Assembly: GCF_022809715.1 (NCBI RefSeq)
Contig: NZ_CP094459.1
Location: forward strand, 2,666,001-2,730,000
Reading direction: 5' to 3'
DNA: 64,000 nucleotides
Source: Burkholderia pyrrocinia
GTDB taxonomy: Bacteria; Pseudomonadota; Gammaproteobacteria; Burkholderiales; Burkholderiaceae
Position numbers and translations under genes: made by a program. The number at the start of each line of letters is the position of its first letter. Positions within the stretch are counted from its first letter, which is position 1. The notes under the pieces are model-generated. The model was given only the letters and a program-made list of their open reading frames with translations, did no database searches and was not told where the DNA came from. Below are positions 1 through 64,000 of this stretch, in pieces.

Positions 1-1
1 C

Positions 2-406
2 CTCGCGACCGAAGTCGGCGATTTCGTGTTGAAGCGCGCGGACGGGCAATGGGCCTATCAGCTCGCGGTCGTCGTCGACGATGCCGATGCGCGCATCACG
101 CACGTCGTGCGCGGCGCCGACCTGCTCGATTCGACCGCGCGCCAGATCCATCTGCAACACTGCCTCGGCGTACCGACGCCGCGGTATCTGCACGTACCCG
201 TCGTCGTCGATGCAAACGGCGAGAAGCTCAGCAAGCAGACGGGCGCGACCGCACTCGAGCGCGACGATCCGCTGCCGGCACTGCAGGCCGCGGCCGCGCA
301 TCTGGGCCTCGCGCCCGATGGCGCGCTCGCGGGCACGACGCTGGATGCGTTCTACTCGGCCGCGACGGTCGCGTGGGCGCAACGCTTCGGGCCGCTGGCC
401 GGCTAA
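2..406 (+). CDS. gluQ: Glutamyl-Q tRNA(Asp) synthetase, C-terminal part (partial)
   Basis: The reading frame is open from the left edge (first complete codon at position 2), so only the last 134 or so residues are present. It resembles GluQ-RS, a truncated relative of glutamyl-tRNA synthetase without the anticodon-binding domain. The enzyme activates glutamate and transfers it to the queuosine base at position 34 of tRNA(Asp). The visible part holds the end of the Rossmann catalytic fold: a [10 protein letters not shown] stretch, the VVDD and RGADLL motifs, and the KMSKS-like loop written here as KLSKQTGA. The gene ends at a TAA and is followed by a bidirectional terminator shared with the convergent helicase gene. 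The 5' end lies outside the window. Family assignment is firm. Confidence 0.93.
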
Positions 407-511
407 AGCGGCCGGCGAGCCGGTTTCGCGCCGATCGAGTGCCGGTTTGGCATCGCGCGCCGCGAAGCCCGCATCCCGCCCGCCCCATCCAACCACAGCC
501 CCAATAAAAAA

Positions 512-543
512 CGGGCACATGCTCATCGCATGCACCCGCTTTT
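512..543. terminator. Bidirectional terminator between gluQ and rhlE
   Basis: Inverted repeat 512-522 / 528-538 with a 5-nt loop and one 2x2 internal mismatch. It is flanked by an A run (506-511) on the left and a T run (540-543) on the right, so it can stop transcription from either convergent gene. Confidence 0.7.
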
Positions 544-583
544 CCGGCAGCGCTCGCGCGCCGCCCCGCCATGTTCGTCCGGC

Positions 584-2077
584 TTAAGCCGACGGCTTGC
601 GCGGCATCCCGAACCCGCCGAGCAGCGCGGCGACCTGGCGCTTCGGCCCTTTCTTCTCGGGCTGCTGCGCGGGCTGTGCGTCGTCCGACTGCTTCGCCGC
701 CGCCGACGGCTCGTACGGCTTCAGGAAGAAATCGTCGACCGGCGCTTCGTGGCGACGGTGATGGCCACTACGCTCGGAACCGGCCGAGCGGCGCGCCGAT
801 GCACCGCGATGCTCGTCGCGTTCGCGCCGGCCACCGCGTTCGCCACCGCGCTCGCTGTTGCGGTCGCCGCTACGCTCGCCGCCACGTTCGTCCTGACGAT
901 GGCGCGCCGGCTTGTCGATTGCGAGCGTCTGCACTTCGAGCGGGCGCTTGATCAGCTTCTCGATATCGGCGAGCTGCTTGCGCTCGTTCGGGCTGCACAG
1001 CGACAGCGCGTCGCCGGTCGCGCCCGCGCGGCCGGTACGGCCGATCCGGTGCACGTAGTCTTCCGCGCTGAACGGCAGGTCGAAGTTGATCACGGCCGGC
1101 AGCTCGACGATGTCGAGGCCGCGCGCGGCCACGTCGGTCGCGACCAGCGCCTCGATTTCGCCGCGCTTGAACGCGTCGAGCGCCTGCATCCGCTCGATCT
1201 GCGTCTTGTCGCCGTGGATCGCCGACGCGACCACGCCGTCGCGCTCGAGATTGCGCGCGAGCCGGCTCGCGCCGATCTTGCTGTTGCAGAACACGATCAC
1301 CTGCTTGAGCCCGCGATCGCGCAGCAACTGCACGACGGCCGCCTGCTTGTCGCCTTCGGCGACGTCGTAGACGATCTGCGTGACGTTCGCGTTCGTCGAG
1401 TTGCTGCGCGCGACCTCGATCGTCTGCGGGTTGCGCAGGTAGGTCGACGCGAGCTTCTTGATTTCCGGCGAGAAGGTGGCCGAGAACAGCAGCGTCTGGC
1501 GCTCCTTCGGCAGCAGGTTCAGGATCCGCTGCAGGTCCGGCAGGAAGCCCATGTCGAGCATCCGGTCGGCCTCGTCGAGCACCAGCATCTGCACCTGCCC
1601 GAGGTTCGCGGTCTTCTGCTGCACGTGGTCGAGCAGGCGGCCCGGCGTCGCGATCAGGATCTCGACGCCGCGGCGCAACTCGGCCATCTGCGGGTTCATG
1701 TCGACGCCGCCGAACACGACCGCGCTGCGCAGCGGCGTGTGCTTCCCGTACGCATGCACGTTCGCGGCGACCTGGTCGGCCAGTTCGCGGGTCGGCGTGA
1801 GGATCAGCGCGCGCACCGGGTGGCGCGCGGGCGATGCGCTCGTGTTGGCCTGCGGCAGCAGGCGCTGGATGATCGGCAGCGAGAAGCTCGCGGTCTTGCC
1901 GGTGCCTGTTTGCGCGGCGCCCATGACGTCGCGGCCGGCGAGCACGACCGGAATGGCCTGCGCCTGGATCGGCGTCGGCGTCGTATAGCCCTGCTCCACA
2001 ATGGCTTTCAGGATATCGGCGGCAAGGCCGAATTGGTCGAAGGTTGCGTCGACGGGCTTGGCGACAGAATCGGACAT
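584..2077 (-). CDS. rhlE: DEAD-box ATP-dependent RNA helicase, RhlE type
   Basis: 497-residue cytosolic RNA helicase that unwinds short RNA duplexes in ribosome assembly and mRNA turnover. The sequence shows the Q motif region (residues about 12-43), Walker A AQTGTGKT (55-62), PTREL (about 95-99), DEAD (168-171), SAT (199-201), an ARGLD block near 318 and HRIGRTGR (343-350). The tail from about residue 390 is Arg/Gly/Glu/His rich with RGGER-like repeats, then a short QVAALLGGFG motif seen at the end of RhlE-like proteins; it is probably an unstructured RNA-binding tail. The frame stays open well upstream, but the ATG at 2077 begins the family-typical N-terminus, so it was chosen. A possible promoter lies about 200 bp upstream, implying a long 5' leader, which is usual for cold-responsive helicase mRNAs. 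RhlE versus another DEAD subfamily is inferred from the tail. Confidence 0.93.
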   Translation of the reverse strand: MSDSVAKPVDATFDQFGLAADILKAIVEQGYTTPTPIQAQAIPVVLAGRDVMGAAQTGTGKTASFSLPIIQRLLPQANTSASPARHPVRALILTPTRELADQVAANVHAYGKHTPLRSAVVFGGVDMNPQMAELRRGVEILIATPGRLLDHVQQKTANLGQVQMLVLDEADRMLDMGFLPDLQRILNLLPKERQTLLFSATFSPEIKKLASTYLRNPQTIEVARSNSTNANVTQIVYDVAEGDKQAAVVQLLRDRGLKQVIVFCNSKIGASRLARNLERDGVVASAIHGDKTQIERMQALDAFKRGEIEALVATDVAARGLDIVELPAVINFDLPFSAEDYVHRIGRTGRAGATGDALSLCSPNERKQLADIEKLIKRPLEVQTLAIDKPARHRQDERGGERSGDRNSERGGERGGRRERDEHRGASARRSAGSERSGHHRRHEAPVDDFFLKPYEPSAAAKQSDDAQPAQQPEKKGPKRQVAALLGGFGMPRKPSA

Positions 2078-2276
2078 GGTGGCGTTTCGCTCAAAAGGCG
2101 CGGCGGGGACATCGTGCGTCAGGCCAGCCGGGCCTGCGCTCATCACAATTCGGAAATAGACGGAGCCGCGGCGCGCCGCGCGGCGCCGCTCTGGCGCTTG
2201 GGACCGGTTCAATGCGAACGCCGGACACCAGGCCGTGCGGACTCCGTTCGGCGCGAATGCCGGCGGAAAGGGCCGT

Positions 2277-2282
2277 ATTGTA
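2277..2282 (-). promoter_or_regulatory. Candidate extended -10 element for rhlE
   Basis: Read on the minus strand this is TACAAT preceded by TG at the extended -10 position (TGCTACAAT). No good -35 at 17 bp is visible, which is acceptable for extended -10 promoters. It would give a leader of roughly 190 nt in front of rhlE. Seen by eye only. Confidence 0.35.
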
Positions 2283-2464
2283 GCACTGCGCGGCCATCTG
2301 TCCGTGACAACGCCGCGAACGGCCGCAACGGCGGTTCGCGCGGCGGGCCCGGACAGGCCGCACGGCCGGCGCACGGCCCGGACGAGCTATCCCGATCGGT
2401 CGTCGAGCGATATCAGGGGCCTGATCAAGAATGGCGTTGCCAGGCGTCCGCGGCGGGCCTGAGC

Positions 2465-2484
2465 GCCGGACCTTCAGGTCCGGC
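2465..2484 (-). terminator. Hairpin downstream of the MliC-like gene
   Basis: Perfect 9-bp inverted repeat (GCCGGACCT / AGGTCCGGC) with a 2-nt loop, 53 bp beyond the stop codon of the leftward MliC-like gene. There is no T run, so it may be a processing or rho-assisted end rather than a classic terminator. Confidence 0.4.
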
Positions 2485-2536
2485 AGCCGGCTTGCGCTGG
2501 CGCCTGGCGGGCACGATCCGCGATCGCGCCCGGTGC

Positions 2537-2917
2537 TCAGCCCTTCTTCTTTTTCTTCTCGACCTGCACGCAGTCGCCAAGCAGCGGCGGCGACTTCAGG
2601 TCGGCGATCTCGTCGCGCAGCGTCGCTTCCTTGCCCTTCGTCCACCATGTATAGCGGCCGGCCTGATAGCGCGCGCCCGAAGCCGACACGGTATCGACGA
2701 ACAGCAGTTGCCGCCCGTTGACCGGCACGAGCGCGAAGCTCTGGCCGTTGCCCGCGAGCCAGTACGACACGCGCACGGGCTGCTTCTGGTTCGCGCACTG
2801 GTAGACGGTCTGCTGGCGCGCATCGGCGTCGATCTCTTCGACGGTCAGTTGCGCGGCATGCGCGACGGAAACGGCGGTGCCGGCGAGCGCGAGTGCGGCG
2901 ACGGTTTGGCGAATCAT
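2537..2917 (-). CDS. MliC-like periplasmic protein (C-type lysozyme inhibitor family)
   Basis: 126 residues. An N-terminal signal peptide (residues 1-21, ending AHA) is followed by a single MliC-type domain: a YQC start, a central VSYW...ALVPVNG strand pair, the family signature SASGARY near residue 78, a WWTKG motif and a second Cys near the C-terminus (GDC) that could pair with the first. MliC/PliC proteins bind and inhibit C-type (animal) lysozyme, protecting peptidoglycan. There is no lipobox, so a soluble periplasmic form is expected rather than the lipoprotein MliC. The C-terminus ends in a run of lysines. It lies 79 bp downstream of the small lipoprotein gene in the same direction and may be read from the purT promoter. 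The fold call is good; inhibitory activity is inferred. Confidence 0.75.
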   Translation of the reverse strand: MIRQTVAALALAGTAVSVAHAAQLTVEEIDADARQQTVYQCANQKQPVRVSYWLAGNGQSFALVPVNGRQLLFVDTVSASGARYQAGRYTWWTKGKEATLRDEIADLKSPPLLGDCVQVEKKKKKG

Positions 2918-2996
2918 GCAGGTCCTCTCACGAGACGGGTGGAAACGCGCCCTCGCGGGGCGCGGTTATTGTTGGTTATCGCACCGCTTATCGTCG

Positions 2997-3182
2997 TCAG
3001 GGATCGATGACGTCGGCGCACGCGTCGGTCGGCGCGGCTGCGACATGGCCGACGAGCGGCACGATCTTGAGCCCGGCCGATGCCACCCGGCACGGCGCGG
3101 CCGCGAGGCCGCAGCCCGCGAGACCCGCGGCAAGCGCCAGCGCGGCGCCCAGCTTTCCGATACGCAGCCAGATCGGCGCCAT
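2997..3182 (-). CDS. Small lipoprotein, DUF6726-like
   Basis: 61 residues. The N-terminus is a lipoprotein signal with lipobox LAGC (residues 21-24, lipidated Cys24), and the mature part is only about 37 residues with two more cysteines (Cys31 and Cys55) that could form a disulphide. It matches my memory of the short conserved DUF6726 family of Burkholderiales; function is unknown. It starts 18 bp after the purT stop codon, so it is probably transcribed with purT. Confidence 0.7.
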   Translation of the reverse strand: MAPIWLRIGKLGAALALAAGLAGCGLAAAPCRVASAGLKIVPLVGHVAAAPTDACADVIDP

Positions 3183-3200
3183 CGCCCTCTCCTCGTTCCG

Positions 3201-4415
3201 TCAGCCGGCCGACACGGGCCGGACGGCCGCGGCGGCGCGCTTCGCGCGTTCGCGGGCTTCGTCGACGGTCGCGCCGGTCGCCAGCGCGACGCCCATGCGC
3301 CGCTTCGCAAAACTTTCCGGCTTGCCAAACAGGCGCAGGTCGGCGCCCGGCACCGCGAGCGCGTCGCGCACACCTTCGAACGCGATCCCGCGCTCGTCGA
3401 GCCCGCCGTAGATCACGGCCGACGCGGCCGGCGTACCGAGCGCCGGATCGACCGGCAGCCCGAGAATCGCGCGCGCGTGCAGCTCGAATTCCGACTGGCG
3501 CTGCGACGCGAGCGTGACGAGGCCCGTATCGTGCGGCCGCGGGCTCACCTCGGAGAACCACACGTCGTCGCCGCGCACGAACAGCTCGACGCCGAACAGC
3601 CCACGCCCGCCGAGCGCCTCGGTAACCTTGTGCGCGATCTCGCGCGACTTCTCGAGCGCCGCCGCGCTCATCGGCTGCGGCTGCCACGATTCGACGTAGT
3701 CGCCCGCGACCTGCACGTGGCCGACCGGTTCGCAGAAGTAGGTGCGCGTGCCGAGCGTCGCCGGGTCGATCGCGCGCACGGTCAGTTGCGTGATCTCGTA
3801 TTCGAAATCGATGAAACCCTCGACGATCACGCGGCCGTGGTTCACGCGCCCGCCCGCCATCGCGTAGTCCCACGCGGGCTTCACGTCGGCTTCGGTCTTC
3901 ACGACCGACTGGCCCTTGCCCGACGACGACATCACCGGCTTCACGACGCACGGCATGCCGATCTTCGCAACCGCCGCACTGAAGGCCTCGAACGATTCCG
4001 CGAACGCATACGGCGACGTCGGCAGCCCGAGTTCCTCGGCCGCGAGCCGGCGGATCCCTTCGCGGTTCATCGTGAGCTGCGTCGCGCGTGCGGTCGGGAT
4101 CACCTCGGCGAGGCCGTCCGCTTCGATCGCGGCGAGCGCGTCGGTCGCGATCGCCTCGATCTCCGGCACGATCAGGTGCGGGCGCTCGGCCTCGACGATC
4201 GCCCGCAGCGCGGCGGCGTCCGTCATGTCGATCACGTGCGCGCGATGCGCGACCTGATGGCCCGGTGCGTCCGGATAGCGGTCGACCGCGATGACTTCTA
4301 CGCCGAGCCGCTGCAACGCGATGATGACTTCCTTGCCGAGTTCGCCGGCGCCGAGCAGCATGACGCGCGTGGCCGAGGGCGAAAGCGGCGTACCGAGCCG
4401 CTGACCGATCTGCAT
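3201..4415 (-). CDS. purT: Formate-dependent phosphoribosylglycinamide formyltransferase 2
   Basis: 404 residues, the usual PurT length. It is a cytosolic ATP-grasp enzyme of de novo purine synthesis that converts GAR, formate and ATP to formyl-GAR, ADP and phosphate, independent of folate. Visible features are the N-terminal nucleotide-fold loop [10 protein letters not shown] (residues 20-29), the EIEAIAT segment (86-92), the ATP-grasp glycine-rich loop [12 protein letters not shown] (159-170), [12 protein letters not shown] (198-209) and a C-terminal SPRPHDTG motif typical of the PurK/PurT group. The ATG at 4415 gives the standard N-terminus. It is divergent from the META lipoprotein gene and heads a leftward run with two small envelope-protein genes. 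Confidence 0.96.
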
Positions 4416-4627
4416 GTGATTTCCCGCTTCTGGTGGAGGACGAAAACGGCTCCGATGTTAACACGCGCCACGTCGCCGGTTTGGCGGTTTCGCCACGCCG
4501 CTGCCCGGCCGTGCGCCGCGCGCGGGCAGGCTGCGAACGTTTTCACGCGTGAAGTGTCGGCTCGCCTGCCGCGGGGCGGGTGCGTTACTCTTACGCCTTG
4601 ATCAGAATCCGATGAGGAACGAGGCTC

Positions 4628-5173
4628 ATGTCCCACCTGTTCGCAGCCGCACGCGCCCGCACCGGCCTGCTTCGTCCGTTGCGCGCGCCGCTCTGCGCGT
4701 TGACGCTTGCCACGCTTCTCGCCGCCTGCGCGATGCCGACCCATCCCGACTCCGCCGCCCCCGCCCCCGACCCGTACAACCCGGCCGCCGTCCAGTTGCT
4801 CGACGACACGAGCTGGGAACTCACCAGCTGGCTGAACGCCGACGGCACGCCGCGCACGATCCCGCACGGCGACAACGGCGAGCCGATCAAGCTCGCGCTG
4901 TCGACCGATTCGGGCATCCGGCGCGCCAGCGGGTTCTCGGGCTGCAACCGCTATATGGGCACCTACGCGATCAAGAACGGCCTGCTGAGCTTCGGGCCGC
5001 TCGCCGGCACACGGATGGCCTGCCCGAATACGCTCGGCGGCCAGCTCGAACATGCGTACCTCGACGCGCTTGCCCACATCGAGAAGACCGGCGTGCAGAT
5101 GCGCGAACCCAAGCAACTGCAGATCGTGACCAATGCCGGCGCAACGCTGACCTTCACGCACCGGAGCCCCTGA
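4628..5173 (+). CDS. META-domain lipoprotein (HslJ-like)
   Basis: 181 residues. A lipoprotein signal peptide with lipobox LAAC (Cys34) is followed by a Pro/Ala linker and a META (DUF306) domain from about residue 55: a W-x-L-T start, SGFSGCNRYMGTY in the middle and a LAGTRMACP block. The two Cys in SGC and ACP are the conserved pair of this domain. META/HslJ proteins are outer-membrane or periplasmic proteins connected with heat-shock and novobiocin tolerance in E. coli; exact function here is unknown. A GAGGAA-type ribosome site precedes the ATG at 4628. Confidence 0.82.
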   Translation: MSHLFAAARARTGLLRPLRAPLCALTLATLLAACAMPTHPDSAAPAPDPYNPAAVQLLDDTSWELTSWLNADGTPRTIPHGDNGEPIKLALSTDSGIRRASGFSGCNRYMGTYAIKNGLLSFGPLAGTRMACPNTLGGQLEHAYLDALAHIEKTGVQMREPKQLQIVTNAGATLTFTHRSP

Positions 5174-5250
5174 CGCACCGCGCGCGCGAAGGCCGGCCGA
5201 CCGCCTTCGCGTTGCGCGTCGCGCGCGTGTGCCGGACGCACGCGCCGCAC

Positions 5251-5281
5251 GGCGTGAAACGAATTCACGCCATCTTAGAAT
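5251..5281 (+). promoter_or_regulatory. Dyad and candidate -10 upstream of ftsK
   Basis: Perfect 8-bp inverted repeat GGCGTGAA (5251-5258) / TTCACGCC (5264-5271), followed at once by TAGAAT (5276-5281), a reasonable -10 hexamer 70 bp before ftsK. There is no T run after the stem, so a regulatory dyad is at least as likely as a terminator for the lipoprotein gene. Confidence 0.35.
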
Positions 5282-5350
5282 CTTGTTCGCCGGCCGGTTA
5301 AACTCGGCGGGTCGCGCCACGCGCGCCCCTCCCCACTCCTGTTTCAAAGC

Positions 5351-8300
5351 ATGCACACGGTTGTCTTCGGCTGGTTCGGCATCTCCGCCGTCTGGTTCCT
5401 CCTTCTGTTCTGGCGTCTCGTGCAGGCGATGCTGCCCGGCGGCGGCGGCCTCGCCGGCCGCGGCTCGATCCGCCTGTGGCTCGGCTTCGCCGCGGTGTTC
5501 GTCGCAAGCTGCACGCTGACGAGCGCGCTGTCGGGCCCCGACACGAACGCGCTCGGCCACGCGTTCTCCGCCGGCTTCGTCCATGTGCTCGGTCCGATCG
5601 GCACGCCGGTCGCGATGGTCGTGCTGTTCTTCGCCGGGCTGCCCTGGCTGACCGGCATCGGCTGGCGCCAGTTCGCCGCATGGGTCGACACGTCGTTCGG
5701 CGTCAAGCTGTCGCGCGAGCGCGACGACGACGATGCCCGCGGTATCGCCGACCTGCCGCGCAGCGCACTGCATCGCGACGACGACGTCGTGCAGCCGACC
5801 ACCGCGCATACCGTCAACTCGATGGCGCCGCGCCAGAACGGCCGGTATTCGCGCCCGACGCTGTGGAAACCCGACCCGCAGGCGCGGCCGAAGCCGCGCA
5901 GCAAAACGCCCCCGCGTCCGCACACGGAACCCGTCGCGCCGTCGGGCTGGCTGAAGCCGACCGCGACCGGTCGCAGCATGCCGGCACCGCCCGCACCGAT
6001 CCCGGCCAGCGCGATGCCGCCCCCGACGACCGGCAGCACCGCCAGCCTCGCGCGTGCGGCGGCAAACTCGCAAGTGCCGCGCCCCGATCCCGCCCCGCTT
6101 CCGGTCGGATTCGAACCCGTCCGGCCTCGGCCGACGGCTGCGCGACCGGCCACCGCTGCGCTGAAACAGGCCGCTCCGCACACCACGGTCACGCCGCGGC
6201 CGGCCAGCGCGCCGCCGCCGCGCCCGCCCGTGCGACCGGCGGCGGGAATCGGCGCGGCCGGCCTGCCGCCGGACACCGCGCGACGCCGCCCGGCACCGCC
6301 AACGCCGGCGCGCGCGCCGCTCTATGCATGGACGGAAAAACCCGCGGCGCCGATTACGCCGGCGCCGAGCGTTCACGACACGCTGCGCTCGATCGAGGCC
6401 AGCACCGCACAATGGGCCACGCTCGGCGGTTCGCAGTCGACCGATGCCGCGCACGCGGCGGCAGCCGCCGCAACCGTGGCCGGTATGGCAGCGACAGCCG
6501 GCAGCGTTGCCGCGCCGGTGTCGGCTGCCGTGTCGAACGGGTTCGTCTCCGCGACGCACGGCGTCGCGGACCATGACGCCGGCGCCACGGTCGAACACGA
6601 TGCGGCGCCCGCTTACGACGACAACGCGCCGATCATGCTGGATGCGTTCATGCCGGCAGAACCCGGTATCCACGCGCCGGTTGCCGATTGGGGCACCACT
6701 GCGTTCGACGACACCGCACCGCACACGCTGTCGAATACCGGCATCGACGATGCCGCGTTTGCCCGTCACGCCGACAACCCGGTCCAGCACGCCGCCGATG
6801 CGCCCGCCGCACCGGCGTCCGGGATCGCGCCCGCGCCATCGTCCGACGCGCCGATCGACCTCGCTCCGTGGGAAGACCTCGCCAGCCAGCCGGTTTCCGC
6901 GTTCGACGGATCGGCCGGTAGCCCGATCGCTGCGTCGCCGACCGGCGCGACGGGATCGCAGCCGGCCAATGCGGCCTTTGCGCACCGGCAAGACGAGGCG
7001 GTTCACGACATCGCTGCAAACAAACCGGTTGCGTCCGTCGATACCGATGACAAGCGCGCAGCACAACCGGTGCCCGCGATCGATCGCGTTGCACCGGCCC
7101 GTGCGCCGCAGGGCGTCGCCGATGCTCACGCCGACGTCAGACCCGCCGGGGAGATCGCGCCGTTTGCGGCCCTCCCCTCTTCGTCGATCGCAGAATCGTC
7201 GGCACGCGCCAGTTCCGACGCCGTGCCGCTAGCGGCGGCGTCGGCACTGACTGCATCGCGTACCGCATCGGAAACCGTCGAGCCGAAAGCAGCCGAACGT
7301 GCCGCGCCGCTACCAGCAATCGCGCAGGGCGCCACGCCCGCGACAGATTGGACGCGGACACCATCGATTCCGCCGACCGTGCAACCTGCAACGACAGATA
7401 CGGCCGTTTCCGCGGAATTGCCGCAATCGCAGACAGCTCAACCGTTTGCCGCAGCACCGACGGCTTCGGCCGCCGCTACTTCGCCGCTCGGCGGCGCCGC
7501 TCACGGTGCGACCGCGCAGGCACCTGCATCTGCATCGAGCATGGCGCCCGACACAGCTGCAGTTGCACCGGCCGGCGCAACCGGCACGGCATCCGCTTCG
7601 CTTTCGCAGCCGGCCGCATCGGCATCGACCGTTGCACCGGTCGCGTCGACTTCACCGGTCGGTGTAACCGGCACGGCATCCGCTTCGCTTTCGCAGCCGG
7701 CCGCATCGGCATCGACCGTTGCACCGGTCGCTTCGACTTCACCTGTCGGCGTAACCGGCACGGCATCCGCTTCGCTTTCGCAGTCGACCGCATCGACATC
7801 GACCGTTGCACCGGTCGCGTCGACTTCACCGGTCGGCGTAACCGGCACTGCGTCCGCTTCACTTTCGCAGCCGGCTGCCTCGGCACCGACCGTTGCACCG
7901 GTCGCTTCGACTTCACCGGTCGGTGCAACCGGCCCGGCATCCGCTCCGCTTTCACAGCCAGCCGCCTCGGCACCGGCCGTTGCATCGGTCGCATCGACGG
8001 CGCCGGTCGGCGTCACGGGCGAGACTTACGGTTCACCCGTCCGCGCATCGACCGTCGCGCCCGCCACGGCACCATCGACGGCCGGCGCGTCGGATTCGAC
8101 ATTCAGCTCGACCGCGCAAGCGCCTGCACCAGCGGCAACGCCTACGCCCGCTCCCGCAACACCTGTGAATTTCGCGTCCGGCTCGATCGCCGCGCAGCCT
8201 TTCGCGCCCGCATCGACTCTGTCGGCCAACACGGCAGCCTCGTCGACCGGCACGACATTCGGCGGATCCGGCTCAACCGCACCGCAGCCGGCGGCTAGCC

Positions 8301-10288
8301 TGCCGGTTCCGCCAGCCGCTTCCGTCGTAACGACATCGTCCTCGGGCGCAGTCACCCCGATGACCACGACCGCGGCGGCTCCGGCTCAACCGGTCGCAGC
8401 CTCGCATGTCGCCGCGGCCGGATCGCTGGCGTCCATCGCGACAACGACCGCGACGCAGCCGCTGCCGATCGCATCGGCGCCTGCGGCAACCGCAACTACG
8501 ACGTTCGCTACACCGCCCGCCCCTGCCGCATCGTCGACGAGCTGGTCGGCGCCGAATGTGTCCGCGACACCGACTGCCGCATCGATCGCAGCACCGCAAC
8601 CGGCAACAACCGTTCCCGGCGCGGGCCTGCCCACGCCGGTGACTGTCGCTGCTGCGTCGACGCTTCCCGTTGCCGCGCCCATCGGCGCCATCGCCACCGT
8701 GGCAACCGAACCGGCCGTGCCCGCCGCGGCCGACACAGCCGTCGCCCCCGACACCCCCGCGCGCCAGCCGCGCCCGAACGCGTTCGAATTCCACGCGCCC
8801 GCGTCGTTCAACGTCGAACTGCCGACGCTCGACCTGCTCGAGCCCGCGTCCGACGACGTCGAAATGATCACCGAGGAACACCTCGCGCAGACGGCCCAGG
8901 TGATCGAACAGCGGCTGCAGGAATTCAAGGTGCCGGTGACGGTCGTCGGCGCGTCGGCCGGCCCCGTGATCACGCGTTTCGAGATCGAGCCCGCGCTCGG
9001 CGTGCGCGGCAGCCAGATCGTCGGCCTGATGAAGGATCTGTCGCGCGGCCTCGGCCTCACGTCGATCCGCGTCGTCGAGACGATCCCCGGCAAGACCTGC
9101 ATGGGCCTCGAACTGCCGAACGCGAAGCGCCAGATGATCCGCCTGTCGGAAATCCTTGCCGCGCGCGAGTACCAGCATTCGCCGTCGCAACTGACGATCG
9201 CGATGGGCAAGGACATCACCGGCCACCCGGTCGTGACCGATCTCGCGAAGGCGCCGCACATGCTCGTCGCCGGCACGACGGGCTCGGGCAAGTCGGTCGC
9301 GATCAACGCGATGATCCTGTCGCTGCTGTACAAGGCGACGCCCGAGGACGTGCGACTCATCATGATCGACCCGAAGATGCTGGAACTGTCGGTCTACGAA
9401 GGCATCCCGCACCTGCTCGCGCCGGTCGTCACCGACATGAAGCTCGCGGCGAACGCGCTGAACTGGTGCGTCGGCGAAATGGAAAAGCGCTACCGGCTGA
9501 TGTCGGCCGTCGGCGTGCGCAACCTCGCGGGCTTCAACCAGAAGATCCGCGACGCGGAAGCGAAGGAAAAGAAGATCGGCAACCCGTTCTCGCTGACGCC
9601 CGAAGATCCCGAGCCGCTGTCGAAGCTGCCGCTGATCGTCGTCGTGATCGACGAGCTGGCCGACCTGATGATGGTCGCCGGCAAGAAGATCGAAGAGCTG
9701 ATCGCGCGTCTCGCGCAGAAGGCGCGCGCGGCCGGCATCCACCTGATCCTCGCGACGCAGCGTCCGTCCGTCGACGTGATCACCGGCCTGATCAAGGCGA
9801 ACATCCCGACGCGCGTCGCGTTCCAGGTGTCGTCGAAGATCGACTCGCGCACGATCCTCGACCAGATGGGCGCCGAATCGCTGCTCGGGATGGGCGACAT
9901 GCTGTTCCTGCCGCCGGGCACCGGTTACCCGCAGCGCGTACACGGCGCGTTCGTCGCCGACGAGGAAGTGCACCGGATCGTCGAGTACCTGAAGCAGTTC
10001 GGCGAGCCGCAGTACGAGGAAGGAATTCTCGACGGCCCGGCCGCCGACGGTGCGACGCAGGACCTGTTCGGCGAAGCGCCGGACGCGGAAGCCGATCCGC
10101 TGTACGACGAAGCCGTCGCGTTCGTCGTGCGCACGCGGCGCGCGTCGATCTCGTCGGTGCAGCGGCAGTTGCGGATCGGCTACAACCGCGCCGCGCGCCT
10201 CGTCGAGCAGATGGAAGCGGCCGGGCTCGTATCGGCGATGGGCATCAACGGCAGCCGCGAGGTGCTCGTGCCGGCCGCGGCCGACTGA
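5351..10288 (+). CDS. ftsK: DNA translocase FtsK, long-linker paralogue
   Basis: 1645 residues. This is a division-septum DNA pump that moves chromosome termini toward dif and activates XerCD. N-terminal residues 1-120 hold about three membrane segments (near 5-27, 42-62 and 80-104), fewer than the four of classic FtsK. Residues about 125-1130 form an extreme Ala/Pro/Thr/Ser-rich linker that includes five tandem 29-residue repeats. The RecA-like motor begins near 1145: Walker A GTTGSGKS (1308-1315), a [16 protein letters not shown]alker B block and an [14 protein letters not shown] segment. The C-terminal gamma winged helix (about 1580-1645) should read KOPS-type DNA motifs. No strong Shine-Dalgarno precedes the ATG at 5351, yet the N-terminus reads as a proper membrane start. 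Burkholderia commonly have a second, shorter FtsK elsewhere; which one serves at the septum cannot be judged here. Confidence 0.93.
7580..8014 (+). repeat. Five tandem 87-bp repeats inside ftsK
   Basis: Units begin at 7580, 7667, 7754, 7841 and 7928, exactly 87 bp (29 codons) apart, and the next boundary falls at 8015. The encoded unit starts [10 protein letters not shown] and ends ASTSPVGV. The first four copies are nearly identical in DNA; the fifth has drifted more. The repeat is in frame, so copy-number change would only lengthen or shorten the linker. Confidence 0.92.
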
Positions 10289-10353
10289 GCAAGGCGGCCG
10301 CCCGGCCGCGATCGGCCGGCGCGGGCGCACCGCGAAACCGGCCGCCCCGGAAC

Positions 10354-10385
10354 ACGAAGGGCGCTGCATCGGCAGCGCCCTTCGT
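10354..10385. terminator. Bidirectional terminator between ftsK and the lactonase gene
   Basis: Perfect 14-bp inverted repeat (10354-10367 / 10372-10385) with an ATCG loop, lying between two convergent genes. T runs are weak on both sides. Confidence 0.7.
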
Positions 10386-10388
10386 CAT

Positions 10389-11633
10389 TTACAGCGCCGG
10401 CACCAGCTTGAAGTCGACCGGCTTGCCGACCGCAACCTTCTGCGGATTCGCGCCGAGCTGCCCCGTTTCGGCATCGCGGCTGAACACGTAGAACGTATCG
10501 CTGTCCTGGTTGCCGACGATCAGCCACTTGCCGGTCGGATCGATCAGGAACTCGCGCGGCGTCTTGCCGAGGCTCGACTGGCGGCCGACGTGCTTGAGCC
10601 GGCCGTCGGCCTTGTTCACCGCGTAGATCACGATGTCGTTCGCGTCGCCGCGGTTGCTCGCATACAGGAAGCGGCCGTCCGGCGACAGATGAATCGCACC
10701 GCCGCCGACCTTGCCCTTGAAGCCCGGCGCCGTCATCGGCACCGTCTCGACCGGCGTCAGCTTGCCGTCGTGGTAGCCGAACACCTCGACCGACGCGTTC
10801 AGCTCGCTCGTCACGTACGCGAACCGGCCGTCGGCGCCGAACACCATGTGACGCGGGCCCGAACCGGCCTTCACCGTCGTGTAGCGCGTGTCGGTCGGGC
10901 CGATCAGCCCGCGGCTGCCGTCCACCGTGTAGCGGTAGCCGTAGATCTTGTCCGCGCCGAGATCCTGCACGAACAGGTAACGACCGTCCGGCGAAAACAC
11001 CGTCGAGTGCACGTGCGCGCCGTCCTGGCGGCCCTTCACGGGCCCCGTGCCTTCATGGTGCACGGTCAGCACGGCCTGGCCGACCGCGCCGTCGTCGCGC
11101 AGCGGGAACACCGCGAAGCTGCCGCCCGGATCCGCCGCAACCGAATAGTTGGCCGTCACGAGGTACTTGCCGTCCGGCGACAGCGCGAGATAGCAAGGAT
11201 CGTTCCCCTCCGACGACACGCGGTCGATGAAGGTCAGCGCGCCCGTCTTCGCGTCGAAGCGGAACGCGCTGACGCCGCCGCGCTGCGTCGCCGGCCCGTC
11301 GTCGCCGGGCAGTTCGTTGACCGCGTAGACGGTGCGACCGTCGCGGCTCGGCAACAGATAGGACGGATTCACGGTCTTCGCCGACGACACCGGCGCGACG
11401 CTGCCGGTTTTCGTATCGAAGCGGTAAACATAGATCCCGTCGCTGCCGCCACCCGTATAGGTGCCGACGAGCAGGTTGTAGACGCCGTCGGCCGGGGCGG
11501 GCGATTGCTGCGCAAATGCATGGGTCGCGGACAGTGAAAGCACGATCGCGAAACCTTTCATCCAGTGAGCGAGCCTAAGCGGGAACCCTCGTGTCGAAGC
11601 GCGTGCGTCATGCTCGCGTAAACGGTTGGGCAT
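10389..11633 (-). CDS. Secreted 6-phosphogluconolactonase-like beta-propeller protein
   Basis: 414 residues. The ATG at 11633 is preceded by GGAGG five bases upstream, which decides the start over longer open frame. A signal sequence follows (MKGFAIVLSLSATHAFA, ending near residue 42), so the mature protein is periplasmic or secreted. The body is a seven-bladed propeller of the lactonase family (PF10282), shown by repeated blades of the form SPDGKYLVTANY, SPDGRYLFVQD and SPDGRFLYASNRG, and a start of the type LLVGTYTGGGSDGIYVY. The family includes the YbhE 6-phosphogluconolactonase, but exported members act on unknown substrates, so true Pgl activity is doubtful. It is divergent from the GH15 gene and the two may share a control region (11634-11796). 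Confidence 0.85.
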   Translation of the reverse strand: MPNRLREHDARASTRGFPLRLAHWMKGFAIVLSLSATHAFAQQSPAPADGVYNLLVGTYTGGGSDGIYVYRFDTKTGSVAPVSSAKTVNPSYLLPSRDGRTVYAVNELPGDDGPATQRGGVSAFRFDAKTGALTFIDRVSSEGNDPCYLALSPDGKYLVTANYSVAADPGGSFAVFPLRDDGAVGQAVLTVHHEGTGPVKGRQDGAHVHSTVFSPDGRYLFVQDLGADKIYGYRYTVDGSRGLIGPTDTRYTTVKAGSGPRHMVFGADGRFAYVTSELNASVEVFGYHDGKLTPVETVPMTAPGFKGKVGGGAIHLSPDGRFLYASNRGDANDIVIYAVNKADGRLKHVGRQSSLGKTPREFLIDPTGKWLIVGNQDSDTFYVFSRDAETGQLGANPQKVAVGKPVDFKLVPAL

Positions 11634-11796
11634 TGAATCCTCCTTGCATCGAGTCGCTTCAAGTGTTGAGATAGGACGAAACGCCGGCCGTTCACGCGCT
11701 CCGCCGCCCGGCCGAGTATACGGGGCGCAGCGCCGGCACGTGAAGCCCGGGCGCCGCCGTCCGCATTGTGAACTCGAAACCAAGGATCGCCTGCCC

Positions 11797-13626
11797 ATGC
11801 CCGCCCTGATCGAAGACTACGCCCTCGTCGGCGACGGCCACACCGCCGCGCTGATCGCAAAAGACGGCTCCGTCGACTGGCTGTGCTGGCCCCGCTTCGA
11901 TTCGGGCGCCTGCTTCGCGGCGCTCGTCGGCACGCCCGAGCACGGTCGCTGGCTGCTCGCGCCGGCCGACGCCGCCGCGATCACGCACACGACCCGCCGC
12001 TATCGCGGCGACACGCTGATTCTCGAAACCGATTACGAAAGCGCCGACGGCGCCGTCACCGTGATCGACTTCATGCCGCCCGGCAACGGCTGGTCCGAAC
12101 TCGTGCGGATTGTCGTCGGCCGCCACGGCACGATGAAGATGCGCATGGAGCTCGTGTTGCGCTTCGACTACGGCTTCTCGGTCCCGTGGGTCACGCAACT
12201 GACCCGCGAGGACGGCATGAAGGCGATCGCCGGCCCCGACACCGTCGTGCTGCGTACGCCGGTGCCGCTCACCGGCAAGAATCTCCATACGATTGCGGAA
12301 TTCACGGTGAGCGCCGACGAACGCGTGCCGTTCTCGCTCAGCTACGCGGCATCGCACATGCGGCTGCCGCCCGCGCGCGATCCGCTGTCGATGCTCGCGC
12401 GCACCGAGAACTACTGGCTCGAATGGTCGGGCCGCTGCCAGGTGCAGGGCCGCTACGCGGCCGCCGTGCGCCGTTCGCTGATCACGCTGAAGGCACTCGC
12501 GTACGAGCCGACCGGCGGCATCGTCGCGGCGCCGACCACGTCGCTGCCCGAGAAGATCGGCGGCAACCGCAACTGGGACTACCGCTACTGCTGGCTGCGC
12601 GACGCGACGATCACGCTGCTCGCGCTGATGCGCGGCGGCTACTACGACGAGGCGCGCGCATGGCGCACGTGGCTCGGCCGCGTGATGGCCGGCTCGCCCG
12701 AGCAGATCCAGATCATGTACGGGATCGCCGGCGAACGCCGGCTGCCGGAAATGGAACTCGACTGGCTGCCCGGCTATCAGGACTCGAAGCCCGTACGCAT
12801 CGGCAACGGCGCCGCGAACCAGCTCCAGCTCGACGTGTTCGGCGAGGTGATGGCCGCGCTGCACCTCGCGCGCGTGGGCGGGCTGCAGGCCGACGACACG
12901 GTCTGGTCCGTGCAGTGCGCGCTGCTCGACCATCTCGAGAAGATCTGGCAGGAACCCGACGAGGGGGTCTGGGAAACGCGCGGCGGCCGCCGTCATTTCA
13001 CGTTCTCGAAGGTGATGGCGTGGGTTGCGTTCGACCGCGCGATCAAGTCTGCGGAAATGTTCCGGCTGCCCGGCTCGCTCGACCGCTGGCGCACGCTGCG
13101 CGAGCGGATCCATGCCGACGTATGCGACAACGCGTGGCACAAGGACAAGCAGGCGTTCGCGCAGAGCTACGGCAGCGACGAGCTCGACGCGAGCGTGCTG
13201 CTGATGCCGCTGCTCGGCTTCCTGCCGCCGGAAGACCCGCGCATCGTCGGCACGGTCGAAGCGATCGAGCGGGAATTGCTGCACGACGGGCTCGTGATGC
13301 GCTACCGCACGACCGAATACGACGACGGCCTGCCGCCCGGCGAAGGCACGTTTCTCGCGTGCAGTTTCTGGCTGGTCGACAACTACGCGCTGCTCGGCCG
13401 GATCGACGACGCGCACCGCCTGTTCAGCCGGCTGCTCTCGCTGTCGAACGATCTCGGGCTGCTCGCGGAGGAATACGACCCGGTTGCCGGGCGGCTCGTC
13501 GGCAACTTCCCGCAGGCGTTCTCGCACGTGGCGCTCGTGCATACCGCGATGAACCTGATGCACCACGAAGACGCAATGGCGCGCGCGGCCGGCCAGCCCG
13601 CACCGGCGATGGCCACGGGGCGCTGA
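11797..13626 (+). CDS. Glycoside hydrolase family 15 protein (glucoamylase/trehalase-like)
   Basis: 609 residues, cytosolic (no signal peptide). The N-terminal third is the trehalase-like beta domain (starts IEDYALVGDGHTAALI, then GSVDWLCWPRFDS), followed by an (alpha/alpha)6 barrel. Typical GH15 blocks are visible: GNRNWDYRYCWLRDA near residue 258, the GEV after QLQLDVF, and a C-terminal EEYDPVAGRLVGNFPQAFSH with the expected catalytic acid. Such enzymes hydrolyse alpha-glucans or trehalose to glucose and serve in storage-sugar turnover. The start is the ATG at 11797 with AAGGA upstream; the frame is open further 5' but only this start gives the family N-terminus. Its substrate cannot be read from sequence. 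Confidence 0.9.
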   Translation: MPALIEDYALVGDGHTAALIAKDGSVDWLCWPRFDSGACFAALVGTPEHGRWLLAPADAAAITHTTRRYRGDTLILETDYESADGAVTVIDFMPPGNGWSELVRIVVGRHGTMKMRMELVLRFDYGFSVPWVTQLTREDGMKAIAGPDTVVLRTPVPLTGKNLHTIAEFTVSADERVPFSLSYAASHMRLPPARDPLSMLARTENYWLEWSGRCQVQGRYAAAVRRSLITLKALAYEPTGGIVAAPTTSLPEKIGGNRNWDYRYCWLRDATITLLALMRGGYYDEARAWRTWLGRVMAGSPEQIQIMYGIAGERRLPEMELDWLPGYQDSKPVRIGNGAANQLQLDVFGEVMAALHLARVGGLQADDTVWSVQCALLDHLEKIWQEPDEGVWETRGGRRHFTFSKVMAWVAFDRAIKSAEMFRLPGSLDRWRTLRERIHADVCDNAWHKDKQAFAQSYGSDELDASVLLMPLLGFLPPEDPRIVGTVEAIERELLHDGLVMRYRTTEYDDGLPPGEGTFLACSFWLVDNYALLGRIDDAHRLFSRLLSLSNDLGLLAEEYDPVAGRLVGNFPQAFSHVALVHTAMNLMHHEDAMARAAGQPAPAMATGR

Positions 13627-13689
13627 ACGAGGCGCGGGCAGCTTTTTCAGAGAACGTCAAATCGCAAAATTTTGATGAAAAATCGCGGA

Positions 13690-13708
13690 AATGTTGCGTT
13701 GCAACATT
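13690..13708. promoter_or_regulatory. Perfect dyad overlapping the phaZ promoter (possible PhaR operator)
   Basis: AATGTTGC-GTT-GCAACATT, an 8-bp perfect inverted repeat whose core TGC-N3-GCA matches the type of site described for the PHA-responsive repressor PhaR. It covers the -35 hexamer of the phaZ promoter. A further half-site TGCAACAT lies just downstream near 13750. The regulator assignment is inference. Confidence 0.5.
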
Positions 13709-13727
13709 CATCGTTGTCCGATATGAT
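13699..13727 (+). promoter_or_regulatory. Sigma-70 promoter of phaZ
   Basis: TTGCAA (13699-13704), a 17-bp spacer, then TATGAT (13722-13727). The predicted start near 13734 leaves a leader of about 104 nt before the ATG of phaZ. The surrounding 100 bp is clearly AT-richer than the neighbouring genes. Confidence 0.65.
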
Positions 13728-13837
13728 CGACACGATTGACCGGCCGCAGTGCAACATGGCCGGCCGCTGACCCCCACGGCACGCCGCGACGCCCCACGCC
13801 GCCCTTGCGCACCGTCCCCCACGCGGGAGTAGTCTGC

Positions 13838-15310
13838 ATGCTTTACCAACTGCACGAATTCCAGCGGGCGATGCTGAGCCCGCTCACGGCCTGGGCCCAG
13901 GCCGCCTCCAAGTCGTTCGCCAATCCGTCCAGCCCGTTCTCGCTGATGCCGGGCGCGACGCGGATGGCCGCCGCGTACGAACTGATGTACCGGCTGGGCA
14001 AGGATTACGAGAAGCCCGAATTCAACATTCATCAGATCGTCAAGGACGGCCACAACATCCCGATCGTCGAGCAGACGATCGTCGAGAAGCCGTTCTGCCG
14101 GCTGCTGCGTTTCAAGCGCTATTCGGACGACGCCGACGCCGTCACGCAGTTGAAGGACGAGCCGGTCGTGCTGGTCTGCGCGCCGCTGTCGGGCCACCAC
14201 TCGACGCTGCTGCGCGACACGGTGCGCACGCTGCTGCAGGATCACAAGGTCTACATCACCGACTGGATCGACGCGCGGATGGTGCCGGTCGAGACCGGCC
14301 CGTTCCACCTGCACGACTACGTCGCGTACATCCAGGAATTCATCCGTCACATCGGCGCGCGCAACCTGCACGTGATCTCGGTGTGCCAGCCGACGGTGCC
14401 GGTGCTCGCGGCGATCTCGCTGATGGCGAGCCGCGGCGAGGACACGCCGCTCACGATGACGATGATGGGCGGCCCGATCGACGCGCGCCGCAGCCCGACG
14501 TCGGTGAACTCGCTCGCGACGCAGCACTCGACCGCGTGGTTCGAGAACAACGTGATCCACACGGTGCCCGCGAACTATCCGGGCGAAGGCCGCCACGTAT
14601 ATCCGGGCTTCCTGCAGCATACGGGTTTCGTCGCGATGAACCCGGAGCGGCACGCGCAATCGCACTGGGATTTCTACCAGAGCCTGCTGCGCGGCGACGA
14701 GGACGACGCCGAGGCGCACCGCCGCTTCTACGACGAATACAACGCGGTGCTCGACATGGCCGCCGAGTATTACCTCGAGACGATCCGTGTCGTGTTCCAG
14801 GAATTCCGGCTGGCCGAAGGCACGTGGGATGTCGAAGGCGAGCGCGTGCGTCCGCAGGACATCAGGCACACCGCGCTGATGACGATCGAGGGCGAACTCG
14901 ACGACATCTCGGGCAGCGGCCAGACGCACGTCGCGCACGAGCTGTGCACGGGCATCCCGCAAGACCAGCGCCGCAGCCTGACCGCCGAGAAGTGCGGTCA
15001 CTACGGGATCTTCTCGGGCCGCCGCTGGCGCACGATCATCTACCCGCAGCTGCGCGACTTCATCCGCGAGCATGCGCCGGAACCGAAGCACGGCGCGACG
15101 AAGGATCGCCCCGAGGCGCCGGCAGCCACGACGCTGACGGCCGTACCGGCCATCGACACGTCGGCTGAAACGACGCGCGCCACCACGGCGAAACGCACGC
15201 GCGCGAAGGCACCGGTCGCGGCCGCCGCGCCCGCCAAGGCCGCACCGGCCGCGAAGCGCGCAAGCAGCAGCCCGCGCGCAAAAGCCGTGCGCACGCGCAA
15301 GGCCGCTTGA
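13838..15310 (+). CDS. phaZ: Intracellular poly(3-hydroxybutyrate) depolymerase
   Basis: 490 residues. It mobilises native PHB granules in the cytosol and has no signal peptide. The N-terminus MLYQLHEFQRAMLSPL is characteristic of the Ralstonia/Burkholderia i-PhaZ family. The nucleophile is Cys183 in ISVCQPTVP, the Cys variant of the lipase box known from PhaZ1 of Ralstonia eutropha. A candidate His lies in AEKCGHYGIFSGRRW near residue 390. From about 415 to the end there is an Ala/Lys/Arg/Thr-rich tail with PAKAAPAAK-type repeats that resembles the basic tails of PhaM/PhaF and histone H1; it is not part of the catalytic fold. The ATG at 13838 has GGGAG upstream and was preferred to the longer open frame. 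It is transcribed from its own promoter and ends at a strong hairpin. Confidence 0.93.
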   Translation: MLYQLHEFQRAMLSPLTAWAQAASKSFANPSSPFSLMPGATRMAAAYELMYRLGKDYEKPEFNIHQIVKDGHNIPIVEQTIVEKPFCRLLRFKRYSDDADAVTQLKDEPVVLVCAPLSGHHSTLLRDTVRTLLQDHKVYITDWIDARMVPVETGPFHLHDYVAYIQEFIRHIGARNLHVISVCQPTVPVLAAISLMASRGEDTPLTMTMMGGPIDARRSPTSVNSLATQHSTAWFENNVIHTVPANYPGEGRHVYPGFLQHTGFVAMNPERHAQSHWDFYQSLLRGDEDDAEAHRRFYDEYNAVLDMAAEYYLETIRVVFQEFRLAEGTWDVEGERVRPQDIRHTALMTIEGELDDISGSGQTHVAHELCTGIPQDQRRSLTAEKCGHYGIFSGRRWRTIIYPQLRDFIREHAPEPKHGATKDRPEAPAATTLTAVPAIDTSAETTRATTAKRTRAKAPVAAAAPAKAAPAAKRASSSPRAKAVRTRKAA

Positions 15311-15327
15311 CGCACCGCGTTCCGACG

Positions 15328-15365
15328 AAAAAACGCCGCCGTTGCCTGCGCACGGCGGCGTTTTT
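15328..15365. terminator. Bidirectional terminator between phaZ and the tetR-like gene
   Basis: 9-bp perfect GC stem (15334-15342 / 15352-15360) with an A run before it and TTTTT after it. It works for both convergent genes. Confidence 0.85.
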
Positions 15366-15391
15366 GCATCCGGCGGCGAATGATCGCCGCG

Positions 15392-16024
15392 TCAGCGCCG
15401 CAGCAGATACGCGAGCAGCACCTCGGTGTTCATCCGGACCATTTCCGCGCGCTCGTCGGTATCGGTGAAGTCACGGCCGAGCGTCGCGGCGAGCGTGAAG
15501 CGGTTCGACACGATGTAGTAGCCGAGCCCCGACAGCGTCACGTAGAAGCGCAGCGGATCGACGTCGCTGCGGAACAGCCCGGCCTTCTGGCCACGCGTCA
15601 GCACGTTGCCGAGCTTCGCGACGATCGGCGACATCATCTCGCGGATCCGCGTCGACTTGTGCAGGTAGCGCGCTTCGTGCAGGTTCTCGTTGTTGATGAG
15701 CCTGAGCAGCTCCGGGTGGTCGCGGTAGTAATCCCAAACGAAATGCGCGAGCCGCGTGACGGCTTCGACCGGCGCGACGCCGTCGAGATCGAGCACGCGC
15801 TCGGCCTCGGTCAGCGCGGAGAACGCGTGTTCGAGCACGGCCGTAAACAGCTGCTCCTTGCTGCCGAAGTAGTAATAGAGCATGCGCTCGTTGGTTTCGG
15901 CCCGGCGCGCGATCTGGTCGACGCGTGCGCCGAACAGCCCTCCACTTGCGAACTCTTCGGCTGCCGCCATCAGGATGCGACGGCGCGTACCTTCAGGATC
16001 TCTTTTGATTTTTGGCTGATTCAT
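15392..16024 (-). CDS. TetR/AcrR-family transcriptional regulator
   Basis: 210 residues. The N-terminal TetR helix-turn-helix spans about residues 12-58 ([16 protein letters not shown], then [28 protein letters not shown]). The ligand and dimer domain follows and resembles the group with RutR/YcdC-type C-terminal domains ([13 protein letters not shown] segment). It is divergent from the RnfB-type gene, so the 250-bp region 16025-16276 is the natural place for its operator; no clear palindrome was found there. The effector and targets are unknown. Confidence 0.88.
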
Positions 16025-16276
16025 GGTGGCGTTTTGCTATGTGAGCCGCGTGATCCGGACCGGCACCCCCACCGCCTCGGCGCCGGCCGCCGTGGAACGG
16101 GCGCGCCGCGTGCGGCCGCCCTCCTGCTGAGCCCCTGCAAAAAAGCGGTTCGATTATGCGCACAGACGGCGTCCAGCGCAATGCGGGAAATCGGCGATAA
16201 TCAAGCTTTGGCAAACCTTTCCGGCCGCGCCCCGCGCGGCCGAGAGCCATTCGGCGCCGCTGCGCCCGTTGTCACC

Positions 16277-17185
16277 GTGACCGACTCCAAAACACTCGCA
16301 GATCGCATCGAAGATCTGCTTCCCCAGACGCAATGCACGAAGTGCGGCTATAACGGCTGCCGCCCGTATGCCGAGGCAATCGCCGCCGGCGATGCGAACT
16401 ACAACCAGTGTCCGCCCGGCGGCGCCGAAGGCATCGCACGCCTCGCCGGCCTGCTCGGCAAGCCGGTGATTCCGCTGAACCCCGTCAACGGCAGCGAGCA
16501 TCCGCGTGCCGTCGCATTCATCGACGAAAGCCTGTGCATCGGCTGCACGCTGTGCATGCAGGCGTGCCCGGTCGACGCGATCGTCGGCGCACCGAAGCTG
16601 ATGCATACGATCGTCGAGTCGCTCTGCACGGGCTGCGACCTGTGCGTGCCGCCATGCCCCGTCGACTGCATCGCGATGCTGCCCGTGACCGGCGATCGCA
16701 CGGGCTGGGACGCGTGGTCGCAGGAACAGGCCGATGCCGCGCGCGAACGCCATGACCTCCGGCTCGCCCGCCAGCGCCGCGAACGCGAGGCCGCCGAAGC
16801 GCGCGCCGCCGCACGCCGCGCGGCCAGTGCCGGCGCGGCGAAGCCGGCCGCAGAACAACCCGCAGCGCAGCCGGGCACGCCGGCCGCCGCACCGGCCGTC
16901 GACGATGCCGACGCGAAGAAACGCGCGATCATCGCCGCCGCGCTCGAACGCGCGCGCAAGAAAAAGGAAGAACTCTCCGGGCAAGGTGCCGGGCCGAAGA
17001 ACACCGAAGGCGTGAGCGCGGCCGTCCAGGCGCAGATCGACGCGGCCGAGGCCCGCCGCAAACGGCTCGCCGAACAGCAGGCGCAGCGCGACGCCGAAGC
17101 CGCCGCGGCGGATGGCGACGACCACGACGCCGGCAACGACGACCCAGGCGGCCCGTCCGCGCCGCCCGACCAGAACGCTCCATGA
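16277..17185 (+). CDS. RnfB/RsxB-type iron-sulfur protein (orphan)
   Basis: 302 residues starting at GTG 16277 ([18 protein letters not shown]). The N-terminal 4Fe4S domain binds through Cys20, Cys23, Cys28 and Cys45 (CTKCGYNGC ... QCPPGG). Two ferredoxin-type 4Fe-4S motifs follow: [12 protein letters not shown] (Cys87-Cys97) and [12 protein letters not shown] (Cys117-Cys127). Residues from about 150 on form a highly charged Ala/Arg/Glu coiled tail, absent from classical RnfB. The N-terminal membrane anchor of true RnfB is missing and there is no rnf operon beside it, so it is probably a soluble electron carrier. Its stop codon overlaps the start of nth (ATGA), implying co-translation with a 4Fe-4S enzyme. 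The open frame extends upstream, including an ATG at 16180, but homology begins at the GTG. Confidence 0.85.
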
Positions 17186-17826
17186 ACGCCAGCAAAAGAC
17201 ACGCGATCTACGAAACGCTGCAGAGCCTCAATCCGCATCCGACCACCGAGCTCGAATACACGACGCCGTTCGAGCTGCTGATCGCCGTGATGCTGTCCGC
17301 GCAGGCGACCGACGTGTCGGTCAACAAGGCGATGCGGAAGATGTTTCCGGTCGCGAACACCCCGCGACAAATCGTCGCGCTTGGCGAGGAAGGCGTCACC
17401 GAGTACATCAAGACGATCGGTCTTTACCGAACCAAGGCGAAGAACGTGGTCGCGACGAGCCAAATTCTGCTCGACCGCTACGACGGCGAGGTGCCGGCCG
17501 ATCGCGAAGCGCTCGAAAGCCTGCCGGGCGTCGGCCGCAAGACCGCGAACGTCGTGCTGAACACCGCGTTCGGCCAGCCGACGATCGCGGTCGACACGCA
17601 CATCTTCCGTGTCGCGAATCGCACGGGGCTCGCGCCGGGCAAGGACGTGCGCGCCGTCGAGGCCGCGCTGGAGAAGTTCACGCCGAAGGAATTCCTGCAG
17701 GACGCGCATCACTGGCTGATCCTGCACGGGCGCTATGTGTGCAAGGCCCGCAAGCCCGAATGCTGGCACTGCGCGATCGAGCCGCTGTGCGAATTCAGGC
17801 CGAAGACGCCGCCGCCCAACGAGTAA
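17182..17826 (+). CDS. nth: Endonuclease III (DNA glycosylase/AP lyase)
   Basis: 214 residues. It removes oxidised pyrimidines and cleaves AP sites in base-excision repair. Everything diagnostic is present: helix-hairpin-helix LPGVGRKTA with catalytic Lys120, catalytic Asp138 in AVDTHIFR, and the C-terminal 4Fe-4S cluster C-x6-C-x2-C-x5-C at Cys187, Cys194, Cys197 and Cys203. The ATG overlaps the upstream ferredoxin stop by 4 bp, so translation is coupled. Confidence 0.97.
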
Positions 17827-17905
17827 GCGTCAGGCCCGACAGAGGCACATCGCGCCGGCCCGCCACGCAGGCTCCGTCACGACGCGCACGCCCTTCCCCT
17901 CCCGA

Positions 17906-18841
17906 CTACGCGTTGGACGTCGCGGTCGCGGTCGCATCGTCGGCCGCCGCGCCGCCCGCGCGCACGAGCGCCAGCACGGCCGCAAGGATCGCGACGCCGC
18001 CCGCCCACTGCAGCGGCGACAACGCTTCACCGAACAGCAGCGCCGCGAGCGCGACCGTCACGACCGGCTCGAGCGTCGACAGCATCGACGTGCGCGCGGC
18101 CCCGAGCCGCTCGAGCCCGGCGAAGAACGCGAGCATTGCCGCGACCGTCGACACGAGCGCGATCGCGAGCATCGACGCCCAGCCGCCGGCCGTCGCGGGC
18201 CAGCGCGGCGGCGCGCCGAACGCCGCGGTCCGCACGACGGCGATCGCCACGAGCGTCGCGGTCGCCGACAGGCAGATGATCGCGGTGGTCGCGAGCGGAT
18301 CGACGCCGCGCGTCGCCTTCGTGCCGCCGACGATATACAGCGAATAGATCACCGCGGCCGCCAGCGCGAGCGTGATCCCGAGCGGCTCGCCGTGCCCGCC
18401 GCCGACCATCAGCGCCGAACCCGCGACGCACAGCACGAGCGCGACGGCCTTCGCGCGCGTGAGGCGCTCGCCGAGCCACCACGCGGCCAGCAGCGTGACG
18501 AACGCCGGATACAGGTACAGCAGCAGCGCGACGAGGCTCGCCTGCGCGTGCTGCAGCGCGCTGAAATAGCAGAACGACTGGCCGACGTAGCCGAGCGCGC
18601 CCATCGCCACGAGCGGCGCGAGCGCGCGTCCGCGCGGCCATGCGACACGGCGGTGCCGCGCGATCGCGGCGAGCACCGCGCCGCCGATCGCGAAGCGCAC
18701 GATCAGCAGCCCGAGCACGTCGACGCCGGCCGCGTATGCGTACCGGCCGAAGATCGCCATCGCGCCGAACGCGGCGGCGGACAGCGCGACGTAGAGCGTG
18801 CCCTGCAGGGCGGCGGACGATGAGCGGGCGGTGGCGGTCAT
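17906..18841 (-). CDS. EamA/DMT-superfamily membrane transporter
   Basis: 311 residues with ten predicted hydrophobic segments in two EamA halves (about 12-130 and 150-290), as in drug/metabolite exporters of the RhaT/YdcZ type. The second half carries the GLERLGAARTSMLSTLEPVV motif that is usual near the end of EamA domain 2. It probably exports a small metabolite or amino acid; the substrate is unknown. It is convergent with nth and divergent from the DUF1841 gene. Confidence 0.85.
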   Translation of the reverse strand: MTATARSSSAALQGTLYVALSAAAFGAMAIFGRYAYAAGVDVLGLLIVRFAIGGAVLAAIARHRRVAWPRGRALAPLVAMGALGYVGQSFCYFSALQHAQASLVALLLYLYPAFVTLLAAWWLGERLTRAKAVALVLCVAGSALMVGGGHGEPLGITLALAAAVIYSLYIVGGTKATRGVDPLATTAIICLSATATLVAIAVVRTAAFGAPPRWPATAGGWASMLAIALVSTVAAMLAFFAGLERLGAARTSMLSTLEPVVTVALAALLFGEALSPLQWAGGVAILAAVLALVRAGGAAADDATATATSNA

Positions 18842-19142
18842 GACGGAACGGATGAGAACGGCGCGGTGAAGGGAATCGTCGGAGTTTAGCGGCGCGGCGG
18901 CGGCAAGCCTAGGGCCTGTTCACGCTTACCCGCCTCGCCGACCCGGTACGGAGCGGCCGCAACCGGCTGCGGATTCCACCGGCCATCGCCGAGCACCCAC
19001 ACCGCCAGGCAGTCCGCCCCGCTGCCGCTTGCCGCGCCAACCGCTCCGGCCCGCCGCCCGGCCGTCTCCAGCGCCTTCCGCCGACCCGGCGTACAATGCG
19101 CGACGCGGCACGACGCCGCCCGAATCACGACGTTCCCCCACC
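18842..19142. other. Divergent control region between the EamA gene and the DUF1841 gene
   Basis: 301 bases without a gene. On the plus strand TACAAT at 19092-19097 could be the -10 of the DUF1841 gene, 46 bp before its ATG; no matching -35 is seen. Confidence 0.4.
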
Positions 19143-19577
19143 ATGTTCAATCCAAGCCGCGACGAAGTGCGTCGCTTTTTCACCGAGACCTGGCGCAAGC
19201 AGCGCGCGGGCGAGATCCTGACGCCGCTGGAAGCGATGGCGGCCGACTGGATCGTCGAGCATCCCGAATACCACGCCGAACTCGACGATGCCGACGGCGC
19301 GGCCGCGCGCAACTACACGCCCGAGGAAGGCCGCACGAACCCGTTCCTGCATCTGTCGATGCATCTCGCGATCAGCGAGCAGTTGTCGATCGACCAGCCG
19401 CCCGGCATCCGCGCCGCGCACGACAAGCTGGCGGCGAAACTCGACTCGACCCACGACGCGCAGCACGCGATCATGGAATGCCTCGGCGAGACGATCTGGG
19501 AAGCGCAGCGCACCAACACGCCGCCCGACACCGACGCGTACCTGCAGCGCATCCTGCGCCGCGCGTCGCGCGACTGA
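19143..19577 (+). CDS. DUF1841 family protein
   Basis: 144 residues starting MFNPSRDEVRRFF, which is the usual beginning of this betaproteobacterial family; the frame upstream of this ATG has no similarity. The protein is acidic and helical, with conserved TPLE, DWI..HPEYH and NPFLHLSMHLAI..Q blocks, and has no signal or membrane segment. Function is unknown. It ends just before a strong bidirectional terminator shared with the cytochrome genes. Confidence 0.85.
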   Translation: MFNPSRDEVRRFFTETWRKQRAGEILTPLEAMAADWIVEHPEYHAELDDADGAAARNYTPEEGRTNPFLHLSMHLAISEQLSIDQPPGIRAAHDKLAAKLDSTHDAQHAIMECLGETIWEAQRTNTPPDTDAYLQRILRRASRD

Positions 19578-19614
19578 GCGCCGCGGCGCCGGCACGCAGC
19601 CCCCGGGCCGCGGA

Positions 19615-19648
19615 CAAAAAAATACCCCGCCGCGGCGGGGTATTTTTG
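19615..19648. terminator. Bidirectional terminator, perfect palindrome with A and T runs
   Basis: A fully palindromic 24-bp stem (19621-19644) between an A run and a T run. It separates the DUF1841 gene from the convergent cytochrome genes. Confidence 0.85.
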
Positions 19649-19676
19649 CTGCGCGAGCCCGACAGGCCCGTCGCGC

Positions 19677-20036
19677 TTACTTCTTGAACACGAGATCGGT
19701 CTCTTTCAGCGATTCGATGTAGGCCGCGATGTCCTTCATGTCGCTGACCGACAGGCTCTGCACCTGCGCCTGCATGATCGCGTTGTTGCGGCCGATCAGC
19801 GGGTTCGTCAGGCCCATCTGGTACTGGCGCATCGCCCACACGAGGTAGTCGGCATGCTGGCCGGCGAGGCGCGGATATTCGGCGTTGATCGGCTTGTTCA
19901 TCTGCGCGCCGTGGCAGGCCGCGCAGTTGTGCGATTCGACCAGTTCCTTGCCCTTCGTGGTGTCCGCTGCGTGCGCGGTACCGATCGCGAGGCCGGCCGC
20001 CAGTGCAACCGCCGCCGTCTTGAATGCGTTGTTCAT
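19677..20036 (-). CDS. Periplasmic monohaem cytochrome c (class I)
   Basis: 119 residues. A signal peptide ends AHA (residue 23), the haem site is CAACH (Cys38, Cys41, His42), and a C-terminal Met-containing helix region supplies the sixth ligand (candidates in YQMG or SDMKDIAAYI). The small size and the YPRLAGQHADYL segment are like one half of cytochrome c4 or the c553 family. It is the second gene of a leftward pair with a similar cytochrome. The likely role is soluble electron transfer to a terminal oxidase. Confidence 0.9.
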   Translation of the reverse strand: MNNAFKTAAVALAAGLAIGTAHAADTTKGKELVESHNCAACHGAQMNKPINAEYPRLAGQHADYLVWAMRQYQMGLTNPLIGRNNAIMQAQVQSLSVSDMKDIAAYIESLKETDLVFKK

Positions 20037-20076
20037 GAATGCTCCTGTCCCGCCGGAGAGATCGGCGGCGCGCGCT

Positions 20077-20436
20077 TTACTTGTAGGGATTGTCCTTCGT
20101 GTCGGCCTTCTGGGCGGCGTAGTAGGCCGCCAGATCCGCGATGTCCTGGTCCGTCAGCGAACCGGCGATCGCGTTCATCGACGGGAAATGACGATCCTTC
20201 TTGCGGTAGGCCTTCAGCGCGTTCTCGAGGTATTGCTGGTTCTGGCCGCCGAGGACAGGCACCCGGTAGACCTCCGGGTACGCCGCGCGGTAGTCCTGGA
20301 TGCCGTGGCAACCGATGCACATGGCGGCCTTGCTCGCCCCGTCCTTCGGGTTGCCGACCACACCGGCCGCCTGCGCGCTGCCCGCGAGCGCCACGAGCGC
20401 TGCGACAACGACGTGTTTGCCGACGAATTTGTTCAT
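20077..20436 (-). CDS. Periplasmic monohaem cytochrome c (class I), second of pair
   Basis: 119 residues. The signal peptide ends AQA (about residue 23) and the haem motif is CIGCH (Cys40, Cys43, His44), followed by VPVLGGQNQQYL, the same loop as in its neighbour, and a final DIADLAAYYA helix. The two genes are 40 bp apart and equal in length; they look like a split or duplicated cytochrome c4-type pair, probably co-transcribed. Confidence 0.9.
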   Translation of the reverse strand: MNKFVGKHVVVAALVALAGSAQAAGVVGNPKDGASKAAMCIGCHGIQDYRAAYPEVYRVPVLGGQNQQYLENALKAYRKKDRHFPSMNAIAGSLTDQDIADLAAYYAAQKADTKDNPYK

Positions 20437-20681
20437 AGCTCTTGTAACCTAGCTTGAGGGGAAACTGGCGCCTAAGCGGCAACGGCCCGCGCCGTTTTGC
20501 TTATCGGATCGCCACGCAGGCCAAAAAAAACGGCCAGATTGTACCGCGTCGGCGGGGAACGCGTCCACCCGGCGCCCCGGTCCGCCCCGCCACAGCCCCG
20601 CTACGATACGCGGGCGCGGCCCAACCGCACAGCCCTTCTGACTTATACTGGGTTTTTTTCCCGAGAAAGAAGAGCGCCGCC

Positions 20682-21524
<843 letters not shown>

Positions 21525-21549
21525 TCCCCCCACCCGCGAAGGCCCGGCC

Positions 21550-22725
21550 ATGCTGCTCAATTTCTTCTACGCGCTGCGCGCAGCCAAGCTGCCCGTCTCG
21601 GTGAAGGAATACCTGACGCTGCTCGAATCGCTGAAGGCCGGGCTGATCTCGCCGTCGATCGACGCGTTCTACTTCCTCGCGCGGATGACGCTCGTCAAGG
21701 ACGAGCAGTACTTCGACAAGTTCGACCAGGCGTTCGGCGCATATTTCCACGGCGTGTCCGCGCTGCCGTCCGAAGCGTTCGACATTCCGCTCGACTGGCT
21801 CGAGAAGCGCCTCGAGCGCGAGCTGTCGCCGGAGGAGAAGGCGCAGATCGAAGCGATGGGCGGGCTCGACAAGCTGATGGAGCGCCTGAAGGAACTGCTC
21901 GACGAGCAGAAGGAACGCCACGAAGGCGGCAACAAGTGGATCGGCACGGGCGGCACGTCGCCGTTCGGCCACGGCGGCTACAACCCGGAAGGCGTGCGCA
22001 TCGGCGGCCCGTCGAACGGCAACCGCACCGCGGTGAAGGTGTGGGAAGCGCGCGCATACCGCGATTACGACGATTCCGTCGAGATCGGCACGCGCAACAT
22101 CAAGGTCGCACTGCGGCGGCTGCGCCGCTTCGCGCGCGAAGGCGCGGCCGAGGAGCTCGACCTGCCCGGCACGATCCGCAGCACGGCCGCGAACGCGGGC
22201 TGGCTCGACCTGCGGATGGTGCCCGAGCGCCACAACAACGTGAAGGTGCTGATGCTGCTCGACGTCGGCGGCTCGATGGACGACCACATCAAGCGCACCG
22301 AAGAGCTGTTCTCGGCCGCGAAGGCCGAATTCAAGCACCTGGAATTCTTCTACTTCCACAACTGCGTGTACGACCACCTGTGGAAGAACAACCGCCGCCG
22401 CCACTCGGAGCGCACCGCGACGTGGGACGTGCTGCACAAGTTCACGCCCGACTACAAGCTGATCTTCGTCGGCGACGCGACGATGAGCCCGTACGAAGTG
22501 CTGCAGCCCGGCGGCTCGGTCGAATACAACAACCCGGAAGCCGGCGCCGTATGGCTGCGCCGCCTCGCCGACCAGTTCCCCCATCATGCATGGCTGAACC
22601 CCGAGCCCGAGCGGCTATGGGAATACCGGCAGTCGGTCGCGGTCATCCGCGACCTGCTCGGCCATCGCATGTATCCGCTCACGCTCGCGGGCCTCGAAAC
22701 CGCGATGCGCGCACTCAGCAAGTAA
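21550..22725 (+). CDS. VWA-domain protein, CoxE-like partner of MoxR
   Basis: 391 residues. The N-terminal half is helical with a Glu/Lys-rich segment (about 90-125). The C-terminal half is a von Willebrand A-like domain with the MIDAS loop written DVGGSMD rather than the canonical DxSxS, then FKHLEFFYFHNCVY and a late GDATMSP loop. The Gly in the MIDAS loop seems usual for this subfamily and may weaken metal binding. It acts as substrate adaptor for the MoxR ATPase encoded just upstream. Confidence 0.88.
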   Translation: MLLNFFYALRAAKLPVSVKEYLTLLESLKAGLISPSIDAFYFLARMTLVKDEQYFDKFDQAFGAYFHGVSALPSEAFDIPLDWLEKRLERELSPEEKAQIEAMGGLDKLMERLKELLDEQKERHEGGNKWIGTGGTSPFGHGGYNPEGVRIGGPSNGNRTAVKVWEARAYRDYDDSVEIGTRNIKVALRRLRRFAREGAAEELDLPGTIRSTAANAGWLDLRMVPERHNNVKVLMLLDVGGSMDDHIKRTEELFSAAKAEFKHLEFFYFHNCVYDHLWKNNRRRHSERTATWDVLHKFTPDYKLIFVGDATMSPYEVLQPGGSVEYNNPEAGAVWLRRLADQFPHHAWLNPEPERLWEYRQSVAVIRDLLGHRMYPLTLAGLETAMRALSK

Positions 22726-22782
22726 CGAATCCAACCAGCAGACACGAAGGCCGCGTCCACGCGGCCTCCTCCCGGAGATAGC

Positions 22783-23994
22783 ATGAACCCCTTGCCCACC
22801 GCGAGCGCAGGCCGCGCCGGCGGCCGCCGCTTTTTCGCCGACACGTCCGTCTCGGCGCTCGTCGCCGGCTTCGTCGCGATGATGACGGGCTACACGAGCT
22901 CGCTCGTACTGATGTTCCAGGCCGGCCGCGCCGCGCACCTCACCGATGCGCAGATCTCGTCGTGGATCTGGGCGCTGTCGATCGGCATGGCGCTGACGAC
23001 GATCGGCCTGTCGCTGCGCTTTCGCGCGCCCGTCGTCGTCGCGTGGTCGACGCCCGGCGCCGCGCTCCTGATCGCGTCGCTGCCCGGCGTGCCCTACGCC
23101 GAGGCGATCGGCGCATTCGTCGTGTGTGCGCTGCTGCTGACGGCCATCGGCGTGAGCGGCCTGTTCGACACGCTGATGCGCAAGATTCCGGCCGGCATCG
23201 CCGCCGCGCTGCTCGCGGGCATCCTGTTCGAGATCGGCATCGAGATCTTCCGCGCCGCGCAGTTCCAGACCGCGCTCGTGCTCGCGATGTTCTTCACGTA
23301 CCTGATCGTCAAGCGGCTTGCGCCGCGCTATGCGATCGTGACGACGCTGATCGTCGGCACGGCGGTGGCCGGCGGCCTCGGCCTGCTCGACTTCAGCCGC
23401 TTCCACATCGCGCTCGCGCAGCCCGTGTTCACGATGCCGGCGTTTTCGATCGCGTCGATCGTCAGCATCGGCATTCCGCTGTTCGTCGTCGCGATGGCGT
23501 CGCAGAACGTGCCGGGCATCGCGGTGCTGCGCGCGGACGGCTATCAGACGCCGTCGTCGCCGCTGATCGCGACGACTGGCCTCGCATCGCTGCTGCTCGC
23601 GCCGTTCGGCTCGCACGGCGTGAACCTCGCGGCGATCACCGCCGCGATCTGCACGGGCCCCGAAGCGCATGAGGATCGCGCGAAGCGTTACACGGCCGCC
23701 GTGTGGTGCGGCACGTTCTACCTGGTCGCCGGGATCTTCGGCGCGACGATCGCCGCGCTGTTCTCGGCGCTGCCGAAGGCGCTCGTCGTGTCGGTCGCCG
23801 CGCTCGCGCTGTTCGGCTCGATCATGAGCGGGCTCGCGAACGCGATGCAGGACGTGAAGCAGCGCGAAGCAGCGCTCGTCACGTTCATGGTCACCGCGTC
23901 GGGCCTCACGCTGCTGTCGATCGGCTCGGCGTTCTGGGGGCTCGTCGCGGGGATCGTCACGCAGGTGATCCTGAACGCGCGGCGCCCGGCGTGA
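22783..23994 (+). CDS. benE: Benzoate/H+ symporter family protein
   Basis: 403 residues with about eleven or twelve hydrophobic spans. The BenE signature is clear: MMTGYTSSLVLMFQA near the start, VAWSTPGAALL, a MASQNVPGIAVLRADGY block and APFGSHGVNLAAITAAICTG. The family is linked to benzoate or related aromatic acid uptake. No aromatic catabolic genes are next to it, so the substrate is uncertain. GGAG lies upstream of the ATG at good spacing. Confidence 0.9.
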   Translation: MNPLPTASAGRAGGRRFFADTSVSALVAGFVAMMTGYTSSLVLMFQAGRAAHLTDAQISSWIWALSIGMALTTIGLSLRFRAPVVVAWSTPGAALLIASLPGVPYAEAIGAFVVCALLLTAIGVSGLFDTLMRKIPAGIAAALLAGILFEIGIEIFRAAQFQTALVLAMFFTYLIVKRLAPRYAIVTTLIVGTAVAGGLGLLDFSRFHIALAQPVFTMPAFSIASIVSIGIPLFVVAMASQNVPGIAVLRADGYQTPSSPLIATTGLASLLLAPFGSHGVNLAAITAAICTGPEAHEDRAKRYTAAVWCGTFYLVAGIFGATIAALFSALPKALVVSVAALALFGSIMSGLANAMQDVKQREAALVTFMVTASGLTLLSIGSAFWGLVAGIVTQVILNARRPA

Positions 23995-24174
23995 CGCGGC
24001 TCGCCGACCGCTGCCGCGGTTGCCGTGCCCGCCCCGGGGCATCCCAAAACGTGCCCGACACGAATCGGGCCTAAAATGATGGGTCGAAAGCGGCGCCCGG
24101 CGCCGCTTCGCTTCGCCGCCGCGCTCGCGCGGCCCGTGAGAACCCGGCGCCCCGCGCCCTTCTTCCGAATCGCC

Positions 24175-25128
24175 ATGACTACCGCACTCGACCAGCTGAA
24201 GCAGTACACGACCGTCGTCGCCGACACGGGCGACTTCCAGCAGCTTGCGCAATACAAGCCGCAGGACGCGACCACGAACCCGTCGCTGATCCTGAAGGCC
24301 GTCCAGAAGGATGCGTACAAGCCGATCCTCGAGAAAACCGTCCGCGATCACCGCAACGAAAGCACCGCCTTCATCATCGACCGCCTGCTGATCGCGTTCG
24401 GCACCGAGATCCTGAAGCTGATCCCGGGCCGCGTGTCGACCGAGGTCGACGCGCGCCTGTCGTTCGACGCAAAGCGCTCGATCGACAAGGGCCGCGAGCT
24501 CATCAAGCTGTACGAAGCAGCCGGCATCGGCCGCGAGCGCATCCTGATCAAGCTCGCGTCGACGTGGGAAGGCATCCGCGCGGCCGAGGTGCTGCAGAAG
24601 GAAGGGATCAAGTGCAACATGACCCTGCTTTTCTCGCTCGTGCAGGCCGCCGCGTGCGCGGAAGCCGGCGCGCAACTGATCTCGCCGTTCGTCGGCCGCA
24701 TCTACGACTGGTACAAGAAGCAGGCCGGCGCGGAATGGGATGAAGCGAAGGACGGCGGTGCGAACGATCCGGGCGTGCAGTCGGTGCGCCGCATCTACAC
24801 GTACTACAAGACGTTCGGCTACAACACCGAAGTGATGGGCGCGAGCTTCCGCACGACCAGCCAGATCATCGAACTCGCCGGCTGCGACCTGCTGACGATC
24901 AGTCCCGATTTGCTGCAGAAGCTGCAGGACAGCAACGAGACGGTTTCGCGCAAGCTGTCGCCGGAAGCGCTGCAGGACAAGCCGGCCGAACGCGTGGCGA
25001 TCGACGAGGCATCGTTCCGCTTCCAGCTGAACGACGAAGCGATGGCAACCGAAAAGCTCGCCGAAGGCATCCGCGTGTTCGCCGCCGATGCGGTGAAGCT
25101 CGAGAAGCTGATCGACGCGCTGCGCTGA
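24175..25128 (+). CDS. tal: Transaldolase
   Basis: 317 residues, the TalB length. It links the pentose-phosphate pathway and glycolysis by moving a dihydroxyacetone unit between sugar phosphates through a Schiff base. The catalytic lysine is Lys126 in [13 protein letters not shown], with the flanking CNMTLLFSL strand and the N-terminal DATTNPSL motif. The first ATG giving the standard N-terminus ([17 protein letters not shown]) is at 24175. A strong hairpin terminator follows. Confidence 0.97.
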
Positions 25129-25145
25129 GCCGCGACAGGCGTCAG

Positions 25146-25173
25146 CGGCTGTCAGCAATACTGACAACAGCCG
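25146..25173. promoter_or_regulatory. Nested dyad behind tal
   Basis: TGTCAG-N5-CTGACA lies inside a wider GGCTGT...ACAGCC inverted repeat. It has no T run and sits before the real terminator at 25190, so it could be an operator for the downstream VOC gene or an RNA end structure. Confidence 0.25.
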
Positions 25174-25189
25174 TCAGCACACGCGCCGC

Positions 25190-25229
25190 AAACGGCCGCG
25201 AACGTGATGTTCGCGGCCGTTTTATTTTT
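25190..25229 (+). terminator. Terminator of tal
   Basis: 14-bp perfect stem (25190-25203 / 25209-25222) with a 5-nt loop, followed by TTTTATTTTT. Confidence 0.88.
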
Positions 25230-25368
25230 CATCCCATCGTCAAGCACGCGCACTACAATCCCCGTCACGGGTGCGCCGGCCGCCTCTCGACGTGCCCTTT
25301 CCCAGTCGATCTTGCACGACGCCGAACCCGCACCGACGCGCGGGCCCGGCCCATTACAGGAGACAACG

Positions 25369-25821
25369 ATGCAAGTCCAACCGTATCTGACGTTCTACGG
25401 CCGCGCAGACGAAGCCCTTCGATTCTACGAAAAGGCGCTCGGCGCGAAGACGATGTTCAAGATGCACTTCAAGGATGCGCCGCCGAATCCCGAACACGCG
25501 ATCACGCCCGAGATGGCCGACAAGGTGATGCATGCGAGCTTCACGATCGGCGACTCGATGATCATGTGCTCGGACGGCGACTGCAGCCAGCCGGCCGGCA
25601 CGCACGCCGGCTATTCGCTGTCGCTGAACCCGGCGACGGTCGAGGAAGGCAAGAAACTGTTCGATGCGCTCGCCGACGGCGGCGAAGTGACGATGCCGTT
25701 CGGCAAGACGTTCTGGGCGCTCGGCTTCGGGATGGCGAAGGACCGTTTCGGCGTGCACTGGATGGTCAACGTCGAGGATCTGTCGCAGCGCGAGGAACTC
25801 ACGAAACGCGCGCAGGGCTGA
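25369..25821 (+). CDS. PhnB-like VOC-superfamily protein
   Basis: 150 residues. It has the glyoxalase/bleomycin-resistance fold of the PhnB/YjdN type: VQPYLTFYGRADEALRFYEKALGA at the N-terminus, a central HASFTIGDSMIMCSDG strand and the C-terminal FWALGFGMAKDRFGVHWMVN. An ideal AGGAG ribosome site (25359-25363) fixes the ATG at 25369. Members are mostly of unknown function; some are metal-dependent enzymes, others binding proteins. Confidence 0.87.
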   Translation: MQVQPYLTFYGRADEALRFYEKALGAKTMFKMHFKDAPPNPEHAITPEMADKVMHASFTIGDSMIMCSDGDCSQPAGTHAGYSLSLNPATVEEGKKLFDALADGGEVTMPFGKTFWALGFGMAKDRFGVHWMVNVEDLSQREELTKRAQG

Positions 25822-25824
25822 CGT

Positions 25825-25861
25825 AAAAAAACGCCCGCCACCTCACGGTGGCGGGCGTTTT
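25825..25861. terminator. Bidirectional terminator between the VOC gene and the symporter gene
   Basis: 12-bp perfect stem (25831-25842 / 25847-25858) with a 4-nt loop, an A run before it and a T run after it. Confidence 0.88.
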
Positions 25862-25885
25862 CGTTGTTGCGTCAAGTCGCCCGCG

Positions 25886-27436
25886 TCAGCCTTCGACGAC
25901 GTCGAGATAATCCTCCGGCCGCGTGCGATCCTCCGCATGCGCCATGCCCATCACGCGCACCAGCACGCTCACCACGATCGACACCACGAGGTTCACGATC
26001 AGCGACCACACGGCCGCGTAGCCGGGAATCGCGACGCCGAACAGGTGGATCGTGAAGATCGAGCTCGCGAGCTTCAGCGACACCGCCATCCACGTGCCGC
26101 ACACGATGCCGGCCGCCCAGCCGATCAGCAGGCCGCGATGGTCGAGCAACCGCGTGTACAGGCCGAGCACGATCGCGGGCAGCGTCTGGATGATCCAGAT
26201 CCCGCCGAGCAGCTGCAACTGGATCGCGTAGGTCAGCGGCAGCCCGAGGATGAACGCGACCGCACCGACCTTCACGATCAGCGAAGTGAGCTTCGCGACG
26301 TGCGTCTCCTGGTCGTGCGTCATGTTGCGGTTGATGAACTCGCGGTGGATGTTGCGCGTGTACAGGTTCGCGGCCGCGATCGACATGATCGCCGCCGGCA
26401 CCAGCGCGCCGATGCCGATCGCCGCGAACGCGACGCCGACGAACCACGACGGGAAATACTCGAGGAACAGCGCGGGCACCGCGAAGTTCGGGCCGAACGC
26501 CTTGAAGTACGGCGCGTACTGCGGCATGTCCTTCACGCCCGCCGCAAGCGCCATGTAGCCGAGCAGCGCGAGCAGGCCGAGCACGAACGAGTAAGCGGGC
26601 AGCATCGCCATGTTGCGGCGGATCGAGTTGCCCGACGACGACGACAGGATCGCCGTGACCGAGTGCGGATACAGGAACAGCGCGAGCGCCGAGCCGATCG
26701 CGAGCGTTACGTACGCGCTGTAGCCGTTCATGCTCATCGCGTCCGGCGCCTTCAGCAGCAGCTTCGCGGGCGGCACATGAGCGAAGATCTGTCCGAAGCC
26801 GCCGAGCTTCGCGGGAATCACGATGACCGCTGCGGCGATCGTCACGTAGATCAGGACGTCCTTCACGATCGCGATCATCGCGGGCGCGCGCAGCCCCGAC
26901 GTGTACGTGTACGCGGCGAGGATCGCGAACGCGATGATCAGCGGCAGGTCGCCGACGAAGCCGGTCGTGTCGAAACCGAGCGCACCGATCACCACTTCGA
27001 TGCCGACGAGCTGCAGCGCGATGTACGGCATCGTCGCGAGGATGCCCGTCACCGCGATCGCGAGTGCGAGCATCCGGCTGCCGTAGCGCGCATTGACGAA
27101 GTCGGCGGCCGTCACGTAGCCGTGCCGCTTCGCGATGCTCCACAGCTTCGGAAACACGACGAACGCGAACGGATAGATCAGGATCGTGTACGGCAGTGCG
27201 AAGAAACCCATCGCGCCGGCGCCGAACACGAGCGCAGGCACCGCGACGAACGTATATGCGGTGTAGAGATCGCCGCCGAGCAGGAACCACGTGACGATCG
27301 TGCCGAAGCGGCGTCCGCCGAGGCCCCATTCGTCGAGATGGGCGAGATCGCCGCGCCGCCAGTTCGCGGCCAGGAAACCGATGATCGTGACGCCGATGAA
27401 CAGCAGGACGAAGACGAAGGTTGCGCCGAGATTCAT
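25886..27436 (-). CDS. Sodium:solute symporter (SSS family, MctP-like)
   Basis: 516 residues with about thirteen transmembrane segments of the LeuT-fold SSS family. Typical features are an N-terminal GGRRFGTIVTWFLLGGDLYTAYTF segment, YGSRMLAL, a helix with LYPHSVTAILSSSSGNSIRRN and GIGALVPAAIMSIAAANLYTRNI. Together with the upstream DUF3311 protein it matches the monocarboxylate permease MctP arrangement (lactate, pyruvate or related acids). GGGAGGT before the ATG at 27436 and the 4-bp ATGA overlap with the DUF3311 stop fix the start; a longer frame with 11 more codons was rejected. The substrate is inferred from the arrangement. Confidence 0.9.
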   Translation of the reverse strand: MNLGATFVFVLLFIGVTIIGFLAANWRRGDLAHLDEWGLGGRRFGTIVTWFLLGGDLYTAYTFVAVPALVFGAGAMGFFALPYTILIYPFAFVVFPKLWSIAKRHGYVTAADFVNARYGSRMLALAIAVTGILATMPYIALQLVGIEVVIGALGFDTTGFVGDLPLIIAFAILAAYTYTSGLRAPAMIAIVKDVLIYVTIAAAVIVIPAKLGGFGQIFAHVPPAKLLLKAPDAMSMNGYSAYVTLAIGSALALFLYPHSVTAILSSSSGNSIRRNMAMLPAYSFVLGLLALLGYMALAAGVKDMPQYAPYFKAFGPNFAVPALFLEYFPSWFVGVAFAAIGIGALVPAAIMSIAAANLYTRNIHREFINRNMTHDQETHVAKLTSLIVKVGAVAFILGLPLTYAIQLQLLGGIWIIQTLPAIVLGLYTRLLDHRGLLIGWAAGIVCGTWMAVSLKLASSIFTIHLFGVAIPGYAAVWSLIVNLVVSIVVSVLVRVMGMAHAEDRTRPEDYLDVVEG

Positions 27437-27675
27437 CGCGCACCTCCCTGCGGGCCGCTCGCCTTCCACGCGTTCTTGGTCTTGAAGTACACGAACGCGG
27501 TGATCACCGCGCTAATGAAGACCCACAGCAGCTGGTACCAGTAGAAGAACGGAAAGCCGAGCCATTGCGGATCGACCTTGTTGTACGACGGCACCCAGAC
27601 CATCGCGATCAGCGGCAGTACCAGCAGCCAGAGCCAGCGCTTGGCGGCCCGGTTGGCGTCGGCATCGTGAGCCAT
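27433..27675 (-). CDS. DUF3311 small membrane protein, symporter partner
   Basis: 80 residues with two transmembrane helices (about 14-30 and 41-64), the second carrying FPFFYWYQLLWVF. DUF3311 proteins are regularly encoded directly before SSS symporters and probably act as small subunits. Its stop overlaps the symporter start by 4 bp, implying translational coupling. Confidence 0.88.
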   Translation of the reverse strand: MAHDADANRAAKRWLWLLVLPLIAMVWVPSYNKVDPQWLGFPFFYWYQLLWVFISAVITAFVYFKTKNAWKASGPQGGAR

Positions 27676-27844
27676 GACGTCTCCTCATCTTTCCCGGTTA
27701 TCGATCTTGTTGAGCGGGTACGGCGGCGAGAGGAGCGGCAAAACGGGTAGGCTGCGGCTCCGCTGGCTTCGCGCCAGTATAGGAGCCGCGAGCACGCGGT
27801 CAAGCGGGGGCGAACCCGAGGTGATCCGCCCCTTGTCGTGCGGT

Positions 27845-27867
27845 TGCACCGGCATGCCGCCGGTGCA
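27845..27867 (-). terminator. Hairpin behind the spermidine-synthase-like gene
   Basis: 9-bp perfect inverted repeat (27845-27853 / 27859-27867), 8 bp beyond the stop codon; there is no T run in the direction of transcription. Confidence 0.4.
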
Positions 27868-27874
27868 TGAAGCG

Positions 27875-28792
27875 TCAGATCGCGAACGAGGTATCGCGTG
27901 CGCCGATCGTTTCTTTCAAAGCTTTCACCCACTTGCGCGCGGGCAGCTTCAGCGTGTCCTCGATCAGCTTCGCGCGTGCGTCGAGCTGCGCGAACGGCAC
28001 GTCGAGCGCGGGGCCCGAGAACGCGATCGCGATCCGGTTGCCGTCGTGCACTTCGGGCAGCGCGATCACGCGATGATCGAACGCCGCGTTCAGATGCTTC
28101 ATGTTGCGCACGAAGCTCGGATGATCGCCGAACAGGTTGATCGTCGCGATGCCCGCGTCGGCGAGGCAGCCGCGCACCGCGCGGTAGAACGCGACGCTGT
28201 CGAGCACCGGGCCGCGCGCGGTCGCGTCGTACAGGTCGATCTGGATCGCGCCCGTCGTGCCGCGGTTGGCCGGATCGTTGACGAAATCCCAGGCGTCGGC
28301 TTCGTGCACGGCGAGGCGCGCGTCGTCGGGCGGCATCGCGAACATCGTGCGCGCGGCGACGATCACGGCCGGGTTCAGCTCGACGGCCTCGACCTTCGCG
28401 TGCGGCAGGAAGCGGTGCGAGAACTTGGTCAGCGCGCCGGTGCCGAGCCCGAGCTGGACGATCCGCTCGGGCGTTTCGAGGAACAGCAGCCACGCCATCA
28501 TCTGCTGCGCGTATTCGAGTTCGATATGCAGCGGCTTCGAAATCCGCATCGCACCCTGCACCCATTCGGTGCCGAAGTGCAGGAAGCGCACGCCGCCCTC
28601 TTCGGAGAACGTGACGGGCGCGAAGCGCGGCTTGCGCGGCGCTTCGAGCACGGGCACGTCGTCGTGTTCGTCGATTTCCGGGCGGCGCTTCACACGCGGC
28701 GGCTGGAGTTTTTCGGAGCCGTTGTAGGAGGACGGCTTGCCTTGCTTGAACGCACGCGCCTCGGCGGACGCACGCTTGATCAGTCGGGTCAT
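27875..28792 (-). CDS. Spermidine-synthase-like methyltransferase-fold protein
   Basis: 305 residues. The Rossmann core contains QLGLGTGALTKFSHRF (nucleotide loop, about residue 115), VEAVELNPAVI (the acidic residue that would bind the aminopropyl donor) and a later IQIDLYDATARGP block corresponding to the polyamine-synthase gate. The gate reads DLYDA instead of the usual D-S/T-x-D, so true aminopropyl transfer is uncertain. The basic N-terminal 50 residues (TRLIKRASAEARAFKQGK) are outside the fold. The ATG at 28792 was chosen; the frame is open for 49 codons upstream without similarity. No speD is adjacent. Confidence 0.78.
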   Translation of the reverse strand: MTRLIKRASAEARAFKQGKPSSYNGSEKLQPPRVKRRPEIDEHDDVPVLEAPRKPRFAPVTFSEEGGVRFLHFGTEWVQGAMRISKPLHIELEYAQQMMAWLLFLETPERIVQLGLGTGALTKFSHRFLPHAKVEAVELNPAVIVAARTMFAMPPDDARLAVHEADAWDFVNDPANRGTTGAIQIDLYDATARGPVLDSVAFYRAVRGCLADAGIATINLFGDHPSFVRNMKHLNAAFDHRVIALPEVHDGNRIAIAFSGPALDVPFAQLDARAKLIEDTLKLPARKWVKALKETIGARDTSFAI

Positions 28793-29149
28793 GATTGAAT
28801 CTCGTTGGGTGACGCTGGATGAGCGGACGAGAGGATAGCATTGGTGCGGGGTGGCGCCTGTTGGAGGCAGATTCACCGCTACGCTCCGTTGATCGGTATG
28901 CGTGCACCCATGGTCGGCGTGAACGATAATGCATCGCATCGGCGTTAGAGGAAGTTGCCTGATGGAGACCGCCGCCTTTCCGCCCGTCCACGTCGAGCCG
29001 CAACTGCTCGCTGCGATGCGTGATCGCCAGCGGCAAGCTCGCTGGCGGAACGGTCCGCGTCACGACCGTCGAACGACGACGGACCACATGGCCTCGCACG
29101 ACAGGAAGCGTTGCTGGAATGGCTCATACTGGAAAACCTGGAGGTTTCA
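28793..29149. other. Gene-poor stretch with possible small-gene remnant
   Basis: 357 bases, lower in GC than the neighbours. An ATG at 28963 opens a frame beginning METAAFPPVHVEPQLLAAM that then loses sense, and another frame near 29090-29148 reads RQEALLEWLILENLE before stopping making sense at the next ribosome site. This could be a frameshifted small antitoxin-like gene; similarity is too short to name it. Confidence 0.3.
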
Positions 29150-29953
29150 ATGGCCGATCACGACAGACAACATCCACTACGCCCGTTCCTGAAAAATTGG
29201 GTTTGGGAGCACGGCCGAATCGGGACTCGCTATCTGGACTGCGTCGATGGCGAAATCAAGTTCGATGAAGGCAAGAAATCGCATTTCGCTGCCGAGAAAA
29301 CTATTTACGTGCCGCTGGGCAAGAACGCTGACGACGATGCATCTGCGGATGGTCCTGCGATCCACGAGTCGGGACTCGCCCGCTTCTTGCGGGCTGCGCA
29401 GCTGGGCACGCCGGAGGAAGCCGGTTCCGTGGCGGAGGTTCAGCGCGCAGTGCAGGACTGCGTGGAGATCGGCCTGTTCAGCGCGTATCAATCGGAGGCT
29501 CGACAGGCATTTGCCCGCTACGCGCAGGAACCCATGTTCGAGGACGAGATCCGCGCGGCGGTTGTCGACGATATCCGGCGAATTTACGTCGGCATGAGAG
29601 AGCAGCTGGCGCTGTACGATTTCACTGTGCTCTACGGCTTGCCCACGCCGCTGCTGATCAGCGATACACCCTTCATCGACTGGCGCGTGATCGCCAGTCC
29701 GGCACTTCCGTTCGTGTCGCTTCCGCTGGGACCTTACTGCCTGCTGGTAGGCGCGCCGTCGGGCAGGAGTAGCCGAGTCGGCCCGGTGGTCTGGAAGGCC
29801 GCTGCCGCGATGGGTCCATTGAAGGACCACAACCGTCGGATCGAGGAGCACGCACGTCTGTGGCTGGTGGCGACCACCGATGACCAACTCGTCGCTGCAC
29901 AAAGTCGCATTGCCGCGGCCATGGGCGCCAGGCAAGGCGATGCGAAGCCCTGA
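29150..29953 (+). CDS. Hypothetical protein, faintly DUF4238-like
   Basis: 267 residues, soluble. The ATG at 29150 has GGAGG four to five bases before it (29140-29144), which decides the start over a TTG 39 bp upstream. The N-terminus is polar (HDRQHPLRPFLKNWVWEHG). A later block LLISDTPFIDWRV, then LPFVSLPLGPYCLLV, recalls the SDNP and LPLSP segments of DUF4238 proteins, a family of unknown function often found in accessory DNA. GC of a sampled 60-base line is 52%, well below the flanking core genes, so horizontal acquisition is likely. No function can be given. Confidence 0.6.
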   Translation: MADHDRQHPLRPFLKNWVWEHGRIGTRYLDCVDGEIKFDEGKKSHFAAEKTIYVPLGKNADDDASADGPAIHESGLARFLRAAQLGTPEEAGSVAEVQRAVQDCVEIGLFSAYQSEARQAFARYAQEPMFEDEIRAAVVDDIRRIYVGMREQLALYDFTVLYGLPTPLLISDTPFIDWRVIASPALPFVSLPLGPYCLLVGAPSGRSSRVGPVVWKAAAAMGPLKDHNRRIEEHARLWLVATTDDQLVAAQSRIAAAMGARQGDAKP

Positions 29954-30142
29954 CCCGTGGAGTCGAGTCGCGGCGCGGCAGCATCAGGTTCGGTTTGTCC
30001 GTTGCCGCGCCTTTCGATTTCGCAACCGGCCGTTCGGCGCAGAGAAGTCGAACGGCACTGAAGGTTCGCGAGGCACGATCGCGTACTGCTGCATCGCGAC
30101 GCGCCTCTCCCGGCATCCCTAGTATGTCGATCGGGAGGATCG

Positions 30143-31948
30143 ATGGACCGCCGCCATTTCCTCAAGTCGTCGACCTTTTTCACGATTGCGGCAGCCACCG
30201 GTACGCTTGGCGTTCCGCGGTCGGTCCCGTCTGCCACCAGCACAGTGCGCAAAGGCCGCTATCGGTTCCCGCAGGGCGTCGCCAGCGGTGATCCGCGCGA
30301 TCGCTCCGTCGTGTTCTGGACACGCTGCGTGCCGGTCTTCGAGGACGCGCGGCACCGCGCAAAAGGCGTCGCGCACACGATACCGTTACGGCTCGAAGTA
30401 TCGACGCGGCCGGATTTCTCGGCTCTCGTCGCCAGCGTACCGCTGAGGGCACGCGCCACCTATGACTTCACCGTGCGCGCGAAGGTAACGGAGCTCTCAC
30501 CGAATATCACGTACCACTACCGGTTCGTCGCCGGCGACGACGTGAGTGCCAGCGGCGTCGCGCGCACGGCTCCGGATGCCGATGAGGCCAACGACCGCGT
30601 TCGCTTCGCATGGCTCACCTGCCAGGACTGGAGCATCAATCACTGGCAAGCCATGAGCCTGCTGGCAGCCGAAAGCGATCTCGATTTCGTCGTGCATGTC
30701 GGCGATTACATCTATGAAACGGTCGGGGCCTCGAGACCCGGCGCGGTCGAGGCGGCGCATCCTCCGCTGCGCCTGCCTGACGGAAAGCCTGTCGCCGATG
30801 GCCGCGCGTATGCCGATACGCTCGAAGACTATCGGACGCTCTACCGCACCTATCGCACCGACCCGCGCTTGCAGACGCTGCACCGGCGCCTGCCGATGAT
30901 CGCGATATGGGACGACCACGAATTTTCCGACGACGGCTGGCAGGATCATCAGGTCTACACCAACGAGGAAAGGCAGGAGACGCAGCGCCGCCGCAACGCC
31001 AGTCGCGCGTGGGCGGAGTACATGCCGGTGGACTGGAGCGACGTGCGCTTCGAACCGGACAATCCGTCGTACACCAACATTCGTATCTATCGCGAATTTC
31101 GCTTCGGCATGCTGATGCATCTCGTGATGACGGATGAGCGGCTGTATCGCGACGACCATGTCGTCAGCGAGGCGGCTGTCGCGCGCGCACACGGACACGA
31201 CCCGGTCAATGGCGATGACGCAGCCGGCTCGCGCTACTTCGTCAACCAGAACGTGCTGCAGCGCTTCGAGGCGCGGGGTACCGCGCAGCTTGGTCGCGCG
31301 CCGTCGATGCTCGGCCCGGAGCAGACGCAATGGTGGAAGGCCACGCTAAAGGGTTCGCCTGCGACCTGGAAGGTGTGGGGCAACGAGGTGATGTTGAACC
31401 GTCTGTGGGCCGTGATGCCGGGCGCGCCGAAGACACCGGCAGCACGCCTCGTGGTCGATTGCGACGCATGGGACGGCTATCCGGCGCACAAACACGAACT
31501 GCTCTCATACCTGAACGAACAGGGGATCCGCAACGTCGTCGCGATCAGCGGCGACCTGCATGCGTTTCAGTGCGGCGTCGTGCGGGACGACCCCGACCCG
31601 GAAAAAGGTACGCCCGTGGCCGTCGATTTCGTCTGCGCAGGCATCAGCAGCGCGTCCTTCTATTCCTACCTGAAAGCCGCATGGGCCGGCACGCCGCTTG
31701 TGTCGCTGGCCGCCACCCCGGCCAAACTCGACACCTTCCTGATGACGAACAACCCCGATCTGCGCTACGCCGACCACGACGCACAGGGTTATGCGTCAGC
31801 CACCGTCACGCCGGAGCGTTTTTCCGTGGTGTTCAACAAAGTGAGGCCGTTGAACCCGGACGGCACCGCGCCCGCGGATGCCCTGCTCGAGCGCACGCGG
31901 CTGACCGTGCCCAAGGACTCGGTCGAGGTACGCGTCGAGCGCTTCTAG
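30143..31948 (+). CDS. phoD: PhoD-type alkaline phosphatase/phosphodiesterase, Tat-exported
   Basis: 601 residues. It starts with a twin-arginine signal (MDRRHFLKSS, hydrophobic to about residue 30), so it is exported folded. A PhoD N-terminal beta domain (about 38-145, FPQGVASGDPRDRSVVFWTRC) precedes the metallophosphatase domain. Expected metal ligands are visible: Cys160 in LTCQDW, Asp188 in HVGDYIYE, a WDDHEFSDD block near 255 and SGDLHAFQ near 472. PhoD enzymes use Fe3+ and Ca2+ and release phosphate from mono- and diesters in the periplasm. GGGAGG lies upstream of the ATG. No Pho box was recognised. It is convergent with the glycosylase gene. Confidence 0.9.
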   Translation: MDRRHFLKSSTFFTIAAATGTLGVPRSVPSATSTVRKGRYRFPQGVASGDPRDRSVVFWTRCVPVFEDARHRAKGVAHTIPLRLEVSTRPDFSALVASVPLRARATYDFTVRAKVTELSPNITYHYRFVAGDDVSASGVARTAPDADEANDRVRFAWLTCQDWSINHWQAMSLLAAESDLDFVVHVGDYIYETVGASRPGAVEAAHPPLRLPDGKPVADGRAYADTLEDYRTLYRTYRTDPRLQTLHRRLPMIAIWDDHEFSDDGWQDHQVYTNEERQETQRRRNASRAWAEYMPVDWSDVRFEPDNPSYTNIRIYREFRFGMLMHLVMTDERLYRDDHVVSEAAVARAHGHDPVNGDDAAGSRYFVNQNVLQRFEARGTAQLGRAPSMLGPEQTQWWKATLKGSPATWKVWGNEVMLNRLWAVMPGAPKTPAARLVVDCDAWDGYPAHKHELLSYLNEQGIRNVVAISGDLHAFQCGVVRDDPDPEKGTPVAVDFVCAGISSASFYSYLKAAWAGTPLVSLAATPAKLDTFLMTNNPDLRYADHDAQGYASATVTPERFSVVFNKVRPLNPDGTAPADALLERTRLTVPKDSVEVRVERF

Positions 31949-31980
31949 CTTCACTCTTCAGCGATGGCGCATGCGCGCGA

Positions 31981-32457
31981 TCAGGATTCGACTTCGCGCC
32001 AACGCAGCAGCTTTTGCTCGAACGAAAGCGAAGCATTCGCCGGGCTCGAAGACGGCAGGACGAGCGTTTCGTAACCGGCGGCGCCGATCACTTCGGCAAA
32101 CCGCCCCGCCGTCTTGCCGTTGAAGCAGACCTTCTTCAGCAACGGCGCATGCTCACGCAACGAGTCGAAGTCGTTCGGCTTCGCATTCCGAATCGCCGAA
32201 TCGAGACTGCCTTCGCGATGGCACGCGGCGAGCACGTCCCAGATGCCGATGCCGTGCTTCAACACGCGTTCGAGCCGCGCATCGTAATCGAGCGCGTGCA
32301 GTTCCGGCTCACGCAGAACCGCCCCCAAAAGCCGCCAGAATTGATTGCGCGGATGCGCGTAGTACTGCGCGGCATCGAGCGACGCCTCGCCCGGAAAGCT
32401 GCCGAGGATCATCGTACGCGTATTCGGCCCGACCACCGGCCCGAAGCCCTGCAGCAT
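31981..32457 (-). CDS. DNA-deoxyinosine glycosylase (UDG superfamily family 6)
   Basis: 158 residues. It is a member of the hypoxanthine-DNA glycosylase group: LGSFPGEASLDAAQYYAHPRNQFW (residues about 18-41) covers the active-site motif, and the C-terminal LPSSSPANAS is the second motif of the superfamily. It removes deaminated adenine (hypoxanthine) from DNA. The ATG shares one base with the ubiC stop (TGATG), so it is the third gene of the htpG-ubiC run. Confidence 0.88.
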   Translation of the reverse strand: MLQGFGPVVGPNTRTMILGSFPGEASLDAAQYYAHPRNQFWRLLGAVLREPELHALDYDARLERVLKHGIGIWDVLAACHREGSLDSAIRNAKPNDFDSLREHAPLLKKVCFNGKTAGRFAEVIGAAGYETLVLPSSSPANASLSFEQKLLRWREVES

Positions 32458-33056
32458 CACGCGCCTCCGCCCTGGCCGCCCGAGCGCGGCCCGTCGCCAT
32501 GCGCGTCGAGATGACGCCACAGCGCCGGCAGCATGCACTCGGTGACCATCAACGGTTTGCCGTGACGCTGGAACACCGAGCGCCGCGCCACGAACGCGTG
32601 CGGCGCGCGCGCGCCTACGCCGAGCGCATGGCTCGCGAGCGCATACAGCGGATGGCCCGCGATCACGCGCCGGCTGACGAGCGCCGAGCGCTCGACCTGC
32701 GGATCGCTGTACAGCAGCTCCGCCAGCGGCCGCGTGCGCAGCCGCCGCATCGCCTGCCACACGCCCTTGCTTGCGGCGAGCGGCGCGATGCTGTGCGCGG
32801 CGACGTACGGCGTTCCGTCGACCGACAGGAGCACCTCGCGCACCCACATCGGTGCGCGCGGCGAACTGGCCAGCGCGTCGGGCTCGTCGAACCACGGACA
32901 GTCGACGGCCTCGCGCGTCACGCGCACGTTCACGCGGCCGAGCCGCGCGAGATGCGCGGTCAGCGATCCGCCGCGCGTCAGCCAGTCGCGCTGATCGAGC
33001 GTGCAGCCAGGCCGCGGCGTCTCGCGCCAGCCGGCCTGACCGCCGTCGAATCGCAT
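32457..33056 (-). CDS. ubiC: Chorismate pyruvate-lyase
   Basis: 199 residues. It converts chorismate to 4-hydroxybenzoate and pyruvate, the first committed step of ubiquinone synthesis. The sequence shows [19 protein letters not shown] at the N-terminus, a [10 protein letters not shown] strand with the substrate-binding Arg, and [13 protein letters not shown] with the conserved Glu near residue 175. ATG 33056 was used; a GTG at 33068 overlapping the htpG stop (GTGA) is an alternative that would add four residues. It lies 8 bp after htpG. Confidence 0.92.
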
Positions 33057-33064
33057 GCGTGCGT

Positions 33065-34963
33065 TCACGCGGCGCGCGACAGCAGCAGCGCGTTGGTCCG
33101 CTTCACGAAGCTCGCCGGATCGTCGAGCATGCCGCCTTCGGCCAGCAGCGCCTGATCGAACAGCAGATGGCACCAGTCGCCGAAATCGGCGCTGTCGGCG
33201 TTCAGTTGCTTCACGAGCGCATGCTCGGGGTTGATCTCGAGGATCGGCTGCATCGCCGGCGCGTTCTGGCCGGCCGCCTTCAGCATCCGCTGCAGGTAGC
33301 CGCTCATGTCGTTGTCGTCCGCGACGAGGCACGACGGCGAATCGGTCAGGCGGAACGTGACGCGTACTTCCTTCACCTTGTCGCCGAGCGCTTCCTTCAT
33401 CTTCTCGACGACGGGCTTGATCGCCTCGCCCGCTTGTTCCTGCGCCTTCTTCTCTTCGTCGTTCAGTTCGCCGAGATCGAGGTCGCCGCGCGCGACGCTC
33501 GCGAGCGGCTTGCCGTCGAACTCGTTGAGGAACGACAGCATCCATTCGTCGACGCGGTCGGTCAGCAGCAGCACCTCGACGCCCTTCTTGCGGAACACTT
33601 CGAGATGCGGGCTGTTCTTCGCGGCCTGCCACGTATCGGCCGTCACGTAGTAGATCTTGCTCTGCTCGGGCTTCATGCGCGACACGTAGTCGGCGAGCGA
33701 CACGTCCTGCGCGTCGGTGTCGCCGTGCGTCGACGCGAAGCGCAGCAGCTTCGCGATGCGCTCGCGGTTCGCGTGATCCTCGCCGAGGCCTTCCTTCAGC
33801 ACCTGGCCGAACGCGCCCCAGAACGTCTTGTACTTTTCCTTGCCGGCATCCTCTTCCGCGTTCGCGAGCTCTTCGAGCATCGACAGCGCGCGCTTCGTCA
33901 CGCCTTCGCGGATCGCCTTCACGTCGCGGCTTTCCTGCAGGATCTCGCGCGACACGTTCAGCGGCAGGTCGGCCGAATCGACGACGCCCTTCACGAAGCG
34001 CAGGTATTGCGGCAGCAGCTGCTCGGCGTCGTCCATGATGAACACGCGCTTCACGTACAGCTTCAGGCCGCCGCGATAGTCGCGGTTCCACAGGTCGAAC
34101 GGCGCGTGCGACGGCACGAACAGCAGTTGCGTGTATTCGCTGCGGCCCTCGACGCGGTTGTGCGTCCACGTGAGCGGATCCTGGTGGTCGTGCGCGACGT
34201 GCTGGTAGAACTGCGTGTACTGCTCGTCGGTGATGTCGCCCTTCGAACGCGTCCACAGCGCGCTCGCCTGGTTGACGGTCTCGTCGTCGTCCTTCAGGAC
34301 CATCTCGCCCTTTTCCTGATCCCATTCTTCCTTCTGCATCAGGATCGGCAGCGCGATGTGGTCGGAGTACTTCTGGATGATCGACTTCAGGCGGTGCGAC
34401 GACAGCAGCTCGTCCTCGCCTTCGCGCAGATGCAGCGTGATCGTCGTGCCGCGCTGCGCGCGCTCGATCGCGTCGATCGTGAAATCGCCCTCGCCCGCGC
34501 TTTCCCAGCGCACCGCTTCGTTCGCCGGCAGGCCCGCGCGGCGCGTCTCGACGGTGATCTTGTCCGCGACGATGAAGCCCGAGTAGAAGCCGACGCCGAA
34601 CTGGCCGATCAGCGCCGCGTCCTTCTGCTGGTCGCCGGACAGTTTCGTGAAGAATTCCTTGGTGCCCGAACGCGCGATCGTGCCGAGGTTCGCGATCGCC
34701 TCGTCGCGGCTCATGCCGATACCGTTGTCGTCGATCGTGATCGTGCGCGCGGCCTTGTCGAAGCCGATGCGGATGCGCAGATTCGGATCGTTCTCGTACA
34801 GCGCGTTGTCCGCGAGCCCCTCGAAACGCAGCTTGTCGGCCGCGTCGGACGCGTTCGACACCAGTTCGCGCAGGAAGATTTCCTTGTTGCTGTAGAGCGA
34901 ATGAATCATCAGGTGGAGGAGTTGCTTGACCTCTGCCTGAAAGCTCATCGTTTCGTGTGCCAT
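33065..34963 (-). CDS. htpG: Molecular chaperone HtpG (Hsp90)
   Basis: 632 residues, full length. The GHKL ATPase N-domain contains [30 protein letters not shown], and the [11 protein letters not shown] lid with [11 protein letters not shown]. Middle-domain blocks such as [14 protein letters not shown] and [11 protein letters not shown] are present, and the C-terminal dimerisation domain ends [10 protein letters not shown]. It has a GAGGAA ribosome site. It is first gene of a leftward set with ubiC and the inosine glycosylase. No convincing heat-shock (sigma-32) promoter was recognised in 34964-35121. Confidence 0.97.
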
Positions 34964-35121
34964 GGATGCTGTTTCCTCTTACTTGAACTTGAATGGTGTG
35001 CCGCAGGCGCCCGGCGCGCGATACCGGCAAGCCCGTGAAGGACGACCGCGCGGCGCCAGCGGTTTGCGCGCGTATCTGGGGACGGGCGACGGGATTTCAA
35101 GGGCCGGCGGCCCGCACCGCG

Positions 35122-36579
35122 TCACGACGCCCGCCGCACCGCCGAATCGATATAGCGCGCGAGAAACCCCGGCAACGCCGGATCGCCACAGTTCGCGACG
35201 TTGAAGCGCGTCCACGTCGACGGCGACTGCTGCGGCGAAAACAGGCTGCCGGGCGTCAGCAGGAACCCCTCTTCGTGCGCGGCGGCCGCGAGCGCGTCCG
35301 AATCGACGCCCGTGTCGGCCCACAGGAACATCCCGGCCGCCGGCATCGTGAAAAGCCCCAGCCCCGTGCGCTCGAGCATCCGCGCGGTCTTGTCGCGCAC
35401 GCCGTCGAGCCGCGCGCGCAGCCGCTCGACATGGCGCCGGTAATGCCCCTCGGTCAGGATCTTGTAAAGCACGCGCTCGTTGAGCTCGGGCGTCGTCATC
35501 CCGACCAGCATCTTCTGGTCGGTGACCGCCTTCGCGATCTCCGGCGCGCACGCGACATAACCGACCCGCAGGTTCGCCGCGAGCGTCTTCGAATAGCTGC
35601 CGAGGTAGATCACGCGCTTCAGCTGGTCGAGGCTCGCGAGGCGCGTGGCCGGATAGCTCGGCGGGCACAGGTCGCCGTACACGTCGTCCTCGACGACGAG
35701 GAAGTCGTACGCCTCCGCGAGCTTCAGGATCCGGAATGCCTGCGCGGCCGACAGCGACGTGCCGGTCGGGTTCTGCAGCACCGAGTTGATCACGAGCATC
35801 TTCGGCCGCCACATCTGCACGAGCGTCTCGAGCGCGTCGAGATCGGGGCCGTCCGGCGTGTACGGCATCCCGACGAGCTGCGCGCCCTGCGACGCGAAGC
35901 GGCCGAACATCTGGAACCACGCGGGATCCCCGACGATCACCGCGTCGCCCGGCCGCACGTAGATCCGCGAAATCAGGTCGATTGCCTGCGTGATCCCCGA
36001 TACCAGCACGAGCTGGTCGGGGGTCGCGCCGATCTCGACTTCGGCGAGGCGCGTCTGCAGTTGCTGACGCAGCGGCAGGAAACCCTGCGCAGTGCCGAAG
36101 CCGAGCATCTGCGCGCCGGACTGGCGCCCGAGCGCGCGCAGCGCGCCGGTGATCAGCTCGCCGTCGAGCCAGCGGCCCGGCAGGTAGCCGAGACCGGGCC
36201 CCTTTTCCGGGCTGACGGTGTGCAGCATGTTGCGCAGCAGCCAGACGACGTCGATCGTGTTGTGCACCGGCGCGGCTTCGGATCCGCGCGCCACGTTGTC
36301 GACCGGCTGCGGGCCGGCGGTGCGTTCGCGCACGTAGAAGCCGGAGCCGCGCCGCGAGTCGAGGTAGCCCTGCGCGACGAGGCGCTCGTACGCCTCGACG
36401 ACGGTAAAGCGCGACACGCTCTTGTCGAGCGCGAGCTTGCGGATCGACGGCATCCGCATGCCGGGACGGAACACGCGTTCGTCGATGCGCCGCCGGGCCC
36501 ACTGGACCAGCTGGTCGACGAGCGTGAGCGTGGCCGTATCGTGCGGCACGGGAATCTGGGCGAGTGGAACGGTGGACAT
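35122..36579 (-). CDS. MocR-type regulator (GntR winged helix fused to PLP aminotransferase fold)
   Basis: 485 residues. The N-terminal GntR winged helix (about 15-85) contains MPSIRKLALDKSVSRFTVVEAYERLVAQGYL, followed by a linker and a fold-type I aminotransferase domain (about 145-480). The PLP-binding Lys lies in GSYSKTLAANLRVGY, and FQNPTGTSLS and VEDDVYGDL equivalents are visible. MocR proteins use PLP or a PLP adduct as effector and often control a divergent gene; here that is the glyoxalase-like gene. The intergenic region holds repeated TGTRCCG elements that suit this kind of regulator. Confidence 0.9.
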   Translation of the reverse strand: MSTVPLAQIPVPHDTATLTLVDQLVQWARRRIDERVFRPGMRMPSIRKLALDKSVSRFTVVEAYERLVAQGYLDSRRGSGFYVRERTAGPQPVDNVARGSEAAPVHNTIDVVWLLRNMLHTVSPEKGPGLGYLPGRWLDGELITGALRALGRQSGAQMLGFGTAQGFLPLRQQLQTRLAEVEIGATPDQLVLVSGITQAIDLISRIYVRPGDAVIVGDPAWFQMFGRFASQGAQLVGMPYTPDGPDLDALETLVQMWRPKMLVINSVLQNPTGTSLSAAQAFRILKLAEAYDFLVVEDDVYGDLCPPSYPATRLASLDQLKRVIYLGSYSKTLAANLRVGYVACAPEIAKAVTDQKMLVGMTTPELNERVLYKILTEGHYRRHVERLRARLDGVRDKTARMLERTGLGLFTMPAAGMFLWADTGVDSDALAAAAHEEGFLLTPGSLFSPQQSPSTWTRFNVANCGDPALPGFLARYIDSAVRRAS

Positions 36580-36592
36580 GGGGCGGCAACTC

Positions 36593-36657
36593 CAACTGTA
36601 CCGAAGGCTATCGCGCCGATTGTACCGTTACTGTGCCGGTGCCGACGATTACAGTTG
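36593..36657. promoter_or_regulatory. Repeat cluster in the MocR/VOC divergent region
   Basis: Three direct TGTRCCG copies at 36597-36603, 36621-36627 and 36632-36638, enclosed by a perfect 8-bp inverted repeat CAACTGTA (36593-36600) / TACAGTTG (36650-36657). This arrangement of direct and inverted repeats is what MocR dimers are known to bind; assignment to this regulator is inference. Confidence 0.45.
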
Positions 36658-36810
36658 ACCGCAACGGCGACCGTGCGGCCGCCGTTCCGGCCCCGCCGCA
36701 CCTGGAGCCGCGCCGGCCGGCCTGATCCGCGGCCCGTGCGCCGGCCGGTCCGGCACCCGCCCGGCGCAACGCCCGCCTACCATGACACTTTCGCTTCCCG
36801 ACCGACGTTC

Positions 36811-37503
36811 ATGCCAGCCCGCTCCCTGACACTCGACCATCTCGTGATCGCCGCGCGCACGCTCGACGAAGGCGTGCGCCATGTCGCCGACGCGCTCGGC
36901 ATCGAACCGGCCGGCGGCGGCCGCCACCCGCTGATGCGGACCCACAATGCGCTGTTCGGCGCATGGGGCGGGCTCTACCTCGAAGTGATCGCGATCGACC
37001 CCGATGCCCCCGCCCCGGACGACGGTGCAGCGCCGCCGCGCGCACGGCTGTTCGCGCTCGACGATCCGGCGATGCACGCCCGGCTCGCGCAGGGCCCGTT
37101 TCTCGCGCACTGGGTCGCGCGCGTCGACCGTCCGCGCCAGCTCGCGCTGTGGCAGAGCCAGTATCCGGCCCGCATCCCGCCCGTCGTCGCGATGCGGCGC
37201 GGCGACCTGAGCTGGGGCCTCACGGTGCCCCACGATGGCGCGTTCCCCGCATGGCAGGGTGCGGGCGACGGTCTCGTGCCATCGCTGATCCAATGGGACA
37301 GCCCGCACCATCCGGCCGAATCGCTGCCGCAAGACGGCGTCGCGCTGAAGTCGCTCAAGGGCGCCCACCCGCGCGCCGAGGTCATCCGCGAACAGCTCGA
37401 CTGGCTCGGCGCCACGCACCTGCTCGACCTGGAAACCGGCGACGGCCCGCCCGCGCTGGTCGCCGAATTCGATACGCCGCAGGGCGCACGCACGCTGCGC
37501 TGA
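36811..37503 (+). CDS. Glyoxalase-like VOC protein (Glyoxalase_3 type)
   Basis: 230 residues. It begins LTLDHLVIAARTLDEGVRHVADALG, a VOC start motif, followed by GGRHPLMRTHNALFGAWGGLYLEVIAID, where His, Asn and Glu are the candidate metal ligands of this family. The ATG at 36811 gives the domain start. It is divergent from the MocR regulator and followed 46 bp later by the EamA exporter. The activity is unknown. Confidence 0.83.
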   Translation: MPARSLTLDHLVIAARTLDEGVRHVADALGIEPAGGGRHPLMRTHNALFGAWGGLYLEVIAIDPDAPAPDDGAAPPRARLFALDDPAMHARLAQGPFLAHWVARVDRPRQLALWQSQYPARIPPVVAMRRGDLSWGLTVPHDGAFPAWQGAGDGLVPSLIQWDSPHHPAESLPQDGVALKSLKGAHPRAEVIREQLDWLGATHLLDLETGDGPPALVAEFDTPQGARTLR

Positions 37504-37549
37504 AAGCCCGTCCATTACAACCACCCTTCAATTCGGAGACACCTTCGAC

Positions 37550-38458
37550 ATGAATTCGCGCGAAACCCGGGGCATGCTGCTCGGCCTGATCGGCGTGATG
37601 ATCTTCAGCCTGACGCTGCCGATGACGCGCATCGTCGTGTCCGAACTCAATCCGCTGCTCAACGGGCTCGGCCGCGCGCTCGCCGCCGCCGTGCCGGCCG
37701 GCCTGCTGCTGTGGTGGCGCCGCGAGCCGCTGCCGACCCGCGCGCAGCTGAAAAGCCTCGCGATCACGTCGGCCGGCGTGATCATCGCGTATCCGGTGTT
37801 CTCGGCATGGGCGATGAAATCCGTGCCGGCCTCGCACGGCGCGGTCGTCAACGGGCTGCAGCCGCTGTTCGTCGCGCTGTATGCGGCATGGCTGTCGCAC
37901 GAGCGGCCGTCGAAGGCGTTCTGGGCCAGCGCGGTGGCCGGCAGCGCGCTCGTGATCGCGTTCGCGCTGCGCGACGGCGGCGGCACCGTGCAGGCCGGCG
38001 ACGCGCTGATGCTCGTCGCGGTCGGCATCGGCGCGCTCGGCTATGCGGAAGGCGCGCGCCTCGCTCGCCAGATCGGCGGCTGGCAGGTGATCTGCTGGGC
38101 GCTCGTCGTATCCGCGCCGTTCCTCGTGCTGCCGGTCGGCTGGCTCGCGTGGCTGCAGCATGCCGCGCATCCGGGCCCGCTCGCGCTGCGCACGTGGCTC
38201 GCGTTCGGCTACGTGACCCTTTTTTCGCAGTTCATCGGCTTCTTCGCGTGGTACGCGGGGCTCGCGATGGGCGGCATCGCGCGCGTCGGCCAGGTGCAGC
38301 TGCTGCAGATTTTCTTCACGATTGCATTTTCCGCGCTGCTGTTCGGCGAAACGGTCACGCCGTCGACGTGGCTGTTCGCGGCCGCCGTGATCGCCACCGT
38401 GGTGCTCGGGCGCCGCTCGGCGGTCGCCACCGCCGCGCAACCGGCTCGCGCCGGCTGA
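37550..38458 (+). CDS. EamA/DMT-superfamily transporter
   Basis: 302 residues, ten transmembrane segments in two EamA repeats (starts GMLLGLIGVMIFSLTLPMTRIVV; second half ends VTPSTWLFAAAVIATVVLG). It is a likely exporter of an amino acid or related metabolite. A GGAG precedes the ATG. Its place between a VOC protein and an aminotransferase suggests it exports a product or toxic intermediate of the local pathway, but that is inference. Confidence 0.87.
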   Translation: MNSRETRGMLLGLIGVMIFSLTLPMTRIVVSELNPLLNGLGRALAAAVPAGLLLWWRREPLPTRAQLKSLAITSAGVIIAYPVFSAWAMKSVPASHGAVVNGLQPLFVALYAAWLSHERPSKAFWASAVAGSALVIAFALRDGGGTVQAGDALMLVAVGIGALGYAEGARLARQIGGWQVICWALVVSAPFLVLPVGWLAWLQHAAHPGPLALRTWLAFGYVTLFSQFIGFFAWYAGLAMGGIARVGQVQLLQIFFTIAFSALLFGETVTPSTWLFAAAVIATVVLGRRSAVATAAQPARAG

Positions 38459-38610
38459 ACAGGTGCGCCATAATGGCTGTTTTGCCTGATCGGTTTTGCC
38501 CACCCGGCCGCGAAGGCTCGACCGCGCTCGCGCATGCCTACCCGGCAGCGTCGAAGCGATCCGCCCGAACGACCTTTCTTGACTGACCACGATATCCGAA
38601 CGAGGAGACT

Positions 38611-39792
38611 ATGAATCCGAGCGACCTGCATCCGCCGCACTGGCAGCTTTCCGAACGCGCCCGCAAGCTGACGAGCTCTGCGATCCGCGAGATCCTGAAG
38701 GTCACGGAACGCCCCGAGGTCATCTCGTTCGCCGGCGGCCTGCCCGCCCCCGCGACGTTCCCGGCCGAGCGCATGCGCGCCGCCGCCGACCGCGTGCTGC
38801 GCGACGCGCCGGCCGCCGCGCTCCAGTACAGCGCGACCGAAGGCTACCTGCCGCTGCGCGAGTGGATCGCCGAGCGCTACAGCGTGCGCGTGTCGCAGGT
38901 GCTGATCACGACCGGCTCGCAGCAGGCGCTCGACCTGCTCGGCAAGGCACTCATCGATCCGGGCAGCCCGATCCTCGTCGAAACGCCGACCTACCTCGGC
39001 GCGCTGCAGTCGTTCTCGCTGTACGAGCCGCGCTACGTGCAGGTGCCGACCGACGAGCAGGGCCTGCTGCCGGAAGGCCTCACGCCCGAGCTCACGCAAG
39101 GCGCGCGCCTCCTGTACGCGCAGCCGAACTTCCAGAACCCGACCGGCCGACGCCTGCCCGTCGAGCGCCGCCGCGCGCTCGCCGCGTTCGCGCAGTCGAG
39201 CCCGTTCCCGGTGCTGGAAGACGATCCGTACGGCGCGCTGAACTACCGCGGCGAACCGCTGCCGACGATGCTGTCGATGGCGCCCGACCACGTCGTGCAC
39301 CTCGGCACGTTCTCGAAGGTGCTCGCACCGGGCCTGCGGATCGGCTACATCATTGCCCCCGAGGAACTCCACTTCAAGCTGGTGCAGGCCAAGCAGGCCA
39401 CCGACCTGCACACGCCGACGCTGACCCAGCGCATCGCGCACGAAGTGATCAAGGACGGCTTCCTCGACGAGCACATCCCGACGATCCGCGAGCTGTACAG
39501 CGCGCAATGCGACGCGATGCTCGGCGCGCTCGCGCGCCACATGCCGGAAGGCGTCACGTGGAACCGCCCGGAAGGCGGGATGTTCATCTGGGTGAACCTG
39601 CCCGCGCAGATCGACAGCATGAAGCTGCTCGCCGCGGCGGTCGACAATCACGTCGCCTTCGTGCCGGGCGCGCCGTTCTTCGCGGACGACGCGCAGCAGA
39701 ACACGCTGCGCCTGTCGTTCGTCACGGTGCCGCCCGAGAAGATCGAGGAAGGCGTGGCTCGCCTCGGCAAGCTGCTGCGCGAGCGCCTCTGA
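38611..39792 (+). CDS. PLP-dependent aminotransferase, class I fold (LysN/2-aminoadipate type)
   Basis: 393 residues. It is close to the 2-aminoadipate/aromatic aminotransferase group: EVISFAGGLPAPATFP at the N-terminus, LQYSATEGYLPLREW, TTGSQQALDLLGKALIDPG, FQNPTGRRL, a DDPYGAL turn and LGTFSKVLAPGLRIGY with the PLP lysine, then the Arg of LRLSFV near the end. There is no DNA-binding domain, unlike the MocR protein nearby. GAGGAG precedes the ATG. Followed by RidA, which clears the enamine by-products of PLP enzymes. Confidence 0.92.
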   Translation: MNPSDLHPPHWQLSERARKLTSSAIREILKVTERPEVISFAGGLPAPATFPAERMRAAADRVLRDAPAAALQYSATEGYLPLREWIAERYSVRVSQVLITTGSQQALDLLGKALIDPGSPILVETPTYLGALQSFSLYEPRYVQVPTDEQGLLPEGLTPELTQGARLLYAQPNFQNPTGRRLPVERRRALAAFAQSSPFPVLEDDPYGALNYRGEPLPTMLSMAPDHVVHLGTFSKVLAPGLRIGYIIAPEELHFKLVQAKQATDLHTPTLTQRIAHEVIKDGFLDEHIPTIRELYSAQCDAMLGALARHMPEGVTWNRPEGGMFIWVNLPAQIDSMKLLAAAVDNHVAFVPGAPFFADDAQQNTLRLSFVTVPPEKIEEGVARLGKLLRERL

Positions 39793-39836
39793 TCCCACCC
39801 TTTTCCTGTCACGACTCTCTACGAGGAATCGAACGC

Positions 39837-40295
39837 ATGGCTAACGTCTACGACAAACTGAAGTCGCTCGGCATCGAGCTCCCGACCGCCGGCGCACCGG
39901 CCGCCGCCTACGTGATGAGCGCGCAAAGCGGCAACACGGTCTACCTGTCGGGCCACATCGCGAAGAAGGACGGCAAGGTCTGGGCCGGCAAGCTCGGCGC
40001 GGATCTGCAGACGGAAGACGGCAAGGCGGCCGCACGCTCGATCGCGATCGACCTGCTCGCGACGCTGCACGCGCACACCGGCGACCTGAACAAGGTCACG
40101 CGCATCGTCAAGCTGATGAGCCTCGTCAACTCGACGCTCGACTTCACCGAACAGCACGTCGTGACGAACGGTGCGTCGGAACTGATCGCGGAAGTGTTCG
40201 GCGATGCGGGCAAGCACGCACGCTCGGCCTTCGGCGTCGCGCAGATCCCGCTCGGCGCGTGCGTCGAGATCGAGCTGATCGCCGAAGTCGCGTAA
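39837..40295 (+). CDS. RidA-family protein (enamine/imine deaminase)
   Basis: 152 residues of the YjgF/YER057c/RidA group, the longer subtype with NTVYLSGHIAKKDGKVW and CVEIELIAEVA at the end. Several residues of the classical active site differ: the catalytic Arg of RidA proper is not obvious, as the corresponding strand reads GACVEIE. It probably detoxifies reactive enamines; deaminase activity is not certain. It lies 44 bp after the aminotransferase gene with GAGGAA at its start. Confidence 0.86.
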   Translation: MANVYDKLKSLGIELPTAGAPAAAYVMSAQSGNTVYLSGHIAKKDGKVWAGKLGADLQTEDGKAAARSIAIDLLATLHAHTGDLNKVTRIVKLMSLVNSTLDFTEQHVVTNGASELIAEVFGDAGKHARSAFGVAQIPLGACVEIELIAEVA

Positions 40296-40308
40296 CGGGC
40301 GGATCGCG

Positions 40309-41190
40309 ATGCCCGGTCATCTGGTCCGCTTCAAGCAGGTCGACGTGTTCACGTCGGTGCCGTTCAAGGGCAACCCGCTCGCCGTGGTGTTCGACGCCGA
40401 TTCGCTCGGCGACGACGACATGCTCGCGATCGCCCGCTGGACCAACCTGTCGGAAACGACGTTCGTCTGCACGCCGACCGATCCGGAAGCCGACTACCGC
40501 GTGCGGATCTTCACGCCGGGCGGCGAACTGCCGTTCGCCGGCCACCCGACGCTCGGCACCGCGCACGCGTTCCTCGAAAGCGGCGCGCGGCCGCGCACGC
40601 CGGGCCGGCTGATCCAGCAGTGCGGGGTCGGCCGGGTCGCGCTGCGCGAGCAGGCCGACGGCTGGGCGTTCGCCGCGCCGCCGGCACGCGTCACGCCGCT
40701 CGACCGTTCGGACTACGCGGCGCTGGCGGCCGCGTTGCGCAGCGACGCGATCGATCCGGATGCCGAAGCGTGCGCGGTCGACAACGGCGCGCCCTGGCTC
40801 GTCGTGCGGCTGACGTCGGCCGACGCATGCATCGGCCTGTCGCCCGATCCGGCCGCGCTGGAGGCGATCACGCACCGCTACGGCACGCACGGCCTCGCGG
40901 TCTATGCGCCGCACGCCGACGGCGGCCCCGCCACGTTCGAAATCCGCTGCCTGATGACGGGCGGCGGCTTCGGCGTCGGCGAGGACCCCGTCACCGGCAG
41001 CGCCAACGCCGCGCTGGCCGGGCTGCTGACGCGGCAGGAACGCCGTCCCGGCACGTCCTACACGGCCCGCCAGGGCACGGCGATCGGCCGCGACGGCCGC
41101 ATCTTCGTCAGCTACGACGAGGACGGCACGACGTGGATCGGCGGCCACGTCGTCACGGTCGTCGACGGCACGTTCCGGTCACCTGACTGA
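40309..41190 (+). CDS. PhzF-family isomerase/epimerase-like protein
   Basis: 293 residues. Both halves of the diaminopimelate-epimerase-like fold are visible: FKQVDVFTSVPFKGNPLAVVF, SETTFVC, RIFTPGGELPFAGHPTLGTAHA in the first half and FGVGEDPVTGSANAALAGLL in the second. The Glu of SETTF is the expected acid/base residue. PhzF acts in phenazine synthesis, but no phenazine genes are near, so this is a general family member of unknown substrate. It starts 13 bp after the RidA stop. Confidence 0.88.
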   Translation: MPGHLVRFKQVDVFTSVPFKGNPLAVVFDADSLGDDDMLAIARWTNLSETTFVCTPTDPEADYRVRIFTPGGELPFAGHPTLGTAHAFLESGARPRTPGRLIQQCGVGRVALREQADGWAFAAPPARVTPLDRSDYAALAAALRSDAIDPDAEACAVDNGAPWLVVRLTSADACIGLSPDPAALEAITHRYGTHGLAVYAPHADGGPATFEIRCLMTGGGFGVGEDPVTGSANAALAGLLTRQERRPGTSYTARQGTAIGRDGRIFVSYDEDGTTWIGGHVVTVVDGTFRSPD

Positions 41191-41307
41191 CATTTCGCGA
41201 TGTGCGATGGCGCCGGCCCGTCCGGCGCCCCTCCGATTCGCCCAACTATCGCAAAAACGTTCCAGCCAGTAATATCGGGCCTAATCCGTTGTTTCGGAGG
41301 TCTGTCC

Positions 41308-41358
41308 ATGGTTGCGCATCCCGCGGACGAACAGACGCCGGAGCGACCCCAACCATAG
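41308..41358 (+). CDS. Short upstream ORF before the GGDEF-EAL gene
   Basis: 16 codons (MVAHPADEQTPERPQP) with the best ribosome site of the area: GGAGG at 41296-41300 and a 7-nt gap to the ATG. It is out of frame with the following gene and ends 49 bp before the ATG used for it. It could be a leader peptide, or the true N-terminus of the next gene separated by a one-base frameshift. Confidence 0.35.
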   Translation: MVAHPADEQTPERPQP

Positions 41359-41407
41359 CCGGCCATCCCGACGGATGGCGCACGCGAGCAGGACGCCACC
41401 CTCTTCG

Positions 41408-43747
41408 ATGAGCTCCGCCCGGTCCAACCCTACGCCGCCGACCCGGCCGCTGCGCGCGCCGCGCAAATCGCGCCGGCGCGCGCTATTCGCGATCCCGCTG
41501 CTCGGGATGCTGGCGCTTGCGCTGCTGTGGGCCGTGATCGTCGCGCGTCTGTCGGTCGAGAAGGACAGCGCGTACAAGGAAGCGGCGGCGTCCGCGGCGA
41601 TCCTGTCCTCCGCGCTCGAGCAGCATACGGTCAAGGCGATCCACCAGGTCGACCAGATCACCCGCTTCGTGAAGTTCGAGTTCGAGAAGTCGCCCGCGCG
41701 CTTCAATCTCGCGAGCACCGTCGAGAAAGGCGTCGTGCCGAGCGACACGCTGATCCAGGTGTCGCTCGTCAACGCGAAGGGCATCCTGTTCGCGAACACC
41801 GCCGAGATCCATCCGCAGCCGATCAACCTGTCCGATCGCGAGCACTTCAAGGTCCACCTCGCGCACAACGACGACCGCCTCTATATCAGCAAGCCCGTGC
41901 TCGGTCGCGTGTCGAGCCACTGGACGCTGCAGATGACGCGGCGCCTGAACAACCCGGACGGCAGCTTCGCGGGCATCGTCGTCGTGTCGGAAGACCCGAG
42001 CTATTTCACGAACGACTTCTACAACAACGCGGCGATCGGCAAGGAAGGCGTGATCGCGGTCGTGTCCGACACGGGCGGCGTGCTCGCGCGGCGCACGGGC
42101 TCGCTCAGCAACGCGCCGGGCGCGTTTTCCGCATCGGGCGTCTACCCGATCGCCGAGCGCGTGACGGGCACGATCATCGACCCGATCGACGGCGTGACGC
42201 GCATCGTGTCGTACCGCCACCTCGACGGCTACCCGCTCGCGGTGATGGTCGGGCTGTCGCAGACCGAGGAATTCGCGGATTACTACCACACGCGCAACGT
42301 CTACCTGCTGATGACGAGCTTCATCACGCTCGCGATGCTCGCGTTCTTCGGCGTCGCGACGGGCCTGATCGGCAAGCTGCTCGGCCGCGAGCGCGAGATG
42401 ACGCAGCTCGCGGAATTCGACCTGCTCACCGGCCTCGCGAACCGCTATGCGACGCTGCGCGGGCTGCGCAACGACGTGTCGATGCCGACGAGCCTGTCGC
42501 GGCTCGGCCTGCTGTTCATCGATCTCGACAACTTCAAGACCGTCAACGACACGCTCGGCCACAACGCCGGCGACATCGTGCTGCAGATGACCGCGTCGCG
42601 CCTGTCCGATGCGGTCGGCGACGAAGGCTCGCTCGCGCGAATCGGCGGCGACGAGTTCGTCGTCGTGATGAAGGGCGACGACGTCGAGCGGCGCGCGGTG
42701 CGGCTCGCGGAAGCGATCATCCGGATGTTCGGCGAACCGTTCGACGTGCGCGGCAGTTCGTTCGTGCTGCATGCGAGCATCGGCATCGCGCTGCACTCCG
42801 TCGCGAACGAGAGCGAGATCGACCTGCTGAAGAAGGCCGACCTCGCGATGTACAGCGCGAAGGACGCCGGCAAGAACTGCTACCAGTTCTATGCGCCGCA
42901 CCTGTCGCACCGTGCCGACCACCTGATGCGCTGGGAACAGCAATTGCGCGTCGCGCTCGCCGAGGGGCAGCTGTTCCTCGCGTACCAGCCGAAGATCGAC
43001 CTCACGCACCGCTACATCACCGGCTTCGAGGCGCTCGCGCGCTGGGACCACCCCGAGCACGGGATCATTTCCGCGAACGAATTCATTTCGATCGCCGAAT
43101 CGACGGGCCTGATCGTGCCGATCGGCGACTTCGTGATCCGCACCGCGTGCGAGCAGATCGCGCGCTGGCGCGACGAGGGCCACGACACGCTGACGCTCGC
43201 GGTCAACATCTCGCCCGTGCAGTTCTGGCGCGGCGACCTGATCGAGACGATCTCGAGCACGCTGCAGGAAACCGGCATCGACGCGAACCGGCTCGAACTC
43301 GAGATCACCGAAACCGCGATGATGGAATATCCGGAACTCGTGTCCGAGAAGATCGTCGCGCTGAAGAAGCTCGGCATCCGGATCGCACTCGACGATTTCG
43401 GCACCGGCTATTCGTCGCTGTCGTACCTGCACCGCTTCTCCGTCGACACGCTGAAGGTCGACCGCTCGTTCGTGCAGGCGATCCCGAACGATCGCAGCGT
43501 GTGCGTGATGGTGTCGTCGATCGTGCATCTCGCGCGCTCGCTCGGCCTGACCGTCGTCGTCGAAGGCACGGAAACCGAGGAGCAGATCACGTGGCTGTCC
43601 GCGCTCGGCGAGATCGAGGCGCAGGGCTTCCTGTTCTCTCGCCCGGTGCCGGCCGACGCGATTCCCGCGCTGATCGCGCGCTTCGGCGTGCGCGGCGACC
43701 ATCCGAACGTCATCGCACATCGCGCGACCGGCAGCACGGGCGCCTGA
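41408..43747 (+). CDS. Membrane-bound GGDEF-EAL cyclic-di-GMP protein
   Basis: 779 residues from the ATG at 41408 (ATG 41375 is an alternative; neither has a good ribosome site). One transmembrane helix (about 24-46), a periplasmic Cache-like sensor domain, a second helix (about 300-330), then GGDEF (intact GGDEF at 413-417) and EAL domains. The GGDEF lacks the RxxD inhibitory site. The EAL domain keeps the full catalytic set: FEALARWD (about 540), NISPVQF, ELEITETAMM, ALDDFGTGYSS, LKVDRSF, VEGTET and EAQGFLFSRP. It could therefore both make and break c-di-GMP, with the periplasmic signal deciding. It stands alone in the neighbourhood. Confidence 0.9.
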   Translation: MSSARSNPTPPTRPLRAPRKSRRRALFAIPLLGMLALALLWAVIVARLSVEKDSAYKEAAASAAILSSALEQHTVKAIHQVDQITRFVKFEFEKSPARFNLASTVEKGVVPSDTLIQVSLVNAKGILFANTAEIHPQPINLSDREHFKVHLAHNDDRLYISKPVLGRVSSHWTLQMTRRLNNPDGSFAGIVVVSEDPSYFTNDFYNNAAIGKEGVIAVVSDTGGVLARRTGSLSNAPGAFSASGVYPIAERVTGTIIDPIDGVTRIVSYRHLDGYPLAVMVGLSQTEEFADYYHTRNVYLLMTSFITLAMLAFFGVATGLIGKLLGREREMTQLAEFDLLTGLANRYATLRGLRNDVSMPTSLSRLGLLFIDLDNFKTVNDTLGHNAGDIVLQMTASRLSDAVGDEGSLARIGGDEFVVVMKGDDVERRAVRLAEAIIRMFGEPFDVRGSSFVLHASIGIALHSVANESEIDLLKKADLAMYSAKDAGKNCYQFYAPHLSHRADHLMRWEQQLRVALAEGQLFLAYQPKIDLTHRYITGFEALARWDHPEHGIISANEFISIAESTGLIVPIGDFVIRTACEQIARWRDEGHDTLTLAVNISPVQFWRGDLIETISSTLQETGIDANRLELEITETAMMEYPELVSEKIVALKKLGIRIALDDFGTGYSSLSYLHRFSVDTLKVDRSFVQAIPNDRSVCVMVSSIVHLARSLGLTVVVEGTETEEQITWLSALGEIEAQGFLFSRPVPADAIPALIARFGVRGDHPNVIAHRATGSTGA

Positions 43748-43817
43748 GCGCACCGCGGCCCGGCTGCGGCACACGTTGCGCGCTGCCGCAATTATTTCGT
43801 TTTCCAATCTGATTGTT

Positions 43818-43831
43818 TAGTTCATTAACTA
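43818..43831. promoter_or_regulatory. Dyad in the AT-rich region before chrA
   Basis: TAGTT-CATT-AACTA, a perfect 5-bp inverted repeat in an AT-rich patch (43790-43840) that stands out from the GC-rich surroundings. Likely promoter/operator DNA for the chromate transporter gene; no regulator gene is adjacent. Confidence 0.3.
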
Positions 43832-43949
43832 GCGTTTTCGCGCATGGCGGTGTCACGATGTGCGGCGGACAATTGGGAGGGCCAACGTATCGGCGGGCCG
43901 CCGGCACGCTCACACGCGCGAGATCCGGCCCTGCGCCAACACCACAATC

Positions 43950-45155
43950 ATGACAACCGTCGAAGTCGAAGCGACCGCTCGTGTCGAAGAGGCACAGGCA
44001 TCCCTATGGACCTTGTTCAAGGTCGTCGCCGGCATTTCGGCGATCTCGTGGGGCGGGCTTTCGATGATGGCGCAACTCGAACGCCACTACGTGGAACGGC
44101 TGCAGCGCATCGAACCGCACGTATTCGGCGATCTCGTCGCGCTCGCGTGGCTCGTGCCGGGCCCCGTCGGCTGCAATGTTGCGGTGCAGGTCGGCCAGAC
44201 GCTGCACGGCCGCGCCGGCGCATGGGTCGCCGGCATCGCAAGCGTGCTGCCGTTTTCCATCTTGATGACGCTGTTCGCGATCTTCTATCGCACGCCGCTC
44301 GTGCGCTCGCTTGCCGCGCCGATGCTGATCAATCACTTCGGGATGGTGCTCGCCGCGCTGATCGGCGTCACGTGGGTCAAGCAGCTGCGCATGCTCGCGC
44401 GCACGCGGCTCGAACAGGCGATCGCCGCGCTGTCGACGATTCTGCTCGCTTTCGCGCATAGTCCGGCCGCTTTCGTCGGGATTCTTTTCGCTGCGTTTGC
44501 AGCGGGCTGGCTGACCGGGCCGACGCAACGCGACGCGGTCGATTTCACGCTGTCGAGACGCGACCGCAACCTGCTCGTGCTGCTCGGCGTGCTCGTCGCG
44601 CTGTTCGCGGTGCCGCTGCCAGGCGATTACCAGGAGCAGCTGCTGTGGCCGCGCCTCGCGGGCGCCGGCATGACGCTGTTCGGCGGCGGCTTTTCCGCAC
44701 TGCCGGTGCTCAAGACGCTGTTCGTCTCGCCGGCCACCGGCATCTCCGATCACGACTTCACGCTGGCATTCGCGCTGTCGCCCGTGGCGCCGGGGCCGCT
44801 GCTGAACGTCGTGCCGTTTCTCGGCTACCTGACCGACGGCTGGGTCGGCGCGCTGCTCGCCACGGCCGCGCTGTTCATTCCGTCGGGTTGCCTCGTCGTG
44901 TTTGCGCAGAACCACCTGTCCCGGCTCAAGCGCCATTCGCGCTTCGAGCACGGGATGCGCCTGCTGCGCGCGGCGACGACGGGCTTTCTCATCGTCGCCG
45001 TCGTGAAGATCCTGCATCGCGAGCCGGGCGACCCGATTTACTGGCTGACGGGCGCGTTCGCGACGCTGTGCTTCACGCGCCTCAAGGTGCCCGTCTATGC
45101 CGTCTACGGCGCGGTCGCGGTTGTCTGCGGCGTGTGGCTGTGGGCCGCGCACTGA
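43950..45155 (+). CDS. chrA: Chromate transporter, CHR family (long, two-domain)
   Basis: 401 residues. Two homologous CHR halves are visible: the first with SWGGLSMMAQLERHYV and ALAWLVPGPVGCNVAVQVGQTLHG, the second with TLFGGGFSALPVLKTLFV and LSPVAPGPLLNVVPFLGYL. The PGP motifs are the family signature. ChrA extrudes chromate, lowering Cr(VI) toxicity; some members transport other oxyanions. ATG 43950 was chosen at the family start. No chrB regulator lies beside it. Confidence 0.86.
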   Translation: MTTVEVEATARVEEAQASLWTLFKVVAGISAISWGGLSMMAQLERHYVERLQRIEPHVFGDLVALAWLVPGPVGCNVAVQVGQTLHGRAGAWVAGIASVLPFSILMTLFAIFYRTPLVRSLAAPMLINHFGMVLAALIGVTWVKQLRMLARTRLEQAIAALSTILLAFAHSPAAFVGILFAAFAAGWLTGPTQRDAVDFTLSRRDRNLLVLLGVLVALFAVPLPGDYQEQLLWPRLAGAGMTLFGGGFSALPVLKTLFVSPATGISDHDFTLAFALSPVAPGPLLNVVPFLGYLTDGWVGALLATAALFIPSGCLVVFAQNHLSRLKRHSRFEHGMRLLRAATTGFLIVAVVKILHREPGDPIYWLTGAFATLCFTRLKVPVYAVYGAVAVVCGVWLWAAH

Positions 45156-45212
45156 CGGGCGGCGGCCGTCACTCTAGCGGACTCAACCGGCACTCACCGG
45201 CACCAGGCGACT

Positions 45213-45659
45213 TCAACCCGCCTGCACCGCGACCCGGCGTGCCATCCAGCGGGCGCGCAGCGCGTCGTACGCGAGGTTGAAGCAGAACGTGTACGGCAGG
45301 AAGAACAGCACGATGCCGAGGTCGAGCAGCAGCGCCTCGACGAGGCTCACGTTCAGCCACCACGCGGCAACCGGCACCACCATCGCGACGAGGCCGAGCT
45401 CGAAGACGACCGCGTGCGCGATCCGCAAGCCGAGCGTGCGCGACAGCCCCGCGCGCCGTTCGAAGCGGTCGAACAGCGTGTTGAAGGTCATGTTCCACGC
45501 CATCGCGATCAACGACACCATCACCGTCAGCACGCCGACGTGCGATACCGGCATGTCGAGCAGCCACGCGCCGATCGGCGCGCACAGCGCGATCGCGACC
45601 AGCTCGAACGCCAGCGCATGCAGAAACCGTTCCGTCACCGTTTTATTCATCTGTTTCAT
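45213..45659 (-). CDS. PACE-family multidrug efflux protein (bacterial transmembrane pair)
   Basis: 148 residues, four transmembrane helices in two BTP repeats: ERFLHALAFELVAIALCAPIGAWL and, with a parallel start, LRIAHAVVFELGLVAMVVPVAAWWL; WNMTFNTLFDRFE ends the first half. PACE proteins such as AceI export chlorhexidine, acriflavine and natural short diamines by proton exchange. It is divergent from a LysR gene, the standard arrangement for AceI/AceR. Confidence 0.9.
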   Translation of the reverse strand: MKQMNKTVTERFLHALAFELVAIALCAPIGAWLLDMPVSHVGVLTVMVSLIAMAWNMTFNTLFDRFERRAGLSRTLGLRIAHAVVFELGLVAMVVPVAAWWLNVSLVEALLLDLGIVLFFLPYTFCFNLAYDALRARWMARRVAVQAG

Positions 45660-45734
45660 GATTCCCTCCGATTCGTTACGTCATTCATGTCGGTCATTTT
45701 GATCGGCGAAACCGTATGAATCCAGTTTGATATC

Positions 45735-45749
45735 ATCGGTTTTACCGAT
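45735..45749. promoter_or_regulatory. LysR-type operator between the PACE gene and the lysR gene
   Basis: ATCGGT-TTT-ACCGAT, a perfect dyad fitting the T-N11-A rule, 22 bp before the LysR start codon and 75 bp before the efflux gene. Confidence 0.6.
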
Positions 45750-45771
45750 ATAACAAAGTCTGGAGCGCCAC

Positions 45772-46656
45772 ATGCGCCACGCCCCCGAAGCCCTGCTCGC
45801 ATTCGCCGAAGCCGCGCTGCTCGGCTCGTTCACGGCCGCCGCGCGCAAGCTAGGCAAGCGTCAGTCGACCGTGTCTGAGGCGATCGCGAACCTCGAGATC
45901 GATCTCGGCGTGCAGTTGTTCGACCGCTCGACGCGCGCACCGACGCTGACCGACGCCGGGCGCGCGCTGCTGCCGCAGGTGCAGCGCACACTCGAGGCCG
46001 GCGCGGCGATCGACCGCACGGCCGCGCGGCTCGCACGCGGCGAGGAAGCACGGCTGACGCTCGTCGTGTCCGATACGTACCAGTCGAAGCGCTACGAGGA
46101 AACGTTGATGGCGCTCGAACGGCGCTTTCCGGCGCTCGAGCTCGAATGCCAGATCGCCGAGCACGAAGACGTGCTCGACCTGATCCAGCAGGGTCGCGCG
46201 CAGCTCGGGCTGATGGCCGCGCGCGCGGCCTACCCGGCCGATATCGGCGCGGCGACGGTGGCGGAGGAATCGGAGATCGGGCTGTTCGTCGGGCGCACGC
46301 ATGCGCTTGCGGAATACGGCGATACGGAAGTGCCGCACGCGGCGCTGCGCGACGTGCGCGAACTGCGCCTCAACACCTATGTGAAAACGGAGGGCCGCAG
46401 CGCCGACGACCGGATCGTGGTCGGCACGCAGCACTGGCTGGCGCCGAGCTACCTGATGCTGCTGGAGATGGCGGTGCTGGGGTTCGGCTGGGCCGAGCTG
46501 CCGCGCTGGATGGTCGACCACTTCGCGCGCGATCGCCTGTGCGAACTGCGCGCACGCGGCTGGCCGCGCCGTGTGCGGGTGGATGCGGTATGGTCGCGCA
46601 ACCGCCCGCTCGGCCCGGCCGGCTCCTGGCTGCTCGACGCGATGCTGGCCGCGTAG
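45772..46656 (+). CDS. LysR-family transcriptional regulator (AceR-like position)
   Basis: 294 residues. The N-terminal winged helix (about 5-65) reads LLAFAEAALLGSFTAAARKLGKRQSTVSEAIANLE, followed by the periplasmic-binding-like effector domain. Being divergent from the PACE efflux gene, it probably activates that gene in response to its substrate, and represses itself at the dyad 45735-45749. Confidence 0.92.
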   Translation: MRHAPEALLAFAEAALLGSFTAAARKLGKRQSTVSEAIANLEIDLGVQLFDRSTRAPTLTDAGRALLPQVQRTLEAGAAIDRTAARLARGEEARLTLVVSDTYQSKRYEETLMALERRFPALELECQIAEHEDVLDLIQQGRAQLGLMAARAAYPADIGAATVAEESEIGLFVGRTHALAEYGDTEVPHAALRDVRELRLNTYVKTEGRSADDRIVVGTQHWLAPSYLMLLEMAVLGFGWAELPRWMVDHFARDRLCELRARGWPRRVRVDAVWSRNRPLGPAGSWLLDAMLAA

Positions 46657-46704
46657 CGGCGCATGCCGGCGCGCCCGCGGTTGGCGCCAGCCGGCACCTG
46701 AAGA

Positions 46705-47163
46705 TCAGAAGCCGCGCGACAGCACGGCCGCACCGACCGTGACGACACCGAGCACAAGATTGACGACGACGAGCAGGCGCACCGCGTTCACCGCGCGCGC
46801 GCCGTCCGGCCAGTTCTGCGCCTGCACCGCGCGGCGGATGCGCGGGAACAGCGCGAAGCGGATATGCCCGAAGATCAGCATCATCACGACGCCGAGCCCG
46901 GCCATCGCGTGCAGCGACCACGTCGCGTGCGCGCCGCCGAACTCCATCAGCAGGAAGCCGCCGGACAGCAGGATCACGATCACGGAGCCCGCCACCCAGT
47001 TGAAGAAGCGGCCGAACACGCCTTCGATCAGCGGCAACCGGAGCTGCGGCGACAGGTCGGACAATGCCGGACGCAGGCAGAAGTTCGCGAAGACCATCCC
47101 GCCCACCCACACGGCAACGGCCAGCAGATGAAGAAACAGCGCGACGGCAACAGCGTGGGACAT
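46705..47163 (-). CDS. CopD-family membrane protein
   Basis: 152 residues with four transmembrane helices. It begins AVALFLHLLAVAVWVGGMVFANF, the usual His-containing first helix of CopD-like proteins, and contains HAMAGLGVVMMLIFGHIRF. The family is related to the copper-resistance protein CopD; the small stand-alone members are of unknown function, possibly haem- or copper-binding. Confidence 0.82.
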   Translation of the reverse strand: MSHAVAVALFLHLLAVAVWVGGMVFANFCLRPALSDLSPQLRLPLIEGVFGRFFNWVAGSVIVILLSGGFLLMEFGGAHATWSLHAMAGLGVVMMLIFGHIRFALFPRIRRAVQAQNWPDGARAVNAVRLLVVVNLVLGVVTVGAAVLSRGF

Positions 47164-47346
47164 GGCGGCAATCCTGTGATGGGGTGGGTGCTGCGAACGG
47201 CCGCGTCGTACGCGGCATCGAACGTCGTTCGACCGGCCCGTCGCCGCGCGGTTCAGGCCCCACGCGCGATTTCACAATATTTTGCAAGTTCCGCGTGACA
47301 GCGCCACGCTTGCTTACCCGAATCACCCGAATCCGCGGTCCCAAAG

Positions 47347-47384
47347 AAAAGGCCGCACGTCCGCCGAAGCGGAGGTGCGGCCTT
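47347..47384 (-). terminator. Terminator of the parE-parC operon
   Basis: 10-bp perfect outer stem (47349-47358 / 47375-47384) extended inward, 35 bp after the parC stop, followed in the leftward direction by TTTTCTTT. Confidence 0.8.
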
Positions 47385-47418
47385 CGATCGCGATCGAACC
47401 GGACGATCGCGCGCGGCG

Positions 47419-49740
47419 TCAGCCGAGCAGCGGACGCAGCTCGTTGACGACCTTGAGCTTCGACTCCGGCGCGCGGCCCTTGCGTGCGCGCTTGCCGATA
47501 TGCGGCGCGAGCCCCGCATACGACAGCGTGTCGTCCTGCGCCTTGCCGCCGCGGCCGGTGCCGATCAGCACGACGCCCGCCGGATCGATCGCGAGCGCCT
47601 GCACGAGCGTTTCCTTGTCGTCGAGCGCCATCAGGATCACGCCGCGGCCGCCGCCGGACAGCGTCTTCATCTCGTCCATCCCGAACACGAGCAGGCGGCC
47701 GCCGCTCGACAGGCACGCGACCTGCGTCGCGTTCGGCAGCACGGGCATCGGTGCGAGCGGCACCGCGCCCGTATCGATCGTCATGAACGACTTGCCGGCC
47801 TTCACGCGGCTCACCATGTCGCCGACCTTCGCGAGGAAGCCGAAGCCGTTGCTCGATGCGAGCAGCAGTTGCTGATCGGCCGGCGCCGCGTAGTAGTGCA
47901 TCAGATGCGAGCCCGATTCGAGCTCGATCAGCGACGTGACCGGTACGCCGTCACCGCGCCCGCCCGGCAGCACCGATACGTCGACCGAATACACGCGGCC
48001 GCTGCTGCCCCATGCGATCAGGCGATCGGGCGTGCGGCACTGGAACGCCGCATACAGATGATCGCCGGCCTTGAACGTGAAGCCGGCCGGGTCGAGCCCG
48101 TGGCCCTTCAGCGCACGCACCCAGCCTTTCTGCGACACGACGACCGTCACCGGCTCGTCGACCACCTTCGCCTCGAACGTCGCGCGCTTTTCCTGCTGGA
48201 TCAGCGTGCGACGGTCGTCGCCGTACTGCTTCGCGTCGGCCTCGATCTCCTTGATCATCAGCCGCTTCATCGCGCTTTCGTTCGCGAGCAGCTCCTCGAG
48301 CTTCGCCTTCTCGTCGCGCAGCGCTTCGAGTTCCTTCTCGATCTTGATCTTCTCGAGCCGCGCGAGCTGGCGCAGCCGGATTTCGAGAATGTCCTCGGCC
48401 TGCCGCTCGGAGAGGCCGAACGCGCTCATCAGCGCGGCCTTCGGCTCGTCCGACTCGCGGATGATGCGGATCACCTCGTCGATGTTCAGGAAGACGATCA
48501 TCCGCCCTTCGAGGATATGGATGCGGTCGTCGACCTTCGCGAGACGATGGCGGCAACGACGCGTCATCGTCAGCTGGCGGAACTTCACCCATTCGTCGAG
48601 GATCGTCAGCAGGCCCTTCTGGCCCGGCCGGCCGTCGGCGCCGATCATCACGAGGTTCAGCGTCGCGTTCGATTCGAGGCTCGTGTACGCGAGCAGCGTG
48701 TTCACGAATTCCGTCTGGTCGATCGTGCGCGACTTCGGCTCGAACACGAGCCGCACCGCCGCTTCCTTGCCCGACTCGTCGCGCACCGCGTCGAGCAGGT
48801 CGAGCATCGCCTTCTTCGTGTTGAGCTGTTCGGGCGTCAGCGTCTTCTTGCCGAGCTTGAGCTTCGGGTTGGTCAGTTCCTCGATTTCCTCGAGCACCTT
48901 CTGGCCCGACGTGCTCGGCGGCAGCTCGGTGACGACGAGTTGCCACTGGCCGCGCGCGAGATCCTCGATCTTCCAGCGCGCGCGCACCTTCAGGCTGCCG
49001 CGGCCCGTTTCGTACGCCGCCGCGATTTCCGTGTCGCTCGAAATGATCTGGCCGCCGCCCGGGAAATCCGGGCCGGGGATCAAATTCATCAGCTCCGCGT
49101 GCGAAAGCTTCGGATTGCGGATCAGTGCAACCGCCGCGGCCGCGACTTCGCGCAGGTTGTGCGACGGGATTTCCGTCGCGAGGCCGACCGCGATGCCCGA
49201 CGCGCCGTTCAGCAGCACGAACGGCATGCGGCTCGGCAGCGTCTTCGGTTCGTCGAACGAGCCGTCGTAGTTCGGCATGAAGTCGACCGTGCCCTGGTCG
49301 ATCTCGTCGAGCAGCAGCTTCGCGATCGGCGTGAGCCGCGCTTCGGTGTAACGCATTGCCGCCGCGCCGTCGCCGTCGCGCGAGCCGAAGTTGCCCTGCC
49401 CGTCGATCAGCGGGTAGCGCAGCGAGAAATCCTGCGCGAGACGTACGAGCGCGTCGTACGCCGACTGGTCGCCGTGCGGATGGTATTTACCGAGCACGTC
49501 GCCGACCACGCGCGCCGACTTCACCGGCTTCGCGTCCGGGCCGAGGCCCATTTCGTTCATCGCGAACAGAATCCGGCGCTGCACCGGCTTCTGGCCGTCG
49601 CACACGTCGGGCAGCGCGCGGCTCTTCACGACGCTGACCGCGTAGCTGAGATACGCCTGCTCCGCGTAGTTGCCGAGCGTCAGCGCGTCGCTCTCGGGCG
49701 CGTCGGGGCTGGCAAAGAGATCGGAAGTGTTGTCGTCCAT
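47419..49740 (-). CDS. parC: DNA topoisomerase IV subunit A
   Basis: 773 residues. It forms the ParC2E2 enzyme that decatenates daughter chromosomes. The breakage-reunion domain has the catalytic tyrosine Tyr131 in [11 protein letters not shown]. The quinolone-determining segment reads [11 protein letters not shown]: the position of E. coli Ser80 is Gln92 and that of Glu84 is Asp96. A long coiled-coil region (about 380-500) is followed by a beta-pinwheel with [23 protein letters not shown] blades. It lies 66 bp downstream of parE. Confidence 0.97.
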
Positions 49741-49806
49741 CTGAATTCCGTATTCGTAAGTGGCGTGAGGCCGGGCCGGGCGTCATGCCCGGCCGCGCGC
49801 GGGGCT

Positions 49807-51789
49807 TTAGATGTCCGCTTCGACGTCGTTGCCCTTTTCCTCGAGCCAGCCGCGCCGCGCGGCTGCCTCGCCCTTGCCCATCAGCATCGTCATCCGCGCG
49901 ACGGTCGCGTCGAAGTCGAGCTCGCCGAGCTTGATCGGCATCAGGCGGCGCGTGTCGGGGTTCATCGTCGTGTCCCAAAGCTGCTCGGCGCTCATTTCAC
50001 CGAGACCCTTGAAGCGGCTGATGCTCCACTGCGTCTCGCGCGCGCCGTCCTTGCGCAGCTTGTCGAGGATCGCTTCCAGCTCGCCGTCGTCAAGCGCATA
50101 CAGCTTCTGCGCGGGCTTCTTGCCGCGTGCGGGCGCATCGACGCGGAACAGCGGCGGCCGCGCGACATACACGTGGCCGCGCTCGATCAGTTGCGGGAAA
50201 TGCTTGAAGAACAGCGTGAGCAGCAGCACCTGGATGTGCGAGCCGTCGACGTCCGCGTCCGACAGGATGCAGATCTTGCCGTAGCGCAGATTCGACAGGT
50301 CGATGGTGTCGTCCGGGCTGTGCGGATCGACGCCGATCGCAACCGAGATGTCGTGCACTTCGTTGTTCGCGAACAGGCGGTCGCGCTCGGTTTCCCAGGT
50401 ATTCAGCACCTTGCCGCGCAGCGGCAGGATCGCCTGGTACTCCTTGTCGCGGCCCATCTTCGCGGAGCCGCCCGCCGAATCGCCCTCGACGAGGAACAGC
50501 TCGTTGCGCTCGATATCCTCGGTCTCGCAGTCGGTCAGCTTGCCGGGCAGCACCGCGACGCCCGAGCTCTTGCGCTTCTCGACCTTCTGGCCCGCGCGCG
50601 TGCGCGCCTGCGCCTGCTTGATCACGAGTTCGGCAAGCTTCTTGCCGTGCTCGACGTGCTGGTTCAGCCACAGTTCGAGCGCGGGACGCGAGAACGACGA
50701 CACGAGCTTCACCGCGTCGCGGCTGTTCAGGCGTTCCTTGATCTGCCCCTGGAACTGCGGATCGAGCACCTTCGCGGACAGCACGAACGACACACGCGCG
50801 AACACGTCTTCGGCGAGCAGCTTCACGCCCTTCGGCTGCAGGTTGTGCAGCTCGACGAAGCTCTTCACCGCCTGATAGAGACCGTCGCGCAGCCCCGATT
50901 CGTGGGTGCCGCCTGCCGGCGTCGGGATCAGGTTCACGTACGACTCGCGCACGAGCGAGCCCTCCTCGCTCCATGCGACGACCCACGACGCGCCCTCGCC
51001 CTCGGCGAACGTATCGTCGCCCGAACGCGAATCGGCGAAACGCTCGCCTTCGAACAGCGGGATCAGCAGCTCGCTGCCGTTCATCTCGTCGAGCAGGTAG
51101 CCGCGCAGGCCGTCCTCGTACTTCCAGGTCTGGCGCTCGCCGGTTTTCTCGTTGACGAGCACGACCTCGACGCCCGGCAGCAGCACGGCCTTCGAGCGCA
51201 GCAGGCGCTGCAGTTCGCCGAGCGGCAGGTTCGGCGAATCGAAGTATTTCGGGTTCGGCCACACCTGCACGCGCGTGCCGGACTTCTTCTCGCCGCGGCC
51301 CGCACCCTGCGTCGCCAGCGGCTTCACGACGTCGCCGTCGGCGAAGCCGAGCTCGGCAATCTTGCCGTCGCGCCAGACCGTTACGTCGAGGCGCGTCGCG
51401 AGCGCATTCGTTACCGACACGCCGACGCCGTGCAAGCCGCCCGAGAACGTATAAGCGCCGCCCGCGGCCTTGTCGAACTTGCCGCCCGCATGCAGGCGCG
51501 TGAACACGATCTCGACGACCGGCACGCCTTCTTCGGGGTGCATGCCGAACGGGATGCCGCGGCCGTCGTCCTCGACCGATACCGACTGGTCGGTGTGCAG
51601 CGTGACCGTGATCTGCTTGCCGTAGCCGCCGAGTGCCTCGTCGGACGCGTTGTCGATGACTTCCTGGATGATGTGCAGCGGATTCTCGGTACGGGTATAC
51701 ATGCCGGGCCGCTGCTTGACCGGCTCGAGACCCTTGAGCACCTTGATCGATGCTTCGCTATAGGCCGCGCTGGGTTTCTTCGTTGACAT
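49807..51789 (-). CDS. parE: DNA topoisomerase IV subunit B
   Basis: 660 residues. It is the ATPase subunit of topoisomerase IV: IIQEVIDNASDEALGGYG, DDGRGIP, GLHGVGVSVTNALA in the GHKL domain, and the TOPRIM domain with VEGDSAGGSAKMGRD and SDADVDGSH. The Lys-rich GyrB insertion is absent and the C-terminus ends KGLGEM...RRLMPIK, as in ParE. First gene of the parE-parC unit; a DnaA-box-like cluster lies 30 to 66 bp upstream of its start codon. Confidence 0.97.
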   Translation of the reverse strand: MSTKKPSAAYSEASIKVLKGLEPVKQRPGMYTRTENPLHIIQEVIDNASDEALGGYGKQITVTLHTDQSVSVEDDGRGIPFGMHPEEGVPVVEIVFTRLHAGGKFDKAAGGAYTFSGGLHGVGVSVTNALATRLDVTVWRDGKIAELGFADGDVVKPLATQGAGRGEKKSGTRVQVWPNPKYFDSPNLPLGELQRLLRSKAVLLPGVEVVLVNEKTGERQTWKYEDGLRGYLLDEMNGSELLIPLFEGERFADSRSGDDTFAEGEGASWVVAWSEEGSLVRESYVNLIPTPAGGTHESGLRDGLYQAVKSFVELHNLQPKGVKLLAEDVFARVSFVLSAKVLDPQFQGQIKERLNSRDAVKLVSSFSRPALELWLNQHVEHGKKLAELVIKQAQARTRAGQKVEKRKSSGVAVLPGKLTDCETEDIERNELFLVEGDSAGGSAKMGRDKEYQAILPLRGKVLNTWETERDRLFANNEVHDISVAIGVDPHSPDDTIDLSNLRYGKICILSDADVDGSHIQVLLLTLFFKHFPQLIERGHVYVARPPLFRVDAPARGKKPAQKLYALDDGELEAILDKLRKDGARETQWSISRFKGLGEMSAEQLWDTTMNPDTRRLMPIKLGELDFDATVARMTMLMGKGEAAARRGWLEEKGNDVEADI

Positions 51790-51819
51790 AGGCGCTGAAT
51801 TTCGTCATTCATCGGGACG

Positions 51820-51855
51820 TTGTCCACACCTCGTGTGGATAACGTCGTGGACAAA
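51820..51855. promoter_or_regulatory. Cluster of DnaA-box-like sites upstream of parE
   Basis: A perfect DnaA box (TTATCCACA on the minus strand, 51834-51842), a one-mismatch box TTGTCCACA (51820-51828) and a partial one (GTGGACAA, 51848-51855) lie within 36 bp. They are arranged as alternating inverted copies between parE and uup. Confidence 0.5.
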
Positions 51856-52028
51856 ACGTTGAGTTCCGTAAAAAAGCGAATCGAAACAACGGTGTGCTTG
51901 GACTGCTCTGAAAGCGGGCGCGCGGCGTGCTGCGCTACCCGGGACGCGCGGTATTTTACTGGTTCCGCGTGGCACGCCAATCGCGAGATCGTCGCGCGGC
52001 CATCGCCGGCCGCGCGGCGCGTGACGCG

Positions 52029-53978
52029 TTATGCCGGCTTGCGCTTCGCCTCGAGCGTTTCCCACCGTTCGAGCGCGGCGAGCAATTCGTCGTCGATCGC
52101 CGCGAACCGCTCGGTCAGGCGCGTGCCTTCCTGCGGATCCTTCGCGAAAATCGAGCCGTCCTCGAGCTGCGCATTGATCGTCTTCTGCTCCTCTTCGAGC
52201 GCGGCGATCTTCTCCGGCAGCGAATCGAGTTCGCGCTGCTCGTTGAACGACAGCTTCACCGTGCGCTGCGCATTGCGGCCCGCGGCGCTCTTCGCCGGCT
52301 CTTCCTTGACGGGCGCCGCTTCCTTGACCGCGCGCTTCGCGGCTTCCTGCTGCGCGAGCTGCTCCGAGCGCTCGCTCTGGATCTGCCAGTCGGTGAAGCC
52401 GCCGACGTATTCGCGCCACTTGCCGTCGCCTTCGGCCGCGATCACCGACGTCACGACGTTGTCGAGGAACGCACGATCGTGGCTGACGAGCAGCACCGTG
52501 CCGTCGTAGTCGGCCAGCAACTCTTCGAGCAGTTCGAGCGTCGGGATGTCGAGGTCGTTGGTCGGTTCGTCGAGCACCAGCACGTTGGCCGGACGCGCGA
52601 ACAGGCGCGCGAGCAGCAGCCGGTTGCGCTCGCCGCCCGACAGCGACTTCACCGGCGAACGCGCGCGTTCCGGCGCGAACAGGAAGTCGCCGAGATAGCT
52701 CATCACGTGCTTGCGCACGCCGCCGATCTCGACCCATTCGCTGCCGGGGCTGATGGTATCCGCGAGGCTCTTCTCCTGGTCGAGCTGCGCGCGCATCTGG
52801 TCGAAATACGCGACCTGCAGGTTCGTGCCGGTGCGCACCGTGCCTTCGTCGGGCTTCAGCTCGCCGAGGATCAGCTTGAGCAGCGTGGTCTTGCCCGCGC
52901 CGTTCGGGCCGATGAAGCCGATCTTGTCGCCGCGCATGACCGTCGTCGTGAAGCGGTCGACGACCGTGCGGCCGCCGTAGCGCTTCGTCACGTCGGTCAG
53001 CTCCGCGACGATCTTGCCGGACTTCTCGCCCTGCGCGACGTCGAGCCTTACGTTGCCCTGCGAATTGCGGCGCTCCGCGCGCTCGTGACGCATCTGCTCG
53101 AGCCGCGCGATGCGGCCGACGCTGCGCGTGCGGCGCGCCTCGACGCCCTTGCGGATCCACACTTCTTCCTGCGCGAGCAGCTTGTCGAACTTCTCGTTTT
53201 CCACGCGCTCGACTTCGAGCTGTTGCGCCTTGCGGGTCTGGTACGCGGAGAAATTGCCCGGGTACGACAGCAGCCGGCCGCGGTCGAGCTCGACGATGCG
53301 CGTCGCGACGCGATCGAGGAACGCGCGATCGTGCGTGATGAACAGCAGGCCCGCGCGCTGCGCGACGAGCAGTTCTTCGAGCCAGCGGATGCCGTCGAAG
53401 TCGAGGTGGTTGGTCGGTTCGTCGAGCAACAGCACGTCGGGCTGCAACACCAGCGCGCGCGCCAGCGCGACGCGCTTCTGCATCCCGCCCGACAGCGCGT
53501 CGACGCTCGCATCGCCGTCCGGCAGGCCGATCTGCGCGAGCGTCATCGACACGCGCGTGCGCCAGCTCCATGCGTCGTGCGCGTCGAGCGACGACTGCAG
53601 CGCGTTCATCCGCGCGAGCAGCGCATCGTGCTCGGCGCCTTCCGGTATGTCCGCGAGGCGGTGCGCGATCGAATCGTATTCTTCGAGCAGTTCGCGCGTG
53701 TGCGTGAGCCCTGACGCGACCGCGTCGAACACCGTCGCGCCCGGCTCGAATTCGGGCTCCTGCGGCACGTAGACGGTCACCAGTTCCTGCTGGCGCGTGA
53801 CCAGCCCGTCGTCGGGCTTCGCGAGGCCGGCGACGATCTTCAGCAGCGACGACTTGCCCGCGCCGTTGCGGCCGATCAGGCCGACGCGCTCGCCGGCTTC
53901 CAGCGAGAAATCCGCGTGATCGAGCAACGCGACGTGACCGAACGCGAGCTGCGCGCCGGTAATGGAATAGAGCGACAT
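52029..53978 (-). CDS. uup: ABC-F family ATPase Uup
   Basis: 649 residues. Two ABC domains with Walker A GRNGAGKSS (36-44) and GPNGAGKTT (about 352), signatures LSGGMQKR and LSGGERNR, Walker B LLLDEPTNHLD and LVLDEPTNDLD, joined by a basic linker. The C-terminal extension (about 545-649) includes a charged coiled coil (EQRELDSLPEKIAALEEEQ), the DNA-binding domain that marks Uup among ABC-F proteins. ABC-F members act on ribosomes; Uup also affects transposon excision and branched DNA. There are no membrane segments. Confidence 0.93.
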   Translation of the reverse strand: MSLYSITGAQLAFGHVALLDHADFSLEAGERVGLIGRNGAGKSSLLKIVAGLAKPDDGLVTRQQELVTVYVPQEPEFEPGATVFDAVASGLTHTRELLEEYDSIAHRLADIPEGAEHDALLARMNALQSSLDAHDAWSWRTRVSMTLAQIGLPDGDASVDALSGGMQKRVALARALVLQPDVLLLDEPTNHLDFDGIRWLEELLVAQRAGLLFITHDRAFLDRVATRIVELDRGRLLSYPGNFSAYQTRKAQQLEVERVENEKFDKLLAQEEVWIRKGVEARRTRSVGRIARLEQMRHERAERRNSQGNVRLDVAQGEKSGKIVAELTDVTKRYGGRTVVDRFTTTVMRGDKIGFIGPNGAGKTTLLKLILGELKPDEGTVRTGTNLQVAYFDQMRAQLDQEKSLADTISPGSEWVEIGGVRKHVMSYLGDFLFAPERARSPVKSLSGGERNRLLLARLFARPANVLVLDEPTNDLDIPTLELLEELLADYDGTVLLVSHDRAFLDNVVTSVIAAEGDGKWREYVGGFTDWQIQSERSEQLAQQEAAKRAVKEAAPVKEEPAKSAAGRNAQRTVKLSFNEQRELDSLPEKIAALEEEQKTINAQLEDGSIFAKDPQEGTRLTERFAAIDDELLAALERWETLEAKRKPA

Positions 53979-54276
53979 GGGGAGACGGCGGAGAGAGAGG
54001 AATCGGAAGCGCCCATTGTACCGGTCGCGGACGCCGCCACCGGTATGGCCGGACGGACTAGCCCTGCGAGCGGCGCTCGCACCGCGTCGACGCGGTGCGA
54101 TGGGGCGGTGTCATGTATGGCTTGCGGCCGGTTTCCGGTGCCGGATGCCGGCCGCCGGCTGCGAGTTGCGCGCGACCGGGGAACGGCTGAACAGGCGAAT
54201 GCCGGCCCGATGCCCGCGGCCGGTCGATCTACCATCCCGCGCGTGGCGCAACGGGCGCCGGCACGGGATGCTGCGG

Positions 54277-54681
54277 TTACTTCACGTTGACCGTGATCGT
54301 CGAACTCATTTCGGGACCGTACGAACGGTGCGCACCGTCGCCGAGTTGCAGCGTCAGCGTGTGCGGGCCGGGCGGCAGCTTCACATCGGTTTCGGTCTGG
54401 CCCTTGCCGAAATGCAGCGAATGGTCGGACGCCGGGATCACGTCGCCCTTCGGCACCGACTTGCCGTCGATCAGCAGGTGATGATGGCCCGTATTCGGCG
54501 TCATGTCGCCGGCCGGCTTGAGTTCCATGCCTTGGAGACCGAACTTCACGTGCACGGGGCTGGACACCGTCGCGCCGTCCTGCGGCTCGACAAAGAACAC
54601 GCGCGCTTCGGCGCGCGCGAGCGTCGACACGGCCAGCGCCGCGACACAAACCGCACCCGCGATCCACTTTCTGTTGAGCAT
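54277..54681 (-). CDS. DUF4399 periplasmic protein
   Basis: 134 residues. The signal peptide ends ARA (about residue 24). The body is a single beta-sandwich DUF4399 domain with ARVFFVEPQDGATVSSPVHVKFGL, the metal-site-like NTGHHHLLIDG and a C-terminal HTLTLQLGDGAHRSYGP. The GHHH motif suggests metal binding, but no function has been described that I can name. GGAGGA before ATG 54681 fixes the start. Confidence 0.86.
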   Translation of the reverse strand: MLNRKWIAGAVCVAALAVSTLARAEARVFFVEPQDGATVSSPVHVKFGLQGMELKPAGDMTPNTGHHHLLIDGKSVPKGDVIPASDHSLHFGKGQTETDVKLPPGPHTLTLQLGDGAHRSYGPEMSSTITVNVK

Positions 54682-54879
54682 CGTTTCCTCCTTCAGATTG
54701 ACAGGCCCACGAAGCATACACTGCAAGCCCGCCGCACGCGACGACACCCATTGTTCGCGATGCGTACGTTTAAAACGACGTTGCGCAGGCGTTCGGCGAA
54801 ATTCCGGTAACATTGCGCCTTTCGTCCGCCGGCGAGGCTGCGGACGGCATTACCGAGTTTTCATTATCACGAGCGCTAC

Positions 54880-55062
54880 ATGAGCGAAGTAACCGAATAC
54901 CAGAGCTGGGTCTGCCTGATTTGCGGGTGGGTCTACAACGAAGCGGAAGGGCTGCCCGACGAGGGCATCGCGCCCGGCACCCGTTTTGCCGACATTCCCG
55001 CCGACTGGCGGTGCCCGCTGTGCGACGTCGGCAAGGAAGATTTCGTCGTCGTCGATTTCTGA
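54880..55062 (+). CDS. Rubredoxin
   Basis: 60 residues. One Fe atom is held by Cys12, Cys15, Cys45 and Cys48 in the standard knuckles VCLICG and RCPLCD, with the conserved GLPDEGIAPGTRF loop between them. It is a small cytosolic electron carrier, for example for alkane hydroxylases or oxidative-stress enzymes. No partner is adjacent. Confidence 0.95.
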   Translation: MSEVTEYQSWVCLICGWVYNEAEGLPDEGIAPGTRFADIPADWRCPLCDVGKEDFVVVDF

Positions 55063-55124
55063 TCGCCGCTGACCGCGCGATACGCGCATCGGCGTGCAAT
55101 CCGCCCGCCGATGCGCCGTGCGTT

Positions 55125-55133
55125 TGCTATACT
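55125..55133 (+). promoter_or_regulatory. Extended -10 promoter of the tRNA-Arg gene
   Basis: TGCTATACT followed by a GC-rich discriminator, about 60 bp before the tRNA. The GC-rich start region is typical of stringently controlled stable-RNA promoters. Confidence 0.5.
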
Positions 55134-55194
55134 CTGCGCGCTGTCCACATCGCCGTCCGGTTCGCGTTTTTCGCGCGATCGTCTGGACATGGCT

Positions 55195-55269
55195 CTCCCC
55201 GTAGTTCAATGGATAGAACAAGCGCCTCCTAAGCGCTAGATACAGGTTCGATTCCTGTCGGGGGGACCA
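55195..55269 (+). tRNA. tRNA-Arg (anticodon CCT)
   Basis: 75 nt including encoded CCA. The acceptor stem CTCCCCG pairs with CGGGGGG (one T-G wobble), the D arm is GTTC...GAAC, the anticodon stem AGCGC/GCGCT has loop CTCCTAA (CCT at 55228-55230), and the T arm is ACAGG-TTCGATT-CCTGT. It reads AGG codons. It marks the left edge of the integrated island: the integrase gene begins 163 bp downstream. Confidence 0.95.
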
Positions 55270-55303
55270 ATCTCCCATCTCACGCAATCCCCAGAATTCC
55301 CGC

Positions 55304-55336
55304 AACCCGTGGTAGCATAAGGCTTCACGGGTTTTT
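55304..55336 (+). terminator. Terminator of the tRNA-Arg gene
   Basis: 8-bp stem AACCCGTG / CACGGGTT with a 14-nt loop and TTTTT. Confidence 0.7.
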
Positions 55337-55373
55337 CAATTCCGTCTGCGTCCGGTAACGTACTACGGCAGCC

Positions 55374-55431
55374 GGGGGTATTTGGGGGTATCTCTCGGGG
55401 TATCCAAGATACCCCTTGGAGGGATACCCCC
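55374..55431. repeat. GGGGTATC repeat array before the integrase
   Basis: Five copies of GGGGTAT(C): direct at 55374-55381, 55384-55392 and 55397-55404, inverted at 55408-55415 and 55423-55430. The last two flank the ribosome site GGAGG (55418-55422) of the integrase. Probably arm-type integrase or excisionase sites, or an autoregulatory operator. Confidence 0.75.
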
Positions 55432-56619
55432 ATGCCCTTGACCGACAAAGCCGTCAAGAATGCGAAAGCGGACGACAAGCCCGTAAAGTTGTTCGACGGC
55501 GGCGGAATGTTCTTGCTCGTTACCCCGGCCGGTCAGCGCTACTGGCGGCTCAAATATCGCGTCAACGGCAAGGAGAAGTTGCTGGCACTCGGCGTGTACC
55601 CGGACGTTTCACTAGCAGTCGCACGCAGAAAGCGTGACGAGGCGCGAGAAAAGCTTGCGGCGGGTATCGATCCGAATGAAGCAAAGAGGGAAATCAAACG
55701 AACGGCGCGCATCGCAGCCGCTAGTTCGTTCGAAGCGGTCGCGCGCGAGTGGTTCGACAATCAGCGGGCAGGATGGACCGAGACCTACGCTGAGAAAGTC
55801 ATCCACTCGCTCGAGATCGATGCATTCCCGAAGATCGGCTCACGCCCCATCGCCAGCATCGAAGCGCCAGAAATGCTGGAGATCATCCGCGCAATCGAAG
55901 CACGGGGCGTCCGGGAAACCGCCAAGCGACTGTTGCAGCGTTCGCGCGCCGTATTCCAGTATGCCATCATGACTGGCCGTTGCACCCGTAACCCGTCCGC
56001 CGACATCGATGCGGAAACGATCTTAAAAAAGGGGCTGGGCGTACAGCACATGGCCAGGGTCAAGCCGTTGGAGATCCCACAGCTCATGCGCGACATCGCC
56101 GCGTACCCAGGTGAGCCAGTTACCCGGCTGGCGCTAGAATTGATGGCCCTTACCTTTGTCCGCACGAAGGAAATGATTCGCGCTCAATGGGCCGAGTTCG
56201 ACGAGACTGCAGCAGAGTGGCGTATCCCGCCCGACAGAACGAAAATGCGGGACCCACATATCGTCCCGCTGTCGCGACAATCGCTGGAGGTGTTGATGCA
56301 GCTCCGGCAAATCAATGGTGACCGGCCACACGTGTTCTATAGCGTACATGGTCGAGCACCAATCTCGAATAACACCATGTTGTTCGCGCTTTACCGCATG
56401 GGCTACAAGTCGCGAATGACCGGACACGGCTTCCGTGGACTCGCCGCCACGGTGTTACGTGAACTAGGGTACAGCCGAGACGTTGTAGATCGTCAACTCG
56501 CGCATGCGGAGCGCAATCAGGTCACGGCAGCCTACGTTCATGCCGAGTACTTGCCTGAACGACGCAGGATGATGCAGCATTGGGCCGACCATCTCGACAA
56601 TCTCAAAACCCGGTCGTAA
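55432..56619 (+). CDS. P4-type tyrosine integrase of a tRNA-Arg island
   Basis: 395 residues. The N-terminal DUF4102 arm-binding domain (MPLTDKAVKNAKADDKPVKL, then LALGVYPDVSLAVAR), a SAM-like core-binding domain and a catalytic domain with Arg244, His332 and Arg335 (TGHGFRGLAAT), His358 and nucleophile Tyr368 are all present, so the enzyme should be active. It lies directly behind tRNA-Arg(CCT) and points away from it, the usual layout when the island uses the 3' end of the tRNA as attB. Start codon and ribosome site are embedded in the GGGGTATC repeats, suggesting autoregulation. Confidence 0.93.
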   Translation: MPLTDKAVKNAKADDKPVKLFDGGGMFLLVTPAGQRYWRLKYRVNGKEKLLALGVYPDVSLAVARRKRDEAREKLAAGIDPNEAKREIKRTARIAAASSFEAVAREWFDNQRAGWTETYAEKVIHSLEIDAFPKIGSRPIASIEAPEMLEIIRAIEARGVRETAKRLLQRSRAVFQYAIMTGRCTRNPSADIDAETILKKGLGVQHMARVKPLEIPQLMRDIAAYPGEPVTRLALELMALTFVRTKEMIRAQWAEFDETAAEWRIPPDRTKMRDPHIVPLSRQSLEVLMQLRQINGDRPHVFYSVHGRAPISNNTMLFALYRMGYKSRMTGHGFRGLAATVLRELGYSRDVVDRQLAHAERNQVTAAYVHAEYLPERRRMMQHWADHLDNLKTRS

Positions 56620-57130
56620 GCCCTGAGGGTCTGCGCACTTCTGCGACAGCACATTCAGCGTGAGCCGCGAACTGCTCCCCAAGGATTTGATTGCGAAGCG
56701 CGCCAGCGACGGAGTGATGTGTATTAGCCGGGCCTCGATCTGACAGGTACAGCCATGCACGAGAACGAAACCAACGGCTCTGACGTCAAGGAAGAGGTCT
56801 TCGCCCTCACCCGGGCCAGCTTCCGCGAGGCGCTGAATCGCGCGCTGCGCGTAAGCGATGAGAGGGACGCGCCACTGATACGCCCGGCTCGCAGGCCAGT
56901 TTGGCCAGATGTCGTCGGAATTCGATGGGGTGATTCGGGATGCCTTTGCGTGATGTTCTCTTCGGTGCTTCCGTTGCCACAGTGGTCCCCACTACTTTTG
57001 GTGGGGATTACTCTGGCAACTTCCTGTCACATCGTCGAGACGGTGCGGGAGACACGCTTACAGAGCAAGCGCTATCCATGCACATAAGGAACAACGGCAC
57101 TACGCGCGAAGTCACAGAAAAAGTCGTCGA
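56620..57130. other. Debris region between integrase and HNH gene
   Basis: 511 bases without an intact gene. It contains the transposase fragment below. A plus-strand frame at 56755-57087 starts plausibly (VKEEVFALTRASFREALNRAL) but runs across the fragment on the other strand and then loses sense, so it is probably the rest of a broken gene. Confidence 0.5.
56867..56992 (-). pseudogene. Fragment of an IS66-type TnpA (helix-turn-helix) gene
   Basis: About 42 codons starting from GTG 56992 read TTVATEAPKRTSRKG and then FRRHLAKLACEPGVSVAR, the standard N-terminus of IS66-family accessory proteins. Directly after SVAR the expected helix-turn-helix is lost. No terminal repeats of an IS are visible, so only a scrap remains. 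Confidence 0.6.
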
Positions 57131-57916
57131 TCATGCGATGGGGCCTTCCTTCGGTCCAGACTGGAATACTCGATCGCGGTGCCACGGCAGGTACGTACGG
57201 TGCGCGTCCGCTAGCCCGTGCACGCGAAGCGGTCGATCGAACCCGAGAGTCCGGCGGGCATTAGCATCAAGCAAATCGCTCACGACAATCGTTCCGTCGT
57301 TGGCCACGGTGATGAACCCGCGATCGAAAGCAGCGTCGAGGTGCGGCGCGAGCAGGATCCCGTTGTAGACGTCTAGCCGCTCGACATCCGTCTCGCAGTC
57401 TGCCCAAGGCTTGATATGGCTCGCGCGTAACAGCGCGGGCACCGCCAACCCAGTCACAGCGCAGCGCTGCTCCCAAAGGTCCAGCAAACCGTCACGGAAC
57501 AGGTTTTGGCCAATACGCTGGATAACGAGGCGCTCGGCCTCCGTTGTTTGCGGCAACGTGGCGATCTGCTTCTCGAACGTGTGTAGCAGTTCATTCGGCA
57601 GTGCCTTCGAGAGCTGGATTGCGCGCCTTAGTAGCCGATGAAGGGCGGATACGTCAGGCACGACGCGCCCGGCGACGGCGGCTGTGGGAATCGGCTCGGA
57701 CATCGGCGCTCCGTACTCGCCCAGCGCGAGCGCGACATTCTGTTGTGAGAAAGCTGCAAAGAAGACAGTGTCACCGAACGCGCCTAGCCACACGCGGAGT
57801 GGGCACTGCGTACTTGCGAAGACAAGCCAGTCGCCCTGACGATCGAGTTCGTGGTCGAACCCGTTGTCCGTGGCCACCTTCTCCAAGCGCGAGACGATGA
57901 TGGGCGATAGCGCCAT
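57131..57916 (-). CDS. HNH endonuclease, last gene of the island operon
   Basis: 261 residues from ATG 57916. The catalytic HNH_2-type domain sits in the C-terminal half: Cys154-AVTG, SHIKPW (about 168-173), N187-GILL, PH194-LD and FD near 199 followed by GFI (numbering counts the two residues of the alternative GTG start). The N-terminal 90 residues (HELDRQGDWLVFAS, then VFFAAFSQQNVALALGEYGA) form an unfamiliar domain, perhaps for target binding. A GTG at 57922 overlaps the ATPase stop, but GGGGGAG lies about 6 bp before the ATG at 57916 and abuts the GTG, so the ATG is preferred. It should be the nuclease of the system encoded with the two genes upstream. Confidence 0.85.
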   Translation of the reverse strand: MALSPIIVSRLEKVATDNGFDHELDRQGDWLVFASTQCPLRVWLGAFGDTVFFAAFSQQNVALALGEYGAPMSEPIPTAAVAGRVVPDVSALHRLLRRAIQLSKALPNELLHTFEKQIATLPQTTEAERLVIQRIGQNLFRDGLLDLWEQRCAVTGLAVPALLRASHIKPWADCETDVERLDVYNGILLAPHLDAAFDRGFITVANDGTIVVSDLLDANARRTLGFDRPLRVHGLADAHRTYLPWHRDRVFQSGPKEGPIA

Positions 57917-57918
57917 TC

Positions 57919-59895
57919 TCACTCCCCCCCTTCGTCGATCACGTCATGTGAGGACGGTGTCGCCCGGGCGAGGAGGTTTTCAACGCGGCGCTTGAGGAGC
58001 AGGTCCAGGTCACTTGCGCGCGACAGTTTCAGAATGCGCGTCGGAGGCTCGCGAAGCAGCCCCGGAGGCGGCGTGGTCGTGGTAAGGATCACCTGAAGGC
58101 CCGGCGTCGCATTGCAGGTTTCGTCAACGAGTTTAAGGAACCGGTCATAGAGATGCGGGCTCATCTCGCGCTCTCGCGGGCAATCGAAAATCAGTAGTCC
58201 GGGATGAGCACCGCCACCGCTCGCACCATCCGCCGCGCATGCGAGATCGCCAAGCAGAATCTCCAGCACCGTGTAAGCGTCGCCGTCGGCGCCGAGCATC
58301 TGGAACGGACGCTTCTCATCCGAGGGCATGAAACGCCCTTTCACACCGAACACCTCGGCGAGCTTGGCGACTCGTGTGGTGATCTGCCGCTCACGCACGG
58401 ACGCCTGCTGTTGAGCCGAGAGTTTGGCACCCTTGGCCGTCTCGAGCTCCTTCTCGACATCCAAGACGGCAGCACGCGCCCCGCGCAGCTTTCCTGTTTC
58501 GGGAGCTTGCTGACTCTCCTGCCATTGCGCGAGTGTCCTGCGAACTGAATCGCCCTCGCCGAGCTGTCGCAATCGGCGTTCGATCGACAAGCTCAGGGTC
58601 GCCCTCTGAGTGGTCTTCTTTTGCCCTGCGGCCAAAAGCGCACTGAGCGCCTCAGCTTCTCGCTCGTACTCGGCCTTTTCGGCAGCCTCACGATCGCTTT
58701 GTACCTCGATCGTCTTCGTCAGCACATTGATGTCACGCTTTGCCGTCAGCGCAGCCGCGTCGCGTTGTTTCTGGACGTAACTGCATTCCGTATAGGAGAC
58801 TACGCCGTATTGGCACATGCCTGACAGCGTGAGCAGCTTGTCTCGTCGTTCGCGGATTTCCTTCAACGACTTGTCGTCTTTGCTCCTCAGGGCCACGGTT
58901 TCCTCCCACCGCGCCTTCGCCAACTCGACGATCCGTTCTTGTGTCTTGCTGTCAGCAGCAAGCTCAACAAGCTCTCGGTCTAAGGCCGAGATCAGCGCAC
59001 GATCCTCGTCGTTCTTGGTTTCGAGCCGAGTCGTTTTCGCTTGAATCTCTGTCTCGACCGACTCAGCAAAGAGATCGTCGGCGACCATCTGCAACGCGTT
59101 GCTCACGCCCGCCCATACACGGAGCTGCGTTTCGACAATGCCGCGAGTGTTCACACTCCGCTGCTCCTCGCTCCTCACTGTCTCACGAGCCCTCGACAGC
59201 TCGCCGGTGAGTGTCGAGATCCGCTTCTCGGCCTTGGCCTCAGCGTCACCGAGAAGACCAAGGACAAGCCGCACGAGAGCCGGTGGATCCATAACCTTGC
59301 GGCGCAGCCCGGTTCCGTCATCATTGCGCCACTCGAAGTATTGGCGCAACCCAAGCGCTTGATCACGGGCGATCCAACAGATAATGTGCGACCACTCGAC
59401 GGCTTGGGCCGTGACAGGAAGCGCACGCGTCGGCATGCGTTGCAGACAAGCCTGTTCACCAAGGTCCGCGACATAAGCCGAGAAGTCCACAGCGTCCGCC
59501 CTCGCATTCTCCCCGAAAAGGTCCTCCACAGTTGCATTCTTGAGCGCGAAGCTCTGCTGCCCGAAGGAGCGCAATACCGCGAACCGTTTCTCGCCAGCAA
59601 CTACTTCTGCGGCAATTCCTCCGCTGCCGTAAAACTCGGCAAGATGGTTGCGCATGGTCTTAACAGCCGCGCCATCGTCGCCCAGCACTGCTCGGAGCAT
59701 GAGCGAGAACGTGCTCTTACCTACACCATGGCCGGCGCGATCGACCTCTGTCGCGCCCTCGACAAACGTCAGCTCCTCAGCCCAGACGATGTTGAGCCCC
59801 GCGTGCAACCGAACGTCGCGAATAAACGTTGCGGGCGAGCGCGACTCGACGATTACGAGACGTTCGACGCGAAGATGCGGAGCCAGATCACTCAT
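57919..59895 (-). CDS. SMC/Rad50-like ATPase of the island operon
   Basis: 658 residues. Walker A GHGVGKST (55-62) near the N-terminus and Walker B LLIFDCPRE (567-571 and on) near the C-terminus are separated by long charged coiled coils (about 215-355 and 375-505), the layout of SMC and Rad50 proteins. The signature helix of a full ABC head is not obvious. At the middle of the coil lies SGMCQYGVVSYTECSYV with Cys361 and Cys371, a C-x9-C pair where Rad50 has its zinc hook. It resembles DUF2326-type phage-defence ATPases. The start ATG overlaps the methyltransferase stop (ATGA). It likely senses DNA or controls the HNH nuclease; that is inference. Confidence 0.82.
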   Translation of the reverse strand: MSDLAPHLRVERLVIVESRSPATFIRDVRLHAGLNIVWAEELTFVEGATEVDRAGHGVGKSTFSLMLRAVLGDDGAAVKTMRNHLAEFYGSGGIAAEVVAGEKRFAVLRSFGQQSFALKNATVEDLFGENARADAVDFSAYVADLGEQACLQRMPTRALPVTAQAVEWSHIICWIARDQALGLRQYFEWRNDDGTGLRRKVMDPPALVRLVLGLLGDAEAKAEKRISTLTGELSRARETVRSEEQRSVNTRGIVETQLRVWAGVSNALQMVADDLFAESVETEIQAKTTRLETKNDEDRALISALDRELVELAADSKTQERIVELAKARWEETVALRSKDDKSLKEIRERRDKLLTLSGMCQYGVVSYTECSYVQKQRDAAALTAKRDINVLTKTIEVQSDREAAEKAEYEREAEALSALLAAGQKKTTQRATLSLSIERRLRQLGEGDSVRRTLAQWQESQQAPETGKLRGARAAVLDVEKELETAKGAKLSAQQQASVRERQITTRVAKLAEVFGVKGRFMPSDEKRPFQMLGADGDAYTVLEILLGDLACAADGASGGGAHPGLLIFDCPREREMSPHLYDRFLKLVDETCNATPGLQVILTTTTPPPGLLREPPTRILKLSRASDLDLLLKRRVENLLARATPSSHDVIDEGGE

Positions 59896-62800
59896 GCGCG
59901 CTTCGCCTTTTCGATCTGGATCGTCTCGACGGAATGCGTGCCACTAGCTCCCTGCTCAGCACGTTCGAGTCCGCCACGCAGAACGCGTGCGAGCTTTACC
60001 AACATAGGCGTCAGCGGGAGCCAGTTCGGAATCGTACCGCCTGGATGTAGTCGAACCATGCCCTTACTATCGCGGGTGACCGCCTTCGCCATTTCGAGCG
60101 CATCGAGCAGCTTGAACGCTTGGCTATCAGCGACGCCCTCGGCAAAGAGTGGCTCGGACTCGCGAATGTAGTTGAACTCAATAAGTGCTGGCTCTTCGAG
60201 CCACGGGGCTGAGTGTTTCGGGTCCTGAAGCCAAAAGAGAGCTCGACCCAGCGCACTCGAGGAGATGCCCCCTTCGCCGCTACGTCGAATTAGAGTGAAA
60301 AACAATCCGGTTCGGAGCGCTTCGGCGTAATCTTTTGGCGTGCCGTCGGGCGCGAACGTACCGTGGCTCGCTCCCGGCGAGGCGGGCAATGGATCTAGCG
60401 GCGTTTGGTACGTGTTGCCGTTCTGTACGGCTTCCGCCAGCGCACAGTAGCTCTCAAGAATGACCTTTTTAGTGCGGTACTCGCCGTGGATCTTCTCGTC
60501 ATTCTTGCGGACAATCGAGAACGTATCCATGACGTAGTCGATATCGTCGCGCGATAAACCATAGAGATGAAAGAACGCCGCATCGAGTTCGCAGCGAAGC
60601 TGAAATCTTCGCTCCGTGTCCCAACGAAATGGCGTGCCCACGTAGGCAACGTCTCGCGCAAATTGCTCAAGATCCCACGACGTGTACGTTAGCTCAAGGA
60701 TTCGCGGAAGCATCCAATCTCCTATCGAGACTCCAGCGCTCGACCACGGGCAATGCTCCAAATACTTCTGGATAGGAATGCTGGGTAGCTGCTTGAAAAT
60801 CCAGATATTGACGTGCGTCCCACTGATTTTCTGTCGCGCGCAGAAATCAAATACAAACGAGTTTGCGTTCGCAACGAGAAACGCTGCTTCCTGTGCAGAG
60901 AGCCCAAGTACCAGATTTATGCTATTGCCCACCGCGGAGTAAGGCAGTACTGCTGCTATCGCCGTCCGCTCATTGGTAGCACTTGCAATATCCCGGAAAC
61001 CAACCATCCAACGATCTGGAATGCCGCGACGGGCAGTGCGCTGCCTAACGATGGATTCTTCGATAAAGCTCTTAGGAGCAATGCTTACTGACGGAACAAG
61101 CTTCTCCGAGAATATCATCTCATTGACTTCCCCGCTTCGCACTGTTGCAAAACGATGGTCGAACTGATGAATGAACTTGGCCTCGTAGAGTGCGATCGAG
61201 CCCTCAGATGCGTCCTTCTTGAATGCGCCAGAGTCTCTCGTCATGTTGAAGAGCTCTCCGAGGAAATCAATGCCAGAAAAGCGGCGCACGTCATCAATCA
61301 TGACGTGCTGCCCGCGACTATAGATTCGTCGACTTATTTCCACGTCACGCGTCGTCGTGAAGACTGGGCAGGTTCGCGAAGAAGGATTGAACAGTTCCAG
61401 ATCTTCTGCGTTCAGGCGAACCGTACGTCCGGCAGAGCGGAGGTCGTTCAATGTGTGAAGTAGCCAGCCAAATTCAGCCGATCGGTCGACGGACGCACCT
61501 GCGGTCCCTCGGAGGGTAATCAGACAGAACCGGAACTGTTGATGAACATCCGGGAAGAAGTTGCCCCGGTTCTCGAAATCAAGAAATCGGCACAAACGCC
61601 CGGAGCGCAGGAGAAAGTCAAAAAGTTCTTTCCCTGACTCATCTGTCGCGAGGCCAGTTTGTACAACGATTCCAGCGCGTCCAGTCGGCATTACAACTTG
61701 GGCGGCTAGTTCCGTGAAAATTCGGTAGCTGTTGAGGTTCCCATCACCTGTGAATACTAGCCGACCACTAGATCCGAGAAAGTGGCAGGTACCGTCCACG
61801 CCCCGCTTATAGAATTCCCACAGGTCATGGGTCGCAGGATCGTCTGTAGGCAACGCGGCAATGAGCCCCTTGCGCAACTTGGCGCTTGGAGCGGTCGCAA
61901 TATCGGGGCGAATCGCGGCAAAGAATTTTTCTTCCTCCGGCTGAATCTTGTCCCACGGCGGATTGCCCAAGACTACATCGAACCCGCCCCTACCAAATAC
62001 CTGAGGGAACTGCAGATGCCAATGGAAGAAGCGGTACTGCTCCGCGAGTTCGCTGACGGTCTCCACTGTGAGCGCTGGCGCCTTTTCTTGCGTATCTCGA
62101 AGCTGCCTCCACAATTCGTTCGTCGGCGCGGCATCGGCTAGGTCACCCGGCTGCTTGGGCCACACGAAGGCCGCACACCACGCATCGGCTGTGAACTTCT
62201 GGTGTCGGTATTCAGGGGAGCCGAGGATGTTTCCCCAGCGAACTTCCTTGCTCGTCAGCTCGTCAAGCTGAGCGTCGCTCGCGGCGTCGAGGTCGACGAA
62301 TGCGCGGGTGACAGCCCTAGACTCTATCTCACTGTTTTGCGCTCCGCCGAAATCGAGCGTGCGTTGCCCTCCGGCCTCCGCCTTATTCCGCTTTTTCAGC
62401 GCACTCGAGGTCTTCTTGTCGTCACCCTCGATAGGGTCCCACGCGGCGTCCGGGATACCCTTGGCCATCAACTCGGGCGTCGTGCCGAGGAGCGCGTTGC
62501 CGTGCTGGATGTGAGAGTTAAGAAACGTGAGCGGCATACCCGGCTCGACGGCTTCCATCCAGAGGCCTACCTTGCACAACTCGACAGCCATCGGATTGAG
62601 GTCAACGCCGAAAATGCAGTGACCTACCACCTGCCGAAGCGCGTGCTGGTACTCGGATCCTGACGGTGTGCCGTTCGCCTGAAGGCGCGCGACATGCGCG
62701 GCGAGTCGGCGAGCGGCGGCGAGGAGGAAGTGCCCTGAGCCGCAGGCCGGGTCAACAATCGAAAGCGCAAGCAACGCATCGACGGGATTGACCGGGTTCT

Positions 62801-64000
62801 TGGCAATGGTTTCGGCGATTACAGGTTCGAGAGAGCTGTCGAGCAACTCCTGCACGAGACTGTCAGGTGTGTAGTAGCTACCTGTCGTCTTGCGCACATT
62901 GCCCTTCTTCTCACCGCCTGTCGCAAAGACGAACTGGCGTCCGTCGCGCGCGATCTGCGGAACAAGCTCGAGGAGGCTCTCATAAACGCTGCCTAGCTCC
63001 TCAGGCCCCATGTCTCGCCAATTGACGCGGGAGAGATTGCCATCTTCCCGCAACCACGAGAGCTTGAACATCGCAATAAGGAGCGCGCGGTTCTCGAGCT
63101 TCGCCCCGTCAAGCGCGGGACACTGGCTCGTGGCGAAGATGCCAGCGAGCGCCGGCAGGCCGATGCGTGGCTCGCCGGAGGCAAGTCCCCGGAACACGAC
63201 CTTTGTGCCCTCCCAAAGGTCGGGAAAGCGATCGTGGGCGTTGCGCTTCACCGACCGCTCGCGCAGACGTCGCATGCCGTACCCGTCCGCGTAAAGCGCC
63301 TTGACCAAATCGCTCGTGCCGTCGGGATGGAGCAACCCACGCTCTTCCACCGTCAGGAGAAAGATAAGCCGGTAGACCACTCGCAGCAGCTGGTTAAAAT
63401 AGTCCTTCAGCGGCAGCGTGCCGTTCTGTAGGTCTGCACGTAGCGCCTGGTTCTCGACGTGTGAGAGAAAACCCTGACCGAGCGCGACGAGCGCCTCTTC
63501 AACGCCGCGACGCAGGTGCTCGCGAGCACGTGTGCCTTCTTCTCGACCCGCATTACGCCACGCTTCGAGCGCGCACTCGGTAACCGGCTGGCCCTCGCGG
63601 CCAAACCGCGTCTCGTGGCAGAGCAGCCAGAGCGCGGCGAAATCAGCATAGCGCTCTTCGACAAAAATGCGTTGGAGATCAGCCTCGATCCATGCGGGAC
63701 GCGTAAGGCTTGCGTTGTCGCGAATGATGCGCAGTGACGCGCCATCGCTGGCAATGCCCCACAGCGCGCCCTCCTGCGCGTTCAGGAACTCTTGCGCAAG
63801 GCCAAAGGCGCTTCGCTTGCGTCCCCCTGCTCCGAACTCCGACGCGAGCGTATCGAGCCCGCTGTCGGCCGCGGCGATGACGACGGGTACGCGCCCCCCT
63901 AGTGCCGCATACCCGATCGCGTACGAACGGCCGGCGAGGACGGCTGGTTCCATCGGCGTGACCGACGTGAAACCGAACGCGTCGCGGAGAAGCGCAAGGA
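59892..64000 (-). CDS. Large N6-adenine DNA methyltransferase, Eco57I-like (5' end off window)
   Basis: At least 1368 residues; the frame is still open at the right edge (LALLRDAFGFTSV precedes the first in-window ATG at 63953), so the start lies outside. Counting from that ATG: an N-terminal domain with GLAQEFLNAQEGALWGIASDG (51-71), a helical part, TTGSYYTPDSLVQELL (356-371), SAM motif I DPACGSGHFLLAA (401-413), GVDLNPMAVELCKVGLW (449-465) and catalytic motif IV NPPW (664-667). A C-terminal target-recognition-like half follows (IHQFDHRFATV and on). No nuclease motif was recognised. Architecture is that of type IIG/PglX/DrmMI-like enzymes. Its stop overlaps the ATPase start, so the three genes form one operon. 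GC falls in the C-terminal half. Confidence 0.88.
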   Translation of the reverse strand, partial: LALLRDAFGFTSVTPMEPAVLAGRSYAIGYAALGGRVPVVIAAADSGLDTLASEFGAGGRKRSAFGLAQEFLNAQEGALWGIASDGASLRIIRDNASLTRPAWIEADLQRIFVEERYADFAALWLLCHETRFGREGQPVTECALEAWRNAGREEGTRAREHLRRGVEEALVALGQGFLSHVENQALRADLQNGTLPLKDYFNQLLRVVYRLIFLLTVEERGLLHPDGTSDLVKALYADGYGMRRLRERSVKRNAHDRFPDLWEGTKVVFRGLASGEPRIGLPALAGIFATSQCPALDGAKLENRALLIAMFKLSWLREDGNLSRVNWRDMGPEELGSVYESLLELVPQIARDGRQFVFATGGEKKGNVRKTTGSYYTPDSLVQELLDSSLEPVIAETIAKNPVNPVDALLALSIVDPACGSGHFLLAAARRLAAHVARLQANGTPSGSEYQHALRQVVGHCIFGVDLNPMAVELCKVGLWMEAVEPGMPLTFLNSHIQHGNALLGTTPELMAKGIPDAAWDPIEGDDKKTSSALKKRNKAEAGGQRTLDFGGAQNSEIESRAVTRAFVDLDAASDAQLDELTSKEVRWGNILGSPEYRHQKFTADAWCAAFVWPKQPGDLADAAPTNELWRQLRDTQEKAPALTVETVSELAEQYRFFHWHLQFPQVFGRGGFDVVLGNPPWDKIQPEEEKFFAAIRPDIATAPSAKLRKGLIAALPTDDPATHDLWEFYKRGVDGTCHFLGSSGRLVFTGDGNLNSYRIFTELAAQVVMPTGRAGIVVQTGLATDESGKELFDFLLRSGRLCRFLDFENRGNFFPDVHQQFRFCLITLRGTAGASVDRSAEFGWLLHTLNDLRSAGRTVRLNAEDLELFNPSSRTCPVFTTTRDVEISRRIYSRGQHVMIDDVRRFSGIDFLGELFNMTRDSGAFKKDASEGSIALYEAKFIHQFDHRFATVRSGEVNEMIFSEKLVPSVSIAPKSFIEESIVRQRTARRGIPDRWMVGFRDIASATNERTAIAAVLPYSAVGNSINLVLGLSAQEAAFLVANANSFVFDFCARQKISGTHVNIWIFKQLPSIPIQKYLEHCPWSSAGVSIGDWMLPRILELTYTSWDLEQFARDVAYVGTPFRWDTERRFQLRCELDAAFFHLYGLSRDDIDYVMDTFSIVRKNDEKIHGEYRTKKVILESYCALAEAVQNGNTYQTPLDPLPASPGASHGTFAPDGTPKDYAEALRTGLFFTLIRRSGEGGISSSALGRALFWLQDPKHSAPWLEEPALIEFNYIRESEPLFAEGVADSQAFKLLDALEMAKAVTRDSKGMVRLHPGGTIPNWLPLTPMLVKLARVLRGGLERAEQGASGTHSVETIQIEKAKRA

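Follow-up and report, generated by a model that had tools for sequence, protein, structure and literature searches.

A probable ARMADA type I-like restriction operon with a Lamassu-like SMC ATPase and an HNH nuclease in Burkholderia pyrrocinia

The window, a stretch of 64,000 nucleotides of Burkholderia pyrrocinia contig NZ_CP094459.1, ends inside a five-gene operon that probably (probability about 0.6) encodes a restriction system resembling ARMADA type I, in which the methylase carries a docked SMC sensor of the Lamassu kind and an HNH enzyme stands in as nuclease. The gene order was YprA/DruE-like helicase, SNF2 (BrxHII-like) helicase, PglX-like adenine methylase, SMC-like ATPase and HNH nuclease. 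This composition was read from the sequence, from which the mechanism was inferred. The YprA-type helicase, the SNF2 helicase and the adenine methylase form the core. One added module would be the SMC/LmuB-like ATPase, tied to a perhaps LmuC-like extension of the methylase, and the other the HNH nuclease as cutting subunit.

The three leftward genes reported in the preliminary description were present and formed the tail end of the operon, which extends past position 64000. The HNH endonuclease gene (57131..57922, minus strand; 263 aa) had a GTG start and overlapped the SMC gene by 4 bp; the 2-bp gap previously given between the two genes holds from an in-frame ATG two codons after the GTG, at 57916, but not from the GTG itself. 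The gene of the SMC/LmuB-like ATPase (57919..59895, minus strand; 658 aa) overlapped the methylase gene by 4 bp. The PglX/DrmMI-like N6-adenine methyltransferase (59892..64000 in the window, minus strand) had 1459 aa in the genome, with its start at 64271 in coordinates extended beyond the window, and its C-terminal extension, the SMC-linked domain, occupied 59892..60449 (minus strand; about residues 1275-1459). Upstream genes had been expected off the window, and the proposed check of the DNA beyond 64000 revealed, after the methylase start, an SNF2 helicase (64274-67135 in extended coordinates, outside the window; 953 aa) and a YprA/DruE-like helicase (67132-72483, likewise; 1783 aa). Walker, DEAD/DEAH, methylase and HNH motifs were all intact in the window's own proteins.

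By homology, the earlier description of a defence or restriction-like operon with a DISARM-like methylase was right, the window part of the methylase matching the PADLOC profile DrmMI (4.4e-59). In Pfam the methylase matched Eco57I (1.5e-18) and N6_Mtase (6.7e-9), and its motifs DPACGSG and NPPW were intact. The YprA-like helicase matched DEAD (3.3e-27), Helicase_C (2.6e-8) and MZB (1.4e-8) in Pfam and DruE1 in PADLOC (9.2e-95), and thus carried the DEAD core and DUF1998/MZB zinc module of the ARMADA I YprA-family helicase. The SNF2 helicase matched DpdE and DrmD, and behind them HmaA (2e-51). System searches were made with single-protein profiles, and the matches fell on parts of several systems; the PADLOC scan covered the five operon proteins, seven right-hand neighbours and, on the left flank, the integrase, with the first 25 matches listed for each of the two helicases and the methylase.

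In the available part of a preprint (Bell et al. 2025, PMC12458937), ARMADA type I consists of a YprA-family helicase, a BrxHII-like SNF2 helicase and a PglX-like methylase in that order, and an active C-terminal Vsr nuclease is given as typical. The first three genes of the window operon were the same set in the same order, but the operon adds the SMC and HNH genes, its methylase bears a C-terminal extension and its helicase-fused Vsr nuclease is dead. Vsr activity was taken as typical rather than defining of ARMADA I, and the operon was therefore called a variant. The helicase tree contained relatives of the window's helicase only, and the ARMADA I assignment rests on gene set and order. In the portion of the main text of PMC12458937 that was available, HNH occurred solely in the reference list and SMC was absent. 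Of the earlier alternatives, a variant or an undescribed system, the variant is favoured, with an ARMADA type I core whose gene set had already been described.

The gene content, with DruE/YprA-type and SNF2 helicases upstream, indicated neither BREX nor DISARM. DISARM class 1 shares with the operon the methylase match to DrmMI and the SNF2 helicase match to DrmD, but there DrmA and DrmB are two genes, whereas here the DEAD core and MZB module lay in one 1783-aa chain nearest to DruE; class 1 was rejected. DrmC nuclease was not among the PADLOC matches listed for the operon proteins and the seven right-hand neighbours, and neither were PglZ and BrxC, so BREX was rejected as well. Among the matches listed for the operon, DruE was the sole Druantia protein, and Druantia was also rejected. 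Hma systems comprise a helicase, a methylase and an ATPase; the SNF2 helicase matched HmaA, and HmaB and HmaC were not among the PADLOC matches listed. The available part of a study of BREX-related systems (Rakesh and Krishnan 2026, PMC12839542) describes helicase-nuclease fusions whose fused nuclease is sometimes missing and terms nearby nucleases, HNH included, compensatory. The window operon resembled these systems in its degenerate fused nuclease and nearby HNH; they are DUF499-centred, however, and the words YprA and DUF1998 were absent from that part of the text.

The proposed check of recurrence found the gene trio elsewhere, in Burkholderiaceae, Rhizobiales, Myxococcota and others. All five genes occurred in the same order in a Paraburkholderia (L008) and in two Myxococcales MAGs (L009 and L010), with 62-90% identity to the window operon over the stretches compared, which for the helicase were its C-terminal part only. 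Locus L009 had a 398-aa ORF between SMC and HNH. A complete operon with the five genes also lies on a plasmid of the root-nodule bacterium Mesorhizobium sp. AR02 (L019). All SMC-positive genomes were helicase-positive, both in a draw of 398 genomes (8/8; 14 helicase-positive) and in a draw of 200 (4/4; 6 helicase-positive), the own genome being included in each. ORF calling overlooked genes hidden by overlaps, for instance SNF2 in L009 and HNH in L010, where HNH was found by tblastn; in L025 HNH was located at the opposite end of the circular record (L107). Although it recurs, the trio did not evolve as one unit: SMC and HNH as a fixed pair were rejected, since each was found without the other among 57 helicase rows. 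Among the loci with a dead Vsr, 12 had SMC plus HNH and 9 had HNH without SMC; among those with an intact Vsr, 9 had SMC without HNH, L071 had both and L069 had HNH alone. Locus L082, where only some 0.5 kb of sequence follows SMC before the contig stops, was counted as SMC without HNH. Partner genes were absent from the stretch covered in L101 and L102.

Presence of SMC agreed with presence of the methylase extension in all 48 scorable loci (23 both, 25 neither), the extension being scored only where the methylase end was readable, and in 40/40 when the own locus and loci found solely through SMC were left out. On the helicase tree (46 rows), SMC and extension underwent 11 changes each, with agreement in 10/10 independent pairs (p 0.002). 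Distances of SMC and extension covaried independently of the backbone: in 16 loci, the rank correlation of SMC distances was 0.59 with the extension, 0.15 with the helicase and 0.13 with the methylase core, and the partial correlation with the extension was also 0.59 (0/5000 permutations). It was 0.56 (0/5000 permutations) with near-duplicates removed (13 loci). Because they occur, disappear and diverge together, SMC and extension probably touch.

The SMC-like ATPase had a Walker A motif GHGVGKS, and in the alignment of 23 sequences the Walker B Asp571 was followed by Cys or Ser, not Glu. The paired Cys noted earlier in its coiled coil was conserved: mid coiled coil, 23/23 homologues had C361 and another Cys at most 25 residues away. 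A PADLOC LmuB profile matched 20/23 homologues (best 1.4e-22), the window SMC itself at 3.9e-9 over a short stretch (residues 558-610), and DUF2326 matched 10/23 (E up to 0.1). Searching the PDB by sequence with this one SMC gave nothing useful. The extension was predicted as winged-helix-like with a long last helix (AlphaFold2 pLDDT 76). Pfam and PADLOC profiles gave nothing useful for it, and no LmuC profile matched. Among 350,542 PDB chains, its Foldseek ranks 1 and 2 were weak matches to 9uxh_D (E 0.20) and 9ny5_C (E 0.32). These are small subunits, of 170 and 171 residues, in Lamassu complexes and judged by size to be LmuC; they had 117 aligned residues, the highest among the 50 matches listed. 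VIA-align matches of the extension were mostly winged helices, cullins and repressors. The extension is perhaps LmuC-like.

The operon resembled Lamassu (LmuABC, ABC-3C, DdmABC) in its SMC-like ATPase, which is about 650 aa long and has an apex Cys pair, and perhaps in the LmuC-like fold proposed for the extension. It differed in that a separate LmuC gene was lacking and SMC adjoined a methylase and two helicases. The LmuA effector was not among the PADLOC matches listed for the five operon proteins, and the operon was therefore not filed as Lamassu.

The HNH nuclease had a C-terminal HNH_2 catalytic half with motif residues kept (Pfam HNH_2 4.3e-12; AlphaFold2 pLDDT 89), and His169, Asn187, Asp196 and Asp200 were identical in 20/20 relatives. 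Its nearest solved structure was 6yex (VcaM4I), for the C-terminal half only. The N-terminal half (about residues 1-120) had no Pfam match, and its fold matches, SycT and MotA, were weak.

The helicase-fused Vsr of the operon had lost active-site residues, and the HNH would accordingly be the cutting subunit that replaced it. The Vsr active site was kept in 32/57 aligned helicase rows, own included; it was lost in 21/23 loci with HNH and intact in 30/34 without. In 46 loci, own and SMC-only finds excluded, Vsr was dead with HNH in 17, dead without in 4, intact with in 2 and intact without in 23. This association comes almost entirely from a single clade, and the Fisher p, which looked overwhelming, was not counted as evidence because the tree reduced it to nearly one event. 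A locus was scored as having HNH when it matched the P0005-like family profile; by that rule L110 was counted as lacking it, although two further genes annotated with an HNH motif lie far away from its helicase. Four loci whose downstream DNA was not visible (L075, L087, L104 and L105) were counted as without HNH in the 57 rows and excluded from the HNH and SMC tree counts and from the 46 loci. The Vsr count left out three fragments of the helicase N-terminus (L034_15, L088_00 and L103_01). Either of two adjacent His positions was accepted, and 11 rows called intact lacked the first (L030, L031, L037, L039, L077, L101, L102, L105, L108, L110 and L111).

In the favoured ARMADA type I-like system, the methylase would mark host DNA and the helicases would engage unmarked foreign DNA. 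The SMC may, in the manner suggested for Lamassu, clamp onto hairpins, fork-like structures or the ends of DNA and signal via the extension to the methylase complex. If this signal licenses cutting by HNH, methylation would be checked jointly with DNA structure. A more specific history, to be given slightly less than even odds, is that two defence systems have merged into a chimera: a transferable LmuB-LmuC sensor cassette from Lamassu would have been grafted on ARMADA methylases, with LmuC fused, and gained or lost many times, the SMC clamp gating methylation-based restriction; in one branch an HNH acting in trans would have replaced Vsr, with surviving relatives that have both.

A rather unlikely alternative is that SMC and HNH form a second, Lamassu-like defence of sensor and suicide nuclease, sharing the ARMADA operon and acting after the first layer fails. 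The LmuB-like SMC suits it, as do two points in the available parts of the sources: Lamassu effectors, which include HNH nucleases, probably work through abortive infection (PMC10586767), and BREX-related systems have backup nucleases (PMC12839542). Against this, SMC and HNH were no fixed pair in the 57 helicase rows, SMC was tied instead to the methylase extension (48/48 loci), and LmuA was missing from the matches listed for the operon proteins. Still less credence goes to HNH as a modification-dependent, Type IV-like nuclease that complements the methylase core against modified phage DNA. Its catalytic half was nearest to the restriction endonucleases VcaM4I and TagI, the latter labelled modification dependent, and NCBIfam gave a sub-threshold match to its phosphorothioated-DNA restriction nuclease, at 2.7e-9 and 36.6 bits where the cut-off is 180. 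The PDB profile match ended at the catalytic half, however, the N-terminal half offered no Pfam match and weak fold matches, and the dead Vsr would be left unexplained.

It is very improbable that HNH and SMC are chance cargo of a defence island with no functional link to ARMADA. ARMADA-I neighbours were indeed diverse (McrBC-like, ThiF/JAB-like and toxin-antitoxin genes), but the reading frames overlap in the window, the arrangement recurs in Burkholderiaceae, Rhizobiales, Myxococcota and others, and the coupling of SMC to a domain inside the methylase in 48/48 loci already makes this explanation hard to hold for SMC.

The operon bears on how ARMADA, DISARM and BREX-like systems distinguish foreign from host DNA, and on what cuts. 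Coupled evolution labels parts, marking one methylase domain as the predicted SMC contact, and the nuclease swap hints at which subunit cuts. The ARMADA type I-like reading, if true, would connect DNA sensing by SMC proteins with restriction based on methylation and exemplify the exchange of parts among defence systems (ARMADA type I, Lamassu-like SMC, HNH for a dead Vsr).

In phage records, nothing matched the SNF2 helicase with an E of 1e-50 or lower. Viral contigs gave one locus, L106, with no SMC or HNH in the stretch covered, and no plasmid DNA near-identical to the operon was matched. No direct or inverted match of at least 13 bp to the tRNA region, as a second attachment repeat, occurred within the 40 kb searched. 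The tRNA-Arg neighbourhood with an integrase, as first described, was confirmed by ARAGORN for tRNA-Arg (CCT) (55195..55269, plus strand) and by Pfam for a tyrosine integrase (55432..56619, plus strand; 395 aa; Arm-DNA-bind_3, Phage_int_M and Phage_integrase). This integrase beside the tRNA is a possible vehicle of a putative island, and the tRNA-Arg (CCT) its possible attachment site.

The operon at the right end of the window (G000:C1:2666001-2730000, in a 7.69-Mb genome) is an ARMADA type I variant with a transferable Lamassu-like sensor cassette, undescribed so far within the searches made. The three genes of the preliminary description were present as claimed, with corrected boundaries: the HNH nuclease at 57131-57922 (-), the SMC-like ATPase at 57919-59895 (-), and a methylase of 1459 aa running from 59892 beyond the window to the equivalent of 64271 (-). 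Reading past position 64000, as had been proposed, revealed two helicases upstream of the methylase: helicase 1 (1783 aa), which starts the operon, and then helicase 2 (953 aa). The two helicase genes shared 4 bp, and helicase 2 and the methylase were 2 bp apart.

Helicase 1 contained DEAD, Helicase_C and MZB domains; its nearest PADLOC profile was DruE1 (9.2e-95), and its nearest PDB chains were 9tu7 and 9wae, followed by YprA (6znp). Helicase 2 contained SNF2/Helicase_C domains and matched PADLOC DpdE across almost its full length (1.3e-179), with DrmD and BrxH next. Since DpdE was the best profile of this SNF2 helicase (L002:10274-13135, in the DNA beyond the window), ARMADA operons may be misannotated as Dpd by automatic pipelines. 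The methylase had Eco57I and N6_Mtase domains, and its portion within the window matched DrmMI (4.4e-59). The set and order helicase 1-helicase 2-methylase were the same as in ARMADA type I, as presented in the available sections of Bell et al. 2025 (PMC12458937). By gene content the operon was neither BREX nor DISARM; of the proposal of a variant or undescribed system, the variant stood and the categorically new system did not.

In the available main text of PMC12458937, HNH occurred in the reference list only and SMC was absent. The passages located on ARMADA in PMC12904381 and PMC13192584 did not mention an SMC-carrying variant, and neither did the titles and abstract openings listed, mostly without subscription papers. 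According to sections of PMC12458937, an ARMADA type II system protects E. coli, the cells do not die in the process, and protection needs all four of its genes; the sections covered contained no assay of a type I system or SMC variant.

The closest named relative found for the SMC gene was in Paraburkholderia sp. LEh10 (82%), which makes a host within the Burkholderiaceae likely. After the operon, to the right of the window, lay type VI secretion-domain genes (Tla3, Tle3 phospholipase, VgrG-like; L002:19462-20000 and L003:2-6024, extended coordinates from about 73462), preceded by a small ORF which, by eye, we take to be PAAR-like. With an E cut-off of 0.01, PADLOC profiles matched none of the seven right-hand neighbour proteins scanned.

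The helicase was found in 14 and the SMC in 8 of 398 genomes drawn from the phylum (E up to 1e-100 and 1e-10, respectively), and in 6 and 4 of 200 genomes drawn from the family (SMC at E up to 1e-3), own genome included in both draws; all SMC genomes were among the helicase genomes (8/8 and 4/4). In 72,556 plasmid records, the helicase gave matches at E up to 1e-50 in 67; the SMC, at E up to 1e-5, was present in 8. A search of genome contigs with the SMC gave 8 loci. The trio of methylase, SMC and HNH did recur elsewhere, together with both helicases: loci L008-L010 had all five genes in order, with one ORF inserted between SMC and HNH in L009. L015 had four of the five, without an HNH of the window's family, L014 had SNF2-methylase-SMC, and L011, L012 and L013 were contig pieces.

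Among 36 methylases longer than 1080 aa, the 20 adjoining an SMC gene measured 1438-1679 aa and the 16 others 1101-1402 aa, the difference being an extension at the C-terminus, which in the window's methylase starts near residue 1290. The end of the methylase could be read in 48 loci; SMC and extension were both present in 23 of these and both absent in 25. Excluding the own locus and loci sourced through the SMC only, the counts were 15 and 25 (0 exceptions). On a helicase tree (quick method, LG+G4, Vsr columns excluded; 46 rows carrying both traits), each trait changed 11 times, and 10/10 independent pairs went in the same direction (p 0.002). Across 16 loci, distances of SMC and extension were correlated (0.59; partial correlation 0.59, 0/5000 permutations), those of SMC with helicase (0.15) or methylase core (0.13) little, and those of core with helicase strongly (0.84); the control, SMC with core given helicase, was 0.003. 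Removal of near-duplicates (13 loci) left 0.56 (0/5000 permutations). Joint occurrence and correlated distances therefore indicate that SMC and extension behave as one cassette moving between ARMADA backbones. In L082, L083 and L084 the methylase was in two ORFs with short ORFs between, and extension and SMC still followed.

ARMADA helicases are reported, in the available sections of PMC12458937, with a C-terminal Vsr nuclease predicted to be active. Helicase 1 of the operon retained the Vsr domain but had lost the D of the DF motif and the DG..H residues of its active site; motifs of the other enzymes were intact. Among 57 aligned helicase C-termini, Vsr was dead with HNH in 21, dead without HNH in 4, intact with HNH in 2 and intact without HNH in 30 (downstream DNA not covered in 4 of the 30). 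The four dead without HNH were L020 (truncated, no partner genes), L035 (insertion sequence after the methylase), L079 (lacking its partner genes) and L038 (degenerate in part only). Hydrogenimonas (L025) was a seeming exception, with its HNH at the opposite end of a circular record. Loci retrieved after the rule was set fitted it: L100 combined a dead Vsr with HNH, and in L101, L102, L106 and L108-L112 Vsr was intact and an HNH of the window's family absent.

On the tree, 23 of the 25 dead-Vsr rows belonged to a single clade, with Hydrogenimonas and L038 outside it; dead Vsr changed 3 times and HNH 5 times, and independent pairs gave no support for their association; the evidence for replacement of Vsr by HNH is therefore mainly one history. 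Within the clade, HNH was retained in 20/23 rows, and L020, L035 and L079, which lacked it, were truncated or interrupted operons; SMC, by contrast, changed 12 times over the whole tree. The motif residues of HNH were kept in 20/20 relatives. The nuclease was probably replaced in the ARMADA type I variant of the window. The HNH catalytic half was nearest to 6yex (VcaM4I) by sequence (3.7e-36) and by fold (9.4e-11); the predicted structure was good (pLDDT 89 overall), and the first half had weak fold matches only. In a sister lineage from Burkholderiaceae (L069-L071), Vsr was intact and HNH occurred in 2/3 (L069 and L071), with other genes between HNH and methylase or SMC; this is possibly a stage with two nucleases.

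In a working model, the SMC would contact the methylase extension and may sense DNA structure, the HNH would do the cutting, and the methylase would mark self DNA.

Various genes followed the core in the ARMADA-I loci L034, L036, L038, L039, L040 and L107: McrBC-like, EVE/DUF2357, ThiF with JAB-like, or ATPase, small protein and HNH; the 3' end of the operon looks like a plug-in site. Mu-transposase-like and TniB genes lay behind SMC/HNH on a Mesorhizobium sp. AR02 plasmid (L019), and Mu-transposase-like, TniB and TniQ genes behind SMC on a Paraburkholderia dioscoreae plasmid (L031); a Tn5053/Tn7-like carrier is possible. Helicase matches with an in-frame stop in L073 (G132; TAG) and L100 (G1058; TGA) are either decaying copies or sequence errors.
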